The notes under the pieces were generated by a model. That model had not been told where the DNA came from, did not search any database, and saw nothing but the letters and a program-made list of their open reading frames with translations. A DNA stretch of 64,000 nt from Bradyrhizobium jicamae (lineage in GTDB: Bacteria; Pseudomonadota; Alphaproteobacteria; Rhizobiales; Xanthobacteraceae): NCBI RefSeq assembly GCF_001440395.1, contig NZ_LLXZ01000080.1, forward strand, positions 1-64,000, given 5' to 3'. Below are positions 1 to 64,000 of the stretch, in pieces (the stretch's first letter is position 1; the number at the start of each line of letters is the position of its first letter). The position numbers and the translations under genes are program-made.

Positions 1-144
1 CGCCGCCGCGGCCGGTGGCGCAGCGGGCTGCTGCGCGGCAGCCGGCGGATCGGCGGCCTGTTGGGCGGCGGCATTCAGCGTGAAGGCAGTCAAGAATGCG
101 CCGGACAGCAACAGGCTGCGCGGCACCGACACGTAGTTCATCAT
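1..144 (-). CDS. Exported protein, N-terminal fragment (3' end outside window)
   Basis: This is the first 48 codons of a minus-strand gene that runs off the left edge. The start is a tandem ATG-ATG at 144/141, preceded by an AGGGAG ribosome site a few bases upstream. The N-terminus is a classical signal peptide: MMNYVSVPRS, then a hydrophobic stretch (LLLSGAFLTAFTL), then a likely cleavage after NAAA before QQ. What follows is a low-complexity Ala/Pro/Gln segment, typical of a linker after the signal in exported or periplasmic proteins. The mature domain is not visible, so no function can be given. A perfect EcfG-type promoter lies at 286-310 in the correct orientation, so the gene may belong to the general stress response. 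Confidence 0.7.
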   Translation of the reverse strand, partial: MMNYVSVPRSLLLSGAFLTAFTLNAAAQQAADPPAAAQQPAAPPAAAA

Positions 145-285
145 GGACGTTCTCCCTGACGGAAGCCCTTCTCGCCGCGCGGGCCGATATGACGCCAGCG
201 CCGGAGGCTTTCCCGGCCGGCACTCTCCATATTTCTCCAGAGGTGCGCAATCGGAAACATGCCGCTCGCAAGTTGCACCTGCGGC

Positions 286-310
286 AACGAACGGCGCTGC
301 GAAGCGTTCC
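286..310 (-). promoter_or_regulatory. EcfG (general stress sigma) promoter for the left-edge gene
   Basis: Read on the minus strand this is GGAAC (310-306), 16 bases, then CGTT (289-286), an exact match to the EcfG/RpoE2 consensus GGAAC-N16/17-CGTT known from Bradyrhizobium and Sinorhizobium. It sits between the DUF6894 gene and the exported-protein gene and points to the latter, leaving a leader of about 135 nt. Confidence 0.6.
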
Positions 311-327
311 GCGGACTACCCGCGCAG

Positions 328-585
328 TCAGTGCCTGGTGATGGACCCGCCGGGCGCATCGAGGATCGCTTCCGCGAACGGAAACTCCAGCACGATCTCG
401 CCGTCGTCGTCGGTGACTTCGATGGTGGCGCTGAGAAGCGCACCCTCGGCACCATCGGTCTTGAGCAGCTCCCGGATCATGGCGCGCGCCATTTCCCAGG
501 CGCGATTGGGATCGACAAGCACTTCGCCGTCGGGATCGGAAATCAGCTCATCGCCGATACGGGTGTTGAAATAATATCTCGGCAT
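328..585 (-). CDS. DUF6894 family small protein
   Basis: An 85-residue protein beginning MPRYYFNTRIGDELISDPDG, the hallmark of the small DUF6894 family, which is found in many copies in Bradyrhizobium and relatives. The MPRYYFN opening and the conserved Ile-x-Asp-x-x-Gly segment are present, followed by an acidic C-terminal half with a strand-like E-V-x-D-D-x-G-E motif. There is no signal peptide or membrane segment. The function of the family is unknown. The start ATG is at 585, with only a weak AGGT ribosome site. It is in the same orientation as the left-edge gene but separated from it by a promoter, so the two are probably independent units. Confidence 0.75.
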   Translation of the reverse strand: MPRYYFNTRIGDELISDPDGEVLVDPNRAWEMARAMIRELLKTDGAEGALLSATIEVTDDDGEIVLEFPFAEAILDAPGGSITRH

Positions 586-888
586 CGGCTGAACCTGATT
601 CCGTTAAGGCCCCGCCACCGGAGGCCGCCACTGTCTCACAAGTTCTTTATCCGGAGCCGGTAGCGCTCCGTCCCCCAGAATTGTCAATTCGCGGCGCGGC
701 GAACAACCGCGAAACGCTTGATCCCACGTTGATTTGACCGGAACGCCCCGCACAACCCCGTGAAAACTTCTTTGCAGCGCAGCATAACAATTTGGGGTTC
801 CGGGAAAAAGATTTAACTGGCGAACTTTTTGATCCGCAGTACCTTAGGGTATGGGCGGTGTTCGTCCGGTAGCAAAGGGAGAGGCTAA
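586..888. other. Intergenic region upstream of pqqA
   Basis: About 300 bases between divergent DUF6894 and pqqA. No ORF of interest is seen. The part nearest pqqA (780-870) is clearly AT-richer than its surroundings and probably holds the pqqA promoter; it includes the small dyad tacc-ttag-ggta at about 841-852. A good ribosome site (AGGGAGAGG, 876-884) precedes the pqqA ATG. No EcfG-type box facing pqqA was found. Confidence 0.4.
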
Positions 889-969
889 ATGGCCTGGAAA
901 GCGCCGAAAATCGTCGAAGTGCCGGTCGGCATGGAAATCAACATGTATATGTGCGCCACCCGCAAGTAA
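889..969 (+). CDS. pqqA: PqqA, PQQ precursor peptide
   Basis: A 26-residue peptide, MAWKAPKIVEVPVGMEINMY followed by MCATRK. It is the ribosomally made precursor of pyrroloquinoline quinone. The two residues that become the cofactor are both present with canonical spacing, Glu16 and Tyr20 in the E-x-x-x-Y motif. The MxWxxP start and the conserved VGMEINMY core fit the family, and the length is typical (22-29 residues). The ribosome site AGGGAG is 5-7 bases upstream. The PQQ enzyme genes follow in the same orientation after a 145-base spacer that carries a long hairpin, an arrangement expected when a peptide substrate must be made in excess over its enzymes. Confidence 0.95.
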   Translation: MAWKAPKIVEVPVGMEINMYMCATRK

Positions 970-996
970 GCGGTAGCGCCTATCCATTTCTCACGC

Positions 997-1060
997 AGGT
1001 GGATTTGCGGGCGTGACGCGTCCCCGATCACGGGGTCGTGTCTGAGCCCGCAGTCCACCT
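997..1060 (+). promoter_or_regulatory. Extended hairpin between pqqA and pqqB (attenuator-like)
   Basis: The arms aggtggatttgcgggc (997-1012) and gcccgcagtccacct (1046-1060) are near-perfect inverted repeats, and the interior contains a second perfect stem ccccg-atca-cgggg (1022-1035). Together they can fold into one long hairpin of about 64 nt. There is no U-run after it, so it is better read as a partial terminator, processing site or mRNA stabiliser than as a full intrinsic terminator. Confidence 0.6.
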
Positions 1061-1114
1061 CGTGGTGTTTGTATCAGTTCGCATCTTCAAGTTTGAATCT
1101 CCAGGAGACGGATC

Positions 1115-2044
1115 ATGCTTCGCGTCGTCGTCCTGGGCGCCGCGGCGGGTGGCGGCGTTCCGCAGTGGAACTGCGGTTGTGCGGTGTGCACCAGGGCACG
1201 AACCGAAAATCGGGAATTGCAGAGCACCCAGGCTTCGATCGCGGTCAGCGCCGATAGCAAGCACTGGTATCTCGTCAACGCTTCCCCCGACCTGCGCCAG
1301 CAATTGATCGCGACGCCGCAGCTTCATCCCAAAGCCGGTCAGCTCAGGCACAGCCCGATCGCCGGCGTGATCCTGACCAATGGCGAAGTCGATGCGGTTG
1401 CGGGGCTGTTGTCGATGCGCGAGGGCTCACCCTTCACGCTCTATGCGCATGAGCGGGTGCTTGCGATTTTAAGATCCAACAGCATCTTTAACGTGCTGGG
1501 CGAAAACAACGTGAAGCGGCGGGCGATCGAGGCGGACGTCGCGTTCGAGCCCACTTTGCCCGACGGCGCACCGTCCGGCATCGAAATCCTTCCCTTCGCG
1601 GTTCCCGGCAAGGGCGCGTGGTATCTCGAAGGCAAGGCGCATCCGGCGGGCGGCGATGCTGCGGGCGATACGCTGGGCCTGCGAATTCTGGACAAGGCCA
1701 GTGGCAAGTACTTCTATTTCCTGGCGGCTTGCGCAAGAGTGACCGACGATCTCAAATCGCGCCTTTCCGGCGCCGCGCTGGTGTTCTTTGATGGCACGGT
1801 GTGGCGCGACGACGAATTGATCGCGCAGGGCCTCGGCACCAAGACGGGACAGAGCATGGGCCATATTTCGATGTCGGGCGAACAGGGAGCGATGGAGAGC
1901 CTGGCCGGCCTCGACATCGGCCGCAGGGTGTTCTTGCATATCAACAACTCGAACCCTGCTTTGCTTGCCGGCTCGGATGAGCGAACGGCGCTGGAACAGG
2001 CAGGCTGGCAGATTCCAGCCGATGGAACGGAGATCACGCTGTGA
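1115..2044 (+). CDS. pqqB: PqqB, metallo-beta-lactamase-fold PQQ biosynthesis protein
   Basis: A 309-residue cytosolic protein, full length for the family. It opens with the PqqB signature MLRVVVLGAAAGGGVPQWNC, followed by the CxCxxC zinc motif (Cys20, Cys22, Cys25), NASPDLRQQ, FFDGTVWRDDE, TGQSMGH and the C-terminal HINNSNP motif. PqqB acts on the Glu-Tyr product derived from PqqA, probably as a tyrosine-ring hydroxylase. At the stretch that reads IDHTTGLL in enterobacterial PqqB (as I recall it), this protein has VDAVAGLL, so one histidine is replaced; I believe this is usual in the rhizobial lineage. The start ATG follows AGGAGACGG. The stop overlaps the pqqC start by 4 bases (GTGA). Confidence 0.95.
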   Translation: MLRVVVLGAAAGGGVPQWNCGCAVCTRARTENRELQSTQASIAVSADSKHWYLVNASPDLRQQLIATPQLHPKAGQLRHSPIAGVILTNGEVDAVAGLLSMREGSPFTLYAHERVLAILRSNSIFNVLGENNVKRRAIEADVAFEPTLPDGAPSGIEILPFAVPGKGAWYLEGKAHPAGGDAAGDTLGLRILDKASGKYFYFLAACARVTDDLKSRLSGAALVFFDGTVWRDDELIAQGLGTKTGQSMGHISMSGEQGAMESLAGLDIGRRVFLHINNSNPALLAGSDERTALEQAGWQIPADGTEITL

Positions 2045-2820
2045 ACGTCACGGCCAAGCCGGAAATGACCGCGCTCTCGATCGGCAAGGGCATCACGCTC
2101 AACAATGCCGAGGAACTGGAGGCAACGCTCCGCCACATCGGCGCGACGCGCTATCACAGCCTGCATCCGTTCCACCGGCTGTTGCATGGCGGCAAGCTCA
2201 ACAAGGGACAGGTGCAGGCCTGGGCGCTGAACCGCTATTATTACCAGAGCACGATCCCGCTGAAGGATGCGATGGTGATCTCCCGCTTCCGCGACCGTGC
2301 GACCCGGGTCGAGTGGCGACACCGCATCGAGGATCACGACGGCGACGTCGGCAGCGAAGGCGGCATCGAGCGCTGGCTGAAGCTGACCGAGGGTCTCGGG
2401 CTCGATAGCGCCTATGTGGAATCGACCGAGGGCATCCTGCCGGCAACGCGGTTTGCCGTGGAAGCCTATGTGCATTTCTGTCGGGACAAGACGCCGCTGG
2501 AAGCGATCGCCTCCTCGCTCACGGAGCTGTTCGCGCCGAACCTGCACGAGGAGCGCATCTCCGGGATGCTGCAGCATTATGATTTCGTCAATCCTGACAT
2601 CATGAGCTATTTCAGCCGCCGCCTGAGCCAGGCGCCGCGCGATGCCGGCTTTGCGCTCGAATACGTCAAGGCGCACGCGAAGACGCACGCCGAGCGCGAG
2701 GCGGTCTGCAACGCGCTGATCTTCAAGACCAATGTGCTATGGGTTCAGCTCGACGCGCTGTATCATGCCTATGTCGAGGGCCACATTCCGCCCGGCGCGT
2801 TCGTGCCCAAAGGGGATTAG
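2041..2820 (+). CDS. pqqC: PqqC, pyrroloquinoline-quinone synthase
   Basis: A 259-residue all-helical oxidase that catalyses the last step of PQQ synthesis: ring closure and eight-electron oxidation of the intermediate AHQQ, without a metal or other cofactor. The family hallmark NKGQVQAWALNRYYYQ is present, as are FHRLLHGG, RIEDHDGD and YFSRRLSQAPRD. Translation most likely starts at the GTG at 2041, which overlaps the pqqB stop and suggests translational coupling; an in-frame ATG at 2068 is the alternative. The length and all conserved blocks are normal. pqqD starts 7 bases after the stop. Confidence 0.94.
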   Translation: MNVTAKPEMTALSIGKGITLNNAEELEATLRHIGATRYHSLHPFHRLLHGGKLNKGQVQAWALNRYYYQSTIPLKDAMVISRFRDRATRVEWRHRIEDHDGDVGSEGGIERWLKLTEGLGLDSAYVESTEGILPATRFAVEAYVHFCRDKTPLEAIASSLTELFAPNLHEERISGMLQHYDFVNPDIMSYFSRRLSQAPRDAGFALEYVKAHAKTHAEREAVCNALIFKTNVLWVQLDALYHAYVEGHIPPGAFVPKGD

Positions 2821-2826
2821 CGATCG

Positions 2827-3138
2827 ATGGCTTTGAGCCGCAACATCAGTGTCAGCGAGGCGAGCCGGCCGAAATTGCCGCGGCACGCCAAGCTGAAATT
2901 CGATGAGACGCGGCAGGTCTGGGTGATCCTGGCGCCGGAGCGTGTGCTGGCGCCAGACGAAATCGCGGTCGAAGTGCTGCAGCTTTGCGACGGCGTTCGC
3001 AGCGTCGGCGATATGGCCGACCAGCTCGCGGCCAAATACGCCGCGCCCCGCGAGGCGATTTTGACCGATGTCGTTGCGATGCTGCAGGACCTCGCCGACA
3101 AGGGTTTTCTGACCGAAGCGCGTGAGAAGACGTCATGA
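2827..3138 (+). CDS. pqqD: PqqD, PqqA peptide chaperone
   Basis: A 103-residue protein of the RiPP-recognition (RRE, winged-helix) type. PqqD binds PqqA and presents it to the radical SAM enzyme PqqE. The recognisable core is KLKFDETRQVWVILAPERVL, then the family pattern E-x-x-x-x-L-x-L-C-D-G and the helix near LQDLADKGFL at the C-terminus. It is slightly longer than average because of an N-terminal extension of about 25 residues. The stop overlaps the pqqE start by 4 bases (ATGA), consistent with stoichiometric expression with PqqE. In some bacteria pqqD and pqqE are fused; here they are separate. Confidence 0.93.
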   Translation: MALSRNISVSEASRPKLPRHAKLKFDETRQVWVILAPERVLAPDEIAVEVLQLCDGVRSVGDMADQLAAKYAAPREAILTDVVAMLQDLADKGFLTEAREKTS

Positions 3139-4346
3139 GCGACATTCTCGCAGATGGCAAAACAGCCGGCGCCGCCGCCCCCAGTGACGGGCTCGCGGTG
3201 CTCGAGCAGAAGCGTTCGACCGCGGAGACGTTCGGCATCCCCCTCGCCGTGCTCGCCGAGCTGACCCACCGCTGCCCGCTGCAATGCCCCTATTGCTCCA
3301 ACCCGGTTGAGCTTGATCGTGCGGGCGCTGAATTGACCACCGAGGAATGGAAGAAGGTCTTGAGCGAGCTCGCCGAAATCGGCGTGCTGCAAATCCATTT
3401 CTCCGGCGGCGAGCCGACCGCGCGCAAGGACCTGGTCGAACTGGTGCAGCACGCGACCGATGTCGGGCTGTACAGCAATCTCATCACCTCTGCGGTGCTG
3501 CTGACGAAGGAAAAACTGTCGGCGCTCGCCGATGCCGGCCTCTGCCATGTGCAGATCAGCTTCCAGGGCAACGAGCCCGTCGTGGCCGACCGCGTTGCCG
3601 GATTGAAGAATTCGCATGAGAAAAAGCTCGAAGTCGCGAAATGGACGCGCGAGCTCGACATGCCGCTGACGGTGAACGCGGTCATGCACCGCCAGAACCT
3701 GCACCAGCTCTCTGACATCATCCAGATGGCGGTCGATCTCGATGCCGACCGACTCGAAGTCGCCAACGTCCAGTATTACGGCTGGGCGCTGAAGAACCGC
3801 GCGGCGCTGATGCCGACGCTCGAACAGATCGAGGAAACCAGCCGCATCGTCGAGGAAGCCGCGACACGGCTGAAGGGCATTCTCGCCATCGACTATGTCG
3901 TGCCGGACTATTATGCGCTGCGGCCGAAGAAATGCATGGGCGGCTGGGGCCGGCAGTTCTTCAACATTTCGCCGGCCGGCAAGGTGCTGCCTTGCCATGC
4001 CGCCGAGAGCATTACCGGGCTCGAATTCGAATCCGTGCGCTCGAACCATTCGATCGCCTGGATCTGGCAGAATTCCGAGGCCTTCAACCGCTATCGCGGT
4101 ACCGGCTGGATGCCCGAGCCGTGCAAGAGCTGCGAGTTCCGCGAGATCGATTTCGGCGGCTGCCGCTGCCAGGCCTTTGCGCTGACCGGCGACGCCGGCA
4201 ATACCGACCCGGCCTGCACGCTGTCGCCGATGCATGAGCAGATCTTCAAGCAGGCCGAGCGCGAGGCCGCCGCGCACCAGGACCGCTTCCTCTATCGCAA
4301 TTTCGCCGGCGGCACGCTGGAGACGGAAGGCGAGCATGGCGCCTGA
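3135..4346 (+). CDS. pqqE: PqqE, radical SAM PqqA Glu-Tyr crosslinking enzyme
   Basis: A 403-residue radical SAM/SPASM protein that forms the carbon-carbon bond between Glu16 and Tyr20 of PqqA. The radical SAM cluster motif CxxxCxxC is seen as HRCPLQCPYCSNP (about residues 54-61), followed by the SAM-binding FSGGEPTARKDL. The C-terminal SPASM domain has the auxiliary-cluster cysteines: KKCMGGWGR, LPCHAAE, PCKSCEFREIDFGGCRCQAF and DPACTLSP. An N-terminal extension of about 45 residues precedes the core (GIPLAVLAELTHRC). The 3' end overlaps the next gene by 11 bases. Confidence 0.95.
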   Translation: MSDILADGKTAGAAAPSDGLAVLEQKRSTAETFGIPLAVLAELTHRCPLQCPYCSNPVELDRAGAELTTEEWKKVLSELAEIGVLQIHFSGGEPTARKDLVELVQHATDVGLYSNLITSAVLLTKEKLSALADAGLCHVQISFQGNEPVVADRVAGLKNSHEKKLEVAKWTRELDMPLTVNAVMHRQNLHQLSDIIQMAVDLDADRLEVANVQYYGWALKNRAALMPTLEQIEETSRIVEEAATRLKGILAIDYVVPDYYALRPKKCMGGWGRQFFNISPAGKVLPCHAAESITGLEFESVRSNHSIAWIWQNSEAFNRYRGTGWMPEPCKSCEFREIDFGGCRCQAFALTGDAGNTDPACTLSPMHEQIFKQAEREAAAHQDRFLYRNFAGGTLETEGEHGA

Positions 4347-5322
4347 CGCCGATGCCGGAAAATCCATCAAACGCGCCGATCCGTTTGCACCGCTGACGTC
4401 GGAGCAGTTCGCGGTCAGCGACGGTCACGACATCTATATCGAAAGCGTAGGCTGCCCGAGCGGCATTCCCGCGGTCTATCTGCATGGCGGGCCCGGCAGC
4501 GGCTGCCAGCCGGACCATCGCCGGCTGTTCGATCCCGAACGCTTCCATGCGGTGCTGTTCGATCAGCGCGGCGCCGGCCGCAGCCGTCCCAAGGGAAGCC
4601 GCGAAGCCAACACGCTGCCGCATCTGATCGCGGACATGGAGGCGATCCGCGAGAAATTCGGCTTTCAGCGCTGGATGGTCGTCGGCGGCTCCTGGGGCGC
4701 GACGCTGGCGCTGGCCTATGCGCAGGCGCATCCTCATCGCGTCAGCGGCATCGTGCTGCGCGCCACGTTCCTCGGCACGATCCAGGAAATCGAAAACGGA
4801 TTTCTCAACACGCTGCCAAGGTTTTATCCCGGCCTTTACGACGACTTCCTGAGCGTGCTGCCGGAGGGCGAACGCGCGCAACCGATCCAGGCCTATTTCC
4901 GCAGGATCCTTGATTCCAGTCCCGACGTGCATATTCCTGCAGCGCGGGCCTGGGGCGAAACCGAACGTATTCTTTCCGAACATCAGCCCAACCGGACCCG
5001 CCTCGATCTGACGGCGCTAAATTCGTCAAAGGCCGTGCCGGCGACACCGTTCATGGAAGCGCATTACTTCGCCAATGACTGCTTCATGCAGCCGAACCAG
5101 CTGTTGCGCGAAGCGGGCAAACTCAAAGGCATCCCCGGCATCATCGTGCAGGGCCGCTACGATCTGCTGTGCCCGCCCGCGACTTCGCATGCGCTCGCAG
5201 CCGTCTGGCGCGAGGCCGAAATCCGCGTGATCGAGGGCGCCGGCCACACGCTGTACGATCCCGGCGTCCGCGACGCCGTGATGAAGGCGATCGCAGACAT
5301 GGCGTCCCGAACCAGCAAATAG
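4336..5322 (+). CDS. S33 alpha/beta hydrolase, proline iminopeptidase type
   Basis: A 328-residue protein of the prolyl aminopeptidase (S33) family. Visible landmarks are the oxyanion motif HGGPGSG (50-56), DQRGAGRS, the nucleophile elbow GGSWG with Ser119, the acid Asp276 (GRYDLLCPP) and His304 (GAGHTLYDPG). There is no signal peptide, so it is cytosolic. These enzymes remove N-terminal proline from peptides. The ATG at 4336 lies inside the end of pqqE (11-base overlap), so the gene is almost certainly in the pqq operon. Most pqq operons use M16 proteases (PqqF/PqqG) to trim crosslinked PqqA, and none is present here. A role for this peptidase in PQQ maturation is inference. Confidence 0.85.
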   Translation: MAPDADAGKSIKRADPFAPLTSEQFAVSDGHDIYIESVGCPSGIPAVYLHGGPGSGCQPDHRRLFDPERFHAVLFDQRGAGRSRPKGSREANTLPHLIADMEAIREKFGFQRWMVVGGSWGATLALAYAQAHPHRVSGIVLRATFLGTIQEIENGFLNTLPRFYPGLYDDFLSVLPEGERAQPIQAYFRRILDSSPDVHIPAARAWGETERILSEHQPNRTRLDLTALNSSKAVPATPFMEAHYFANDCFMQPNQLLREAGKLKGIPGIIVQGRYDLLCPPATSHALAAVWREAEIRVIEGAGHTLYDPGVRDAVMKAIADMASRTSK

Positions 5323-5333
5323 GAAACAAGAAA

Positions 5334-5999
5334 ATGCCGATGGCCGGAAAAGGCATGCTGCTGACCTCGATGAACATCGATGCCGAGCACGAAGCCGAAT
5401 TCAATCGCTGGTACGACCGCGAACATCTCGAAGAGCGCGTTGCGATCGACGGCTTTCTCGAAGCCCGCCGCTATGTCGCCCATGACGGCAATCCGAAATA
5501 TCTCAGCCTCTATTCCACCGAAACCTTTGAGGTGCTGGACAGCCCGGCCTATCGCACCGCACTGGCGAACCAGACGACGTGGTCGAAGGCCAACATCGCC
5601 CGTTTCCAGAACATGATCCGCGCGGTGGCGCGCATCACGATCAGCCGGGGCACCGGCCGCGGCGCAGCGCTCGGCATTATTCGCTTGCGGCCATCGGGAG
5701 GCGAGGACAAACTGCGCGCCGCGCTGCACGAGCAACTCGATCCCGCACAGCTCGACGGCATCATTTCGCTGCATCTGATCGAGAGCGATCCGGCGCTGTC
5801 GAAACCGATCACCGACGATCCCTCGGCGCCCAATCCCGGCGCCGGCGACTGGTTCGTGCTGATCGATGCCACCGATGTCGGCGCGCTGCCGGCGGCCATG
5901 CTGCGCTTTGGCGGCAATATCGCATTGAAGCCGCTAACGATCTCGAGCGGTATCTACCGGCTGATGTGGGATCTGGCGAAGAGCGATATCGGCAGCTAA
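5334..5999 (+). CDS. DUF4286 family protein (EthD-like ferredoxin fold)
   Basis: A 221-residue protein built from two alpha/beta halves of the dimeric alpha-beta barrel type. The first half carries the family motif EFNRWYDREHLEERVAIDGF followed by EARRYVAHDG; the second half (from about residue 112) repeats the pattern less clearly with GIIRLRPSGGEDKL. There is no signal peptide. The ATG at 5334 was chosen because AGGAAAC precedes it and it starts 11 bases after the peptidase stop; longer upstream reading would overlap that gene. Function is unknown. Similar small proteins often occur with alpha/beta hydrolases or in catabolic operons. It is the last gene of the PQQ transcription unit, followed by a terminator. 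Confidence 0.75.
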   Translation: MPMAGKGMLLTSMNIDAEHEAEFNRWYDREHLEERVAIDGFLEARRYVAHDGNPKYLSLYSTETFEVLDSPAYRTALANQTTWSKANIARFQNMIRAVARITISRGTGRGAALGIIRLRPSGGEDKLRAALHEQLDPAQLDGIISLHLIESDPALSKPITDDPSAPNPGAGDWFVLIDATDVGALPAAMLRFGGNIALKPLTISSGIYRLMWDLAKSDIGS

Positions 6000-6045
6000 A
6001 GCGTGATGACTCTTGTTCGAGTTGTCATCCCGCTTTAGCTTTTTG
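5997..6045 (+). terminator. Intrinsic terminator after the PQQ operon
   Basis: The arms taaagcgtgatga (5997-6009) and tcatcccgcttta (6025-6037) pair with a single mismatch, and the hairpin is followed by gctttttgttt. The stop codon of the DUF4286 gene is part of the left arm. It also forms the first half of a longer Bradyrhizobium-type repeat. Confidence 0.7.
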
Positions 6046-6050
6046 TTTGA

Positions 6051-6095
6051 GCATGATCTTTTCGGAAAACCGCTACACACTTTTCCGGATCATGC
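6051..6095. repeat. Palindromic intergenic repeat, family C
   Basis: gcatgatcttttcggaaaa, a short loop, then ttttccggatcatgc. This is an interspersed palindrome I recognise as common in Bradyrhizobium and Rhodopseudomonas spacers. It directly follows the terminator hairpin and lies between convergent genes. A diverged copy is at 34041-34096. Confidence 0.7.
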
Positions 6096-6096
6096 C

Positions 6097-7224
6097 CTAG
6101 ACGCTGCCCCCGACCGCCGCGGGCAGCTTGAGCCGCCATCCGAACCGGCTGGCGCGGCCGGACAGGAAGTCCCTGACTGAGCGCTGCGCCGGCCGTTCGA
6201 CATAGCGCCACACGACCCAAGCCAGGAACGTCGTGGCAAGAATGATTGCCGCCACCGACGGGACCGGGTTGGCTGGCGCCTGACGGGTAAACAGCACGTA
6301 GCCGAACTGCATGTGCAGGAGATAGAGCGGATAGGTGAGACCGCCGGCCGCGAGCACGAGCGCGGACGGCAGCGGCACGTGACGGATGCGTGTGGCCACA
6401 AAGATGATCGCGATCGATGCAAGACAGATCGCCGCTACCGTCCATGCGTCGAATGTGCCGCCGGTAAGCGGAGCCAGTTTCACCGTCTTATGGATGGATT
6501 GAAACACGGCCGTGCCGATCGACAGCGCGAACATGCCGTACAACACCGGTCCGCGGCGGCCACGATAGAACTGATAGATCAGCAAGCCGACGACAAAGAA
6601 GCCGCTGTCATCGGTGAGAAACAGCTTTTCGAGCAGCGGGGCGTCGAGCGTCAGCTCATTGGCGAAGGTGATGCCGAGCCAGACCAGGATGATGGCGTCG
6701 ATCCGGCGTGGAAACAGCCCGGCCGCGATGAGAGCGGCGACCCAGGCGTAGAACATCACCTCGATTACCAGCGACCAGTAAGAGGTATCCATATAGGGCT
6801 GTCCGAGCGCGGGCGCCGCGATGAACAGATTGGCGAGCCACTGCCTGAAGCCGGATTCGAAGTGCGGCGGTCCCAATGCCACGATCGCGAGACAGGTCAG
6901 CGTCATGCAGAAGACGAAGGTCGGGTAGATCCGGCTGAAGCGAGCGATGGCGAAGCCGGTCGCCGTCCGGCCCTCGGCCGAATAGGCGATCACGAAGCCG
7001 CTGATGACAAAGAAGGCGGGCACGCCGAGATAGCCGTATTTGGCGACCGGCGTCAGCCAGGGCAGCGCCACCTGCGGTATCCCATGCGAAGCCGGGCCCC
7101 AGAAGCCGAAATGGTAGAGCACGACGGCCAGCACGGCCGCGAGCCGCAGCAGATCGAGCGCTTCGATGCGCGAATTTGAGTGAGCGGTTGGCGGCATGAT
7201 TTGAACGTTCCAGAACGGGAACAA
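6097..7224 (-). CDS. Acyltransferase-3 family membrane protein (OafA/YrhL type)
   Basis: A 375-residue polytopic inner-membrane protein of the acyltransferase-3 family, whose members O-acetylate surface polysaccharides, lipids or small molecules. The family start is clear: RIEALDLLRLAAVLAVVLYH with the catalytic-type H and FGFWG, then FFVISGFVIAYSAEGRTATGF, FAIARFSRIYP, and SYWSLVIEVMFYAWVAALIAAG. About ten hydrophobic segments span the protein, and it ends with VWRYVERPAQRSVRDFL, as usual. The start could be 7224 or the internal ATG at 7197; neither has a strong ribosome site. The neighbours give no hint of the substrate. Confidence 0.85.
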   Translation of the reverse strand: MFPFWNVQIMPPTAHSNSRIEALDLLRLAAVLAVVLYHFGFWGPASHGIPQVALPWLTPVAKYGYLGVPAFFVISGFVIAYSAEGRTATGFAIARFSRIYPTFVFCMTLTCLAIVALGPPHFESGFRQWLANLFIAAPALGQPYMDTSYWSLVIEVMFYAWVAALIAAGLFPRRIDAIILVWLGITFANELTLDAPLLEKLFLTDDSGFFVVGLLIYQFYRGRRGPVLYGMFALSIGTAVFQSIHKTVKLAPLTGGTFDAWTVAAICLASIAIIFVATRIRHVPLPSALVLAAGGLTYPLYLLHMQFGYVLFTRQAPANPVPSVAAIILATTFLAWVVWRYVERPAQRSVRDFLSGRASRFGWRLKLPAAVGGSV

Positions 7225-7595
7225 ATGGCAATGCCGCGAACGTAGGAACTTCCGGTGAAGGCGCTGTTAATACATGTCGAGTAAACCGCTGGGCGAGATT
7301 TGCTTTCTGGCAAGCATCGCTCGGTTTCAGAGCGGGTCCGCACGGCCAGCGCTTGCATCAAGCGCCTTCGATTTCTCTTAGCATATTGGGCGAACGCCCT
7401 GAGAAGACAGATGAGAACTTCTGCCGAAGTCTCTCACATCGCTTTCAATTGTGTCGCTAATGTTCTTCATGAACTGACGTCCTGTTTCGGAGGTAATGGA
7501 TGGCGTATGCATCTGCTTCCTTGATAAGGGTCGGCTCACACGCTTAGTGACATTGCCGGCTCCCGTTACCTTCAGCCGCCAATGGAGTCGCATGC
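7225..7595. other. Intergenic region between divergent acyltransferase and chrA genes
   Basis: About 370 bases with no credible gene. It must contain both promoters. A small perfect hairpin gcgcttg-cat-caagcgc lies at 7349-7365. A GGAAC at about 7246 is followed by a poor -10 match, so no EcfG call was made. GGAG at 7584-7587 is the ribosome site of chrA. Confidence 0.35.
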
Positions 7596-8795
7596 ATGGC
7601 GGAAAAGCCAGCGGGCAGTATCGCCGAGATTTTCGGCGCCTTCCTCAAGCTCGGCCTCACCTCGTTCGGCGGGCCGATCGCGCATCTCGGCTACTTCAGG
7701 ACCGAATTCGTCGAGCGGCGGAAATGGCTGAGCGAAAGCAGCTATGCCGACATCGTTGCGCTGTGCCAGTTCCTGCCGGGGCCTGCGTCCAGCCAAGTGG
7801 GCTTCACGCTCGGCATCTTTCGCGGCAACGGCCTGCTCGGCGGATTGGCGGCGTGGTTCGCCTTCACTATGCCCTCCGCCGTCATCATGTTCGCCTTTGC
7901 GCTCGGCGCGACGGTCTTCACCGGGCCGTTCGCCGAGGGCGTGTTGCACGGGCTCAAGCTTGTTGCGGTCGCCGTCGTGGCGCAGGCGATCTGGGGCATG
8001 GCCAGGAGTCTCACGCCGGACCGCGAGCGCGCCGCCATCGCGCTTGCGGCCGTTGCAATCGTGGTCTTCATCGGCGGATCGTTTGGGCAGATCGGCGCCA
8101 TCGCCGTCGGCGCGGTGGCCGGACTCTGGCTGTGCCGTGGAGATGGGCCCGCGCCGATCGGCCATCTCGGATTTTCCGTGTCGCCTGGCGTTGGCCTCGC
8201 CGCGCTTGTGTTGTTCGCGATGCTGTTCCTCGCCACGCCGCTGGTAGCGGCAAAGACCGGTTCTCAAAGCCTTGCCCTGTTCGACGCGTTTTACCGTTCC
8301 GGCGCGCTGGTATTCGGCGGCGGGCATGTCGTGCTGCCGCTGTTGCAGGCGGAAGTGGTGACGCCGGGCTGGGTCAGCAATGCGGACTTCCTCGCCGGCT
8401 ATGGCATGGCGCAAGCCGTGCCTGGACCGCTCTTCACCTTTGCGGCCTATCTCGGTGCTGTCGCGGGCCCCGCTCCCAATGGTCTCGCCGGCGCGGTGAT
8501 TGCGCTCGTCGCATTGTCGCTTCCGGGGCTGCTGCTGGTCTACGGCATGCTGCCGTTCTGGGACGCCTTGCGCCAGCGCCCCAATGCGCAGGCCGCGATG
8601 CGCGGCACCAATGCCGCCGTCGTCGGCATCCTCGGCACCGCGCTCTACAATCCGGTCTGGACCAGCGCCGTGCTCACGCCGCGTGATTTTGCGGTGGCGC
8701 TTGCCGGCTTCCTGCTGCTGACGGTCTGGAAATTGCCGCCATGGATCGTCGTCGTCATGCTTGCGGCGGCCGGCGCTGCGTTGCGGATGATCTGA
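7596..8795 (+). CDS. chrA: Chromate transporter, CHR family (ChrA)
   Basis: A 399-residue inner-membrane protein with the two homologous CHR domains of the long ChrA form. The first domain shows FLKLGLTSFGGPIAHLGYF, the family signature, then CQFLPGPASSQVGFTLG. The second repeats the pattern with FYRSGALVFGGGHVVLPLL and GYGMAQAVPGPLFTFAAYLG. About ten hydrophobic helices are visible. ChrA proteins export chromate by proton antiport, although many chromosomal copies have no proven resistance role. No chrB regulator lies next to it. The ATG at 7596 has GGAG 8 bases upstream. Confidence 0.9.
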   Translation: MAEKPAGSIAEIFGAFLKLGLTSFGGPIAHLGYFRTEFVERRKWLSESSYADIVALCQFLPGPASSQVGFTLGIFRGNGLLGGLAAWFAFTMPSAVIMFAFALGATVFTGPFAEGVLHGLKLVAVAVVAQAIWGMARSLTPDRERAAIALAAVAIVVFIGGSFGQIGAIAVGAVAGLWLCRGDGPAPIGHLGFSVSPGVGLAALVLFAMLFLATPLVAAKTGSQSLALFDAFYRSGALVFGGGHVVLPLLQAEVVTPGWVSNADFLAGYGMAQAVPGPLFTFAAYLGAVAGPAPNGLAGAVIALVALSLPGLLLVYGMLPFWDALRQRPNAQAAMRGTNAAVVGILGTALYNPVWTSAVLTPRDFAVALAGFLLLTVWKLPPWIVVVMLAAAGAALRMI

Positions 8796-9051
8796 CGTCT
8801 GCTTGTTCACTCAGCATTGAATCAAAAGTGCACCGCACATGCTGCAGTGCCGCATCAACGCTGCGACGCTAAGTCCAAGCTCCCATGCAGTTGAAAGCTA
8901 GAGATCGCGCAAAATTGGCTTGTGTGCCGGGTCTGGAATGGCTCTAATAAGATAAGCCTATGATCCAATTCAAAAACCACAAGAACGCTCGTTAAGCGTT
9001 CGCAAGGCAAAATGAGGCCGCGTTCCGGTTGTTGGCGCGGACAAGGTAGGA

Positions 9052-10851
9052 ATGAAACCGACTGATATCTCGGCGCCAGACTACTTTCACAAGGTGGTCG
9101 ATTGCCAATGGGCCTGCCCCGCACACACACCGGTTCCCGAATATATCCGTTTGATTGCTGAGGGGCGTTACAGCGACGCCTACATGATCAACTGGAGATC
9201 GAATGTGTTTCCCGGAATTCTGGGACGCACCTGCGATCGTCCATGCGAGCCGGCGTGCCGACGCGGCCGCGTCGAGGATAATCCGGTCGCGATCTGCCGC
9301 CTGAAGCGCGTCGCCGCCGACTTCAAGGACGACGTCAGGCACCGCATGCCGAGGCCTGTTGCGAAGAACGGCAAGCGCATCGCGCTGGTCGGCGGCGGTC
9401 CCGCCTCGCTCGCGGTGGCGCGCGACCTCGCCCCGCTCGGCTATCACTGCACCGTGTTCGATTCCGATCCGAAAGCGGGTGGCATGATGCGGAGCCAGAT
9501 TCCGAAATTCCGCCTGCCCGATACGGTCATCGACGAGGAGACCGATTATATCCTCAACCTCGGCGTCGAGTTCAAGGGCGGCCACCGCATCGACAGCCTG
9601 AAGAAGCTGCTGGCCGAAAATTACGACGCGGTCTTCATCGGCTCCGGCGCCCCGCGTGGCCGCGAACTCGATATCCCCGGCCGCAAGGAAGCCACCGCCA
9701 ATATTCACATCGGCATAGAGTGGCTGGCGTCCGTCTCGTTCGGCCATGTCGAGAAGATCGGCAAGCGTGTGATCGTGCTCGGCGGCGGCAACACCGCGAT
9801 GGATTGCTGCCGCACCGCGCGCCGTCTCGGCGGCACCGACGTCAAGGTCATCGTCCGCTCCGGCTTTGAGGAAATGAAGGCGAGCCCCTGGGAGAAGGAA
9901 GACGCCATTCACGAGGACATTCCGATCCTCAATTACATGGTGCCGGTCGCGTTCAAGCATGTGAACGGCAAGCTGATCGGCGTCACCTTCCAGAAGGTGA
10001 AGGCCGAATACGACGCCAAAGGCCGCCGCAATCTCGTGCCCTCGGGCGAGCCGGACCAGACCATCCCCTGCGACGACGTGCTGGTCGCGGTCGGCCAGGA
10101 GAACGCCTTCCCCTGGATCGAGCGCGATTGCGGCATCGAATTCGACAAGTGGAACATGCCGCAGGTCGATCCCAAGACGTTTGTGTCGACCAACCCGAAG
10201 GTGTTCTTCGGCGGCGACGCAGCATTCGGCCCGAAAAACATCATCTGGGCGGTGGCGCACGGCCATGATGCCGCGCTGTCGATCCACAAGATGATCTCGG
10301 GCGAAGACATCAATGAGCGTCCGCTGCCCGAGGTGCACGTCACTTCGCAGAAGATGGGCATCCACGAGTGGAGCTACGACAACGACATTTCCGGCGACAA
10401 GCGCTACAAGGTGCCGCATCGCGACAAGGTGATCGCACTGAAGGATATCAAGACCGAGGTCGAGCTTGGCTATGACGTCAAGCTCGCGCTCGGCGAGGCG
10501 CAACGCTGCCTGAACTGCGATGTGCAGACCATATTCTCGGCGCCCGCCTGCATCGAATGCGACGCCTGCGTCGACATCTGCCCGATGGATTGCATCACCT
10601 TCACAGAGAATGGCGAGGAAGAGGATCTGCGGCAGCGGCTGAAGGCGCCCTCGCCGCGTCAAGACCAGGCGCTCTATGTCGCCGAGGGGCTCAAGACCGG
10701 CCGCGTCATGGTGAAGGACGAGGACGTCTGCCTGCATTGCGGGCTGTGTGCCGAGCGCTGCCCGACCGGCGCCTGGGACATGCAAAAGTATCTCATCGAT
10801 ATGACTCACGCGGGATCGACATGCCAGACCAAAGCCCGATCAGCAGCGTAA
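9052..10851 (+). CDS. GltD-like FAD/NAD(P) oxidoreductase with [4Fe-4S] domains, electron-transfer subunit
   Basis: A 599-residue flavoprotein like the glutamate synthase small subunit. The N-terminal cluster-binding region has CQWACP (Cys18, Cys22) and GRTCDRPCEPACRRG. An FAD-binding Rossmann motif follows (VGGGPASLAVARDLAP), then the NAD(P) motif VLGGGNTAMDC. The C-terminus adds a bacterial ferredoxin domain with two cluster motifs, CIECDACVDICP (from Cys500) and CLHCGLCAERCP (from Cys560). The stop overlaps the next gene by 31 bases. With the two downstream subunits it probably moves electrons between NAD(P)H and the thiamine enzyme. A ribosome site (aaggtagga) precedes the ATG. Cytosolic; the physiological direction is not known. 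Confidence 0.85.
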   Translation: MKPTDISAPDYFHKVVDCQWACPAHTPVPEYIRLIAEGRYSDAYMINWRSNVFPGILGRTCDRPCEPACRRGRVEDNPVAICRLKRVAADFKDDVRHRMPRPVAKNGKRIALVGGGPASLAVARDLAPLGYHCTVFDSDPKAGGMMRSQIPKFRLPDTVIDEETDYILNLGVEFKGGHRIDSLKKLLAENYDAVFIGSGAPRGRELDIPGRKEATANIHIGIEWLASVSFGHVEKIGKRVIVLGGGNTAMDCCRTARRLGGTDVKVIVRSGFEEMKASPWEKEDAIHEDIPILNYMVPVAFKHVNGKLIGVTFQKVKAEYDAKGRRNLVPSGEPDQTIPCDDVLVAVGQENAFPWIERDCGIEFDKWNMPQVDPKTFVSTNPKVFFGGDAAFGPKNIIWAVAHGHDAALSIHKMISGEDINERPLPEVHVTSQKMGIHEWSYDNDISGDKRYKVPHRDKVIALKDIKTEVELGYDVKLALGEAQRCLNCDVQTIFSAPACIECDACVDICPMDCITFTENGEEEDLRQRLKAPSPRQDQALYVAEGLKTGRVMVKDEDVCLHCGLCAERCPTGAWDMQKYLIDMTHAGSTCQTKARSAA

Positions 10852-12671
10852 ACGACTTCGTCGTCCGCTTCGCCAACGTCAACGGCTCGGGTTCGGCGAG
10901 CGCCAACGAACTGTTCGCGCGCTCGATCCTGCGCCACGGCGTGCCGGTCTCCCCGCGCAACATCTTCCCCTCCAACATCCAGGGCCTGCCGACCTGGTAC
11001 GAGGTGCGCGTCACCGAAGCCGGTCATCTCGGCGCCCGCGGCGGCGTCGACATGATGGTGGCGATGAATCCGCAGACATGGGACAAGGACGTCGCCTCGA
11101 TCGAGCCCGGCGGCTATCTGTTCTACGATTCGACCAAGCCGATGCCGTCGTCGAAATTCCGCGCCGACATCAACGTGATCGGCGTGCCGCTGACCGCGAT
11201 CACCAACTCGACCTACACCGATCCGCGCCAGCGCCAGCTGTTCAAGAACATCATCTATCTCGGCGCGCTCTGCGCGCTGCTCGACATGGACCCGAAGCTG
11301 GTCGAGCAACTGATTGGCGAGCAGTACAAGGGCAAGGAAAAGCTGCTTTCGTCGAACGTCCACGCGCTGCATCTCGGCCGCGACTGGGCGCTGCAGAACC
11401 TGAAATGCCCGATCGGGCTGCAGGTGAAGAAATCGGACAAGGTCGGTGACCGCATCTTCATCGAGGGCAACAGCGCGGCCGCGCTCGGCGCCGTCTATGG
11501 CGGCGCCACCGTCTGCGCCTGGTATCCGATCACGCCGTCATCATCAGTGGCGGAGGCGTTCACGAGCCACTGCAAGAAGCTGCGGCACGATCCAGAGACG
11601 GGCAAGGCGAAGTACGCGATCGTGCAGGGCGAGGACGAGCTCGCATCCATCGGCATCGTGATCGGCGCCTCCTGGAACGGCGCGCGGGCCTTTACCGCGA
11701 CCTCCGGCCCCGGCATCTCGCTGATGACCGAATTCATCGGCCTTTCATACTTCGCGGAAATTCCGGCCGTGATCATGAACATCCAGCGCGCCGGCCCCTC
11801 GACGGGCATGCCGACGCGTACCCAGCAATGCGACATCATCGCCTGCGCCTATGCTTCGCATGGCGATACCAAGCACGTCCTGTTGTTCCCGGAAGATCCG
11901 GCTGAAGCGTTCGAGTTCGCCGCGCAGTCGTTCGATCTCGCCGATCGGCTGCAGACCATGATCTTCCTGATGCTCGATCTCGACATCGGCATGAATCATC
12001 GCCTCTGCCGCCCGCTGAAGTGGGACGACGCCCGGCAGTATGACCGCGGCAAGGTGATGACGGCGGAAATGCTCGACGAACCCGGCCGCGATTTCGGCCG
12101 CTATCTCGACGTCGATGGCGACGGCATTCCCTACCGGACCTATCCGGGCACGCACCCGACAAAAGGCTCGTTCTTCACCCGCGGTACCTCGCGCGACCGC
12201 TACGCGCGCTATTCGGAAGAAGGCGCGGTTTACGCCGACAACATGCAGCGGCTGGTGCGCAAGTTCGAGACCGCCCAGGACATGGTGCCGCGGCCTTTGC
12301 AAGCCAACGCCGCCAAGCCGACCAAATACGGCGTGATCTATTTCGGCTCGACGGCGCCGGCGATGGACGAAGCGATCGGCCTGTTGGAGGCGCGCGGGCA
12401 CCAGCTCGACCGCATGCGCATCCGCGCCTTCCCGTTCCACTCCAGCGTGGCGAGCTTCATTGCCGACCATGATTTCGTGTACGTGGTCGAGCAGAACCGC
12501 GACGCCCAGCTTCGGCAATTGATCGTCAACGAGAACGGTATCGACCCGGTCCGGCTGGTGCCGATCCTGCACTACGACGGCACGCCGATCACCGCGCGCT
12601 TCATCGCCAACGCCATCGGCGACCACCAGGACCACCTTAAAGTGACCCCTCTCCGCAAGGCCGTGTCATGA
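10821..12671 (+). CDS. 2-oxoacid:acceptor oxidoreductase, fused gamma-alpha subunit
   Basis: A 616-residue subunit of the 2-oxoacid:ferredoxin oxidoreductase superfamily. Residues of about 10-190 form the gamma domain (RFANVNGSGSASANELFARS), and the rest is the alpha domain with AWYPITPSSSVAEAF, QGEDELASIGIVIGASWNGA and TATSGPGISLMTEFIGL, the hallmark of KorA/IorA-type proteins; NIQRAGPSTGMPTRTQQCD is also conserved. Family members oxidatively decarboxylate 2-oxoglutarate, pyruvate, indolepyruvate or similar 2-oxoacids to acyl-CoA; the substrate cannot be read from these motifs. The start at 10821 lies within the upstream gene, and the 3' end overlaps the beta subunit gene by 4 bases, so all three are co-translated. 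Confidence 0.88.
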   Translation: MPDQSPISSVNDFVVRFANVNGSGSASANELFARSILRHGVPVSPRNIFPSNIQGLPTWYEVRVTEAGHLGARGGVDMMVAMNPQTWDKDVASIEPGGYLFYDSTKPMPSSKFRADINVIGVPLTAITNSTYTDPRQRQLFKNIIYLGALCALLDMDPKLVEQLIGEQYKGKEKLLSSNVHALHLGRDWALQNLKCPIGLQVKKSDKVGDRIFIEGNSAAALGAVYGGATVCAWYPITPSSSVAEAFTSHCKKLRHDPETGKAKYAIVQGEDELASIGIVIGASWNGARAFTATSGPGISLMTEFIGLSYFAEIPAVIMNIQRAGPSTGMPTRTQQCDIIACAYASHGDTKHVLLFPEDPAEAFEFAAQSFDLADRLQTMIFLMLDLDIGMNHRLCRPLKWDDARQYDRGKVMTAEMLDEPGRDFGRYLDVDGDGIPYRTYPGTHPTKGSFFTRGTSRDRYARYSEEGAVYADNMQRLVRKFETAQDMVPRPLQANAAKPTKYGVIYFGSTAPAMDEAIGLLEARGHQLDRMRIRAFPFHSSVASFIADHDFVYVVEQNRDAQLRQLIVNENGIDPVRLVPILHYDGTPITARFIANAIGDHQDHLKVTPLRKAVS

Positions 12672-13723
12672 CCTACATTGCAAAGCCAAAGTTTCATCAT
12701 CCCGGCCTGCCGAAGAACGAACTCGGCTATACCCACCGCGACTACGAGGGCAAGATCTCGACGCTGTGCGCCGGCTGCGGCCACGACTCGATCACGGCCT
12801 CCATCATCGAAGCCTGCTTCGAGCTGTCGATCGAACCGCATCGCGTCGCCAAGATCTCCGGCATCGGTTGCTCGTCGAAGACGCCGGACTATTTCCTCGG
12901 CAATTCGCACGGCTTCAACTCCGTGCACGGCCGCATGCCGTCGGTTCTGACCGGCGCCAACCTCGCCAACCGCGACCTGATCTATCTCGGCGTTTCCGGC
13001 GACGGCGACTCCGCCTCTATCGGCTTCGGCCAGTTCGCGCATTCGATCCGGCGCGGCGTCAACATGACCTATATCGTCGAGAACAACGGTGTCTACGGCC
13101 TGACCAAGGGGCAATTTTCGGCGACCGCCGACCGCGGCTCGAAGTCCAAGAAGGGCGTGATGAACACCGACAACGCCATCGACCTGGTGGCGATCGCGCT
13201 GCAACTCGGCGCGAGCTTCGTCGCGCGCAGCTTCTCCGGCGACAAGACCCAGCTGGTGCCGCTGATCGCCGCCGCGATCCGCCACAAGGGCGCATCCTTC
13301 ATCGACGTCATCAGCCCCTGCATCGCCTTCAACAACCATGCCGGCTCGACCAAGAGCTTTGACTATGTCCGCGAGCACAATGACGCGGTGAACCGCCTCG
13401 ACGTGCTCACCGGCCGCGACCCGATCACGGTCGAATATGCGCCGGGCACGGTGCAGGTGGTCGAGCAGCATGACGGCACGCGGCTGGCGCTGCGCAAGAT
13501 CGACGCCGACTATGACGCCAGCGACCGGCTGGCTGCGATGACCTTCCTGCAGAAGCACGCCGCCAAGGGCCAGGTGGTCACGGGGCTGCTGTATGTCGAT
13601 CCGGATGCGGAAGACCTGCACACCCATCTCGACACCGTCGAGACGCCGCTCAACAGGCTGGAAGCCGAGGATCTGTGCCCCGGCACGACGGCGCTGGAAA
13701 AGATCAACGCCAGCCTGCGGTAG
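12668..13723 (+). CDS. 2-oxoacid:acceptor oxidoreductase, thiamine-diphosphate beta subunit
   Basis: A 351-residue beta subunit of the same complex. It carries LCAGCGHDSI near the N-terminus, GIGCSSKTPDYF, HGRMPSVLTGANLAN, and the thiamine-diphosphate/magnesium motif GDGDSASIGFGQFAHSIRRG ending in ENN. GVYGLTKGQFSAT is another family block. The first Cys-x-x-Cys and the CSS cysteine are of the type that ligates the catalytic-centre [4Fe-4S] cluster in KorB-type enzymes. Cytosolic. The gene overlaps the alpha subunit by 4 bases and ends the operon; a palindromic repeat follows. Confidence 0.9.
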   Translation: MTYIAKPKFHHPGLPKNELGYTHRDYEGKISTLCAGCGHDSITASIIEACFELSIEPHRVAKISGIGCSSKTPDYFLGNSHGFNSVHGRMPSVLTGANLANRDLIYLGVSGDGDSASIGFGQFAHSIRRGVNMTYIVENNGVYGLTKGQFSATADRGSKSKKGVMNTDNAIDLVAIALQLGASFVARSFSGDKTQLVPLIAAAIRHKGASFIDVISPCIAFNNHAGSTKSFDYVREHNDAVNRLDVLTGRDPITVEYAPGTVQVVEQHDGTRLALRKIDADYDASDRLAAMTFLQKHAAKGQVVTGLLYVDPDAEDLHTHLDTVETPLNRLEAEDLCPGTTALEKINASLR

Positions 13724-13763
13724 CTCTACTGCATCAAGCTGCTCGATCGGAAAATATAGATTC

Positions 13764-13848
13764 GTAGGATGGGCAAAGCGAAGCGTGCCCACCGTCTATC
13801 CGTGTCAGTGGCTTAAATGGTGGGCATGCTTCGCTTTGCCCACCCTAC
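13764..13848. repeat. Palindromic intergenic repeat, family A copy 1
   Basis: Two 30-base arms (13764-13793 and 13819-13848) are inverted repeats with two mismatches; they begin gtaggatgggcaaagcgaag and end in ctttgcccaccctac. The element lies between convergent genes and could act as a bidirectional terminator. Two more copies are at 28335-28455 and 49079-49164. Confidence 0.85.
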
Positions 13849-13924
13849 ACAGGGCTGCCGTAGCTCTACGGCGTCACAGCTGCTCACCCCTCATCCCGGA
13901 CGCAGGCATCTCGAAGTAAACCGG

Positions 13925-15469
13925 CTACGCCGCCGCGGCGGCGCTCCGTGGGTGCGCGACATACTCCTTCAGGACCGTGCCGGACGCGTCGCTCTCGACC
14001 AGCGACACGTCATAGCTCCAGAGATCGGCGAGGTGCTGCAGCACGCGCTTGGTATCGGTCTCGGTGAGCTGGGCGCCCTTCACCACGGTGTGGCGCAACA
14101 TCAGGCGGCGATCACCGGCAAGGTCGACATCGACGACTTCGATATTCGGATCGATGAAGCCGACGTCGTACTGCCGCGCCAGTTCGCGCCGCAGCCGGCG
14201 ATAGCCACGCTCGTTGTGGATGGCATCGACTAGGATGCCGGCGCGCTCCTCCGGATCGTCATGCAGGTGGAACAGGCGGAAGTGCCGCATCAGCCGCGGG
14301 CTCATGAACTGGCTGATGAAGCTTTCATCGCGATAATTGGCCCAGATGTCGCGCAGCACGGCCATGGCATCGCCCTTGCCGGCGATATCCGGGAACCACT
14401 CGCGATCCTCGGCATCCGGATCGGTGACGATGCGCTCGATGTCCTGCATCATCGCAAATCCCAGCGCATACGGGTTGAAGCCGGAGTAACGCGGATCGTC
14501 GAATTCGGGCTGGAACACGACGTTGGTGTGCGACTGCAGGAATTCGAGGAAATTGCCGTCCGTCAGCCGCCCCTGCTGATGCAGCCGGCTCATGATGCGA
14601 TAGTGAACGTAGGTCGCCGTGCCCTCGTTCATGACCTTGGTCTGGCTCTGTGGATAGAAATACTGCGCGATGTGGCGCACGATACGCAGCAATTCGCGCT
14701 GCCAGGGGCGCAGGCGTGGCGCGGTCTTCTCGAGAAAATACAGCAGGTTTTCCTGCGGCAGGCCGAGCATCTGGCGGCGGCGTTCAACATCCAGTATCGC
14801 GCTGCTCTTCACCTTGCCGCCCGGAACGGTGCGCCACAAATCGTTGAATGCGGCTTCCTCATGGGCACGGCGCCTGCCCGCCCGCTTTTCCTCGGCGCGT
14901 AGATCGAGACTCTTCTTGCCGGGATAGCGATCGATGCCGTGCGACATCAAGGCGTGCGCGGCATCGAGCGTGTGCTCGACCGCCTGCCGGCCGTGGCGGT
15001 CCTCGCAATGAGCCACGTAGCGCTTGGCGAATTCGAGATAATCGAGAATGCCGTCGGCATCCGTCCATTGCTTGAACAGATAGTTGTTCTTGAAGAAATG
15101 ATTGTGGCCGAAGGCGGCATGCGCGATGACGAGCGTCTGCATCGTCGCGGTGTTTTCCTCCATCAGGTAGGAAATGCACGGCGACGAGTTGATGACGATC
15201 TCGTAGGCCAGGCCCATCAGCCCCTTGCGATAGGATGCCTCCTGAAAGGCAAAGTGCTTGCCGAATGACCAATGCTTGTAGAACAGCGGCATGCCGACCG
15301 ATGAATATGCATCCAGCATCTGCTCGGCGGTAATGACCTCGATCTGGTTGGGATAGACGTCGAGCCCCAATTCATCGCACGCGACCTGCTCGCAGGTGTC
15401 GCAGATCTTCTGCAACGTCCGAAAATCCCAGTCCGCGCCCTGAAACAGCAACTGGTCGGTCGCGGTCAT
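13925..15469 (-). CDS. ycgB: SpoVR/YcgB family protein
   Basis: A 514-residue protein of the SpoVR family. Despite the sporulation name, these proteins occur in many non-sporulating bacteria, nearly always with YeaH and the PrkA kinase. Recognised family blocks are WDFRTLQKICDTCEQVA, YPNQIEVITAEQMLDAY, the HWSFGKHFAFQE segment, EIVINSSPCISYLMEENT, NEGTATYVHYRIM and NPYALGFAMMQDIERI. The HWSFGK and NEG motifs resemble metal-site residues, but the biochemical activity is not established. The 5' end overlaps yeaH by 4 bases, so it is the third gene of the prkA-yeaH-spoVR operon. There is no signal peptide. Confidence 0.92.
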   Translation of the reverse strand: MTATDQLLFQGADWDFRTLQKICDTCEQVACDELGLDVYPNQIEVITAEQMLDAYSSVGMPLFYKHWSFGKHFAFQEASYRKGLMGLAYEIVINSSPCISYLMEENTATMQTLVIAHAAFGHNHFFKNNYLFKQWTDADGILDYLEFAKRYVAHCEDRHGRQAVEHTLDAAHALMSHGIDRYPGKKSLDLRAEEKRAGRRRAHEEAAFNDLWRTVPGGKVKSSAILDVERRRQMLGLPQENLLYFLEKTAPRLRPWQRELLRIVRHIAQYFYPQSQTKVMNEGTATYVHYRIMSRLHQQGRLTDGNFLEFLQSHTNVVFQPEFDDPRYSGFNPYALGFAMMQDIERIVTDPDAEDREWFPDIAGKGDAMAVLRDIWANYRDESFISQFMSPRLMRHFRLFHLHDDPEERAGILVDAIHNERGYRRLRRELARQYDVGFIDPNIEVVDVDLAGDRRLMLRHTVVKGAQLTETDTKRVLQHLADLWSYDVSLVESDASGTVLKEYVAHPRSAAAAA

Positions 15470-16743
15470 GACGCGTTCCTTTCCTGCTGGCTACGGCGCT
15501 GGAAGAGATCGTGAAACACCGGGAAGATCTCGCTGCGCTCGTTGACCTTGCGCATCGACAGCGGCGCGCCATTCGCGCGCAGACCCTCGTAAAGGGTCCA
15601 GAGCGCGGAATTGGGCATTTCATAGGAAAGGCCGTTTTCCTGGCCGACTTCCAGGTAGGCAAAGAACTGGCTGACCGGCAGAATCTTGTCGGTCAGAAGC
15701 CGGCTCGCGACCTCGCCGTCCGCGTAGGAATTGTCACCGTCGGACGCCTGCGCGGCATAGATATTCCAGTCCTCGGGGCGGAAGCGCGTGCGCACGATGT
15801 CGTGCATCGCCTGCAATGCGCTCGACACCAGCGTTCCGCCGGAAGCCGGTCCGTAAAAGAATGTCTGTTCGTCCACCTCTTCGGCCCGGTCGGTATGCCG
15901 GATGAAGACGATCTCGACATGGCGATAACGCCGCTTCAGGAACACGTAGAGCAGCATGTAGAAGCGCTTGGCGAGATCCTTCATGTGCTCGGTCATCGAG
16001 CCGGAGACGTCCATCAGGCAGAACATCACGGCCTGCGCCACCGGCTTCGGCACCGTCTCGAAACGGCGGTAGCGGATGTCGATCGGATCGATGAACGGGA
16101 TCCGCTTGATCTTCGCCTTCAGGGCCTCGATCTCGGCCAGCACTTCGACGCGGCGCGCCTCGCTGCAATCCTCAAGCTCGGCTTCGAGGGCCGCCAGTTC
16201 CTCCGGCCGCGGCCGCCGTAGCGCGACGCGACGCGCCAAGGCACGGCTTACCGTTCGGCTGATCGAAATATTGGCGGGCGAACCGGATGTGGAGTAACCC
16301 GCCCGGCGAATGCCCTCGCATTCGACCTCGGCCAGCTTTCGCTTGGCGAGATCAGGCAATTCGAGGTCGTCCAGGAACAGGTCGACAAACTCATCGCGGC
16401 TGAGGACGAAGCGGAACGTATCCTCGCTGTCGCCCTCGCCCGCACCCCTGCCCTTGCCGCCGCTCTGGTTCGGCCGCGGCAGCATGTCACCTTCGATGAA
16501 CTTCTTGTTTCCAGGCAGGACCATGTCGCGCGTGCCGCCCTCACGGCGGAAACGCGGCTCGTCCATGCCATCGATCGGGACGCTGACTTCGCCGCCTTCC
16601 AGGACATCCTTGATGTCCCGTTCCTGCGACGACTTCTTCACCGCCCCTTGAACCAGCGCTTTGGCGCGACGCAGAAAGCGCTGGCGATTTTCCAGACTCT
16701 TGCTACCCGGATTCAGGCGCCGGTCGACGATGTGAATGGCCAC
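15466..16743 (-). CDS. yeaH: YeaH/YhbH family protein (DUF444), VWA-like
   Basis: A 425-residue protein of the DUF444 family. The start HIVDRRLNPGSKSLENRQRF is diagnostic. The C-terminal half is a von Willebrand A-like domain with the MIDAS-type motif DVSGSMTEHMKD, then FIRHTDRAEEVDEQTFFYG and SGGTLVSSAL. A charged Gly-rich linker (about residues 80-105) is present, as in homologues. It is thought to work with the PrkA kinase in starvation and stress, possibly as adaptor or substrate, but its activity is unknown. It starts 13 bases after prkA and overlaps spoVR by 4 bases. Confidence 0.92.
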   Translation of the reverse strand: MAIHIVDRRLNPGSKSLENRQRFLRRAKALVQGAVKKSSQERDIKDVLEGGEVSVPIDGMDEPRFRREGGTRDMVLPGNKKFIEGDMLPRPNQSGGKGRGAGEGDSEDTFRFVLSRDEFVDLFLDDLELPDLAKRKLAEVECEGIRRAGYSTSGSPANISISRTVSRALARRVALRRPRPEELAALEAELEDCSEARRVEVLAEIEALKAKIKRIPFIDPIDIRYRRFETVPKPVAQAVMFCLMDVSGSMTEHMKDLAKRFYMLLYVFLKRRYRHVEIVFIRHTDRAEEVDEQTFFYGPASGGTLVSSALQAMHDIVRTRFRPEDWNIYAAQASDGDNSYADGEVASRLLTDKILPVSQFFAYLEVGQENGLSYEMPNSALWTLYEGLRANGAPLSMRKVNERSEIFPVFHDLFQRRSQQERNAS

Positions 16744-16756
16744 GGTCTCATCCGCC

Positions 16757-18700
16757 TCAGCCTGCCTGTTTTACGCGCATGTACCACTCGACCAACCTGC
16801 GGACTTGTCGCTCGGTATAGCCTCGCTCGACCATGCGCGCGACAAACTCGCCATGCTTCTTTTCGGTCTCGCCGTCCTTCTTCGAGCCGAACGAAATCAC
16901 GGGAAGCAGGTCCTCGACCTGGGAGAATATCCGCTTTTCGATCACTTCGCGAATCTTCTCGTAGCTGGTCCACGCCGGGTTCTTGCCGGCGTTCTGGGCG
17001 CGCGAGCGCAGCGAGAACTTGACCACCTCGTTGCGGAAGTCCTTCGGATTGGCGATGCCGGCCGGCTTTTCGATCTTGGTCAGTTCCTGATTGAGCAACT
17101 CGCGATCGAGCATTTGTCCGGTGTCGCGATCCTTGAAATCCTGGTCCTCGATCCAGGCATCGGCATAGTCGACATAGCGATCGAACAGGTTCTGGCCGTA
17201 ATCCGAATAGGATTCGAGGTAGGCCTTCTGGATCTCATGCCCGATGAATTCGGCATAGCGCGGCGCGAGTTCAGCCTTGATGAACTCGAGGTAACGCTTC
17301 TCGACCTCGTCGGGAAGCTGTTCACGCCGGATCGCCTGTTCCAGCGTGTACATCAGATGGACCGCGTCGGCACCAACCTCGCTGGTGTCGTGATTGAAGG
17401 TCGCGGCGAGGACCTTGAACGCGAAGCGGGTCGAAACACCGTCCATGCCTTCATCGACGCCGGCAGCATCCCTGTATTCCTGAACGCTGCGCGCCTTCGG
17501 ATCGGATTCCTTCAGGCTCTCACCGTCATAGATCCGCATCTTGGCAAACACGGTCGAATTCTCGTGCCTGCGCAACCGCGACATCACCGAGAAGCGCGCC
17601 ATCGTTTCCAGCGTGGCAGGAGCGCACGGTGCGGCCGCCAGTTCGGAGCTCTGGATCAGCTTCTCGTAGATCTTCTGCTCTTCGGTGACCCGCAGGACAT
17701 ACGGCACCTTGATGACGCAGATACGGTCGATGAAGGCTTCGTTGTTCTTGTTGGTCTTGAAGCTTTGCCACTCGGCCTCATTGGAGTGGGCGAGGATGAC
17801 GCCGGTGAACGGGATCGCGCCGATGTTCTCGGTGCCGATATAGTTGCCTTCCTGCGTCGCCGTCAGCAGCGGATGCAGCATCTTGATCGGCGCCTTGAAC
17901 ATCTCGACGAATTCGAGAATGCCCTGGTTGGAGCGATTGAGGCCGCCGGAATAGCTGTAGGCGTCAGGATCGTTCTGGGCGAGGGTCTCCAGCTTACGGA
18001 TGTCGACCTTGCCGACCAGCGACGAGATATCCTGGTTGTTTTCGTCGCCGGGCTCGGTCTTTGCGATCGCGATCTGACGCAGCCGCGACGGCTGGATCTT
18101 GGCGACGCGGAACTGCGAGATGTCGCCGCCGAAGGCTTCGAGGCGCTTGTAGCACCACGGGCTCATCAGACCAGTGAGGCGGCGGCGCGGAATGCCGTAC
18201 TTTTCCTCGAGCATCGGCCCCAGCGATTCCGGATCGAACAGGCTGAGCGGACTCTCGAACACGGGGCTCAGTTCGTCGCCGGCCTTCAACACGTAGATGG
18301 GATGAACTTCCATCAACGACTTGAGGCGCTCGGCGAGCGACGACTTTCCGCCGCCGACGGGACCGAGCAGATAGAGGATCTGCTTGCGCTCTTCGAGACC
18401 CTGAGCTGCGTGGCGGAAGAATCCGACGATGCGCTCGATCGTGTCTTCCATCCCATAGAAGCCGGCGAAAGCCGGATAGAGCCGCATCGTGCGGTTCAAA
18501 AAGATACGGCCAAGGCGAGGGTCCTTGGCCGTGTCAATCATCTGAGGCTCGCCGATCGCAGCTAGTAGTCGCTCTGCAGCGTTGGCATATCGCATCGGAT
18601 CGTTTCGACACGACTCCAGATATTCCGCCATCGACATATCGGTCTGGCTTCTAGCTTCGAAGGACCGGGCGAAAGCATTGAACAGAGAATCGTTGTACAT
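16757..18700 (-). CDS. prkA: PrkA family serine protein kinase (YeaG)
   Basis: A 647-residue AAA-type kinase. It has the Walker A motif GPVGGGKS (113-120), an ATPase core with FTGVILAHSNEAEW, and the C-terminal PrkA domain with FAKMRIYDGE and YTERQVRRLVEWYM. The start at ATG 18700 (MYNDSLFNAF) is chosen over a longer open frame to 19048 because GGAGAG precedes it and family members begin here. In Escherichia coli the yeaGH pair is induced under nitrogen starvation and stationary phase. A weak EcfG-like box lies just upstream (18728-18752), which would fit stress control in this lineage. Confidence 0.92.
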   Translation of the reverse strand: MYNDSLFNAFARSFEARSQTDMSMAEYLESCRNDPMRYANAAERLLAAIGEPQMIDTAKDPRLGRIFLNRTMRLYPAFAGFYGMEDTIERIVGFFRHAAQGLEERKQILYLLGPVGGGKSSLAERLKSLMEVHPIYVLKAGDELSPVFESPLSLFDPESLGPMLEEKYGIPRRRLTGLMSPWCYKRLEAFGGDISQFRVAKIQPSRLRQIAIAKTEPGDENNQDISSLVGKVDIRKLETLAQNDPDAYSYSGGLNRSNQGILEFVEMFKAPIKMLHPLLTATQEGNYIGTENIGAIPFTGVILAHSNEAEWQSFKTNKNNEAFIDRICVIKVPYVLRVTEEQKIYEKLIQSSELAAAPCAPATLETMARFSVMSRLRRHENSTVFAKMRIYDGESLKESDPKARSVQEYRDAAGVDEGMDGVSTRFAFKVLAATFNHDTSEVGADAVHLMYTLEQAIRREQLPDEVEKRYLEFIKAELAPRYAEFIGHEIQKAYLESYSDYGQNLFDRYVDYADAWIEDQDFKDRDTGQMLDRELLNQELTKIEKPAGIANPKDFRNEVVKFSLRSRAQNAGKNPAWTSYEKIREVIEKRIFSQVEDLLPVISFGSKKDGETEKKHGEFVARMVERGYTERQVRRLVEWYMRVKQAG

Positions 18701-19205
18701 GATCCGTCTCTCCATGGTCACCTGATAAATGCCGGACGCACCGTCGGGTTCCAGTATCGGAGCGTCACAGCTTCCGTCTCGCGAATCACCATAAGCATCT
18801 GCACCGATTGGACACGCGAGCCAGATCACAATGCAATGCAATAGTCGTGCTAAGCGGCTCAGCCTCGTAAAGATACGGTGCCATTTCGCTCCCGTTGTAT
18901 CCGTGCGGCAACATTTTGCACCGGGCAAATACCGGGTGGGCGATAAGGGGTTTCTTAACGATTCTGCGCACTGCACTGCTCGAATCGGCGGCGGCTTTGG
19001 CAGTCTGAAGCAGCAAAGCGGAGAAAATCCGGATTTCGGGCGGCCCAAACGTGCGAGAACGGTGGCCTTTTGTCACCTTCGGCAGGCCGACCAGTCGCCA
19101 GGAGGGCCAAGATTAACACCCGTTCATTTCGTGGGCCGGGCGTTGAACGCACCCCGTGCCAACTGCAACTAAAGTACGGTGCCGCGCGTTTAATCCGAGT
19201 CTGCC
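18701..19205. other. Intergenic region upstream of prkA
   Basis: About 500 bases between divergent prkA and the small exported protein gene at 19206. No gene is supported; the reading frame that extends PrkA upstream lacks family similarity. It holds a possible EcfG-like promoter for prkA. A sigma-54-like GG/GC pair near 18902-18921 has the wrong spacing. Confidence 0.35.
18728..18752 (-). promoter_or_regulatory. Possible EcfG-like promoter for prkA
   Basis: On the minus strand: GGAAC (18752-18748), 16 bases, then CATT (18731-18728). The -35 and spacing are perfect, and the -10 differs from CGTT at one base. Transcription would start about 20 bases before the PrkA start codon, leaving room for the GGAGAG ribosome site. 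Confidence 0.35.
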
Positions 19206-19811
19206 ATGAAATTCGTCTGGATCGTCGCAGCTGTTGCCTCCCTCGTCGGAGCCAATGCCTCTTTCGCCCAGGAGGCGGTCGACAAGGCGAAAGCCGCCAC
19301 CTTCGACATCAAGATGTTCAGCGGACCGCTCAGCCACAAGAGCTATGTCTGCTTTGTGCGTCGTTATGACGCCAGCCATCTGGCGCAGCATCCCAGGCAG
19401 AAGGTCAGCGCGATGAAGCTGCTGTTGACAGCCGAAGAGGCGCCGGAGGACAAGATCGTCAACTATTCCTTCCGCCTCGGCTTCAAGTATCGCCACCGCG
19501 CCGGCAATTTCGATTCCAGCGGCTCCTGCAATCACATTGTCGCCGAAAACTCCGGCGGCGAAATTCGCCTCGGCTGTGGCGTCGATTGCGAAGGCGGCGG
19601 CATCGAGGTGGCGATGAAGGATGCGCGATCCGCGCTGATCCGGCTGGAGCGGATCAGGATCTGGGAGCGCAACAAGGCCAATGACGACGCCAGCGACGAT
19701 CTGGTTGGCGGTGCCGACGACAAGACTTTCCGCGTTGATCGCGCCGATCTGCACGAATGCTCCGAGTTGGTGACCGATCGCAACGAGCTTGCGGCACTCA
19801 GACACAAGTGA
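19206..19811 (+). CDS. Small exported protein of unknown function
   Basis: A 201-residue protein with a clear signal peptide: MKFVWIVAAVASLVGANASFA, cleavage after Ala-x-Ala before QEAVDK. The mature part has four or five cysteines (YVCFVRRYD, SGSCNH, RLGCGVDCEGGG, HECSEL), which suggests disulfides in the periplasm. It is mainly beta-like, with charged turns (DDASDDLVGGADDKTF). I recognise no characterised family; proteins of this type are found as hypotheticals in Bradyrhizobium. No strong ribosome site precedes the ATG. It stands alone upstream of a DsrE pseudogene in the same orientation, with a spacer of 71 bases. Confidence 0.75.
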   Translation: MKFVWIVAAVASLVGANASFAQEAVDKAKAATFDIKMFSGPLSHKSYVCFVRRYDASHLAQHPRQKVSAMKLLLTAEEAPEDKIVNYSFRLGFKYRHRAGNFDSSGSCNHIVAENSGGEIRLGCGVDCEGGGIEVAMKDARSALIRLERIRIWERNKANDDASDDLVGGADDKTFRVDRADLHECSELVTDRNELAALRHK

Positions 19812-19882
19812 GCCACTCTACATAGGTTGATGAACCACCTACTTAGGTTTGTGAGCCATATCGCTGAGAGTGAAAGGACGTC

Positions 19883-20373
19883 ATGCATCGACGCAATATG
19901 CTGTGGGGCGCGGTTTCGGCGCTCAGCGCGGCCTTTGCCGTCTCTCGCGCGAACGCTGCTGCCGAAGTGCCTTCGACAAAATTGAAGGTGATCTATCACC
20001 TCAACGATCTCGACAAGGTCAGCTTCGCGCTGGGCAACATTCAGAACCATCTCGATGGCGTCGGCGGCCCCGATCACGTCACGATCGCGCTGGTGATTCA
20101 CGGCCAGGCGTTGCGGGCGTTTCACTCGGCTTCCACCGATCCCCGACATTTTCCGGCGCGTCGGTCAATTCTCAAAAGCTGGAATCGAACTCGCTGTCTG
20201 CGCCAGAACCATGAAGTCGCGGAATGTCACGCTGAAGCATGCTGCCGGGCTTCATCGCCAACGACCGCGGCGGCGTAGTGCGGATCGCCGAGTTGCAATC
20301 GCGGGGCTATCTTTATCTGCGACCATCAGGCGTTGCCGACGACGTGAATGTTTCACGTCGACCGCTCATTTGA
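19883..20373 (+). pseudogene. DsrE family protein gene, two frameshifts
   Basis: The gene starts well (AAGGA ribosome site, signal peptide MHRRNMLWGAVSALSAAFAV, cleavage after ANA) and encodes a DsrE-type fold with KVIYHLNDLDKVSFALGNIQ and VTIALVIHGQALRAFHSAS. Near 20145 an extra C in a run of four (gatccccgac) shifts the frame; the next frame continues with QFSKAGIELAVCARTM and SRNVTLK. Near 20240 a second indel shifts again to LPGFIANDRGGVVRIAELQS and RGYLYLRP, ending at TGA 20371-20373. The three pieces join into one typical DsrE protein, so the gene is broken (or the assembly has two errors). DsrE proteins are involved in sulfur transfer or act as small redox-linked periplasmic proteins; the role here is unknown. 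Confidence 0.8.
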
Positions 20374-20379
20374 GCGGTC
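20342..20379 (+). terminator. Tandem hairpins at the end of the DsrE pseudogene
   Basis: Two adjacent perfect dyads: acgtgaa-tgt-ttcacgt (20342-20358) and gaccgctca-tt-tgagcggtc (20360-20379). The second overlaps the stop codon. There is no strong U-run after them, so termination is plausible but not certain. Confidence 0.4.
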
Positions 20380-20623
20380 TGCTCGCCGCACTTTCGCCCG
20401 CGCCATCGAGTTGAATGCTCCTCGTGTTCGGATGCAGTCGCGATGGCGTCGGCGCGCCCGCCCTTACGCCGACATGCGGGTCGTGTCCCCCTGCAACCGC
20501 CCGCGGAATGTTTTGCGCATGAACCCTCAAATGCACGCCGGCGGCTTCCGCCGCACCCGGGTCGAGGGCAAGCAGGCCTGGCAAAAGCACGAGCCAGGCC
20601 GGATACGAAAAACGACGGCTCAT
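20366..20623 (-). CDS. Possible small secreted protein (85 residues)
   Basis: An open frame on the minus strand with an unusually good start: AAGGAG lies 7 bases before the ATG at 20623. The N-terminus looks like a signal peptide, MSRRFSYPAWLVLLPGLLAL, with cleavage near AEA. The rest (AAGVHLRVHAQNIPRAVAGG and on) is Arg/His/Pro-rich, with no recognised domain, and could be out-of-frame readthrough of a decayed gene. The 3' end overlaps the hairpins closing the DsrE pseudogene by a few bases. No homologue is known to me. It is reported because the ribosome site and signal peptide occur together. Confidence 0.4.
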   Translation of the reverse strand: MSRRFSYPAWLVLLPGLLALDPGAAEAAGVHLRVHAQNIPRAVAGGHDPHVGVRAGAPTPSRLHPNTRSIQLDGAGESAASRPLK

Positions 20624-20865
20624 GACAGGCTCCTTCACAACTTCGTGCGTGTGCCCGTTGGTGTCGCCATTGCGAAACCGGTTCGACCGGCCAGCCACGA
20701 TCGAGACCAGCCATTTTGCGGGATCGAACCGGTGCCAATGGCGTTATTATTGCCGGGGAAACCGCTCCCATCCGGCCGCAAACCCAACCAAATATTGACT
20801 TTCCGGCCCTGCCCCCGAAAGCTGCCGGAAGCCCGAAAAACGACCGATCGAACAGAACAGGCACC
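20380..20865. other. Region between DsrE pseudogene and tal-pgi
   Basis: About 490 bases. Besides the possible minus-strand small protein, nothing coding is supported. The part from 20690 to 20865 should contain the promoter of the pentose phosphate operon; a weak EcfG-like box is noted there. Confidence 0.35.
20721..20745 (+). promoter_or_regulatory. Weak EcfG-like box upstream of tal-pgi
   Basis: GGATC (20721-20725), 16 bases, CGTT (20742-20745). The -10 and spacing are exact and the -35 has one mismatch to GGAAC. It lies 120 bases before the start codon. It could be chance, and is listed because perfect copies occur elsewhere in the window. Confidence 0.25.
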
Positions 20866-23712
20866 ATGAATCCCGTCAAAGCACTCGAAAACCATGGCCA
20901 GGCGATCTGGCTGGACTTCCTCGCCCGCGGCTTCGTCGCCAAGGGCGACCTCAAGGCGCTGATCGACACCGACGGCGTCAAGGGCGTGACGTCGAACCCC
21001 TCGATCTTCGAAAAGGCGATCGGCAGTTCGGACGAATATGACGGCGCGATCAGCCAAGCCCTGAAGGCGGGCGACCGCCCGGTCGCCGACCTGTTCGAGG
21101 CGGTGGCGATCGAGGACATCCAGAACGCCGCCGACGTGCTGCGCCCGGTTTATGACAGCTTGAACGGCGGCGACGGCTTTGTCAGCCTTGAGGTTTCGCC
21201 CTATCTGGCGATGGACACCAAGGGCACGATTGCCGAGGCCGAGCGGCTCTGGAAGGACGTCAATCGGCAGAATTTGATGGTGAAGGTGCCGGCCACGCCG
21301 GAGGGCCTGCCCGCGATCAAACATCTGATCGGCGAAGGCATCAGCATCAACATCACGCTGCTGTTCTCGCAGGACGTCTATCGCGAGGTGGCGGAGGCCT
21401 ATATCGCGGGTCTGGAAAACTACGTCGCCAAGGGCGGCGATCCCTCGCACGTCGCCAGCGTCGCGTCTTTCTTCGTCAGCCGCATCGATACCGCCGTCGA
21501 CAAGCAACTCGACGACAAGATCGCCAGGGCCAATGACCCCAGCGAGAAGGAGCGGCTGAGCGCACTGAAAGGCAAGGTCGCCATCGCCAACGCCAAGCTC
21601 GCCTATCAGGATTACAAGCAGCTGTTCGCAGGTCCGCGCTGGGAGAAGCTTGCCGCTGAGGGCGCCAAGCCGCAGCGGCTGCTGTGGGCTTCCACCGGCA
21701 CCAAGAACAAGGATTACAGCGACGTGCTGTATGTCGAGGAGTTGATCGGTCCCAACACCGTCAACACGGTGCCGCCGGCAACGCTCGACGCGTTCCGCGA
21801 CCACGGCAAGCCGCGCGACAGCCTTGAAGAAAATATCGAGGATGCCTGCCGCGTACTGGAAGAGCTCGAAAAATCCGGCATCTCGCTCGACGATATCACC
21901 GCCGAGCTGGTCACCGACGGCGTCAAGCTGTTCGCGGATGCTGCCGACAAGCTGTATGGCGCGGTTGCGAACAAGCGCGCGGCGTCACTCGGCGGCGGCA
22001 TCGACCGGCAACAACTCGCGCTCGGTGATGGCATCCGGAAGGCTGTCGAGAAGGGCACCGAGGACTGGCGCGCATCGGCGAAGATTCGCAGGCTGTGGCA
22101 GAAGGACAAATCGGTCTGGACCGGCGATGACGAGAACAAATGGCTGGGCTGGCTGGACAGCCCCGCGGCCGCCGACGTCGCCAATTACGAGGATTTTGCT
22201 CAGCGCGTGAAGGGGCAGAATTTCAGCGATGCCGTCGTGCTCGGCATGGGCGGATCGAGCCTCGGGCCGGAGGTACTGGCGGAAACGTTCCCGAAGAAGT
22301 CCGGCTTCCCGAAGCTGCATGTGCTTGACTCGACCGATCCCGCGCAGGTGCGCGCGATGGAGGACACGGTCGATCTCGCCCATACGCTGTTCATCGTTTC
22401 CAGCAAATCCGGCGGTACCACCGAGCCGAACGTGATGAAGGATTACTTCTTCGATCGCGTCGCCCGGACGGTCGGCAAGGACAAGGCCGGCCATCGCTTC
22501 GTCGCCGTCACCGATCCCGGCTCGTCGCTGGAGAAGAATGCGATAAAGCAGGGTTTTGCCCGCATCTTCCACGGCGATCCCGCGATCGGCGGACGCTATT
22601 CCGTGCTGTCGCCGTTCGGTCTGGTGCCGGCCGCGGCCGCCGGCGTCGACGTTCGCAGCCTGATCGCGCATACGCTTTCGATGGTGCGCTCCTGCGGCGC
22701 CGACGTGCCGCCACACGAGAACCCGGGTGTGCAGCTTGGGCTCGCGATGGGTCTCGCCGGCCTCGAAGGTCGCGACAAGGTGACCATCACCTCGTCGGAG
22801 AAGGTCGCCGATTTCGGCGCCTGGGCCGAGCAGCTGATCGCCGAATCCACCGGCAAGGAGGGCAAAGGCCTGATCCCGATCGACGGCGAGCCGCTCGGTG
22901 CCCCCTCGCTCTACGGCAACGACCGTTTCTTCATCGACATCCGGACCGAAGGCGAGGACGACGCCTCGCATGATGACCGGCTTACCGCGCTGGAGGCGGC
23001 CGGACATCCCGTGGCCCGTATCGTCATGAAATCGATCGACCATCTCGGCCAGGAATTTTTCCGGTTCGAGATGGCGACCGCCGTGGCCGGCGCGATCCTC
23101 GGCATCAACCCGTTCAACCAGCCCGATGTGGAAGCGGCCAAGATCAAGACGCGCGAACTGACCGGCGCGTTCGAAAAGACCGGTTCGCTGCCGGCGGAGG
23201 AACCTGTCATTTCGACCGAGGAGGCCGATCTCTATACCGATGCGCACAACGCGGCCGAACTGCGCAAGGCCGGCGCCGACGGCACGCTCGGCTCCTGGAT
23301 CAAAGCGCAGCTTTCGCGTGCGGACAGCGGCGACTACGTCGCCCTGCTCGCCTATATCGCGCGCAATCCCGGCACGATCGGCTCGCTGCAGAAGATGCGG
23401 CTTGCGGTGCGCGACGCGCATCACGTCGCAACCTGCGCCGAATTCGGCCCGCGCTTCCTGCACTCCACCGGCCAGGCCTACAAGGGCGGTCCCGACAGCG
23501 GCGTGTTCCTGCAGATTACGGCCGACGATGCCGAGGATCTGCCGGTGCCCGGGCAGAAGGCGAGTTTCGGTATCATCAAGGCGGCGCAGGCGCGCGGCGA
23601 TTTCGACGTGCTCACCGAGCGCGGCCGGCGCGCGTTGCGCATTCATCTCAAGGGCAGCCTCGGACCGGGCTTGGCTGCACTCGATGCCGCGATTTCGGAA
23701 GCGCTCAGTTAG
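20866..23712 (+). CDS. tal-pgi: Bifunctional transaldolase/glucose-6-phosphate isomerase
   Basis: A 948-residue fusion. Residues of about 1-365 are a transaldolase (GVTSNPSIFEKAI; the Schiff-base lysine region NLMVKVPATPEGL; SVASFFVSRIDTAVD). Residues of about 380-948 are a phosphoglucose isomerase with GMGGSSLGPEVLAETF, SSKSGGTTEP and EFGPRFLHSTGQAYKGG. The fusion links the non-oxidative pentose phosphate pathway with entry of fructose-6-phosphate into the oxidative branch. Such Tal-Pgi fusions are known in Bradyrhizobium, Rhodopseudomonas and some others. The ATG at 20866 is chosen by homology (MNPVKALENHGQAIWLDFLA); the ribosome site is weak. It is the first gene of a six-gene operon. Confidence 0.93.
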   Translation: MNPVKALENHGQAIWLDFLARGFVAKGDLKALIDTDGVKGVTSNPSIFEKAIGSSDEYDGAISQALKAGDRPVADLFEAVAIEDIQNAADVLRPVYDSLNGGDGFVSLEVSPYLAMDTKGTIAEAERLWKDVNRQNLMVKVPATPEGLPAIKHLIGEGISINITLLFSQDVYREVAEAYIAGLENYVAKGGDPSHVASVASFFVSRIDTAVDKQLDDKIARANDPSEKERLSALKGKVAIANAKLAYQDYKQLFAGPRWEKLAAEGAKPQRLLWASTGTKNKDYSDVLYVEELIGPNTVNTVPPATLDAFRDHGKPRDSLEENIEDACRVLEELEKSGISLDDITAELVTDGVKLFADAADKLYGAVANKRAASLGGGIDRQQLALGDGIRKAVEKGTEDWRASAKIRRLWQKDKSVWTGDDENKWLGWLDSPAAADVANYEDFAQRVKGQNFSDAVVLGMGGSSLGPEVLAETFPKKSGFPKLHVLDSTDPAQVRAMEDTVDLAHTLFIVSSKSGGTTEPNVMKDYFFDRVARTVGKDKAGHRFVAVTDPGSSLEKNAIKQGFARIFHGDPAIGGRYSVLSPFGLVPAAAAGVDVRSLIAHTLSMVRSCGADVPPHENPGVQLGLAMGLAGLEGRDKVTITSSEKVADFGAWAEQLIAESTGKEGKGLIPIDGEPLGAPSLYGNDRFFIDIRTEGEDDASHDDRLTALEAAGHPVARIVMKSIDHLGQEFFRFEMATAVAGAILGINPFNQPDVEAAKIKTRELTGAFEKTGSLPAEEPVISTEEADLYTDAHNAAELRKAGADGTLGSWIKAQLSRADSGDYVALLAYIARNPGTIGSLQKMRLAVRDAHHVATCAEFGPRFLHSTGQAYKGGPDSGVFLQITADDAEDLPVPGQKASFGIIKAAQARGDFDVLTERGRRALRIHLKGSLGPGLAALDAAISEALS

Positions 23713-23724
23713 GGAAGTCAGGAT

Positions 23725-24720
23725 ATGCAACTCGGCATGATCGGCCTCGGCCGGATGGGCGGCAACATCGTCCGCCGGCTGATGAAGAATGGCCACACCG
23801 CCGTGGTCTACGACAAGGACGCCAAGGCGGTCACAGCGCTTGCCGGCGAAGGTGCAACCGGCGCGCAAACGCTGGAAGATTTCGTGGCCAAACTCGAGAA
23901 GCCGCGCACTGCCTGGGTGATGCTGCCGGCCGGCAAGATCACCGAGGCGACCATCGAGGCGCTGGCAAAACTGATGCAGCCAGGCGACGCCATCATCGAT
24001 GGCGGCAACACGTTCTGGCAGGACGACGTCCGCCGCGGCATGGCGCTGAAGGAACGCGGCCTGCACTATCTCGACGTCGGTACCAGCGGTGGCGTCTGGG
24101 GCATCGAGCGTGGCTATTGCATGATGATCGGCGGCGACAAGGCCGTTGTCGACCGGCTCGATCCCATCTTCAAGACACTGGCGCCCGGGATCGGCGACAT
24201 CCCGCGCACATCGGGGCGCGAGGGCCGCGACCCGCGCATCGAACAGGGCTACATCCACGCTGGTCCGTCCGGCGCCGGACATTTCGTCAAGATGATCCAC
24301 AACGGCATCGAATATGGCCTGATGCAGGCCTACGCCGAAGGTTTTGATATTCTGAAGAACGCCAATATCGAAGCGTTGCCACCGGAACATCGCTTCGACA
24401 TGAATATCGCCGACATCGCCGAGGTGTGGCGGCGCGGCAGCGTGATCCCGTCCTGGCTGCTCGACCTCACGGCATCCGCGCTCGCCGAAAATCAGACGCT
24501 CGATAACTACTCCGGCTTCGTGGAAGACTCCGGCGAAGGCCGCTGGACCGTCAACGCTGCGATCGACGAAGCCGTACCGGCGGAAGTGCTGACGGCGGCG
24601 CTCTACGCGCGCTTCCGTTCGCGCAAGGATCACACCTTTGCGGAAAAGATCCTGTCCGCGATGCGCGCCGGTTTCGGCGGCCACAAGGAGCCGCCGAAGA
24701 AGCCTGATACGAAGGCGTGA
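23725..24720 (+). CDS. gnd: 6-phosphogluconate dehydrogenase, short form (decarboxylating)
   Basis: A 331-residue enzyme that oxidises 6-phosphogluconate to ribulose-5-phosphate and CO2. The N-terminal Rossmann motif is [18 protein letters not shown]. The substrate-binding signature [15 protein letters not shown] and the catalytic block [20 protein letters not shown] (Lys and His of the active site) are intact. It is the short form (about 300-340 residues) rather than the 470-residue enterobacterial enzyme; short forms often prefer NAD, but this cannot be told from the sequence by eye. It starts 12 bases after tal-pgi and is followed at once by zwf. Confidence 0.92.
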
Positions 24721-24725
24721 GCGGC

Positions 24726-26237
24726 ATGGCGGTCGGTAAAGCAGCACGGCAACAGCCAGATCCCTGCTCCTTCGTCATCTTCGGCGTCACCGGAGACCTC
24801 GCGCACCGACTGGTCGTCCCTGCCCTCTATAATCTCGCCGCAAGCGATCTCCTGCCGGACCGGTTTTGCCTGGTCGGCATCGCGCGCAAGGGCATGACCA
24901 GCGACAGGCTTCGCGACAGCCTGATGAAGGGCCTGCGGCAGTTTGCAACCCGTGCCGTGGACGATGCGATCGCCCAACGTCTTCTGGCATGCGTGACCTG
25001 TATCGAGGCCGATCCGAAAGAGCCTGAATCATTCGATGCGCTGAACAAGCAGCTAGACGAACTCGAGGCCGCGCGAGGGACCGGCGGCAACCGGCTGTTC
25101 TATCTGGCGACGCCGCCGAACGCGTTCCTGCCGATCAGCCGTGAGCTCGGCCGCACCGGCATGCTGGCGGAGAACGGCGCATGGCGGCGGCTGGTGGTTG
25201 AAAAGCCATTCGGCACCGACCTCGCTTCAGCAAAAGCGCTCAACAGTGAATTGCTCAAACTGGTTGAAGAGCACCAGATCTATCGGATCGATCATTACCT
25301 CGGCAAGGAGACGGTGCAGAACATCCTGGTGCTGCGCTTTGCCAACGGCATGTTCGAGCCGATCTGGAACCGCAACCATATCGACCACATCCAGATCACA
25401 GTGGACGAAAAACTCGGTGTCGGGCATCGCGGCAGCTTTTACGACGCGACCGGCGCATTGCGCGACATGGTGCCGAACCATCTGTTCCAGCTGCTGTCGC
25501 TGGTCACGATGGAGCCGCCGGTGAAATTCGACGCCCATTCGGTTCGTTCCGAAAAGGCCGAAGTGCTTTCCGCGATCCAGACCCAGACCGAGCAGGAGGC
25601 GCTGCAAAATTCCGTGCGCGGCCAGTATCGGGGCGGCAGGATTGGCGATACCGAAATCGACGACTATCGCAAGACTCCCGACGTCGCGCCCGGCAGCACC
25701 ACCGAGACCTATGCCGCACTGAAGCTGACCATCGACAACTGGCGCTGGGCCGGCGTTCCCTTCTATCTCCGCACCGGCAAGGCGCTCGGCGTCAAGCGCA
25801 CCGAGATTGCCATCAAGTTCAAGCAGGCGCCGTTTGCGATGTTCCGCGACACGCCGGTGGACCGGCTGTCGCAGAACTACCTCATCATCTCGACCGAGCC
25901 GACCGAGGGCATTGCGCTGCAATTCAATACCAAGGTGCCGGGGCCGAACATCAACATCGACGGCGTCGAGATGAAGTTTCGCTACAAGGACTACTTCAAG
26001 GCCGAACCTTCCACCGGCTACGAGACGCTGATCTATGACTGCATGATCGGCGACAACATCCTGTTTCAGCGCGCCGACAGCGTTGAGGCCGGCTGGAAGG
26101 CGGTGCAACCGTTCCTCGATGCCTGGAAGAAGGCCGGCGGCAAGGGGCTGAAGGTCTACGAGCCGGGCAGCGAAGGCCCGGAGGAAGCCAACGATCTGCT
26201 AGAACGCGACGGTCGTAGCTGGCGGAAACTGGGCTGA
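24726..26237 (+). CDS. zwf: Glucose-6-phosphate 1-dehydrogenase
   Basis: A 503-residue enzyme for the first step of the oxidative pentose phosphate and Entner-Doudoroff routes. It has the cofactor motif FVIFGVTGDLAHRLVVPALY, VEKPFGTDL, the active-site signature RIDHYLGKETVQNILVLRFA, and the C-terminal blocks YFLRTGKAL-like (YLRTGKALGVKRTEI) and VQPFLDAW. The usual Lys after GDLA is His here, as in several alphaproteobacterial enzymes. Start choice: the ATG at 24726 is preceded by GAAGG at a reasonable distance; a GTG at 24717 overlapping the gnd stop (GTGA) is the alternative. pgl follows 3 bases after the stop. Confidence 0.93.
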   Translation: MAVGKAARQQPDPCSFVIFGVTGDLAHRLVVPALYNLAASDLLPDRFCLVGIARKGMTSDRLRDSLMKGLRQFATRAVDDAIAQRLLACVTCIEADPKEPESFDALNKQLDELEAARGTGGNRLFYLATPPNAFLPISRELGRTGMLAENGAWRRLVVEKPFGTDLASAKALNSELLKLVEEHQIYRIDHYLGKETVQNILVLRFANGMFEPIWNRNHIDHIQITVDEKLGVGHRGSFYDATGALRDMVPNHLFQLLSLVTMEPPVKFDAHSVRSEKAEVLSAIQTQTEQEALQNSVRGQYRGGRIGDTEIDDYRKTPDVAPGSTTETYAALKLTIDNWRWAGVPFYLRTGKALGVKRTEIAIKFKQAPFAMFRDTPVDRLSQNYLIISTEPTEGIALQFNTKVPGPNINIDGVEMKFRYKDYFKAEPSTGYETLIYDCMIGDNILFQRADSVEAGWKAVQPFLDAWKKAGGKGLKVYEPGSEGPEEANDLLERDGRSWRKLG

Positions 26238-26240
26238 GCG

Positions 26241-26990
26241 ATGACGGCGAACGACGATCGCCATGTCGTTGCGGTCGCCGATCCGACCGAGCTCGCAAAG
26301 GCCGCCGCCGAGCGCCTTCTCGCCCGAATAGCCGCCAACAGTGGCCGCGTGGCGATTTGCCTGACCGGCGGATCGAGCCCGAAGCAGCTCTATCAATTGC
26401 TGGCGACCGATGCGTATCGAAGCCGTATTCCATGGCAGCGCGTGCACTGGTTCATCGGCGACGAACGTTTCGTACCGGCGGATGATCCGCTCAACAACAT
26501 GGGCATGGCGCGGGCGACTTTCCTGGACCGGTGCGCGCCAGCAACCAACATTCATCCGATCCCGACCGCGACCGCCGACCCGGCCGATCCCGACCGGTGC
26601 GCCGCGCTCTACGAACAGGAGCTACGGTCGTTCTATGGCGCAGACACGCTCGATCCGGCCCACCCCCTGTTCGATCTCGTGCTGATGGGCGTGGGCCCTG
26701 ACGGCCACACCGCGTCGCTGTTTCCCGGCGATCCCGCACTCGACGCGACCGCGCGCTGGGTCGTCGGCGTGCCCAAGGCGAATGTCGAACCGTTCGTCCC
26801 GCGGGTCACCCTCACGCTGCCCACCCTTGCCTCCTGCCGCGAAATGTTGTTCGAGGTTGCAGGCGGAGCCAAGCGCGCGATCTTGACGCGCCTGTTCGCA
26901 GGCGAGAACCTGCCCGCCAACCGCGCGCGATCCACCGGCGAGACCATCTGGCTGGTCGACCGGGACGCGCTTCCGGAGGATTTTGGTTGA
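26241..26990 (+). CDS. pgl: 6-phosphogluconolactonase
   Basis: A 249-residue enzyme hydrolysing 6-phosphogluconolactone, of the NagB-like (DevB/SOL) type. Family motifs are CLTGGSSPKQLYQLLA, the active-site segment HWFIGDERFVPADDPLNNMG, and DLVLMGVGPDGHTASLFPG with the conserved Asp-Gly-His. The C-terminal part VTLTLPTLASCREMLFEVAG is typical. It lies between zwf and gntK in the operon, which covers every step from glucose-6-phosphate to ribulose-5-phosphate. The stop overlaps the TTG start of gntK by 4 bases. Confidence 0.93.
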   Translation: MTANDDRHVVAVADPTELAKAAAERLLARIAANSGRVAICLTGGSSPKQLYQLLATDAYRSRIPWQRVHWFIGDERFVPADDPLNNMGMARATFLDRCAPATNIHPIPTATADPADPDRCAALYEQELRSFYGADTLDPAHPLFDLVLMGVGPDGHTASLFPGDPALDATARWVVGVPKANVEPFVPRVTLTLPTLASCREMLFEVAGGAKRAILTRLFAGENLPANRARSTGETIWLVDRDALPEDFG

Positions 26991-27508
26991 GCGACAGGAC
27001 TCCTTGCGCGCTGGTGGTGATGGGCGTTTCCGGCTCGGGCAAGAGCACCATCGCCGATCATCTCGCCAAACGCCTCGGCTGGCGCTACGAGGACGGCGAC
27101 CGGTTTCACCCGCCAGCCAACGTGGCGAAGATGAGCGCCGGCCACCCCCTCACCGACGAGGACCGCTGGCCGTGGCTCAAAGCGATTGCCGACGAGATCG
27201 ACCGCCTCGCGGCGTCCGGTGAGCGCGCCGTGATCGCCTGCTCGGCGTTGAAGCGGGCCTATCGCGATATTCTCGTGCACGGGCGCGAGGATGTCCGCAT
27301 CGTCTTTCTCCAGGGAACGCAGGAGCTGATCGCGGAACGGCTTGCGGCCCGCAAGGGACATTTTATGCCGCCGGGCCTGCTCACCAGCCAGTTCAGAACG
27401 CTGGAGCCGCCTGAGACGGACGAGCGCCCGATCAAGGTATCGATCGATGCCCCGGTCGAGGCAATCCTCGATGACATCGTAAGCCAATTGAACCTGGTTT
27501 CCCAATGA
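26987..27508 (+). CDS. gntK: Gluconokinase, GntK type
   Basis: A 173-residue P-loop kinase that phosphorylates gluconate to 6-phosphogluconate, feeding the operon's pathway from the side. The Walker A motif is VMGVSGSGKSTIADHLA, followed by the GntK signature YEDGDRFHPPANVAKM, LTDEDRWPWL, ACSALKRAYRDIL and HFMPPGLLTSQF. The start is a TTG at 26987 that overlaps the pgl stop (TTGA), with GGAGGA 6-7 bases upstream. No in-frame ATG lies before the P-loop, so the TTG start is well supported. The 3' end overlaps the HAD gene by 4 bases. Confidence 0.9.
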   Translation: MSDRTPCALVVMGVSGSGKSTIADHLAKRLGWRYEDGDRFHPPANVAKMSAGHPLTDEDRWPWLKAIADEIDRLAASGERAVIACSALKRAYRDILVHGREDVRIVFLQGTQELIAERLAARKGHFMPPGLLTSQFRTLEPPETDERPIKVSIDAPVEAILDDIVSQLNLVSQ

Positions 27509-28308
27509 CCCGAATCGCACTCGTTGTTTCCGACGTCGACGGCACCCTGTTGACGCACGACAAGATCCTGACCGAGGGCGCCAAGGCGGCCGTGCGCAAG
27601 CTGCATGCGGCCGGCATCGGCTTCACCATCGTCTCCAGCCGGCCGACCATCGGCATGGGCTTTCTGATCGAGCCGCTCTCGATCACGCTTCCGATCGGCG
27701 CCTTCAATGGCAGCTCGATCGTCGATATCAAGCTCAAGCCGATCGAGCAGCACCTGATTCCACCTGCGGTAGCGCAGCGCAGCCTCGACGTGCTCAATGA
27801 ATTCGGCGTCGACATCTGGCTGTTCAGCAACGAACGCTGGTACACCCGTAATGCCGACGGCGAGTATGTCCCGCACGAAAAGCGGGCCATCAAGGCTGAC
27901 CCGACCATCGTCGCCGACTTCACGCCACATCTTGCGGAGGCCTGCAAGATCGTCGGCGCCAGTTCGGACCCGGCATTGCTGCAGCGTTGCGAGGCCGCGA
28001 TGAAGGAGGCCGTGGGCAAGGAGGCGACCGCGGTGCGCTCGCAGACCTACTATCTCGACATTACGCCGCCCGGCCACGACAAGGGCACCTTCGTGGACGC
28101 GATGATCAGGCGACTCGGCATCTCTGCCGCAGCGGTCGCAACCATCGGCGATATGGAGAACGACCTGCCGATGTTTGCCAGGAGTGGCGTTTCGTTTGCG
28201 ATGGGCAATGCGGTCGACGGCATCAAGCAGCGCGCGACGCATGTCACCGACAGCAACGAGCGCGACGGATTTGCGGCCGCCATCGAGACTGTACTACGGC
28301 TCGGATAG
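27505..28308 (+). CDS. HAD-superfamily sugar phosphatase (Cof type)
   Basis: A 267-residue Cof/YidA-type HAD hydrolase. Motif I is VVSDVDGTLLTHDKIL with the two catalytic aspartates, motif II is TIVSSRPTIGMG, the C2 cap follows from about residue 70, and motif IV is IGDMENDLPMFARSGVSFAM. Such enzymes dephosphorylate sugar phosphates or clear side products. It is translationally coupled to gntK (ATGA overlap) and is the last gene of the operon. A substrate among pentose phosphate intermediates or their damaged forms is inference from position only. A family A palindromic repeat follows. Confidence 0.85.
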   Translation: MTRIALVVSDVDGTLLTHDKILTEGAKAAVRKLHAAGIGFTIVSSRPTIGMGFLIEPLSITLPIGAFNGSSIVDIKLKPIEQHLIPPAVAQRSLDVLNEFGVDIWLFSNERWYTRNADGEYVPHEKRAIKADPTIVADFTPHLAEACKIVGASSDPALLQRCEAAMKEAVGKEATAVRSQTYYLDITPPGHDKGTFVDAMIRRLGISAAAVATIGDMENDLPMFARSGVSFAMGNAVDGIKQRATHVTDSNERDGFAAAIETVLRLG

Positions 28309-28723
28309 GCGCAGCGTTTTTCATCGGGAGGTCCGTAGGGTGGGCAAAGCCACCGGGTCGCGCGAATGCGCGCCCGATGACAGGCTCCGCGTGCCCACCA
28401 TCGATAAAAACGATAGACGGTGGGCACGTCGCTAGTGCTCCTTTGCCCAGCCTACGCACTCGCTCCGCCGTATCAAGCCGGCCTGAAGGATAAATCGAGG
28501 AGTTGTCAAAGTCTTCCGGCGGCGAATCCGGTCCTGTCGGCGCGCACGATCGGCAAGCGCGAGCCGATGCCTGAGCGCCGCCTCCTCCCATGAAGGCAGG
28601 CTCCTCCAGCCCGAGCCTGCCTCGGCGAACGGGCGCCGGCTCGCGCGACTTCCAACAAACTCAATTGGCTTGGCGATCGTTGATCGCCGGCCGGCATTCC
28701 GCCGACCGGTGTTGCAGCGGTCG
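28309..28723. other. Convergent intergenic region with repeat and hairpin
   Basis: About 415 bases between the HAD gene and the sulfatase gene. It holds the family A repeat (28335-28455) and, at 28594-28622, a perfect 10-base dyad aggcaggctc/gagcctgcct that could end sulfatase transcription. No gene is supported here. Confidence 0.45.
28335..28455. repeat. Palindromic intergenic repeat, family A copy 2 (long variant)
   Basis: The outer arms gtagggtgggcaaag (28335-28349) and ctttgcccagcctac (28441-28455) match copy 1. The interior differs: an extra block of about 40 bases carries its own nested hairpin (28353-28375, around gcgcg-aat-gcgcg), and a perfect inner stem gtgcccacc/ggtgggcac lies at 28391-28399 and 28419-28427. 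It sits between convergent genes. Confidence 0.8.
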
Positions 28724-30409
28724 TCAACCGCCGTGCGCATTCGACATCGACGCCAGCACCTCATCGACGCTGAAGCTCGACGGCTTCTGCCGCGGCGGGA
28801 AGTCCCGGAATGTCTCGACGAATTGCGCAACCATCGCCTGAGCCGGCACGATCAGGAAGGCCCGCTGGATCGCCCAGTCATAGTACGTATTCGACGTGAT
28901 GTCGGCCCGCTCGTAGGGGTCCAAGCGCAGGTTGATTAGTTTTGGCAACCGCAGGCAGACGAAGGGCTCCGCCCATATTCGCAGCGTACCCGGGGCACGT
29001 TGTTCGCAGAACACCATCTTCCAGTTCTCGTAACGCATCGCCACGAGCTGGGCGTCGTCGTTGATGTAGAAGAATTCCTTACGTGCCGACTTCTCCTGTT
29101 GGCCGGTAAGGAGCGGCAACTGGTTGTAGCCGTCGAGGTGTACCTTGAACGTCTTGCCGCCGGAGACATAGCCGGTGAGCAGCTTGTTCTTGATGTCGGG
29201 CTCGCCGGCTGCAGCCAGCAGCGTCGGGAACCAGTCGAGTGCCGCGAAGATTTCGTTGCTGGCTTGTCCGGGCTTGATGCGGCCCGGCCAGCGGATCATT
29301 GCGGGTACGCGATAGGCGCCTTCCCAGTTGGTGTTCTTCTCGCTGCGGAACGGCGTCATGCCGCCGTCGGGCCACGAGTTCATATGCACGCCATTGTCGG
29401 TGCCGTAAATCACGATGGTGTTGTTGGCGATACCGAGATCGTCGAGGGTCTTGAGCAAGTTGCCGACCTGACCGTCGTGTTCGAGCATGCCATCCATATA
29501 TTCGCTGAGACCGCTGCGGCCCTTATATTCAGGCCGAACGTGGGTGTAGAGATGCATGCGGGTGCCGTTCCACCAGCAGAAAAACGGCTTGTTGGCCTGG
29601 ACCTGCCGCTTGACGAAGTCGATGGCCGCACTGGATGTCTCGTCGTCGACCGTCTCCATTCGCTTCTTCGTGAGCGGACCGGTGTCCTCGATGGTCTGCT
29701 TACCGACCTTGCCGAAGCGCGGATCGACGGTGGGGTCGTCCCGGTCGGTGGCTTTGCACTTGAGCACGCCGCGCGGGCCGAATTTTGCCCTGAACGCGGG
29801 GTCCTTCGGATAGTCGACATGCTCCGGCTCTTCCTCGGCGTTGAGGTGATAGAGATTGCCGAAGAACTCATCGAACCCGTGCACCGTCGGCAGGAATTCG
29901 TTGCGGTCGCCGAGATGATTCTTGCCGAACTGGCCGGTAGCGTAGCCGAGCGGTTTCAGCGCCTCGGCGATGGTGATGTCCTCGAAACGCAGGCCGAGCG
30001 CCGCACCGGGCAAGCCGACCTTGGTCATGCCCGTGCGCAGACCCGCCTGACCGGTGAGGAACGAGGCACGGCCCGCCGTGCAGCTCTGCTCGGCGTAGTA
30101 GTCGGTGAACATCAACCCTTCACGGGCGATGCGGTCAATGTTCGGTGTCTTGTAGCCCATCAGTCCAAAGGAATAAGCGCTGACATTGGCAAGGCCGACA
30201 TCGTCGCCCCAGATGACGAGGATATTCGGTCGCTGCCCGGACGGCGCTGCCGGCTGCTGGGCCTGCGCAACCTGTGTTCCAGCGACAGCATTGACCGCGG
30301 CGGCTGCCGCAAAGGATGACCCTGCGAGCAGAATGTTGCGGCGGCTCGGCGTGCGGCCGCTCGATTGCGCTGAAGTCAATTCGGTTTGACGCTTGGTTTC
30401 ATCGGGCAT
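28724..30409 (-). CDS. Sulfatase, Tat-exported, formylglycine type
   Basis: A 561-residue arylsulfatase-family protein. The N-terminus has a twin-arginine signal (SRRNILLAGSSFAAAAAV, cleavage near AQA), so it is exported folded. The metal-binding start is ILVIWGDDVGLANVSAY. The modification motif is SCTAGRASFLTGQ, where Cys110 (C-x-A-x-R) should be converted to formylglycine; NKPFFCWWNGTRMH and DNGVHMNSWPDGG are other active-site regions. The start ATG at 30409 is chosen because AGGGAG lies 7 bases upstream; a GTG at 30415 is too close to it. The adjacent upstream gene, which would have made the modifying enzyme, is a pseudogene. The natural sulfate ester is unknown. Confidence 0.88.
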   Translation of the reverse strand: MPDETKRQTELTSAQSSGRTPSRRNILLAGSSFAAAAAVNAVAGTQVAQAQQPAAPSGQRPNILVIWGDDVGLANVSAYSFGLMGYKTPNIDRIAREGLMFTDYYAEQSCTAGRASFLTGQAGLRTGMTKVGLPGAALGLRFEDITIAEALKPLGYATGQFGKNHLGDRNEFLPTVHGFDEFFGNLYHLNAEEEPEHVDYPKDPAFRAKFGPRGVLKCKATDRDDPTVDPRFGKVGKQTIEDTGPLTKKRMETVDDETSSAAIDFVKRQVQANKPFFCWWNGTRMHLYTHVRPEYKGRSGLSEYMDGMLEHDGQVGNLLKTLDDLGIANNTIVIYGTDNGVHMNSWPDGGMTPFRSEKNTNWEGAYRVPAMIRWPGRIKPGQASNEIFAALDWFPTLLAAAGEPDIKNKLLTGYVSGGKTFKVHLDGYNQLPLLTGQQEKSARKEFFYINDDAQLVAMRYENWKMVFCEQRAPGTLRIWAEPFVCLRLPKLINLRLDPYERADITSNTYYDWAIQRAFLIVPAQAMVAQFVETFRDFPPRQKPSSFSVDEVLASMSNAHGG

Positions 30410-30880
30410 GCTCACTCTCCCTTCGAGGACTAGGACACAATGACGCGACGTGACTGGTCGCGCATCGACCGGCCCGGCGTGACGCGCGGGACGGACGATA
30501 GCGGCGGCAGTAGCTCGGTGCGCACGGATGCGAGCCGCCCTTCAGCACCTTGCGCGGAATCTCGATGTTGAACGGAAAGGTCGTCGCCCGGGAGGCGTGT
30601 TCGCAGCCGTCTTCACTATGACTATGCCGTGGAAAATCATTGTGCCGAACGCCGGCCATATGCACGTCACCGGGCATGAACGTGTCGCCCTGGCGAATTC
30701 AGCGTCACTTGGCCCACCGCGCGTGGCAAACGCCGATTCGGTTTCGATCGGCGGATCGTTGCGGGTCCATTTGGCGGACGCGACAATATTCGAATACGAG
30801 ATGTGCACGTCAACGTGATTATCCGGGACGTTGATGTGGCTGAAAGCTCCCGCAGGATCGTTCCGGTTCAAGCGCTCCAT
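30399..30880 (-). pseudogene. Decayed formylglycine-generating enzyme (FGE/SUMF1) gene
   Basis: Three pieces in order on the minus strand match FGE-sulfatase domain proteins. Piece 1 (about 30850-30692): VHISYSNIVASAKW, then ATRGGPSDAEFA, degenerate forms of the FGE pattern VHVSYEDA-x-AYAKW...AARGG-x-DGAEFAWG. Piece 2, one frame away after a one-base deletion near 30688: GDTFMPGDVHMAG, NDFPRHSHSEDGCEHAS. Piece 3, after loss of the segment that should hold the GLYDM-GNVWEW motif: IPRKVLKGGSHPCAPSYC then RRYRP and TSHVASLC, the FGE C-terminus with both active-site cysteines still present. FGE converts the sulfatase cysteine to formylglycine. The gene lies directly upstream of the sulfatase in the same orientation, so the two once formed an operon. 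Confidence 0.78.
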
Positions 30881-31242
30881 GAATCCCGGCTCCGCGCTTC
30901 ATGGCTTCCTTGAATTCACCCCTACCTTGACCCGACCATATGATCGATATGTGCACGTTTCCCGTGCCAGCGCAGCAGATGCCGCAAGCGTAACCGAAGT
31001 AGACCGCGCTGTGATGTACGGTTCGTGCCAATCTTCCGACGCCTCATGTTGTCCGATAATTCGAATCAAAGCTCCGCGCCGGGCAGAGACCCGCCATGTC
31101 TTGCTCGCTCATGAATTGAGTTGTTTGCACGGATGTCGCATAGTGTTCGCGGAAGTGCATAAAGGCTGAGTTCCAGCGCAACACACGGCTGCAAGCAGAT
31201 TCAGACGCATCTGTTCAAGCAGCGAAACAGCGGACTTTGCCG
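30881..31242. other. Region upstream of FGE remnant and AraC gene
   Basis: About 360 bases of lower GC than the surroundings, with no open frame that I recognise. It may include unrecognisable 5' remains of the FGE gene and the promoter of the AraC gene. Confidence 0.3.
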
Positions 31243-32295
31243 ATGGATGACTTGACGGTCATTACGTCTCGCGTGGATGGTTTCGAAGGCTTTCGCAATG
31301 CCGTCCACGGCTCGCATGTCGATGTGATGCAGCTTCAACGCGGCCGGTTTCGCGGCCTGCTGACCCATATTGGCGCCGGCGACTTCTCTCTCAGCGTCGG
31401 ATCTTTCTCCGTCGGACTTCGAACACAACGGACATCGTCCGATCCCAAGCTCATCGTCGGCATGCTGCTCGGTGCGGAGAACCGTGTCACGCACTGGTCG
31501 TACGATATGGACCCAGGGGACGTTCTCGTGATTCCGCCCGGCGTCGACCATGATGGGCGATTCCACGGTGCCTCATCATATGCGGCCCTCCGGCTCGACC
31601 TGTCCGACGTGGCCGGCGTTTTCGGCAGCGAGACCCGGATGGGCGACCCGACGAACTGGAACCGAAAAGATTGCTATCGCGCGGACCCGCGTATCGGCGG
31701 GAGGGCCATCGCAAAACTGCGCGAGATCGTGTCGCGGCTGGCCGATCCGAACATTCGCGTGTCGCCGAAGGCCGTCGAGTTCTGGCGACGCACGATCACC
31801 GATGTCGTCACGGCGACCGTCCAGGATTCGCAATCATCCGGCGTGACAGAGATGATCCCATCGGCGATGCGGGTAACGCAAAGGGCCGAGCACTATATCG
31901 AAGCCGCCGGTTCCCGCCCCGTGCATATTTCCGAGATTTGCGCCGAGTGCGGCGTATCCCGCCGCAGCCTTCATCGGGCGTTCGACGAGGTGCTCGGCAT
32001 CGGGCCGGTCACCTTTCTTCAGCGCAAGCGGCTGTGCGACATTCATTCCGCACTCCGCGACTCCGATCCCGCCACGACGACGATCGCGGAAATCGCCCTG
32101 CAACATGGCTTTCTCAATCTCGGAAGATTTTCCGGCTATTACCGCACCCTGTTCGACGAGTATCCGTCCGAGACGTTCGGCAAGCGTTATCCCGGCAGGG
32201 GCCGGCGGCTGGCGGAGCCTGCCGCTACTTCGAGCGCTGCACTGCCGGCTTCTCGGTTGGCGTCTTGGCCGCGCAGAGGTTATGCGCGGTGTTGA
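31243..32295 (+). CDS. AraC family transcriptional regulator
   Basis: A 350-residue regulator. The N-terminal half looks like a cupin-type sensing domain (DPGDVLVIPPGVDHDGRFHG). The C-terminal AraC DNA-binding domain has two helix-turn-helices: HISEICAECGVSRRSLHRAF and TIAEIALQHGFLNLGRFSGY, ending in the family signature YRTLFDEYPSETF. A low-complexity tail of about 35 residues follows and overlaps the 3' end of the convergent GH15 gene by 71 bases. The ATG at 31243 is preferred over a TTG two codons earlier. It is divergent from the sulfatase/FGE unit and could regulate it, but no operator was identified. Confidence 0.85.
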   Translation: MDDLTVITSRVDGFEGFRNAVHGSHVDVMQLQRGRFRGLLTHIGAGDFSLSVGSFSVGLRTQRTSSDPKLIVGMLLGAENRVTHWSYDMDPGDVLVIPPGVDHDGRFHGASSYAALRLDLSDVAGVFGSETRMGDPTNWNRKDCYRADPRIGGRAIAKLREIVSRLADPNIRVSPKAVEFWRRTITDVVTATVQDSQSSGVTEMIPSAMRVTQRAEHYIEAAGSRPVHISEICAECGVSRRSLHRAFDEVLGIGPVTFLQRKRLCDIHSALRDSDPATTTIAEIALQHGFLNLGRFSGYYRTLFDEYPSETFGKRYPGRGRRLAEPAATSSAALPASRLASWPRRGYARC

Positions 32296-34024
32296 TCAGC
32301 GCGATGTGCGTCAGCGCCTGCGGGAAATTGCCGGTCTGACGGCGGACCACCGTATCGTATTCCTCGGCAAGGAGGCCGAGGTCGTTGGCGATCGCGACCA
32401 CGCGGGCAAACAACTCCTGCGCCCTGTCGAACTCCCCTGCCAGAACATAGGCATCCGCCAGCCACAGCGTGCAGGCGAGGAAAGCGCCTTCGGCCGGCTG
32501 TTTCTCCGCTTCACGGGGATCGTGCCGCAGCACGAAGCCGTCGCGCATCAGATGCTGTTCGACTGCGGCAAGCGTGCCGCGCACGCGGGGATCTTCCGGT
32601 GGCAGGAAACCGACCGACGGCAACAACAGGATGGAGGCATCGAGCATCTTTGAGCCGTAGAACTCGACGAAAGCATTCATTTCAGGGTCAAAACCTTTGG
32701 TGCAGACGTCGCGATGAATGGTATCGCGCAGCACCCGCCACTTCTCCAGCGGCGCCTTGAAGCCGAACGTCTCGGCGCTCTTGATGCCGCGGTCGAAGGC
32801 GACCCAGGTCATCACTTTGGACGAGACGTAGTGCTTTCCAGGGCCGCGGCGCTCCCAGATGCCGTGATCGGGCTTGTGCCATATTTCGGCAAGGTGCTGC
32901 AGCACGGCGCATTCCATCGCCCAGCTGGGTTTATCCATTTCGAGCTTGGCCACGCGCCACTGGTGAAAGGCGTCGATCAATTCACCGTAGACGTCAAGCT
33001 GCAACTGCGCATGCGCGGCGTTGCCGACCCGCACCGGCTTTGCACCCTCATAGCCAGGCAACCATGTGGCCTCCCATTCCAGAAGGCGCCGCTGCCCCAT
33101 GATGCCATACATGATCTGCATGTTGGCGGGAGAACCCGCGGCTGCCCGCAACAGCCAGCGGTGCCAGGCAGAGGCTTCCTCGGTATAGCCCGAGTTCATC
33201 AGCGCCAGCAGCGTGAAGGTGGCGTCGCGCAGCCAGCAGAAGCGGTAGTCCCAGTTGCGCTGTCCCCCGAGCTGCTCCGGCAGCGACGTCGTTGGCGCAG
33301 CGACAATGCCGCCCGTCGGCGCATAGGTCTGCGCCTTCAGCGTGATCAGGGAGCGCATCACGAGATCGCGGTACTCGCCCTGGTATGTGCAGCGGCTGCA
33401 CCATTCGGTCCAGAACGTTTCGGTATCCTGCAAGGCGTAGGCAGGATCGATCGGCTTGGGCACGGGCAGATGCGAGGGGCCGTAGGTGAGCACGAAGGGA
33501 ACGGTGTCGCCCTCGCCCACTTCGAAATCGGCGACCGTCGTCAGGTCCTCGCCGCGGGTTTCCACCGGCGTCCGCAGCACCGTCATGTCCTGTCCGCAGA
33601 TCGCGAGCAGCGCGGAGCCGTCCTCGCTCTTCTTGACCCAGGGAATGTCGGTGCCGAAGCCGAAGCGGATCACCAGCTGCATGTGCATCCTGACCCGGCC
33701 GCGAACGCCGCGCACCAGCCGCACCACGTCGGAGGCGTTGCCGCGCGGCGGCATGAAATCGATCAGGTCGACCGCGCCGTCGGCCGTCTCGAACCGTGTC
33801 TCCAGGATCAGGGTGTCGCCCCAATAGCGGCGCGAGGTGCCGATCACCTCCTCTGTCGGCGCGATCAGCCAGCGGCCGTGCTTGTGCGTGCCGAGAACAG
33901 CCGCAAAGCAGGCATCGGAATCGAATGCCGGCCAGCACAGCCAATCGATCGACCCGTCACGGCCGACCAGCGCCGCGGTTTCGCAATCGCCGATCAGCCC
34001 ATAATCTTCGATCGGGCACGGCAC
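32225..34024 (-). CDS. Glycoside hydrolase family 15 protein (glucoamylase/trehalase-like)
   Basis: A 599-residue cytosolic GH15 protein. The N-terminal domain begins PIEDYGLIGDCETAALVGRDGS with DWLCWPAFDSDACFAAVLG, typical of bacterial GH15. The (alpha/alpha)6 barrel carries WDYRFCWLRDATFTLLALM, the general-acid region HGIWERRGPGKHYVSSKVMT, and near the C-terminus LACTLWLADAYVLAGEFDRA with the second catalytic-type region. Family members release glucose from alpha-glucans or hydrolyse trehalose; the position in a trehalose/glycogen block fits either. The start is a GTG at 34024. It lies 80 bases downstream of malQ in the same direction, with a degenerate hairpin in between. The 3' end overlaps the AraC gene by 71 bases. 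Confidence 0.88.
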   Translation of the reverse strand: MPCPIEDYGLIGDCETAALVGRDGSIDWLCWPAFDSDACFAAVLGTHKHGRWLIAPTEEVIGTSRRYWGDTLILETRFETADGAVDLIDFMPPRGNASDVVRLVRGVRGRVRMHMQLVIRFGFGTDIPWVKKSEDGSALLAICGQDMTVLRTPVETRGEDLTTVADFEVGEGDTVPFVLTYGPSHLPVPKPIDPAYALQDTETFWTEWCSRCTYQGEYRDLVMRSLITLKAQTYAPTGGIVAAPTTSLPEQLGGQRNWDYRFCWLRDATFTLLALMNSGYTEEASAWHRWLLRAAAGSPANMQIMYGIMGQRRLLEWEATWLPGYEGAKPVRVGNAAHAQLQLDVYGELIDAFHQWRVAKLEMDKPSWAMECAVLQHLAEIWHKPDHGIWERRGPGKHYVSSKVMTWVAFDRGIKSAETFGFKAPLEKWRVLRDTIHRDVCTKGFDPEMNAFVEFYGSKMLDASILLLPSVGFLPPEDPRVRGTLAAVEQHLMRDGFVLRHDPREAEKQPAEGAFLACTLWLADAYVLAGEFDRAQELFARVVAIANDLGLLAEEYDTVVRRQTGNFPQALTHIALINTAHNLCAAKTPTEKPAVQRSK

Positions 34025-34040
34025 GGTGCTTCACCGCCGG

Positions 34041-34096
34041 AGCGGGATGGCATTTCTTCCAGTCATCATCCCGCTCTGCCTTTCTTCCTCGACCAT
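34041..34096. repeat. Diverged family C repeat / hairpin between malQ and GH15
   Basis: agcgggatg (34041-34049) pairs with catcccgct (34067-34075), followed by gcctttcttcctcgaccatgatc. This matches the order hairpin, pyrimidine-rich stretch and catgatc of the element at 5997-6095, in degenerate form. It could weaken transcription from malQ into the GH15 gene. Confidence 0.5.
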
Positions 34097-34103
34097 GATC
34101 TCT

Positions 34104-36050
34104 TCAGATCGCAGCGCGCGAGCGCTCATGGGTTGCCGCCTTCAGCGCGCCGACGTCGACCGTGGACGTCATTTCCTCGATCGTTACCGGAAGCCGCCGC
34201 CGCCAGTTCGGATGCTCGTTGACGGTGCCGGGAATGTTGGGCTGGTCGACCACCCCGAGCAGATCCTCCAGCGATACCGCAAGCAGCCGCGATTTGGTTC
34301 GCGCCAGGAAATTCGCGACCGAATAGAGATCGTTGCGATCGATGGCGTGATGCCGCAGCACGTCGTCCAGCATGGCAAGCGCGTGCCAGCGTGCCTCGTC
34401 GCTCTCGCCGGGGTCGATCCCGAGCGAGCGTTTCAGCTTGAGATCGCCGAACGAGCGCCAGCCGGCATAAGTCGAAAGATCATGGGTGTTGAAGGTGACG
34501 AGCGCGTTGGTCAGATAATGATCGATGTTGCGGAACGATCCGTGGTCGTCGCGCTCGAACATCATCACGAGATATGACCAGATGCCCCAATCGGCGATCT
34601 GGTCGCGAAACCCTTCGGGCACGGTGCCGAGGTCTTCGCCGATCACGACGCAGCGCTGCGTCATGCTTTCCTGCGCGGTCACCGCCAGCAGCGCCTCGAA
34701 CGGCATCTGCACGTAGACGCCGTCGCGTGCGGTGAAGCCTTGCGGCACCAGATAGAGCCGCTTCAGGCCTAGAACATGATCGAGCCGGATCGCGCCGGCA
34801 TGCCGCATCGAGGCGCGCAGCATGTCGCGATACGGCGCAAAGGATTGCTGCTCGAGCCCGACCGCATTGAAGCCGGCGAGGCCCCAGCTCTGGCCGGCGG
34901 TGTTGAGCGGATCGGGCGGTGCCCCGACGCCGAGGTGGCGGGATATCGCAACCTGTTCGTTCCAGGCGTCGAACCCGTCGGCCTGCACGCCGACCGCGAC
35001 GTCGAGATAGAGCCCGACCTTCATGCCGAGCTTTTTGGCCAGATCGTTGGCCGCGCCGAGCTGCCGATCCGCGGTCCATTGCACGAACTCGACGAATCCA
35101 ATTTCGCCGGCATCCTCGCCCTGGCGCAAGGCGGCGCATCTGACATCGTCCGGCTGCCGCCATTCTTCCGGCCATTCCCACCACGGCTTGCCGAATTTGT
35201 GCCGGAGCACCTCGAAGCAGGCAAAGTGCGACAGCAAGGTGCCGCGCTCGGTGCGGAATTTGTCGAAATCCTGTTGGCGCCCCGGCTTGGGAGCGGACTT
35301 GAAAGCAGCAAAAGCGGCGCGAAGTGCGCGCCACTTCAATCCGGCGACGCCGACGTAATCGACGACATCGCCTGCCCGCAACGATGCCAGCGCATCGCGG
35401 ATTCCGGAATCGGGCTGAAATTCGGGAAGCTTTTCAACGTCGATATAAAGCGCGTTGAGAAATAGCCGGCTGTTCGGCGAATACGGGCTGCAATCGCCCG
35501 GGCGATCGTCGAACAACGCATGCAGCGGATTGAGACCGACGCCGTCGGCGCCGAGCTGATCGGCGAGTTCGATCAGGTTGGCGAGGTCGGTGAAGTCACC
35601 CATCCCCCAGTTGCGCGCCGAGCGGACGCTATAAAGCTGCACCGCGAGCAGCCAGCAACGGTCGAACTCGCCGCCAAACGCCCGTTCCGGCGCCGAAATC
35701 AGCGGCACATCCTCAGTCGTCGCGGCGTCGCTCACCTGCAGCCGGTAGATGCCGAGCGGCAGGTCCTTGGGCCAATCGATGGCGTGATCCGAGCTCTCGC
35801 CCTTGGCGATAACTCCTGATTCCGCAACGATTTTCCACGCCACCGGCAGCCTGGCTTTCGGGAGTTCGGTGCGCGACGGCCGCCCGGACCGGACCACCAC
35901 GGGGTGGCCGACCAGCGCTCCCGGCGCCTGCGGCGGCAGGGCATCCAGGATTATTTTGAGCGCGGCAGCGTCCGTCACACGGCGGTGACCCTGACCGTCC
36001 AGGAACTCGGTTTGAATCCCCAGGGCTTTGGCTTGAGCAAAAAGGTCCAT
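34104..36050 (-). CDS. malQ: 4-alpha-glucanotransferase (amylomaltase, GH77)
   Basis: A 648-residue enzyme that transfers alpha-1,4-glucan chains, producing glucose and longer maltodextrins. GH77 motifs are intact: GLNPLHALFDDRPGDCSPYS, PNSRLFLNALYIDVE, the nucleophile region AIRLDHVLGLKRLYLVPQG, the acid/base region VIGEDLGTVPEGFRDQ, and FNTHDLSTYAGW. The N-terminal domain of about 140 residues is the usual bacterial extension. The start at 36050 (MDLFAQAKALGIQTE) is set by homology; a longer frame reaches 36164 but would contain the promoter described below. It is divergent from treS. A perfect EcfG promoter faces it at 36129-36153. Confidence 0.92.
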   Translation of the reverse strand: MDLFAQAKALGIQTEFLDGQGHRRVTDAAALKIILDALPPQAPGALVGHPVVVRSGRPSRTELPKARLPVAWKIVAESGVIAKGESSDHAIDWPKDLPLGIYRLQVSDAATTEDVPLISAPERAFGGEFDRCWLLAVQLYSVRSARNWGMGDFTDLANLIELADQLGADGVGLNPLHALFDDRPGDCSPYSPNSRLFLNALYIDVEKLPEFQPDSGIRDALASLRAGDVVDYVGVAGLKWRALRAAFAAFKSAPKPGRQQDFDKFRTERGTLLSHFACFEVLRHKFGKPWWEWPEEWRQPDDVRCAALRQGEDAGEIGFVEFVQWTADRQLGAANDLAKKLGMKVGLYLDVAVGVQADGFDAWNEQVAISRHLGVGAPPDPLNTAGQSWGLAGFNAVGLEQQSFAPYRDMLRASMRHAGAIRLDHVLGLKRLYLVPQGFTARDGVYVQMPFEALLAVTAQESMTQRCVVIGEDLGTVPEGFRDQIADWGIWSYLVMMFERDDHGSFRNIDHYLTNALVTFNTHDLSTYAGWRSFGDLKLKRSLGIDPGESDEARWHALAMLDDVLRHHAIDRNDLYSVANFLARTKSRLLAVSLEDLLGVVDQPNIPGTVNEHPNWRRRLPVTIEEMTSTVDVGALKAATHERSRAAI

Positions 36051-36122
36051 TCGGCACGTACTTTGCACGCAAACATCAAACCGATGTCGCGAAATTGTCC
36101 AATTACGGGAAGGAGATAGACC

Positions 36123-39100
36123 GTGTCTAACGCTCGGACCCAGCAACGGTTCCGCGGGAACCAAAGCGAGCCGAGCGGCTTTCTATCTAAGTCCGGAACG
36201 TCTCCCTTTCTGAAAACGAAACGGGGACGTCATTTCCATGGCAATGGCATCACCGTGAACAAAAAAGCGCAAACCGCCGAAAGCTCTCATTCCGGCGTCT
36301 CTCTCCCTATCGATGGCGCCTATCCGCTGGATAAGGACGGCAACCTGGTGCTCGAAGCAAAGGAGATGCCAGCCGCCGCCGACCCCGTGGCTGACGAGCT
36401 CTGGTACAAGGATGCGATCATCTACCAGCTCCACGTCAAGGCCTTCGCCGACAGCAACAATGACGGCATCGGCGACTTTGCCGGACTGACCGAGAAACTG
36501 GGATACCTGCAGGATCTCGGCGTCACCACGCTGTGGCTGCTACCGTTCTACCCCTCGCCCGGCCGCGACGACGGCTACGACATCGCCGACTATGGCGACA
36601 TCAATCCCGATTTCGGAACGATGAAGGATTTCAAGCGCTTCATCCAGGAAGCCAAGAAACGCGGCCTAAGGGTCATCACCGAGCTCGTCATCAACCATAC
36701 CTCCGATCAGCACGACTGGTTCAAGCGCGCCCGCCGCAGCGACCCGAACTCCTCGGCCCGCAACTGGTATGTCTGGAGCGACACCGACCAGAAATATCTG
36801 GGCACGCGGATCATCTTCACCGATACCGAGAAATCGAACTGGACCTGGGACCCGGAAGCCGGCCAGTTCTACTGGCACCGCTTCTTCTCGCACCAGCCGG
36901 ATCTCAATTTCGACAACCCGCGCGTGGTCAGCGCGCTGGTGCAGGTGATGAAGCGCTGGCTCGATACGGGCGTCGACGGCTTCCGGCTCGACGCCATTCC
37001 CTATCTCTGCGAGCGCGACGGCACCAACAACGAGAACCTGCCGGAGACGCATACCATCATCAAGCGGCTGCGCGGCGAACTCGATGCCTATGCAAAAGGC
37101 AAGGTGCTGCTGGCCGAGGCCAATCAATGGCCGGAGGACGTGCAGGAATATTTCGGCCGCGGCGACGAATGCCACATGGCCTATCACTTCCCGCTGATGC
37201 CGCGCATCTACATGGCGATCGCGCAGGAAGACCGTTTTCCGATCACCGACATCCTGCGTCAGACGCCGGATATTCCAGGCAACTGCCAATGGGCGCTGTT
37301 CCTGCGCAACCATGACGAACTGACGCTGGAAATGGTCACCGACGTCGAGCGCGATTACCTGTGGTCGACCTACGCCAACGATCCCCGCGCCCGCATCAAT
37401 GTCGGCATCCGCCGGCGACTGGCGCCGCTGATGGACAACGACCGGCGCAAGATCGAGCTGATGAACTCGCTGCTGTTCTCATTCCCGGGCACGCCGATCA
37501 TCTATTACGGCGACGAGATCGGCATGGGCGACAATATCTATCTCGGCGACCGCAACGGCGTGCGCACGCCGATGCAATGGACGCCGGACCGCAATGGCGG
37601 CTTCTCGCGCGCCGACCCCGCGCGGCTCTATGCGCCGACCATCATGGACCCGGTCTATGGCTATGAATCGGTGAATGTCGAGGCGCAGTCGCGCAGCCTC
37701 TCCTCGCTGCTCTCCGCCACCAAGCGGCTGATCGCGGTCCGCAAGTCGACACTGGCCTTCGGCCGCGGCACCATGACGTTCATCCGGCCCGAGAACCGCG
37801 CAGTACTATGCTATGTGCGCCAGTACCAGGACCAGGTCATTCTCTGCGTCGCCAACCTGTCGCGGTCGGCGCAGGCGACCGAGCTGGATCTCGCCGCCTT
37901 CAAGGACCGTATCCCGCTGGAAATGCTCGGCCGCACGCGATTTCCGGCGATCGGTGATCTGCCCTACATGATCACGCTCGCGCCTTACGGCTTCTACTGG
38001 TTCGAGCTGCAGGAGCGTGACAAATCGGCGCCGGTGCCGCAGCGCGCGGTGCCCGAGTTCGAAACGCTGGTGGTGCCGCTCAACGCGACCTGGGTGTCGC
38101 TGGCGCGCGAACGCGGCGTGTTCGAGCGCGACGTGCTTCCGGGCCACCTGGCGCGCAGCCGCTGGTACCCGGAGCGGTCGGAGAAAGCGATCCGTCCGGC
38201 GCTGACCTCGGCAATACCGTTCTGCGATATCGGCGACAACCGGCCGTGGCTCGCCTTCTTCGAAACCACGGAACGCAACATTACGACGCGTTATGTGTTG
38301 CCGATGCAGATCGAATGGGTGCGCTTCGACCGCGAGCGCTACAATCCGCATGCGCTGGCCGCCGTCCGGCAAGGCGCCCGCGAGGGTACCTTGCTCGACG
38401 TCGCCACCGACCAGATCTTCATCTCGCTGTTCCTGCGCAACCTGCAGCAATCGCTGACGGTCGACGAGAGCGAACAGGGCCTGCAACTCGAATTCCGCCC
38501 CTCCAGCCGCTTCGGCGACAAGCCGATCCGGCAGCCCGAGCACATCCGCACCGTCGAGTCCGATCTGCCCCGCAGCACCGCCCTGGTGGACAACGACTAC
38601 GTCGTCAAGATCTACCGCACGCTTCAGGCCGGCCCCAATCCCGAGATCGAGATGGGGCGCTTCCTCACCGACGTCGCCAATTTTCCCAACACGCCGGCGT
38701 TGCTCGGCAGCGCCGAGCTGGTCGAGGGCAACGAAAAGAGCGCGATCGGCGTCGTTCACGCCTTCGTTGCCAATCAGGGTGACCTCTGGACCGTGAGTGC
38801 CGCATATCTCGATCGCTTCGTCGAGGAGCAGCGGCTGCTGGCGGAGAGCATTCACCCCGGCGAGCGCGAGGAAGAAATCCCCTATCTGCGCTACATCGCG
38901 CAAGCCGGACGGCGCGTCGCCGAATTGCATGTCGCGCTCGCCAGCAATAGCGAGCTGGCCGAATTCGCGCCGGAGCCGACCGGCCGCGACGACGTGCAGC
39001 GCTGGATCGACGATCTGGCGCTCTGCGCCGGACGCGTGTTCGATCTGCTCAGGCAACGGCGCGAAACGCTGAAGGATGCCGCCGACCGGGCGCTGGCCGA

Positions 39101-39643
39101 CCAGGTGCTGGCGTTGCAGCCGGCCCTGCGCGATCGCCTCGAAACGCTGCTGCCGCGCGAGTTCGACGCCGCCAACATCCGCTGCCATGGCGACCTCGAT
39201 CTCAGCCAGCTGCTGATCGTCAAGGACGACATCTTCATCGTCGACTTCGAAGGCACGCCGCGGCGAACGATTGCCGAACGCCGGCGCAAGGTGCCCGCGG
39301 CGCGCGATGTCGCCAGCCTGATCCGCTCGATCGATTATTCGGCAACCGCCGCCCTTGAGCGCGCGCTCAAAGTGGCCCACGATGAGCATGGCAAGTTAGG
39401 CGCGGCGCTTGCCGAGTGGCGCGACCGGGCGACCGTCGCATTTTTCGCCGCCTACAGCGAAGCCATGACCGATCAACGGTTGTGGCCGAACGATCCCAGA
39501 ACCGCCGAGCGCATACTTAACTTCTTCCTGCTCGAGAAGGCTTTGAACGAAATCGAACACGAGTTGTTGTATCGACCGGACTGGCTACGCATGCCCCTGA
39601 CCGGAATCATCCGAACGTTGTCGCAACCACCATTCGAGGCCGC

Positions 39644-39647
<4 letters not shown>
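36123..39647 (+). CDS. treS: Trehalose synthase fused to maltokinase (TreS-Mak)
   Basis: A protein of up to 1174 residues. The GH13 trehalose synthase part starts at [20 protein letters not shown] and has the catalytic blocks [11 protein letters not shown] (nucleophile), [13 protein letters not shown] (acid/base) and [12 protein letters not shown]. From about residue 680 a maltokinase domain follows, with [25 protein letters not shown] and [10 protein letters not shown] as kinase loops. It interconverts maltose and trehalose and makes maltose-1-phosphate. Start: AAGGAG lies 7 bases before the GTG at 36123, but the first 44 residues have low GC3 and no family similarity. A GTG at 36255 ([10 protein letters not shown]) would give 1130 residues. 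It overlaps glgB by 4 bases. Confidence 0.9.
36129..36153 (-). promoter_or_regulatory. EcfG promoter for malQ
   Basis: On the minus strand: GGAAC (36153-36149), 16 bases, CGTT (36132-36129), an exact consensus match. The start of transcription would be near 36122, giving a leader of about 72 nt. The box overlaps the first codons of treS if that gene starts at 36123. Confidence 0.6.
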
Positions 39648-41791
<2,144 letters not shown>

Positions 41792-41794
41792 CGC

Positions 41795-43870
41795 ATGCGA
41801 TTGTCCGCGGGAAGTCCCGCCCGCCTGGGTGCAAGCTGGGACGGAAGGGGCACCAACTTTGCGTTGTTCTCGGCCAATGCGGAGAAGGTCGAGCTTTGCC
41901 TGTTCGACGCCCAGGGCCGGCGCGAACTCGAGCGGATCGAGCTGCCCGAGCGCAACGAGGACGTCTGGCACGGCTATCTCAACGACGTATCACCCGGGCA
42001 GCTCTACGGCTATCGTGTCCACGGCACTTACGCGCCCGAGCGCGGCCACCGTTTCAACGCCAACAAGCTCTTGCTCGATCCCTATGCCAAGCGGCTCGCC
42101 GGCCGCCTGGTGTGGAGCGACGCGCATTTCGGCTATCGCACGGGAAGCGCGCGCGAGGATCTCTCATTCGACCGCCGCGACAATGCGCGTGGCATGCCGA
42201 AGGCGGTCGTGGTCGACGAGACCTTCAACTGGGGCCGCCGCGAGATCCGGCCGAACATCGCCTGGGAAGACACCGTCATCTACGAGGCCCACGTCAAGGG
42301 CCTGACGCAAAAGCGCAACGACGTGGCGCCGGCCTGGCGCGGTACCTATGGCGGGCTATGCTCGCCGGCGATGATCGACCATCTCAAGCGGCTCGGCGTC
42401 ACCACCATCGAGCTGTTGCCGATCCACGGGCTGATCGACGACCGGGTGCTGGTGGAACGGAAGCTTGCGAATTACTGGGGCTACAATACGCTGGCGTTCT
42501 TCGCGCCGGAGCCGCGCTATGCGCAGGACAACGCGCTCGATGCTTTCAGAACCACGGTGGCGCGGCTGCACGACGCTGGCATCGAGGTGATGCTCGACGT
42601 CGTCTATAACCACACCGCCGAGGGCAATCATCTCGGCCCGACGCTGTGCTTCCGCGGCATCGACAACGCGTCCTATTATTGGCTCAACAAAGAGCATCCG
42701 CGCTACTATGACGATTTCACCGGTTGCGGCAGCTCGGTCAACCTGACCCATCCGCGCGTGCTGCAGATGGTGATGGATTCGCTGCGCTACTGGGTCGAGG
42801 TCTGCCATGTCGACGGCTTCCGCTTCGACCTCGCCACCACGCTGGCGCGCGGGCCGAACGGCTTTGACCGCAATTCCTCCTTCCTCACCGCCGTGCGGCA
42901 GGACCCGGTGCTGGCCACCGTCAAGCTCGTCGCCGAGCCGTGGGATCTTGGCCTCGGCGGCTATCAGGTCGGCGCGTTTCCCTCGCAATGGTCGGAATGG
43001 AATGATCGCTATCGCGGCGCAATGCGGCGTTACTGGAGCGGCGAAGGCAGCCTGATCGGCGAAGTATCGAGTCGCATGACCGCCTCATCCGACCTGTTCC
43101 GTCACGACAATCGCGCAGCGCGCGCCAGCATCAATCACATCACCGTCCATGACGGTTTCACGCTGGCCGACCTGTTCAGCTACAACGAGAAGCACAACCA
43201 GGCCAACGGCGAAGACAATCGCGACGGCTCCAACGACAACAACAGCAACAATTGCGGCCATGAAGGCCCGACTACCGACGCCGCGATCACAGCGTTGCGC
43301 CGGCAGCTCCGAAAGAACCAGCTCGCCTGCCTGTTCCTCGCGCAGGGGACGCCGCTGATGCTGGCCGGCGACGAGGTTGGCAATTCGCAGAACGGCAACA
43401 ATAACGCCTATTGCCAGGACAATGAGATCGGCTGGGTGACCTGGGACAATCTCGGCAAACCGGGCGACGACCTCACCGATTTCGTCGGTCATATGACCGC
43501 GCTACGCCGGCGCTTCCCGCAATTGCGCTACCAGCGCTGGCTTTCCGGGCGACGCAAGGATGGCACCTATGGTGTGCTATGGCTGACACCGGCGGCCGAG
43601 GAAATGCAGGAATCCGACTGGAATTTTCCGGAAGGACGATTCCTCGCCTATGTGCTGGGGCCCTTGGAACAAGGCCAGCCGCCGATCTTTATCGTGCTGA
43701 ACGCCGCGCCCGAAGAGATTGCTTTCAAATTGCCGCAGATGTCCGAAATCAAGAACTGGCAACCGGTACTGAACACGACCGAAACCGTGCAGAGCTTTGC
43801 CGAGTTCGCTTCCGGCACGGAGAGCAGCGCGCCGCCGCGGTCGGTGCTTGCCTTTGCAGGCGCGGCATGA
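41795..43870 (+). CDS. glgX: Glycogen debranching enzyme GlgX
   Basis: A 691-residue GH13 isoamylase-type enzyme. It starts LSAGSPARLGASWDGRGTNF (CBM48). The barrel has YEAHVKGLTQKRNDV, the DVVYNHTAEGNHLGPTL block, the nucleophile DGFRFDLATTLAR, the acid KLVAEPWDLGLGGYQVGAFP and ITVHDGFTLADLFSYNEKHN followed by NGEDNRDG, as in GlgX. It hydrolyses alpha-1,6 linkages of short side chains. The maltooligosaccharides released are substrates for TreY, MalQ and GH15 encoded nearby. The ATG at 41795 follows the glgB stop by 3 bases, and the 3' end overlaps treZ by 4 bases (ATGA). Confidence 0.94.
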   Translation: MRLSAGSPARLGASWDGRGTNFALFSANAEKVELCLFDAQGRRELERIELPERNEDVWHGYLNDVSPGQLYGYRVHGTYAPERGHRFNANKLLLDPYAKRLAGRLVWSDAHFGYRTGSAREDLSFDRRDNARGMPKAVVVDETFNWGRREIRPNIAWEDTVIYEAHVKGLTQKRNDVAPAWRGTYGGLCSPAMIDHLKRLGVTTIELLPIHGLIDDRVLVERKLANYWGYNTLAFFAPEPRYAQDNALDAFRTTVARLHDAGIEVMLDVVYNHTAEGNHLGPTLCFRGIDNASYYWLNKEHPRYYDDFTGCGSSVNLTHPRVLQMVMDSLRYWVEVCHVDGFRFDLATTLARGPNGFDRNSSFLTAVRQDPVLATVKLVAEPWDLGLGGYQVGAFPSQWSEWNDRYRGAMRRYWSGEGSLIGEVSSRMTASSDLFRHDNRAARASINHITVHDGFTLADLFSYNEKHNQANGEDNRDGSNDNNSNNCGHEGPTTDAAITALRRQLRKNQLACLFLAQGTPLMLAGDEVGNSQNGNNNAYCQDNEIGWVTWDNLGKPGDDLTDFVGHMTALRRRFPQLRYQRWLSGRRKDGTYGVLWLTPAAEEMQESDWNFPEGRFLAYVLGPLEQGQPPIFIVLNAAPEEIAFKLPQMSEIKNWQPVLNTTETVQSFAEFASGTESSAPPRSVLAFAGAA

Positions 43871-45624
43871 ATGACCGGCGGTTCGGCCCATCTCTGACCA
43901 ATTACGGCACGCGGTTTCGGCTGTGGGCGCCGGCCGCAAAGCGCGTCGAGGTGATGCTCGAGCAAGCTCACCTGATGCGGCGTGGCGAGGACGGCTGGTT
44001 CACGGCCGACATCGCCGGCGTCAAGGCCGGCGCGCGCTATAAATTCCGCATCGATGACGAGATCGACGTGCCGGATCCGGCATCTGACTTTCAACCCGAT
44101 GACGTCTTCGGACCGAGCGAGATCATCGATCATGCAGCCTATCCGTGGCGCGCCGAAAACTGGCGCGGCCGACCATGGCAGGAGGCTGTCATCGTCGAGG
44201 CCCATGTCGGCACCTTCACCAGGGAAGGCAGCTATCGCGCGATGATCGACCGGCTCGATCATCTCGTCGATACCGGCATCACCGCGCTGGAATTGATGCC
44301 GCTGGCGGATTTCGCCGGGTCTCGTAACTGGGGCTATGACGGCGTGCTGTGGTATGCTCCCGACAGCGCCTATGGGCGGCCCGACGATCTCAAGGCGCTG
44401 ATCGACGAGGCGCATCTGCGCGGGCTGATGGTGCTGCTCGACGTCGTCTACAACCATTTCGGCCCCGAAGGAAATTATCTCGGCCGCTATGCGCCTTCCT
44501 TCTTCACGGACGCGCATACGCCGTGGGGCAGCGCAATCGATTATCGCGTGGCGCCCGTGCGCGCCTTTGCGATCGAAAATGCGCTGCACTGGCTGCGCGA
44601 CTATCGCTTCGACGGGCTGCGGCTCGATGCCGTCAACTCCATCGTCGAGCCGGGCGGGCTGTCATTGCTGCACGATATCAGCGCCGCCACAGGCCAGTTC
44701 GCGACCGAGACCGGCCGGCAGATTCATCTCGTGCTGGAAAACGGCGACAACCGCGCCAGCATTCTGGATGCCGCGGAAGATCCGCCGCGCGGCAAGTATC
44801 GCGCGCAGTGGAACGACGACTATCATCACGCCTGGCGCGTGCTGATGACGGGCGAGAAGCAGGGCTATTACGCCGACTATCAGCGCGCGCCGAGGGCGGA
44901 CATCGCCCGCGCGCTGTCGTCCGGTTTCGTCTATCAGGGCGAGATGTCGGCATTCCGCCACGGCAAGCGCGGCGAGCCGAGCGGCCATCTGGCGCCGGCC
45001 GCCTTCATCAACTTCGTGCAGAACCACGACCAGATCGGCAACCGCGCGTTCGGCGACCGGCTCGAAGGCAACGCCGACCCGCGGATGATCGAAGCGGCGC
45101 TTTCAGTGCTGCTGATCGCGCCTCACATTCCGATGCTGTTCATGGGCGAGGAATGGGGCTCAACGGTCCCCTTCCCGTTCTTCTGCGATTTTGGCGGCGA
45201 ACTCGCCGACGCGGTCCGGAAAGGCCGCCGCGTCGAACTGGCGTGGGCCTATGCGGAATATGGCGACGAGGTCCCAGACGCGCTTGCCGCGTCGACCCGC
45301 GATTCCGCTATCCTCGACTGGGACGGCCGCAACGCGCCGGCCGGGCAGAAACGGCTGACCATGGTGCGAGAGCTGTTGCTGATACGGCGGCAGGAGATCG
45401 TGCCGCGTCTGGCCGGCGCAGCCTTCGGAAAGGCCGAGGCGGCGGGCAACGGGCTGCTGACCGCCGAGTGGCGAATGGGCGACGGCATGGCGCTTCGCCT
45501 GCTGGCGAACCTATCTGACCAGACCATCAGCCATGCGCCCGGCAAACCTGCGGGAACCCTGATCTGGGGCAGCGAGTTGGGCGACAGCGTCCCGCCATGG
45601 ACGGTGCTCTGGCGCATCGGATAG
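43867..45624 (+). CDS. treZ: Malto-oligosyltrehalose trehalohydrolase
   Basis: A 585-residue GH13 enzyme that releases trehalose from maltooligosyltrehalose made by TreY. Family landmarks are the N-terminal beta domain (FRLWAPAAKRVEVMLE), VEAHVGTFTREGSYRA, NWGYDGVLWYAPDSAYG, VYNHFGPEGNYLGRYAP, the nucleophile DGLRLDAVNSIVEP, the acid LVLENGDNRAS and QNHDQIGNRAFGDR. The start is the ATG at 43867 overlapping the glgX stop; longer upstream reading is a shadow of glgX. treY starts 4 bases after the stop, so the two enzymes of the pathway are made together. Confidence 0.94.
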   Translation: MNDRRFGPSLTNYGTRFRLWAPAAKRVEVMLEQAHLMRRGEDGWFTADIAGVKAGARYKFRIDDEIDVPDPASDFQPDDVFGPSEIIDHAAYPWRAENWRGRPWQEAVIVEAHVGTFTREGSYRAMIDRLDHLVDTGITALELMPLADFAGSRNWGYDGVLWYAPDSAYGRPDDLKALIDEAHLRGLMVLLDVVYNHFGPEGNYLGRYAPSFFTDAHTPWGSAIDYRVAPVRAFAIENALHWLRDYRFDGLRLDAVNSIVEPGGLSLLHDISAATGQFATETGRQIHLVLENGDNRASILDAAEDPPRGKYRAQWNDDYHHAWRVLMTGEKQGYYADYQRAPRADIARALSSGFVYQGEMSAFRHGKRGEPSGHLAPAAFINFVQNHDQIGNRAFGDRLEGNADPRMIEAALSVLLIAPHIPMLFMGEEWGSTVPFPFFCDFGGELADAVRKGRRVELAWAYAEYGDEVPDALAASTRDSAILDWDGRNAPAGQKRLTMVRELLLIRRQEIVPRLAGAAFGKAEAAGNGLLTAEWRMGDGMALRLLANLSDQTISHAPGKPAGTLIWGSELGDSVPPWTVLWRIG

Positions 45625-45628
45625 GAAA

Positions 45629-48421
45629 ATGCCTCCGGCGATCCCGATCGCGACCTACCGCCTGCAATTGTCGGCGGATTTCGATTTCGACGCTGCCGCT
45701 TCCGTGGTGCCCTATCTGAAGGCGCTCGGCATTACCCACCTCTATGCCTCGCCCTTCATGCGCGCCCGCAAGGGCAGCACGCATGGTTACGACGTCACCG
45801 ACCATGCCAAGTTCAACCCTGAACTCGGCGGCGAAGCCGGTTTTGAGCGGCTGAGCAACGTGCTGCGGCAACACGATATCGGGCTGATCCTCGACTTCGT
45901 GCCCAACCATGTCGGCGTGCATTTTGACGACAATCCGTGGTGGCTCGACGTGCTGGAGTGGGGACCCGCCTCGCCGCACGCCGTATCCTTCGACATCGAC
46001 TGGGAGCAACTGCCCTACCGTGCCCGCGGCGGCGTGCTGCTGCCGATCATCGGCTCGTCGTACGGCCACGCACTGGAAAGCGGCGAGATCGAGCTGCGCT
46101 ATGACGCGAGCGAAGGCAGCTTTTCAGCATGGTACTTCGAACACCGGCTACCGATCGCGCCGGAACGCTACGGCGAAATCCTGCGCATGATCCTCAAGGA
46201 AGCGGGCGCGGAAGAAAGCGCGCCCGGCAAGGCGATGCGCGCGCTGGCGCAGCGCTATCAGGGGCCGCGGCGTCCCAACCGCAAGGAAGCGCCTGGCTTC
46301 AAGGCCGAACTGAAGGATATCGCGGGAGCCGCCGATATCATCGCGCGCGGCCTTGCGGCCTATCGCGCCGGGCCGGATCGCGGCGCTGCAACGCTGGCGC
46401 TGCATCATCTGCTCGAACGCCAGCATTACAAGCTCGGCCACTGGCGGCTCGCTTCCAGCGACATCAACTATCGGCGCTTCTTCGACATCAACACGCTGGC
46501 GGGCCTGCGCGTCGAAGACGCCGGCACGTTCGAGGCGATCCATCGCCTGGTCAAAAAGCTGATCGCCGAGGGAAAGCTGCATGGCCTGCGGCTCGACCAT
46601 ATCGACGGCCTGCGCGATCCCGTGCAGTATTTTCAGCGCCTGCGTCGGCTGGTTCGTGAGGCACATGGTGGCCAGTCCCGACCCTTCTACGTGGTGATCG
46701 AGAAGATACTCGGCGAGCACGAGAAGCTGCCATCCTTCGCCGGGGTTCACGGCACCACCGGCTATGAGTGGATGAACGCGATCACCCAGGTGCTGACCGA
46801 CGGCAACGGCCTGGAGCCGCTCGACGAGATCTGGCGGCAGATCAGCAACCAGTCGCCCAAACTCGAGCCGATCCTGCGGGACGCCAAACGCCGCGTACTC
46901 GAAACGCTGCTGGCCAGCGAGTTCACGGTGCTGACGCGGCTATTGGCGCGGATTGCCAGCGGACATTACTCCACCCGCGACTATTCCGCCGACAGCCTGC
47001 GGCAGGCGCTCGAACTCTACGTGCTGCACTTTCCGGTCTATCGTACCTATCTGGTACCGTCAGGCCCGTCTGTGCATGATCGCCAGTTGATATCAGGCGC
47101 GATCGAACGGGCGCGCGCCGACTGGTTTGCCGCCGACGACGGCATTTTCGACTTTCTCCGCGACACGCTGACCATGGACCTGATCAACCCAGGGCGGGCG
47201 CACCATAGCGCGCCGCGCGTCAGGCGCTTCGCCCTGAAGGTGCAGCAGTTCACGGGACCGATGATGGCGAAATCGCTGGAGGACACGACGTTCTATCGCT
47301 ACCACCGCCTGCTGGCCCTCAACGAGGTCGGCGGCGATCCGGCCGCAAAGGCACTGTCATCAGGCGAATTTCACGACATGATGCAGTCCCGCGTCAGGGA
47401 GTGGCCGCATGGGATGACGGCGACCGCGACGCATGACACCAAGCGCGGCGAGAATGCGCGGGCGCGGATCATGGCGCTGGCCGAAATTCCCGGCGAATGG
47501 ACCAGCACGGTGGCACGATGGAAACTGCTCAACGCGCCGCATCTTCTGGTAGACGGCGAGCTGCGCGCGCCGTCGGCGACGTTCGAGTATATGCTGTATC
47601 AGGCACTGCTGGGAGCATGGCAGCCGGACGATGCGTCGCTTCCGGAACGGATGCAGGAATATGCGCTGAAGGCGGCGCGCGAGGGCAAGCAGGAAACGAG
47701 CTGGCTCAATCCGCACGCAGCCTACGAAGGCGGCGTGAAAGACTTCATCGCGAAAATTCTCGATCCATCGCTTTCGGGTGAATTTCTGAACTCCCTGCAA
47801 TCCCTTGCGCAGCGATTGTCGCTGCTGGGCGCACTGAATTCGCTCAGCCAGATCACGCTGAAAGCGGCCATGCCGGGCGTACCGGACTTCTATCAGGGCA
47901 CCGAGCTCTGGGACTTTTCACTGGTCGATCCGGACAACCGGCGACCGGTCGACTTTGCCGAACGCGCCGGCCGGCTCGCCGCGCTGAAGAAATGGGATTG
48001 GGATCGGCTGACGCAGAGCTGGCCGAACGGGCATCTGAAACTGGCCTGGACACGGCATCTGCTCGAGCTGCGCACTGAACTCGCCAGTGTATTCACGGAC
48101 GGCGACTACGAGCCTGTGGAGGTGAGCGGCTTGCATCGCGACCATTTCATCGCTTTTGCCCGGCGGCGAGGTCGCGAGGCCACGATCGTCGTCGTGACGC
48201 GATGGTTTGCGCCGTTTACCGACGGCGGCAGGCATTGGCCGGGACCGGAGAAATACGACGCCGCACTGAACGTCGGCGGCTATGCGGTGGAAGGTTTTGC
48301 CGATGCCGACGCTGCGCAATTGCGCCTGTCAGACCTACTGACGCATCTGCCCGTCGCCGTGCTGAAAGCCAGGTTCACCGGCGCCGCAAAGCCCTCTCCA
48401 CGGCGCCGCCGCGGCTGGTAG
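45629..48421 (+). CDS. treY: Malto-oligosyltrehalose synthase
   Basis: A 930-residue GH13 enzyme that turns the reducing-end alpha-1,4 bond of maltooligosaccharides into alpha,alpha-1,1. It begins PIATYRLQLSADFDFDAAAS and has YASPFMRARKGSTHGYDVTD, the nucleophile region LHGLRLDHIDGLRDP, the acid YVVIEKILGEHEKLP and ATATHDTKRGEN. The length is normal, and a basic tail (SPRRRRGW) ends the protein. It is the last gene of the treS-glgB-glgX-treZ-treY operon. With TreS, the cell has two trehalose routes in one unit. The stop is 1 base before the convergent gene's stop. Confidence 0.94.
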   Translation: MPPAIPIATYRLQLSADFDFDAAASVVPYLKALGITHLYASPFMRARKGSTHGYDVTDHAKFNPELGGEAGFERLSNVLRQHDIGLILDFVPNHVGVHFDDNPWWLDVLEWGPASPHAVSFDIDWEQLPYRARGGVLLPIIGSSYGHALESGEIELRYDASEGSFSAWYFEHRLPIAPERYGEILRMILKEAGAEESAPGKAMRALAQRYQGPRRPNRKEAPGFKAELKDIAGAADIIARGLAAYRAGPDRGAATLALHHLLERQHYKLGHWRLASSDINYRRFFDINTLAGLRVEDAGTFEAIHRLVKKLIAEGKLHGLRLDHIDGLRDPVQYFQRLRRLVREAHGGQSRPFYVVIEKILGEHEKLPSFAGVHGTTGYEWMNAITQVLTDGNGLEPLDEIWRQISNQSPKLEPILRDAKRRVLETLLASEFTVLTRLLARIASGHYSTRDYSADSLRQALELYVLHFPVYRTYLVPSGPSVHDRQLISGAIERARADWFAADDGIFDFLRDTLTMDLINPGRAHHSAPRVRRFALKVQQFTGPMMAKSLEDTTFYRYHRLLALNEVGGDPAAKALSSGEFHDMMQSRVREWPHGMTATATHDTKRGENARARIMALAEIPGEWTSTVARWKLLNAPHLLVDGELRAPSATFEYMLYQALLGAWQPDDASLPERMQEYALKAAREGKQETSWLNPHAAYEGGVKDFIAKILDPSLSGEFLNSLQSLAQRLSLLGALNSLSQITLKAAMPGVPDFYQGTELWDFSLVDPDNRRPVDFAERAGRLAALKKWDWDRLTQSWPNGHLKLAWTRHLLELRTELASVFTDGDYEPVEVSGLHRDHFIAFARRRGREATIVVVTRWFAPFTDGGRHWPGPEKYDAALNVGGYAVEGFADADAAQLRLSDLLTHLPVAVLKARFTGAAKPSPRRRRGW

Positions 48422-48422
48422 G

Positions 48423-48734
48423 TCAGTTTTTCTTGGTCAGCAACAACTGGCCTCGGCTGCGGATGGCGGCCTGGGCGACCTCGGCAAAGCGCTGCAGCAG
48501 CCATGGCAGCACCACCTCGACCTGCACATGATCGTCGGCGACATCGACATGGCCCGCCGCGCCCTGCCCGAGCGCGCGCACGCGGAAGATCATGCGGTTG
48601 TCTTCCCAGCGCTCCTCCTCGACGCTCAGCATCGGCACGCTGGACGCGGCGCGCGAAAGCCCGGACTTGAGGCGGCGCATTGCCTCTTCGCGTCCCAGAC
48701 TATGCGGGATGGAAACCACGAGCGGTTTGGTCAT
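48423..48734 (-). CDS. Polyhydroxyalkanoic acid system family protein
   Basis: A 103-residue protein of the PHA_gran_rgn family. It begins KPLVVSIPHSLGREEAMRRL followed by a conserved middle, MIFRVRALGQGAAGHVDVAD, and VQVEVVLPWLLQRFAEVAQA with a short basic C-terminus. Members are small proteins associated with polyhydroxyalkanoate accumulation; the molecular role is not well established. No other PHA gene is nearby. It is convergent with treY, the two stop codons being 1 base apart, with no terminator between them. The start ATG at 48734 is preceded by gagaGGGA. Confidence 0.8.
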   Translation of the reverse strand: MTKPLVVSIPHSLGREEAMRRLKSGLSRAASSVPMLSVEEERWEDNRMIFRVRALGQGAAGHVDVADDHVQVEVVLPWLLQRFAEVAQAAIRSRGQLLLTKKN

Positions 48735-48817
48735 CGCAAAATCCCTCTCTCATCTAACCGCATGTAATTGCACACGCTTCGAATGGAAGAGCCGCGCGCA
48801 TTATGGCGGCGCAAAGC

Positions 48818-48842
48818 GGAACTTAGGTGACTCCCGGTTGTT
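48818..48842 (+). promoter_or_regulatory. EcfG-like promoter for the DUF3309 gene
   Basis: GGAAC (48818-48822), 16 bases, TGTT (48839-48842): one mismatch in the -10 relative to CGTT. It lies 55 bases before the DUF3309 start codon, at a normal promoter distance. Confidence 0.45.
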
Positions 48843-48897
48843 GGTCCCCGTGAAGGGCAGAACATGCAGAACGCCCCTTTGGGCTGAGGAGAGGCTT

Positions 48898-49062
48898 ATG
48901 TCTATCGGCACCATCATCCTGATCATTCTCATCATCGCCCTGCTCGGCGGATTCAGCGGCATCGGCGGCGGTCCGTTCTACGGCACCGGATATTACGGTG
49001 GCGGCGGATTGGGCCTCGTGATCGTGATCCTGTTGATCCTGTTGTTGCTCGGAAAGCTGTAG
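48898..49062 (+). CDS. DUF3309 family small hydrophobic protein
   Basis: A 54-residue peptide: MSIGTIILIILIIALLGGFS, then a Gly/Tyr-rich middle (GGGPFYGTGYYGGGG), then LGLVIVILLILLLLGKL. Two hydrophobic segments flank a glycine-rich hinge, the standard form of DUF3309, a widespread small membrane protein of unknown function in rhizobia and other proteobacteria. GAGGAGAGG precedes the ATG. An EcfG-like promoter lies 55 bases upstream, which fits the frequent stress control of such peptides. The family A repeat follows the stop and probably terminates transcription. Confidence 0.88.
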   Translation: MSIGTIILIILIIALLGGFSGIGGGPFYGTGYYGGGGLGLVIVILLILLLLGKL

Positions 49063-49078
49063 ATAACGGGCAGAATCG

Positions 49079-49164
49079 CAGGGTGGGCAAAGGCGCGAAA
49101 GCGCCGTGCCCACCTTTCTTGTTGCACGGACAATGGTGGGCACGCTTCGCTTTGCCCACCCTAT
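49079..49164. repeat. Palindromic intergenic repeat, family A copy 3
   Basis: Left arm gcagggtgggcaaag... (from 49079) and right arm ggtgggcacgcttcgctttg...ccctat (49135-49164) match copies 1 and 2. It lies between convergent DUF3309 and ligD genes. The TAG stop of ligD (49163-49161) is formed by the outer end of the right arm. Confidence 0.85.
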
Positions 49165-51806
49165 ATCGAGGTCAGTTTCTTCATCGCGGCCTTGATCGAA
49201 GCGGCCGCGTCATCATACCCCTCCCACGCTTTCGTCTTGCTCAATAACCCCGGCACGGTGCGCACCGTATACTTCTTCGGGTCGAGATCGCCGCGCACCT
49301 GCGTCCACGTCAGCGGCATCGAGACGGTAGCGCCGTCGCGCGCACGCGGCGACAGCACGGCAACCGCGGTCGACATCCGATCGTTGCGCAGATAGTCGAG
49401 GAAGATCTTTCCCTTGCGAAGCTTCTTCGACATGTTGAGCAGATAGCGCTCGGGATCATCGTTCGCCATCCACTGGCAGATGCCTTGTGCGAAAGCCTTG
49501 GCCTCCTTCCACGTCACCCTATCCCTGGCGCCATGGAGCAGCGGCGTCACCACGTGCAACCCCTTGCCGCCGGTAGTCTTGCAGAAACTTTCGAGGCCGA
49601 CCGCGGTCAGCCGCTGGCGCATATCTTTCGCCGCTTCGATGACATCGGAAAATTCGACATTGGGCGCCGGATCGAGATCGAACACCAGCCGACCCGGCAC
49701 ATCGGGTTCTCCGGGCGCGCAATTCCAGGGATGCAGCTCCAGCCCGCCGAGCTGCGCCACCGCGGCCAGTCCTTCGATCCGGTCGATCTGCAGATAGGGT
49801 TTGCGATCGCCAGAGACCTTCACCAGCTCAAGGAGCTTCGATCCGCCCGGCATGGCGTGACGCTGAAAGAAAGTCTCGCCCTTGATACCGTCGGGCGCGC
49901 GCAGCACCGAGCATGGCCGTCCCCTGATATGGCCGATCATCCATTCGCCGACCGCCTCGAAATACTGCGCGAGGTCGAGCTTGGTGACGGACTCGCCGCC
50001 GCCGCCGTCAGGCCACAGCGCCTTGTCGGGCTTGGAAATCGCAACGCCCAGCACCTCGGAAGATTTGGCCGACGATTTCATCGATCGCGCCACGGGTGTT
50101 ACAACCTGGGTCATGGCAGGCCTCTCCGCGCGTACTTCCTTCGCCGGCTTGTCCTGGCGCAGGCCCTTGAACGCGGCCTGCCGGATGTTGCCGCCATCGG
50201 TCCAGCCGGCGAACTCGACCTCGGCAATCAGTTCGGGCTTCAGCCAGTGCACATCCCGTGTCTTCTTGGGCGCATCCTTGCCGCCGAACGGGCTCTTGTC
50301 CGATGCCGCCGCCTTCAGCGCCGGCATGATGCGGCGGACCGTATCCTGGCCGAAGCCGGTACCGACCATACCGACAAAGACCAGATGGTTGCCGCGATAG
50401 ACGCCGGCCATCAGCGAACGGAATTTACCGTTGGTCGTCTTCCAGCCGCCGAGCACGACCTCCTGCCCGCCGCGGATCTTTGCCTTGGTCCAGCTCTCGG
50501 AACGTCCCGAACGATACGGCGCAGCCAGCTTCTTGGAGACGATACCTTCGAGCGATAGTTTCCTGGCCGACTCCAGCACGGTATCGCCGCGCTCCTCGAA
50601 ATGATCGACGTAACGGATCAGTCTGTCCTTTCCGTTTCGCCGCTCCTCCAGCAGCCGTTTCAACCGTTCCTTGCGCTCACGCAGCGGCAACTGACGCAAA
50701 TCCTCACCACTGGCAAACAGCAGATCGAAGGCAAAGAAGATCAGGTCGCCGGTCTTGTTGTCTGCAATCGCGGCCTGCAGGGCGGAAAAACTCGGCACGC
50801 CGCTGTGGTCGAGCGCGACGATCTCGCCGTCGATCAGTGCATCGGGCAACGCCCTGGCCGCTCGCGTAATGGCGCCGAACTTCTCGGCCCAATCCAGCCC
50901 TTTCCGGGTCAGCAACGCGGCATCACCATCCTCGATCCGCAATTGTACGCGGTAGCCATCGAACTTGACTTCATGGCACCAGCCGTCCGCGTTCGGCGGC
51001 TGCTCGACCGAGGCGCAGAGTTGCGGCGCGACGAAATCCGGCATCGCGGAAACTTTCTTCGGTTTTGCGACCTGCGCCGGTGCGCGGGACCTTGTTTCGG
51101 CACTGGATCGCAAAGCCGCCGTTCTGCCCCTGGCACGCGCCTCGGCCGCATCGCCACGGTTCGAGTGCCAGACCGCATCGGCTTTGGTCTTGCCCTTGGC
51201 CAGCATGAACGGCTTTGGCGCCTTGCCCTTGCCTTCGGCAATCTGCGCCATCGATCGCCCCGAAGCGACGGAACGATCCTCTTCCAGGATGTCGTTGGCC
51301 GTGCCTTCGCGTGCGTATTCGTCCCGGTGCTTGATCAGGAGCCAGTTGGTGCGCTTGCCGCCGTAGCGGTCGCCCTTCATTCGCACCAGCACCCAGCTTC
51401 CGTGCAGCTTGTCGCCTTGCAGCGTGAATTTCAGATCACCCTTCTTGAAGCCGCGATCGGGATCCTCGGATTCCCAATAACCGCGGTCCCATAGCTGCAC
51501 GGTGCCGCCGCCATATTCACTGTCTGGAATGGTGCCTTCGAAGTCGCCGTAATCGAGCGGATGATCCTCGACCTCCACGGCAAGCCGCTTGTCGTGCGGA
51601 TCGAGCGAGGGGCCGCGCGTCACCGCCCAGGACTTGAAGACGCCATCGAACTCCAGCCGCAGGTCGTAATGCAGTCTGGTCGCGTCGTGCTTCTGGATCA
51701 CAAAACGTCGATGTTTGTCGGGCGCGACCTTGACGTCGCCGGAGGGCTCCGCCGTTTTGCCGAAATCGCGCTTCTTGCGGTACGTGCTGAGTTTCTTCAA
51801 CGCCAC
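49161..51806 (-). CDS. ligD: ATP-dependent DNA ligase D (NHEJ)
   Basis: An 881-residue three-domain enzyme of bacterial non-homologous end joining, in the order 3'-phosphoesterase, ligase, polymerase. The phosphoesterase domain (about 25-200) has [20 protein letters not shown] and [20 protein letters not shown]. The ligase domain has the adenylation motif [10 protein letters not shown] with Lys281 and DGEIVALD. The primase-polymerase domain (from about 600) has [18 protein letters not shown] and [14 protein letters not shown]. The start is likely the GTG at 51806, with GAGG 7 bases upstream; a TTG at 51812 is too close to that site. It is divergent from ku, with a shared promoter region. The last codon and stop lie in a repeat arm. 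Confidence 0.94.
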
Positions 51807-51844
51807 GGCCAAACCTCGACCATCAGGACCGCCCCTGCCACGCA

Positions 51845-51869
51845 GGAACGAAAACCCATACTAGCCGTT
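51845..51869 (+). promoter_or_regulatory. EcfG promoter for ku
   Basis: GGAAC (51845-51849), 16 bases, CGTT (51866-51869): an exact match. Transcription would start about 30 bases before the ku ATG, and GGAG (51896-51899) is well placed as ribosome site. Control of NHEJ genes by this sigma factor is known in Sinorhizobium meliloti. Confidence 0.7.
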
Positions 51870-51877
51870 GAAGTTCC
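51853..51877 (-). promoter_or_regulatory. EcfG-like promoter for ligD
   Basis: On the minus strand: GGAAC (51877-51873), 16 bases, GGTT (51856-51853): one mismatch in the -10. It interleaves with the ku promoter on the other strand; the two boxes form an imperfect palindrome. The leader to the ligD GTG would be about 40 nt. Confidence 0.55.
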
Positions 51878-51905
51878 CAAACCCAACCCGCGCCCGGAGA
51901 TTGCA

Positions 51906-52790
51906 ATGGCCCCCCGTGCCTACTGGAAAGGCTCGCTGAAACTATCGTTGGTGTCGTGCCCTGTCGTTCTGTACCCGGCCTCGACATCGGTCGAGAAAAC
52001 CCGCTTTCACATGATCAACAAGGAGACCGGCAACCGGCTGAAACAGCAGATGATCGATGCCGAGACTGGCGATGTCGTCGAGAGCGACCAGAAGGGCCGC
52101 GGCTATGAGCTGAAGAAAGGCCGCTATGTCGAGATCGAAAAGGACGAACTCGAGGCCGTCCAGATCGAGAGCAATCACACCATCGAGATCGACAGTTTTG
52201 TGCCACGGGACGAGATCGACAAGCGCTATTACAACCACCCCTACTATCTCGCACCCGACGGCAAGGTTGCGGTGGACGCCTTCGCGGTGATCCGCGACGC
52301 CATGAAGGATGAAGACCGGGTGGCGCTGGCGCGCATCGTGCTGACCAACCGCGAGCACGTCATAGCAATCGAGCCGCTCGGCAAGGGACTGCTCGGCACC
52401 ACGCTGCGCTATCCCTACGAGCTGCGCGACGAGGACGCCTACTTCGAGGACATCAAGACCCCGAAGATCACCAAGGACATGGTCGAACTCGCGGGCCACA
52501 TCCTGCAGACCAAGGCCGCGCATTTCGATCCTTCGAAATTCAAGGACGAATATGAGGACGCGCTGAAGGCGCTGGTGCGGCGCAAGGCTTCCGGCAAGAC
52601 AGTCAAGCTACCCGAGCCCGAGGAAAAGCCCGACAACGTCGTTAACCTGATGGATGCGCTCAAGGCGAGCCTGAAGGGCAAGGCGGCGGCGAAACGGCGC
52701 GGGCATGGCTCGACCGCGCGGCGAGCGCCCGCGCGACGCACCGCGAAGAAGGCGCACCGATCCGCGGCCCGGCACCGCAAGGCCAGCTAG
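51906..52790 (+). CDS. ku: Ku homodimer protein (NHEJ)
   Basis: A 294-residue bacterial Ku, which rings DNA ends and recruits LigD. It begins MAPRAYWKGSLKLSLVSCPV, the family signature, with KTRFHMINKETGNRLKQQMI, EIDSFVPRDEIDKRYYNHPY and YLAPDGKVAVDAFAVIRDAM. The C-terminal tail (from about residue 250) is very Lys/Arg/Ala-rich (KGKAAAKRRGHGSTARRAPA), like the DNA-binding basic tails of other bacterial Ku proteins. The ATG at 51906 has GGAG 6 bases upstream; longer upstream reading is a shadow of ligD. A second repeat family lies 10 bases after the stop. Confidence 0.95.
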   Translation: MAPRAYWKGSLKLSLVSCPVVLYPASTSVEKTRFHMINKETGNRLKQQMIDAETGDVVESDQKGRGYELKKGRYVEIEKDELEAVQIESNHTIEIDSFVPRDEIDKRYYNHPYYLAPDGKVAVDAFAVIRDAMKDEDRVALARIVLTNREHVIAIEPLGKGLLGTTLRYPYELRDEDAYFEDIKTPKITKDMVELAGHILQTKAAHFDPSKFKDEYEDALKALVRRKASGKTVKLPEPEEKPDNVVNLMDALKASLKGKAAAKRRGHGSTARRAPARRTAKKAHRSAARHRKAS

Positions 52791-52800
52791 GCTTCTCCAT

Positions 52801-52886
52801 CGTCATTGCGAGGAGCGAAGCGACGAAGCAATCCATCTCTCCGCGCATGTGGAACGATGGATTGCTTCGCTTCGCTCGCAATGACG
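52801..52886. repeat. Palindromic intergenic repeat, family B copy 1
   Basis: cgtcattgcgaggagcgaag...caatccat (52801-52836) and atggattgcttcgcttcgct...atgacg (52857-52886) are inverted repeats with small bulges. The same element occurs at 62241-62323. Confidence 0.85.
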
Positions 52887-53029
52887 GGGTTACCGCCCCG
52901 GCTTCTTCCTAACGCTTCGAGTTCTTCAGCCGCTTCCTATCCCGCTTGCATTACGCGAAGCTGGCAGGCATTTTCCTCCCTTGGAACTGACGCCACCGAC
53001 AACAACGGCGCCGGACCGGGGAGGATTTG

Positions 53030-54637
<1,608 letters not shown>

Positions 54638-54822
54638 GAACGACGAAAGGGCGAGGCGCTGTTCCAATGCAGCCGGAACGATGATAGATTGGTCCGGCGA
54701 TTCAAAAGCTGCCAATGCGGCGGGTGAAATTGATCTTGAAACTGCAAGCGCCGCAAGCCGGCTTCGCGTGCCGCCCGCCTCGACCAGGCCCAGCCGGCCG
54801 ATGCAGGAGCCGGTAAATCACC

Positions 54823-56088
54823 ATGATGTTTGACCGGGCCTATCGGCAGCGCCTCGACGCCGATCTCGCGCGATGGGAGGCCGATGGCGTGATTTCGCCG
54901 GCAGTCGCAGGCGCCATCCGCGTTGCACTTCCGCCCCTCGCCCCCGGCATCAACATCGCTGTGGTGGTGGCGATCGTCGGCGGCCTGCTGATCGCAGCCG
55001 CATTCCTGGCTTTCGTCGCGGCGCACTGGATTGAACTGGCGCGGCTGTTGCGTTTGGCAATGCTGTTTGCCGGCGTTCTCGTCGCCCATGGCCTCGGCGC
55101 CTGGTTCGCCCGCGCCGGACAGCCGGTGCTCGCCGATCTCTGCGCCAGCGTCGGCGCGATCATTTTCGGCGCCGCGATCGCGCTGGTCGGCCAGATGTAT
55201 CATTTGGGCGGCGACTTTGCCGGCGGCATGCTGCTGTGGGCGATCGGCGCGCTGGCGGCAGCGGCACTGACCGGCTCGCGCGGCGCGCTCGCGGTGGCGC
55301 TTACTGCCGCAACCATCTGGAGCTCGATGCGCACCTTCGAAATCGAAGTTCCGCATTTTGCATTTGCGGCGTTCTGGCTGTTTGCGGGCGGCCTCGCTCT
55401 GGCCTGGAATTCGCGCGTGGCGGCGCATCTCGTCGCTGTCGCGGCATTTCCGTGGTGGATTGCTTCTTCGCTTCATCCGCATCTTCATTTCCGGCCGTCG
55501 TTCATGCTCGCCAACGGTGCAGCCCTGCTGCTCGGCGGAGGATTGGCGCTTGCCGCTTCAGCCTGGGAGCGCCCAGCTCGCGTCGGAAGCGTCCTGTCGA
55601 CCTACGGCGCTCTTGCGCTGGCAGGCGCCGCGATCCTGGAAGCGGTCATGGCCAACGAGGCGTTCCGCGGCCACATCGGGTTGGCAAACCAGCCGCTCTG
55701 GATCATCTCATGTGGCGTCGCCGGCGTGATCTTCGCCGTTGCCACCGCCACAACGGCACGCCAGATCGGCACGGCCTTCGCCGCGGGCGCGATCGGGCTC
55801 GTCCTTGCTGCCGCGGCCGCATGGACGCCTCAGCAATCGAGCGAACCGTGGCTTGCCTATGCCGCCCTGCTCTGCGCCATGCTCTGCCTGGTCGTTTCCG
55901 GCATGCTGGACGCAGCCCGTCCGCGGATCGTCGCCGGCTGGCTCGGCATCGCAGGCGTTATCGCGGCCATCACATGGGCCGTGAAGGGTTCGCTCTTGAA
56001 CCGCTCGATATTCCTCGCCGCAGCCGGCATCGTCGCTGTTGCTCTCGCCTTGATCCTCAATCGTTTCGTGCCGAGAACCCGCGAATGA
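54823..56088 (+). CDS. DUF2157 domain membrane protein
   Basis: A 421-residue inner-membrane protein. The cytosolic N-terminal part (DRAYRQRLDADLARWEADGV, ISPAVAGAI) is the DUF2157 signature, followed by about twelve hydrophobic segments, among them ALVGQMYHLGGDFAGGMLLW. Function is unknown. The stop overlaps the start of the next gene by 4 bases (ATGA), and DUF2157 proteins are commonly paired with a GDYXXLXY protein, as here. A spacer of 185 bases without recognised signals separates it from the acyl-CoA synthetase gene. Confidence 0.85.
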   Translation: MMFDRAYRQRLDADLARWEADGVISPAVAGAIRVALPPLAPGINIAVVVAIVGGLLIAAAFLAFVAAHWIELARLLRLAMLFAGVLVAHGLGAWFARAGQPVLADLCASVGAIIFGAAIALVGQMYHLGGDFAGGMLLWAIGALAAAALTGSRGALAVALTAATIWSSMRTFEIEVPHFAFAAFWLFAGGLALAWNSRVAAHLVAVAAFPWWIASSLHPHLHFRPSFMLANGAALLLGGGLALAASAWERPARVGSVLSTYGALALAGAAILEAVMANEAFRGHIGLANQPLWIISCGVAGVIFAVATATTARQIGTAFAAGAIGLVLAAAAAWTPQQSSEPWLAYAALLCAMLCLVVSGMLDAARPRIVAGWLGIAGVIAAITWAVKGSLLNRSIFLAAAGIVAVALALILNRFVPRTRE

Positions 56089-56699
56089 TCACAGGCTCTG
56101 TTGCAACTCTCGCTGCACTCTGGTCGCGCATTCCAAAATTCGTGTTGTTCGGTGTTGCCGCGCTGCTTCAGATCGCGCTGCTGGCCGCAATGATCGTCGA
56201 TCGGATGCAGGTTCTGCGTGACGGTACAGAAGTGACCTTGCAGACCCGTCCTGTCGATCCCAGGGATTTCCTGCGTGGCGACTACGTCGTCCTGGGCTAC
56301 GACATTACGCAACTGCCGGCAGGCTCGCTTCAGAACCAGCCCTCCGGCGAGCGCCATCCGCTGGTATACGTCAAGCTCACGCCCAATCGCGACGGCGTCC
56401 ATGAGCCCGTCTCGGTCCATGCCGACCCGGTACCGGTTGCGAGCCCCGAGGTGCTGATCCGTGGCCGCATCGCCTATGGCGCCAGCTGCGGCCCGAAGGC
56501 AGACCTCTTCTGCGAAAAACTCACGATTCGCTACAACCTCGAAAGCTATTTCGTTCCCGAGGGCGAAGGCCGGAAGCTCGAAGATCTCCGAAACCAAAAC
56601 AAACTACTGGTCGTCGCGGCAGTCCTGCCGTCGGGACGCGCCGCCATCAAGCGTCTGCTGCTCGACGGCAAGCCGGTCTACGAGGAGCCCTGGTTCTAG
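56085..56699 (+). CDS. GDYXXLXY domain protein, membrane-anchored
   Basis: A 204-residue protein with one N-terminal membrane anchor (FVLFGVAALLQIALLAAMIV) and a periplasmic domain. The naming motif RGDYVVLGYDI appears at about residues 64-74, preceded by TLQTRPVDPRDFL. The C-terminal half contains IRGRIAYGA and FVPEGEGRKLEDL, both typical. Function is unknown. It is translationally coupled to the DUF2157 gene, so the two proteins probably form a complex in the envelope. Two cysteines (SCGP, FCEK) could form a periplasmic disulfide. Confidence 0.85.
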   Translation: MITGSVATLAALWSRIPKFVLFGVAALLQIALLAAMIVDRMQVLRDGTEVTLQTRPVDPRDFLRGDYVVLGYDITQLPAGSLQNQPSGERHPLVYVKLTPNRDGVHEPVSVHADPVPVASPEVLIRGRIAYGASCGPKADLFCEKLTIRYNLESYFVPEGEGRKLEDLRNQNKLLVVAAVLPSGRAAIKRLLLDGKPVYEEPWF

Positions 56700-56740
56700 T
56701 TCCCTCATCCGTGCCGAAGCGATTTCACGCGCGGTTGCCG

Positions 56741-57346
56741 CTAGCCCTTGAAGGTCGGCTGGCGCGGATGGATGCAATCCTTGAAGTCCGCAAATCCCTT
56801 CCACGCCGGCTCCGGCGCGTCCTGTCCGGCCTGCGGCACATAGATCGACGGCTCGATGGCTCCCATCGTCGGAATATAGCGCGGACAATTCGGAAAGATC
56901 GCGCGCGCCGTCACGCGCACGATAAGCTGCGCGCCGACGGTTTCCGCGAGCAGCGGATCGTTGTCGCTCACCCTGGCGCTGCCGTTGACCCGCAAACGTT
57001 TCGGCTTGTCATGCATCGCAATGAACAGCAGGCCGACATCGGCATTGACGACGATGTTGCCCAGGCTCTTGAACATGCCGTTGCCGTCATAGTCGGGGAA
57101 TGCGAGTTCGGACGGCCCGGTGATGCGCACAAAGCCCGGCGCCCCGCCCTTGAACGAGCAATCGGGCCGGCCCTCGGCATCAGCCGTTGCCAAAAAGAAG
57201 TACGGCAGGCTTTCGATGTACTGCTTGTCGTCGGCGGTAAACTCCTTGCGCATCAGTTTCTCTTCCAGCCGGTCCGAAATCCGGCGGCTGTCGAACTGAT
57301 CCTGCAATTGCCGATTACCTTCGTGATACATGACGCTGTCAGCCAT
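56741..57346 (-). CDS. Pyridoxamine 5'-phosphate oxidase family flavoprotein
   Basis: A 201-residue split-barrel FMN-binding protein. Family blocks are YFFLATADAEGRPDCSFKGG, FVRITGPSELAFPDYDGNGM, SLGNIVVNADVGLLFIAMHD and RLRVNGSARV. The protein most resembles general-purpose PNPOx-like flavin reductases rather than true PdxH. There is no signal peptide. The start ATG at 57346 is preceded by a very strong GGAGGAGG ribosome site. It is convergent with the GDYXXLXY gene; the 41-base gap contains no clear hairpin. The substrate is unknown. Confidence 0.85.
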   Translation of the reverse strand: MADSVMYHEGNRQLQDQFDSRRISDRLEEKLMRKEFTADDKQYIESLPYFFLATADAEGRPDCSFKGGAPGFVRITGPSELAFPDYDGNGMFKSLGNIVVNADVGLLFIAMHDKPKRLRVNGSARVSDNDPLLAETVGAQLIVRVTARAIFPNCPRYIPTMGAIEPSIYVPQAGQDAPEPAWKGFADFKDCIHPRQPTFKG

Positions 57347-57542
57347 GGCGTTGCGTCCTCCTCCGATTCACCCGGGCATGTGTAGTCTACCCGTTGGTCA
57401 CATCCGGTGAGCATACCATTTTATCGTAAGACCGCATGTGGCAAGCTGACCCGCGTGACAGGCGATACGGATCGTTTGGCGAGCTATCGCAGTCAATTGA
57501 AAACCAGTAGATTTATCATCCATTGGCACGGGAGTTCCACCG

Positions 57543-58160
57543 ATGCTGCAGCTTTACGGAAACTCGAAATCGCGCGCGATGCGGTGCCTGTGGATGGTTG
57601 AGGAAGTCGGCAGGCCGTATCAGCTGGTAGAAAAAACGACGCGTGCGGACGATCTGCAAACCGCAGAATATCTACGATTGAACCCAAATGCCCGGATTCC
57701 GACGCTGGTTGACGGCGATCTAGTGCTCTGGGAGTCGATGGCGATCAATCTCTACCTCGCGCAAAAATATGACGGGTCGATGCACTGCACCAGCCCGGAA
57801 GTGCTCGGTCTCGCCGCGCAGTGGAGCTTCTGGGCGATGCTGGAGGTTGAACATCTGCTGCTCAATCTTCTGGAGCATCGCGCGCTGCTGGCAGAGTTTG
57901 CGCGTGATGCATCCGCGGTGGAGCGGAACGAATTACTGCTGAAGAAACCTCTGAGCGTGCTGAACGACGCCTTGGCTGGATGCGATTATTTGGCGGGGAA
58001 CAGCTTTACGGTCGCCGACCTTAACGTCGCGAGCATCCTCGTATGGGGCAAGATGGCGCGACTGGATTTTTCAGCCTACCCGAACCTGACACGATGGCTG
58101 AACGCCTGCCTGGCAAGACCTGCCTTTGTGCGCGTGCGCGATCAGGCTCGCCGCAAATAG
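57543..58160 (+). CDS. Glutathione S-transferase family protein
   Basis: A 205-residue GST. The thioredoxin-like N-domain has LQLYGNSKSRAMRCLWMVEE (active-site Ser in the SKSRA loop), PNARIPTLVDGDLVLWESMA with the glutathione-binding ES pair, and INLYLAQKY. The C-terminal helical domain ends in YLAGNSFTVADLNVASILVW, the usual N-capping region. The ATG has GGAG 9 bases upstream. No partner gene suggests a substrate. It is convergent with kdpE. Confidence 0.88.
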   Translation: MLQLYGNSKSRAMRCLWMVEEVGRPYQLVEKTTRADDLQTAEYLRLNPNARIPTLVDGDLVLWESMAINLYLAQKYDGSMHCTSPEVLGLAAQWSFWAMLEVEHLLLNLLEHRALLAEFARDASAVERNELLLKKPLSVLNDALAGCDYLAGNSFTVADLNVASILVWGKMARLDFSAYPNLTRWLNACLARPAFVRVRDQARRK

Positions 58161-58174
58161 CCGCCACGATCTGA

Positions 58175-58864
58175 TCAATCCGGCGCCCGCAACCGGTAGC
58201 CGATCCCGGTCTCCGTCAGCACGAATTGCGGTCGCTCCGGATCGGCTTCGATCTTCTGGCGGAGCTGACGGACATAGACGCGCAGGTATTGCGCATCGGT
58301 CAGTTCGTCCCACAGCTCCTTCAACAGGAAGCGATGGGTCAGCACCTTGCCGGCATGCTGCACCAGGACGCGCAGCAATTCGTACTCCTTCGGCGACAGC
58401 TTCACCTCGCGCTCGCCGACCTTGACGATGCGGCGGACCAGATCGACCGAGAGATCGCCGGCGCGAAACACCGGCCGCTCGCCCTGCACCTGCAACTGGT
58501 GCCGCAGCGCCGCGCGCATCCGCGCCAGCAGCTCGTCCATCCCGAACGGCTTGGTCAGGTAATCGTCGGCGCCCAGATCGAGCGCCTGCACCTTGCCGGC
58601 CTCATCGCCCCGGCTCGACAGCACCACGATCGGCACGCTTTCGTTGCGGCCGCGGATCATGCGCAGCAGTTCGTGGCCCTGAATATCGGGCAGGCCCAGA
58701 TCGAGGATGATCAGCGCCGGGTTCTCGGCGAGCTTCTCCAGCGCCAGCTTGCCGTTGGAGGCTTCGAGGATGTCGTAACCTTGCGTGCTCAGCCCCATCC
58801 GCAGCAGCTTGCGGATCGGCGGCTCGTCGTCGATGACCAAAACCTTGATCGCGGGCGAATTCAT
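58175..58864 (-). CDS. kdpE: KdpE response regulator
   Basis: A 229-residue OmpR-type regulator of the potassium pump operon. The receiver domain has the acidic pair DDE (12-14), the phosphorylation site Asp55 in LDLGLPD and the conserved Lys in LTKPFGMDELLARMRAALRH. The winged-helix domain includes VKLSPKEYELLRVLVQHAGK and YLRVYVRQLRQKIEADPERP. It activates kdp transcription when phosphorylated by KdpD. The start overlaps the end of kdpD by 4 bases. The sensor genes are thus downstream of kdpC, in the same orientation as the pump genes. Confidence 0.94.
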   Translation of the reverse strand: MNSPAIKVLVIDDEPPIRKLLRMGLSTQGYDILEASNGKLALEKLAENPALIILDLGLPDIQGHELLRMIRGRNESVPIVVLSSRGDEAGKVQALDLGADDYLTKPFGMDELLARMRAALRHQLQVQGERPVFRAGDLSVDLVRRIVKVGEREVKLSPKEYELLRVLVQHAGKVLTHRFLLKELWDELTDAQYLRVYVRQLRQKIEADPERPQFVLTETGIGYRLRAPD

Positions 58865-61578
58865 GCGGCGGTATCCAGCGCGTTGTCGGCAGCCGGGACC
58901 GGCAGCCGAATTGATATCACCGCCCCGCTGCGGTCGCTGCGGTTGGCGGCCGAGATCGTGCCGTGCATCGCCTCGACAAAGCCGCGGGAGATCGCAAGCC
59001 CAAGGCCAGTGCCGGGACGGACGTGATCGCCCTTCTCGGCGCGATAGAACTTGTCGAACACGCTTTCGAGTTCTGCAGGCGGAATGCCGTTGCCCTCGTC
59101 GAGGATCTGCAGCGAGACGACGCCCTGATCGCGCATTCCCCTGACCGAGATCGTGGTGTCGGCCGGCGCATATTTGGCGGCATTGTCGAGCAGGTTGAAC
59201 AGCACCTGTTCGAACAGCACGGCGTCGAGCTCCAGCATCGGCAGATTGGGGCCGAGCTCCAGCGATACCTTGTGGTGCACGAGGATTTTTCCGGCCCGCC
59301 GCAGCGCGCTGCCGACGATCTCGCCGACGTCATGCCGCGCGGTGTTCGGCACGATGGCGCCGGATTCCAGCTTGGTCATGTCGAGCAGATTGGCGATGAA
59401 GCGGTTGAGCCGCTCGGATTCGTCGATCATGGTCGCAAGCAGTTCGTTCTTCTGCGTGTCGTCGAGGCCGGAGCCGAGATCGCGCAGGGTTGAGGCGGCG
59501 CCGAGCACGGAGGCCAGCGGCGTCTTCAGATCGTGCGAGATCGAGGTCAACAGCGCGCCGCGCAGCCGGTCGGATTCCACCGTGCGCTTGACCCGGTCCA
59601 TGTCCTCGACCAGCAGCACGCGCTCGATCGCGAGCGCGCCCTGATCGACCAGCGCATCAAGGAGGCGGCGCTGATCCGGTGTCAGCAACGGCCCGGTGCG
59701 GTCGTCATCGATGCCGATGACGCCGATCGCGCCGCGGCCCGTCCGCATCGGCAGGAACAGCCGCTTCGCGCCCGGTAGCGTGTCGGAGCCACGGCCCGCC
59801 GGACGGTCATTGCTCCAGGCCCAGTTGGCGGCAGCGAGATCGGCCTGATCGAGCTGGTCCTCCGGCGGATAGCCGGACTTCACGGTGAGCACGCCATCCT
59901 CGGTCAGCAGCAGCACCACGCGCACTTTCAGCATCAGCGCGATCTGGTAGGCGGTCGCCCACAGCACGTCGTCCAGCGTCGCGGTGCCGGCCAGCTTGCG
60001 GCTGAAGGCGTAGAGCGATTCGGTGGTACGGACCCGGCCGATCGCGGTATCGGCCTGAGACCGCACGCGTGCTGCGACATTGGAAACCAGAATCGCAATC
60101 AGCATGAAGAAAAAGAACGCCGCGATATTGGTCGGTTCGGTAATGGTGAAGTTATAGACTGGCGGCAGGAAGAAGAAATTATAGCTTAGCGACGCCGTGA
60201 CGCTCGCCAGCAGCGATGGCAACAGCCCATAGCGGGCCGCGACGGCGACCACGGCAGTGAGAAACACCAGATCGACGTTCTCGATGCCTCCGAACATGGG
60301 CTGGATCAGCGCGGCAGCGGCAAGGCTGATCGCAACGAACAGCAACGCCATCAGATAAGGCCGCGCCTCGAACGGCTCCTGCCGCGCCGCGGTCTGCACC
60401 GCCGCTTTCGCAACGCCCTCCTCATCGCCGGCAATGACGTGGACACTGATATTGCCGGAGCGGCGCACCAGATCGTGCACCACGGAACCGCGCGTCAGTT
60501 CGAACCACCATGAGCGAGTCGACTTGCCGATGATGATCTGCGTGACGTTATTAGCATGTGCGAAGTGGATGACGTCGTCGGCGATGCGGCGGCCGACGCC
60601 GGGAATGGTCAGCGCCTCGCCGCCGAGCGCTTCGGCAAGCCGCATGGTGTCGGCCAGCCGGTCGCGCTGCTCGTCGCTCAGCTGCAGGCTGCGCCGCGTC
60701 TCGATGCTGATCGCGGTCCACGGCGCGTGCAGCCGGTCGGCCAGGCGCCTGGTATAGCGCACGAGGCCGGCGGCGCGCGGGTCTTCGCTGACGCAGACCA
60801 GGATACGTTCGCCCGCGGCCCAGGGACCGGCGATGGCGTTGGCCTGCATATGGGTGAGCAACTGCTCGTCGACGCGCTCGGCAGTACGCCGCAGCGCCAG
60901 TTCGCGCAGCGCGGTCAGGTTGCCCGGCGAAAAATAATGCTCCAGCGCGCGCTCGGCCTGCTTGGGGACATAAACCTTGCCCTCCTTCAGACGCTGGATC
61001 AGGTCGTCAGGCGTGAGGTCGATCAGCTCGATGGCGTCGGCGCGGTCGAACACCTTGTCCGGTACCGTCTCACGCACCCGCACATGCGTGATCTGCGCGA
61101 CCACGTCGTTGAGGCTTTCGATGTGCTGGATGTTGACAGCGGTATAGACGTCGATGCCATGCGACAGCAGCTCCTCGACATCGAGATAACGCTTGGGATG
61201 GCGGCTGCCCGGCGCGTTGGTGTGGGCGAGCTCATCAACGAGAGCGATCTGCGGCCGACGCGCGATCAGCGCATCGAGGTCCATCTCCTCGAGCGTCTGC
61301 TCCTTGTAGGCAAGCCGCCGGCGCGGCAGCACTTCGAGGCCTTTCAGCAGCGCTTCGGTTTCCGCCCGCCCGTGGGTTTCGACGATCCCTACCACGACAT
61401 CGGCGCCCGCCTTCTTTTTGGCATGGGCGCTTTGCAGCATCTCGTAGGTCTTGCCGACGCCCGGCGCCGCGCCGACGAAAATCTTCAGCCGGCCCGCGCG
61501 GCTGTCCTCGCGCCGGGCTGCCTCCAGCAAAGCCTCCGGCGAAGGACGTTGTTCGGGGTCGCGGCGGGTTTGGACCAT
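58861..61578 (-). CDS. kdpD: KdpD osmosensitive potassium sensor kinase
   Basis: A 905-residue histidine kinase. The N-terminal KdpD domain has the Walker A motif GAAPGVGKT (36-44) and RRPQIALVDELAHTNAPGSR; a universal-stress-like domain follows (ILVCVSEDPRAAGLVRYTRR). Four membrane helices (DUF4118) lie at about residues 400-500, then a GAF-like region, the phosphorylated His682 in ISHDLKTPLASVLGA, and the ATPase motifs NLLDNAAKYAP and GTGLGLAISRGFVEAMHG. It senses potassium limitation and phosphorylates KdpE. A 41-base gap separates it from kdpC. Confidence 0.95.
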   Translation of the reverse strand: MVQTRRDPEQRPSPEALLEAARREDSRAGRLKIFVGAAPGVGKTYEMLQSAHAKKKAGADVVVGIVETHGRAETEALLKGLEVLPRRRLAYKEQTLEEMDLDALIARRPQIALVDELAHTNAPGSRHPKRYLDVEELLSHGIDVYTAVNIQHIESLNDVVAQITHVRVRETVPDKVFDRADAIELIDLTPDDLIQRLKEGKVYVPKQAERALEHYFSPGNLTALRELALRRTAERVDEQLLTHMQANAIAGPWAAGERILVCVSEDPRAAGLVRYTRRLADRLHAPWTAISIETRRSLQLSDEQRDRLADTMRLAEALGGEALTIPGVGRRIADDVIHFAHANNVTQIIIGKSTRSWWFELTRGSVVHDLVRRSGNISVHVIAGDEEGVAKAAVQTAARQEPFEARPYLMALLFVAISLAAAALIQPMFGGIENVDLVFLTAVVAVAARYGLLPSLLASVTASLSYNFFFLPPVYNFTITEPTNIAAFFFFMLIAILVSNVAARVRSQADTAIGRVRTTESLYAFSRKLAGTATLDDVLWATAYQIALMLKVRVVLLLTEDGVLTVKSGYPPEDQLDQADLAAANWAWSNDRPAGRGSDTLPGAKRLFLPMRTGRGAIGVIGIDDDRTGPLLTPDQRRLLDALVDQGALAIERVLLVEDMDRVKRTVESDRLRGALLTSISHDLKTPLASVLGAASTLRDLGSGLDDTQKNELLATMIDESERLNRFIANLLDMTKLESGAIVPNTARHDVGEIVGSALRRAGKILVHHKVSLELGPNLPMLELDAVLFEQVLFNLLDNAAKYAPADTTISVRGMRDQGVVSLQILDEGNGIPPAELESVFDKFYRAEKGDHVRPGTGLGLAISRGFVEAMHGTISAANRSDRSGAVISIRLPVPAADNALDTAA

Positions 61579-61619
61579 GCGGCAATATAGTCCTCACCCG
61601 CCGGTGAGCCTAGCTGGTC

Positions 61620-62222
61620 TCATTTGGAAGCCTCGTCCAATGCCAGATTCAACGCCAATACGTTAACGCGCGGTTCGCCGAGCAATCCTGCCATGCGGCC
61701 CTGGGTGTGCTCCATGACCAGTTCACGGACACGTGCTTCCGGCAGGTTACGAGCCTTGGCGACCCGCGGCACCTGGAATAGCGCGCCCTCGGGCGAGATA
61801 TCGGGATCGAGCCCGCTGCCGGACGTCGTGACGAGATCGACCGGCACAGGCACGGACGGGTTTTCAGTCTTCAGCTTCTCGACGTCTTCCTTGATCCGGT
61901 CAGCCAGCGCCTTGCTGGTCGGACCGAGGTTGGAGCCGCCGGAATTGGCGGCGTTATAGGGCGCGGGCACGGTCTTGCTCGGATCGGCCGGGTCCGGCGC
62001 CGAGGTCGCGGAGAGGCGGCCATGGAAATATTTGTCGTCCTTGAATTCTTGGCCGATCAGGGCCGAGCCGATCACCTTGCCGTCCTTCTCGATCAGGCTA
62101 CCTTGCGCCTGCTTCGGGAAGATCACGCCGGCGATCGCGGTCATGGCGAGCGGATAGGCAAGGCCCGTGATGGCGGTGAGCAGCAGCAGGACCAGGATGG
62201 CGGGGCGGATTTCTCTGAGCAT
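61620..62222 (-). CDS. kdpC: KdpC, potassium-transporting ATPase subunit C
   Basis: A 200-residue single-span subunit that stabilises the Kdp pump. It has one N-terminal membrane helix ([20 protein letters not shown]), then [31 protein letters not shown], and the C-terminal family signature [20 protein letters not shown] with [14 protein letters not shown]. The start ATG is at 62222. Unusually for a tight operon, 110 bases containing a family B palindromic repeat separate it from kdpB. kdpD follows 41 bases after the stop. Confidence 0.94.
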
Positions 62223-62240
62223 TGGTGGTCTCCATTAGTT

Positions 62241-62323
62241 CGTCATTGCGAGGAGCGAAGCGACGAAGCAATCCATTCTGTGTGTGCGGCGATATGGATT
62301 ACTTCGCTGCGCTCGCAATGACG
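62241..62323. repeat. Palindromic intergenic repeat, family B copy 2, inside kdp operon
   Basis: cgtcattgcgaggagcgaag...atccatt and tggattacttcgctgcgctc...atgacg are inverted arms matching the element at 52801-52886. It occupies nearly the whole kdpB-kdpC spacer and ends 10 bases before the kdpB stop codon. Confidence 0.85.
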
Positions 62324-62332
62324 GTTAAGGCG

Positions 62333-64000
<1,668 letters not shown>

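Follow-up and report, generated by a model that had tools for sequence, protein, structure and literature searches.

Under stress, PhyR frees the sigma factor EcfG from NepR. In Sinorhizobium meliloti the NHEJ genes are RpoE2-dependent, which places ku and ligD of a rhizobium under a stress sigma factor, and the control proposed here for the same two genes is of that kind. Symmetry-driven bidirectional bacterial promoters, with starts on both strands, were reportedly described by Warman et al. in 2021; those are housekeeping promoters, whereas the locus described here appears to combine two full ECF-type promoters for two genes of one pathway.

Two described systems have the same genes, the same sigma family, and a GGAAC -35 box, as far as the available passages of their sources go. 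In Sphingopyxis granuli TFA, ku-ligD is listed in the EcfG regulon, and ku expression is given as 0.16 in the ecfG2 and double mutants and 1.34 in the ecfG1 mutant (PMC7083833, in part). The same passages describe a flexible EcfG -10 box of up to 14 variants, with GGTT among the commonest; GGTT also served as a template in vitro, and transcription dropped when CGTT was replaced by CATT or TGTT. In Sphingomonas melonis Fr1, ku is EcfG-dependent, but its motif in the passages available is a single GGAAC-N16-AATT box (PMC6599016) rather than an interleaved pair, and the passages available for either organism contain no interleaved two-way promoter. At hrpL-hrpJ of Pseudomonas syringae, an ECF-sigma promoter occludes its divergent neighbor in a shared intergenic region (PMC5263251, in part); there, however, the neighboring promoter is of the sigma-54 type and becomes repressed, whereas both promoters of the present locus apparently use the same sigma factor. 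EcfG regulon membership is already known, and the conserved interleaved layout is what appears to be new. Titles and abstract openings, with subscription papers thinly covered, describe no interleaved EcfG promoters, which is weak evidence of novelty, and the main text of PMC4842269 contains neither GGAAC nor "DNA repair".

In this study, we examine a 33-base element between ku and ligD at 51845-51877 of the window, the whole stretch of 64,000 nucleotides that was analyzed. The element reads GGAAC-GAA-AACC-N9-CGTT-GAA-GTTCC, with the -35 boxes outermost, the -10 boxes inward, and a 16-base spacer in both directions (Table 1). We read it as two divergent, interleaved EcfG promoters that would jointly induce ku and ligD under stress, and we give this reading a probability of roughly 0.85. 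The original prediction had placed one promoter on the plus strand, aimed at ku, and another on the minus strand, aimed at ligD, with cores overlapping by 17 bases. The letters bear out both promoters and the overlap, which spans 51853-51869. The ku direction has an exact EcfG-type promoter, GGAAC with CGTT at N16, and the ligD direction has GGAAC with GGTT at N16. The prediction had counted GGTT as one mismatch, which is correct as to the letters, but GGTT is an accepted natural variant of the EcfG -10 box in the passages available of PMC7083833. The boxes overlap on both strands, as in the layout of a bidirectional promoter. Thirty-six nucleotides separate the ku -10 box from the ATG at 51906, and 46 or 40 nucleotides separate the ligD -10 box from a start at GTG 51806 or TTG 51812.

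Table 1. Coordinates of the promoter boxes and genes in the window, with the basis or a remark for each.
Feature	Coordinates	Strand	Basis or remark
ku promoter -35 box, GGAAC	51845..51849	+	sequence reading
AA between ku -35 and ligD -10	51851..51852		conserved, outside both classical boxes
ligD promoter -10 box, GGTT (plus strand AACC), spacer 16	51853..51856	-	sequence reading
Central 9 bp separating the two -10 boxes	51857..51865		mostly variable
ku promoter -10 box, CGTT, spacer 16	51866..51869	+	sequence reading
ligD promoter -35 box, GGAAC (plus strand GTTCC)	51873..51877	-	sequence reading
ku, 294 aa	51906..52790	+	NCBIfam TIGR02772, 3.1e-87
ligD, 881 aa (GTG 51806) or 883 aa (TTG 51812)	49161..51812	-	TIGR02776 1.9e-220, PRK05972
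malQ-like ORF	34104-36164	-	faced by GGAAC-N16-CGTT; named by eye
treS-like ORF	36123-39647	+	faced by GGAAC-N16-GCTT; named by eye

ECF promoters start transcription 6-8 nt after the -10 box. Under stress, PhyR would release EcfG from NepR, and EcfG-RNA polymerase would bind the element in either orientation, one leading to a ku start near 51876 and the other to a ligD start near 51846. As judged from this geometry, simultaneous occupancy should be impossible, because each predicted start falls within the opposite -35 box or next to it. The element would therefore hold one polymerase at a time, with initiation alternating between ku and ligD, and one sigma factor would induce both genes together. 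In this genome the ku promoter is probably the stronger, since it has CGTT where ligD has GGTT, as judged from the -10 data in the available part of PMC7083833. The ku -10 box is itself GGTT in 71 of the 139 elements profiled below, so that the ku:ligD ratio may vary from one species to another. EcfG, NepR, and PhyR are all encoded together in the genome, with a PF18557 match for NepR and adjoining ECF sigma and PhyR ORFs that have Pfam matches. Its nepR-phyR intergenic region has no overlapping promoter pair; it has one GGAAC-N15-18-NNTT match, ending in CATT, on the minus strand. We infer the use of EcfG and both start sites in Bradyrhizobium from sequence. If the reading is true, the general stress response of Bradyrhizobium and its family would activate double-strand-break repair by NHEJ from a single shared site.

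The interleaved site occurs once in the 8,733,502-base genome, against 0.0012 expected from base composition, and the reversed-pattern control gave no match in the same genome. Single sites alone are not unusual: the window holds four GGAAC-N16/17-SGTT sites, two of them in this element, where 1.67 would be expected, and 6 of 100 shuffles of the window reached four. Across 31 whole genomes, GGAAC-N16/17-GGTT and -CGTT were no more frequent than the reversed pattern; the coding background of this control differs, which makes the comparison uninformative, but it lends the reading no support. A chance origin of the interleaved element was rejected, given about 0.001 sites expected in the genome, no control matches, and retention across the genus. 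In a scan of named genomes, the matches listed contain at least 118 stretches with the pattern, at least 68 of them between ku and ligD and at least one (L273) with ligD only; 49 of these 118 had no ku or ligD nearby and came from many phyla, as expected by chance.

The prediction was to count as refuted if close relatives had lost the boxes, but most keep them. Of 195 genomes in the genus, 165 have the exact layout (GGAAC-N3-AAC-N11-GTT-N3-GTTCC), as do 159 of the 183 of good quality, while the reversed pattern matched none of the 195. The neighborhood was inspected for 32 of the 165 sites. Thirty adjoin ku and ligD, among them that of G024, where ku matches over its first 46 residues only. 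The other two genomes (G003 and G183; L350 and L351) have the whole element beside ligD and no ku within 1.5 kb of its other side. In all three, the ku-facing boxes are intact although ku was not found beside them or matched only in part. The elements of G003 and G183 are identical in sequence, and the absence of ku from both may reflect one recent loss. A recent loss would explain the intact boxes, yet it does not thereby demonstrate that the boxes depend on ku, and our confidence in the two-promoter reading is slightly lowered because two genomes without ku keep its boxes.

The 30 genomes without the exact pattern comprise 15 without this ku, eight altered by a small indel or in a single box (G011, G012, G014, G040, G052, G085, G113, and G167), six in which ku and ligD lie apart (G064, G145, G160, G166, G175, and G178), and one with a diverged ku (G168), which is 65% identical and has an internal stop. 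In 14 of the 15 genomes without this ku, no full-length Ku match exceeds 55% identity, and the remaining one has no match. Several of the 15 are incomplete, and G101 retains a 64-residue fragment of 71% identity. An order-wide search of 397 genomes, allowing the centre length to vary by one base, found the element in 16: 13 of this genus, two of other genera in the family, and one from outside it (G298), which has no ku in its 2.5-kb locus. Carriers flanked by ku and ligD include, among the matches listed, Bradyrhizobium, Rhodopseudomonas, Afipia, and Tardiphaga. A contig labeled Mucilaginibacter (L207, a MAG) was also counted with ku and ligD around the element and is probably mis-binned.

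Natural variants provide a further comparison. One-base indels usually leave a spacer of 16 or 17 bases for each promoter: one more base in the right arm (G052, G167, and G040) gives N16 for ku and N17 for ligD, one more in the centre (G514) gives N17 in both directions, and the ligD promoter of G085 and G113 is left with N17-GGTT. Exceptions include G012, where ligD is left with N15-GGTT or N16-GTTT, and G014, where the ku -35 box is CGAAC. Since two promoters need only N16-17 each, and a rigid palindrome should resist changes in spacing, these variants favor two promoters. G084 carries two copies of the spacer, separated by about 1 kb. The copy on the ligD side keeps the ligD promoter but has lost the ku -35 box, and its ku -10 box reads CGCT; the copy on the ku side keeps the ku promoter, with AGTT as the ligD -10 box. 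This division of labor is the most telling single case, though it is one genome. Together with the layout in 165 of 195 genomes, the variants support the suggestion that one sigma factor could fire both ways. In several genomes (L173-L178), ku and ligD are separated by a few hundred bases of additional DNA that is similar among them; Rfam gave no match for that of L173 and L178.

Two accounts of the interleaving share this two-promoter core. In the first, to which we give slightly less than an even chance, both promoters are real and the interleaving is a selectively neutral relic of an ancestral spacer that was short, and in which most indels would harm one promoter, so that mutual exclusion has no regulatory benefit. 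In the five genomes read with ku and ligD 374-822 bp apart (the ligD side was read in all of the six with separated genes but G175), each gene indeed retains its own GGAAC-N16/17-NGTT: GGAAC-N17-CGTT near the ku start, with no adjoining reverse -35 box, and GGAAC-N16-NGTT on the ligD side, N being T, C, T, A, or T in the five. Back-to-back EcfG-like pairs elsewhere also indicate that interleaving is unnecessary for co-control, but lack of room alone is insufficient as a cause, because the interleaving is retained where ku and ligD are 433 bp apart, in G695, and where the distance has grown to 123-152 bp, in further genera of the family. The EcfG promoter is near-symmetric, AAC in the -35 box facing GTT in the -10 box, and thus few changes may suffice to create a promoter on the opposite strand. 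In the second account, which we consider less likely than not, the element, common to several genera of the family, is a symmetric promoter dedicated to two-way firing with an alternative sigma factor: EcfG-RNA polymerase would alternate between ku and ligD, both NHEJ partners would be induced together, the two -10 boxes would set their ratio, and the interleaving itself would be selected. The N16/N17 shifts, the duplicated spacer, the separated-gene clade, and the genomes that lost ku provide ready comparisons for asking if the Ku:LigD ratio is set by the interleaving, and the locus is a small natural system in which to study the sharing of overlapping promoters of one ECF sigma factor among polymerases.

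Loci found by protein rather than by pattern bear on whether both promoters work. Fifty-seven distinct ku upstream regions were taken from the best matches of two Ku protein searches, a less biased set than the pattern-selected one. GGAAC-N16/17-NNTT points at ku in all 57, and the interleaved reverse -35 box is present in 49 of the 50 regions that have ligD within 200 bp. It is present in three of the remaining seven (L052, duplicated spacer; L055, contig end; L094, extra DNA) and absent from four (L056, contig end; L100, L101, and L102, no ligD in the locus); Fisher's test gives p = 0.0004 for these loci, which is not a true probability because the sequences are related. It is improbable, then, that the ku promoter alone is functional, with ligD read from another promoter and its boxes here a by-product of EcfG near-symmetry: besides being near-constant in short spacers with ligD, the reverse -35 box is missing from the three loci without ligD, the ligD-side copy of G084 retains the ligD boxes and not those of ku, and ligD owns a separate promoter-like pair in the five genomes with separated genes. 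The points on the other side are the non-consensus GGTT of the ligD -10 box and a damaged ligD box in a few genomes, namely G012, G640 (-35 box GGAGC, with ligD only 134 bp away), and L098 and L099 (-10 box ACTT); the ligD -35 box of G011 is likewise damaged, to GGAGT.

A sequence profile was built from 139 distinct elements that were chosen by the pattern itself, and only positions outside the pattern are informative; identical upstream regions were counted once, and L127-L142 (short loci with a more distant ku) and loci with less than 150 bp upstream were left out. The ku -10 box is CGTT in 63 elements, GGTT in 71, TGTT in four, and AGTT in one, and the ligD -10 box is GGTT in 135 of the 139. 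Positions 51851 and 51852, which the pattern leaves free, are A in 137 and 138 of the 139, and element positions 14-20 carry 0.01-0.48 bits. That the palindrome is instead an operator for a dimeric transcription factor is very unlikely, for although its inverted symmetry, the conserved AA outside the classical boxes, and the persistence of the whole element in two genomes without ku would suit an operator, the element splits into single GGAAC-N16/17-NGTT units where the genes are apart, arm and centre lengths differ by one base among genomes, ku elsewhere in the order has a single unit and no palindrome, and the half-sites neither hold a fixed spacing nor stay paired.

Beyond the family, 27 ku starts were read at 24 loci from an order-wide ku search, one locus being from the same family. 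GGAAC-N15-18-NNTT lies within 220 bp of 21 of the 27 starts, with CGTT in 14 of these, and none of the 27 has an interleaved pair; L328 is a divergent ku-ku pair with back-to-back boxes. Putative EcfG-type boxes before ku are widespread, and interleaving is seen in this family only. Three more ku genes occur in the genome studied here (G000:C62:5340-6176, C139:29287-30120, and C102:86877-87737), with products 50-54% identical to this Ku; none has GGAAC-N15-18-NGTT in the 200 bp before its start. In L124, one of the three, GGAAC-N16-TCTT is present, which also occurs in several relatives, and this motif, at -53 to -61, is common to paralogous Bradyrhizobium ku genes (L146, L152, L155, L157, L163, L168, L169, and L170). 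Among 707 records of Ku relatives on plasmids, none was above 80% identity.

The window holds a second divergent EcfG-like pair at 36129-36181, 15.7 kb from the ku-ligD element and facing the malQ-like and treS-like ORFs. Like the element, it consists of divergent EcfG-like boxes between two stress-related genes, but it is back-to-back, with the -35 boxes 3 bp apart and promoter cores that do not overlap. This back-to-back pattern was found in 40 of 98 genus genomes, with a control match in three; of 20 pattern loci read, 13 are at malQ and seven elsewhere. In Bradyrhizobium diazoefficiens, trehalose production is stated to be under general-stress control (PMC6599016, in part), and the region here has the look of a stress island in which trehalose metabolism and NHEJ are brought together. 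At 48818-48842, GGAAC-N16-TGTT stands about 55 bp upstream of a gene for a 54-aa DUF3309 protein (ATG 48898), possibly a third EcfG target in the window. Another divergent locus of some Bradyrhizobium (L337, L342, L345, L347, and L349), with no malQ, treS, ku, or ligD nearby, has back-to-back GGAAC-N16-NGTT boxes in both directions, and at L101 (G643), where ku occurs without ligD in the locus, back-to-back GGAAC-N16-CGTT points away from ku.
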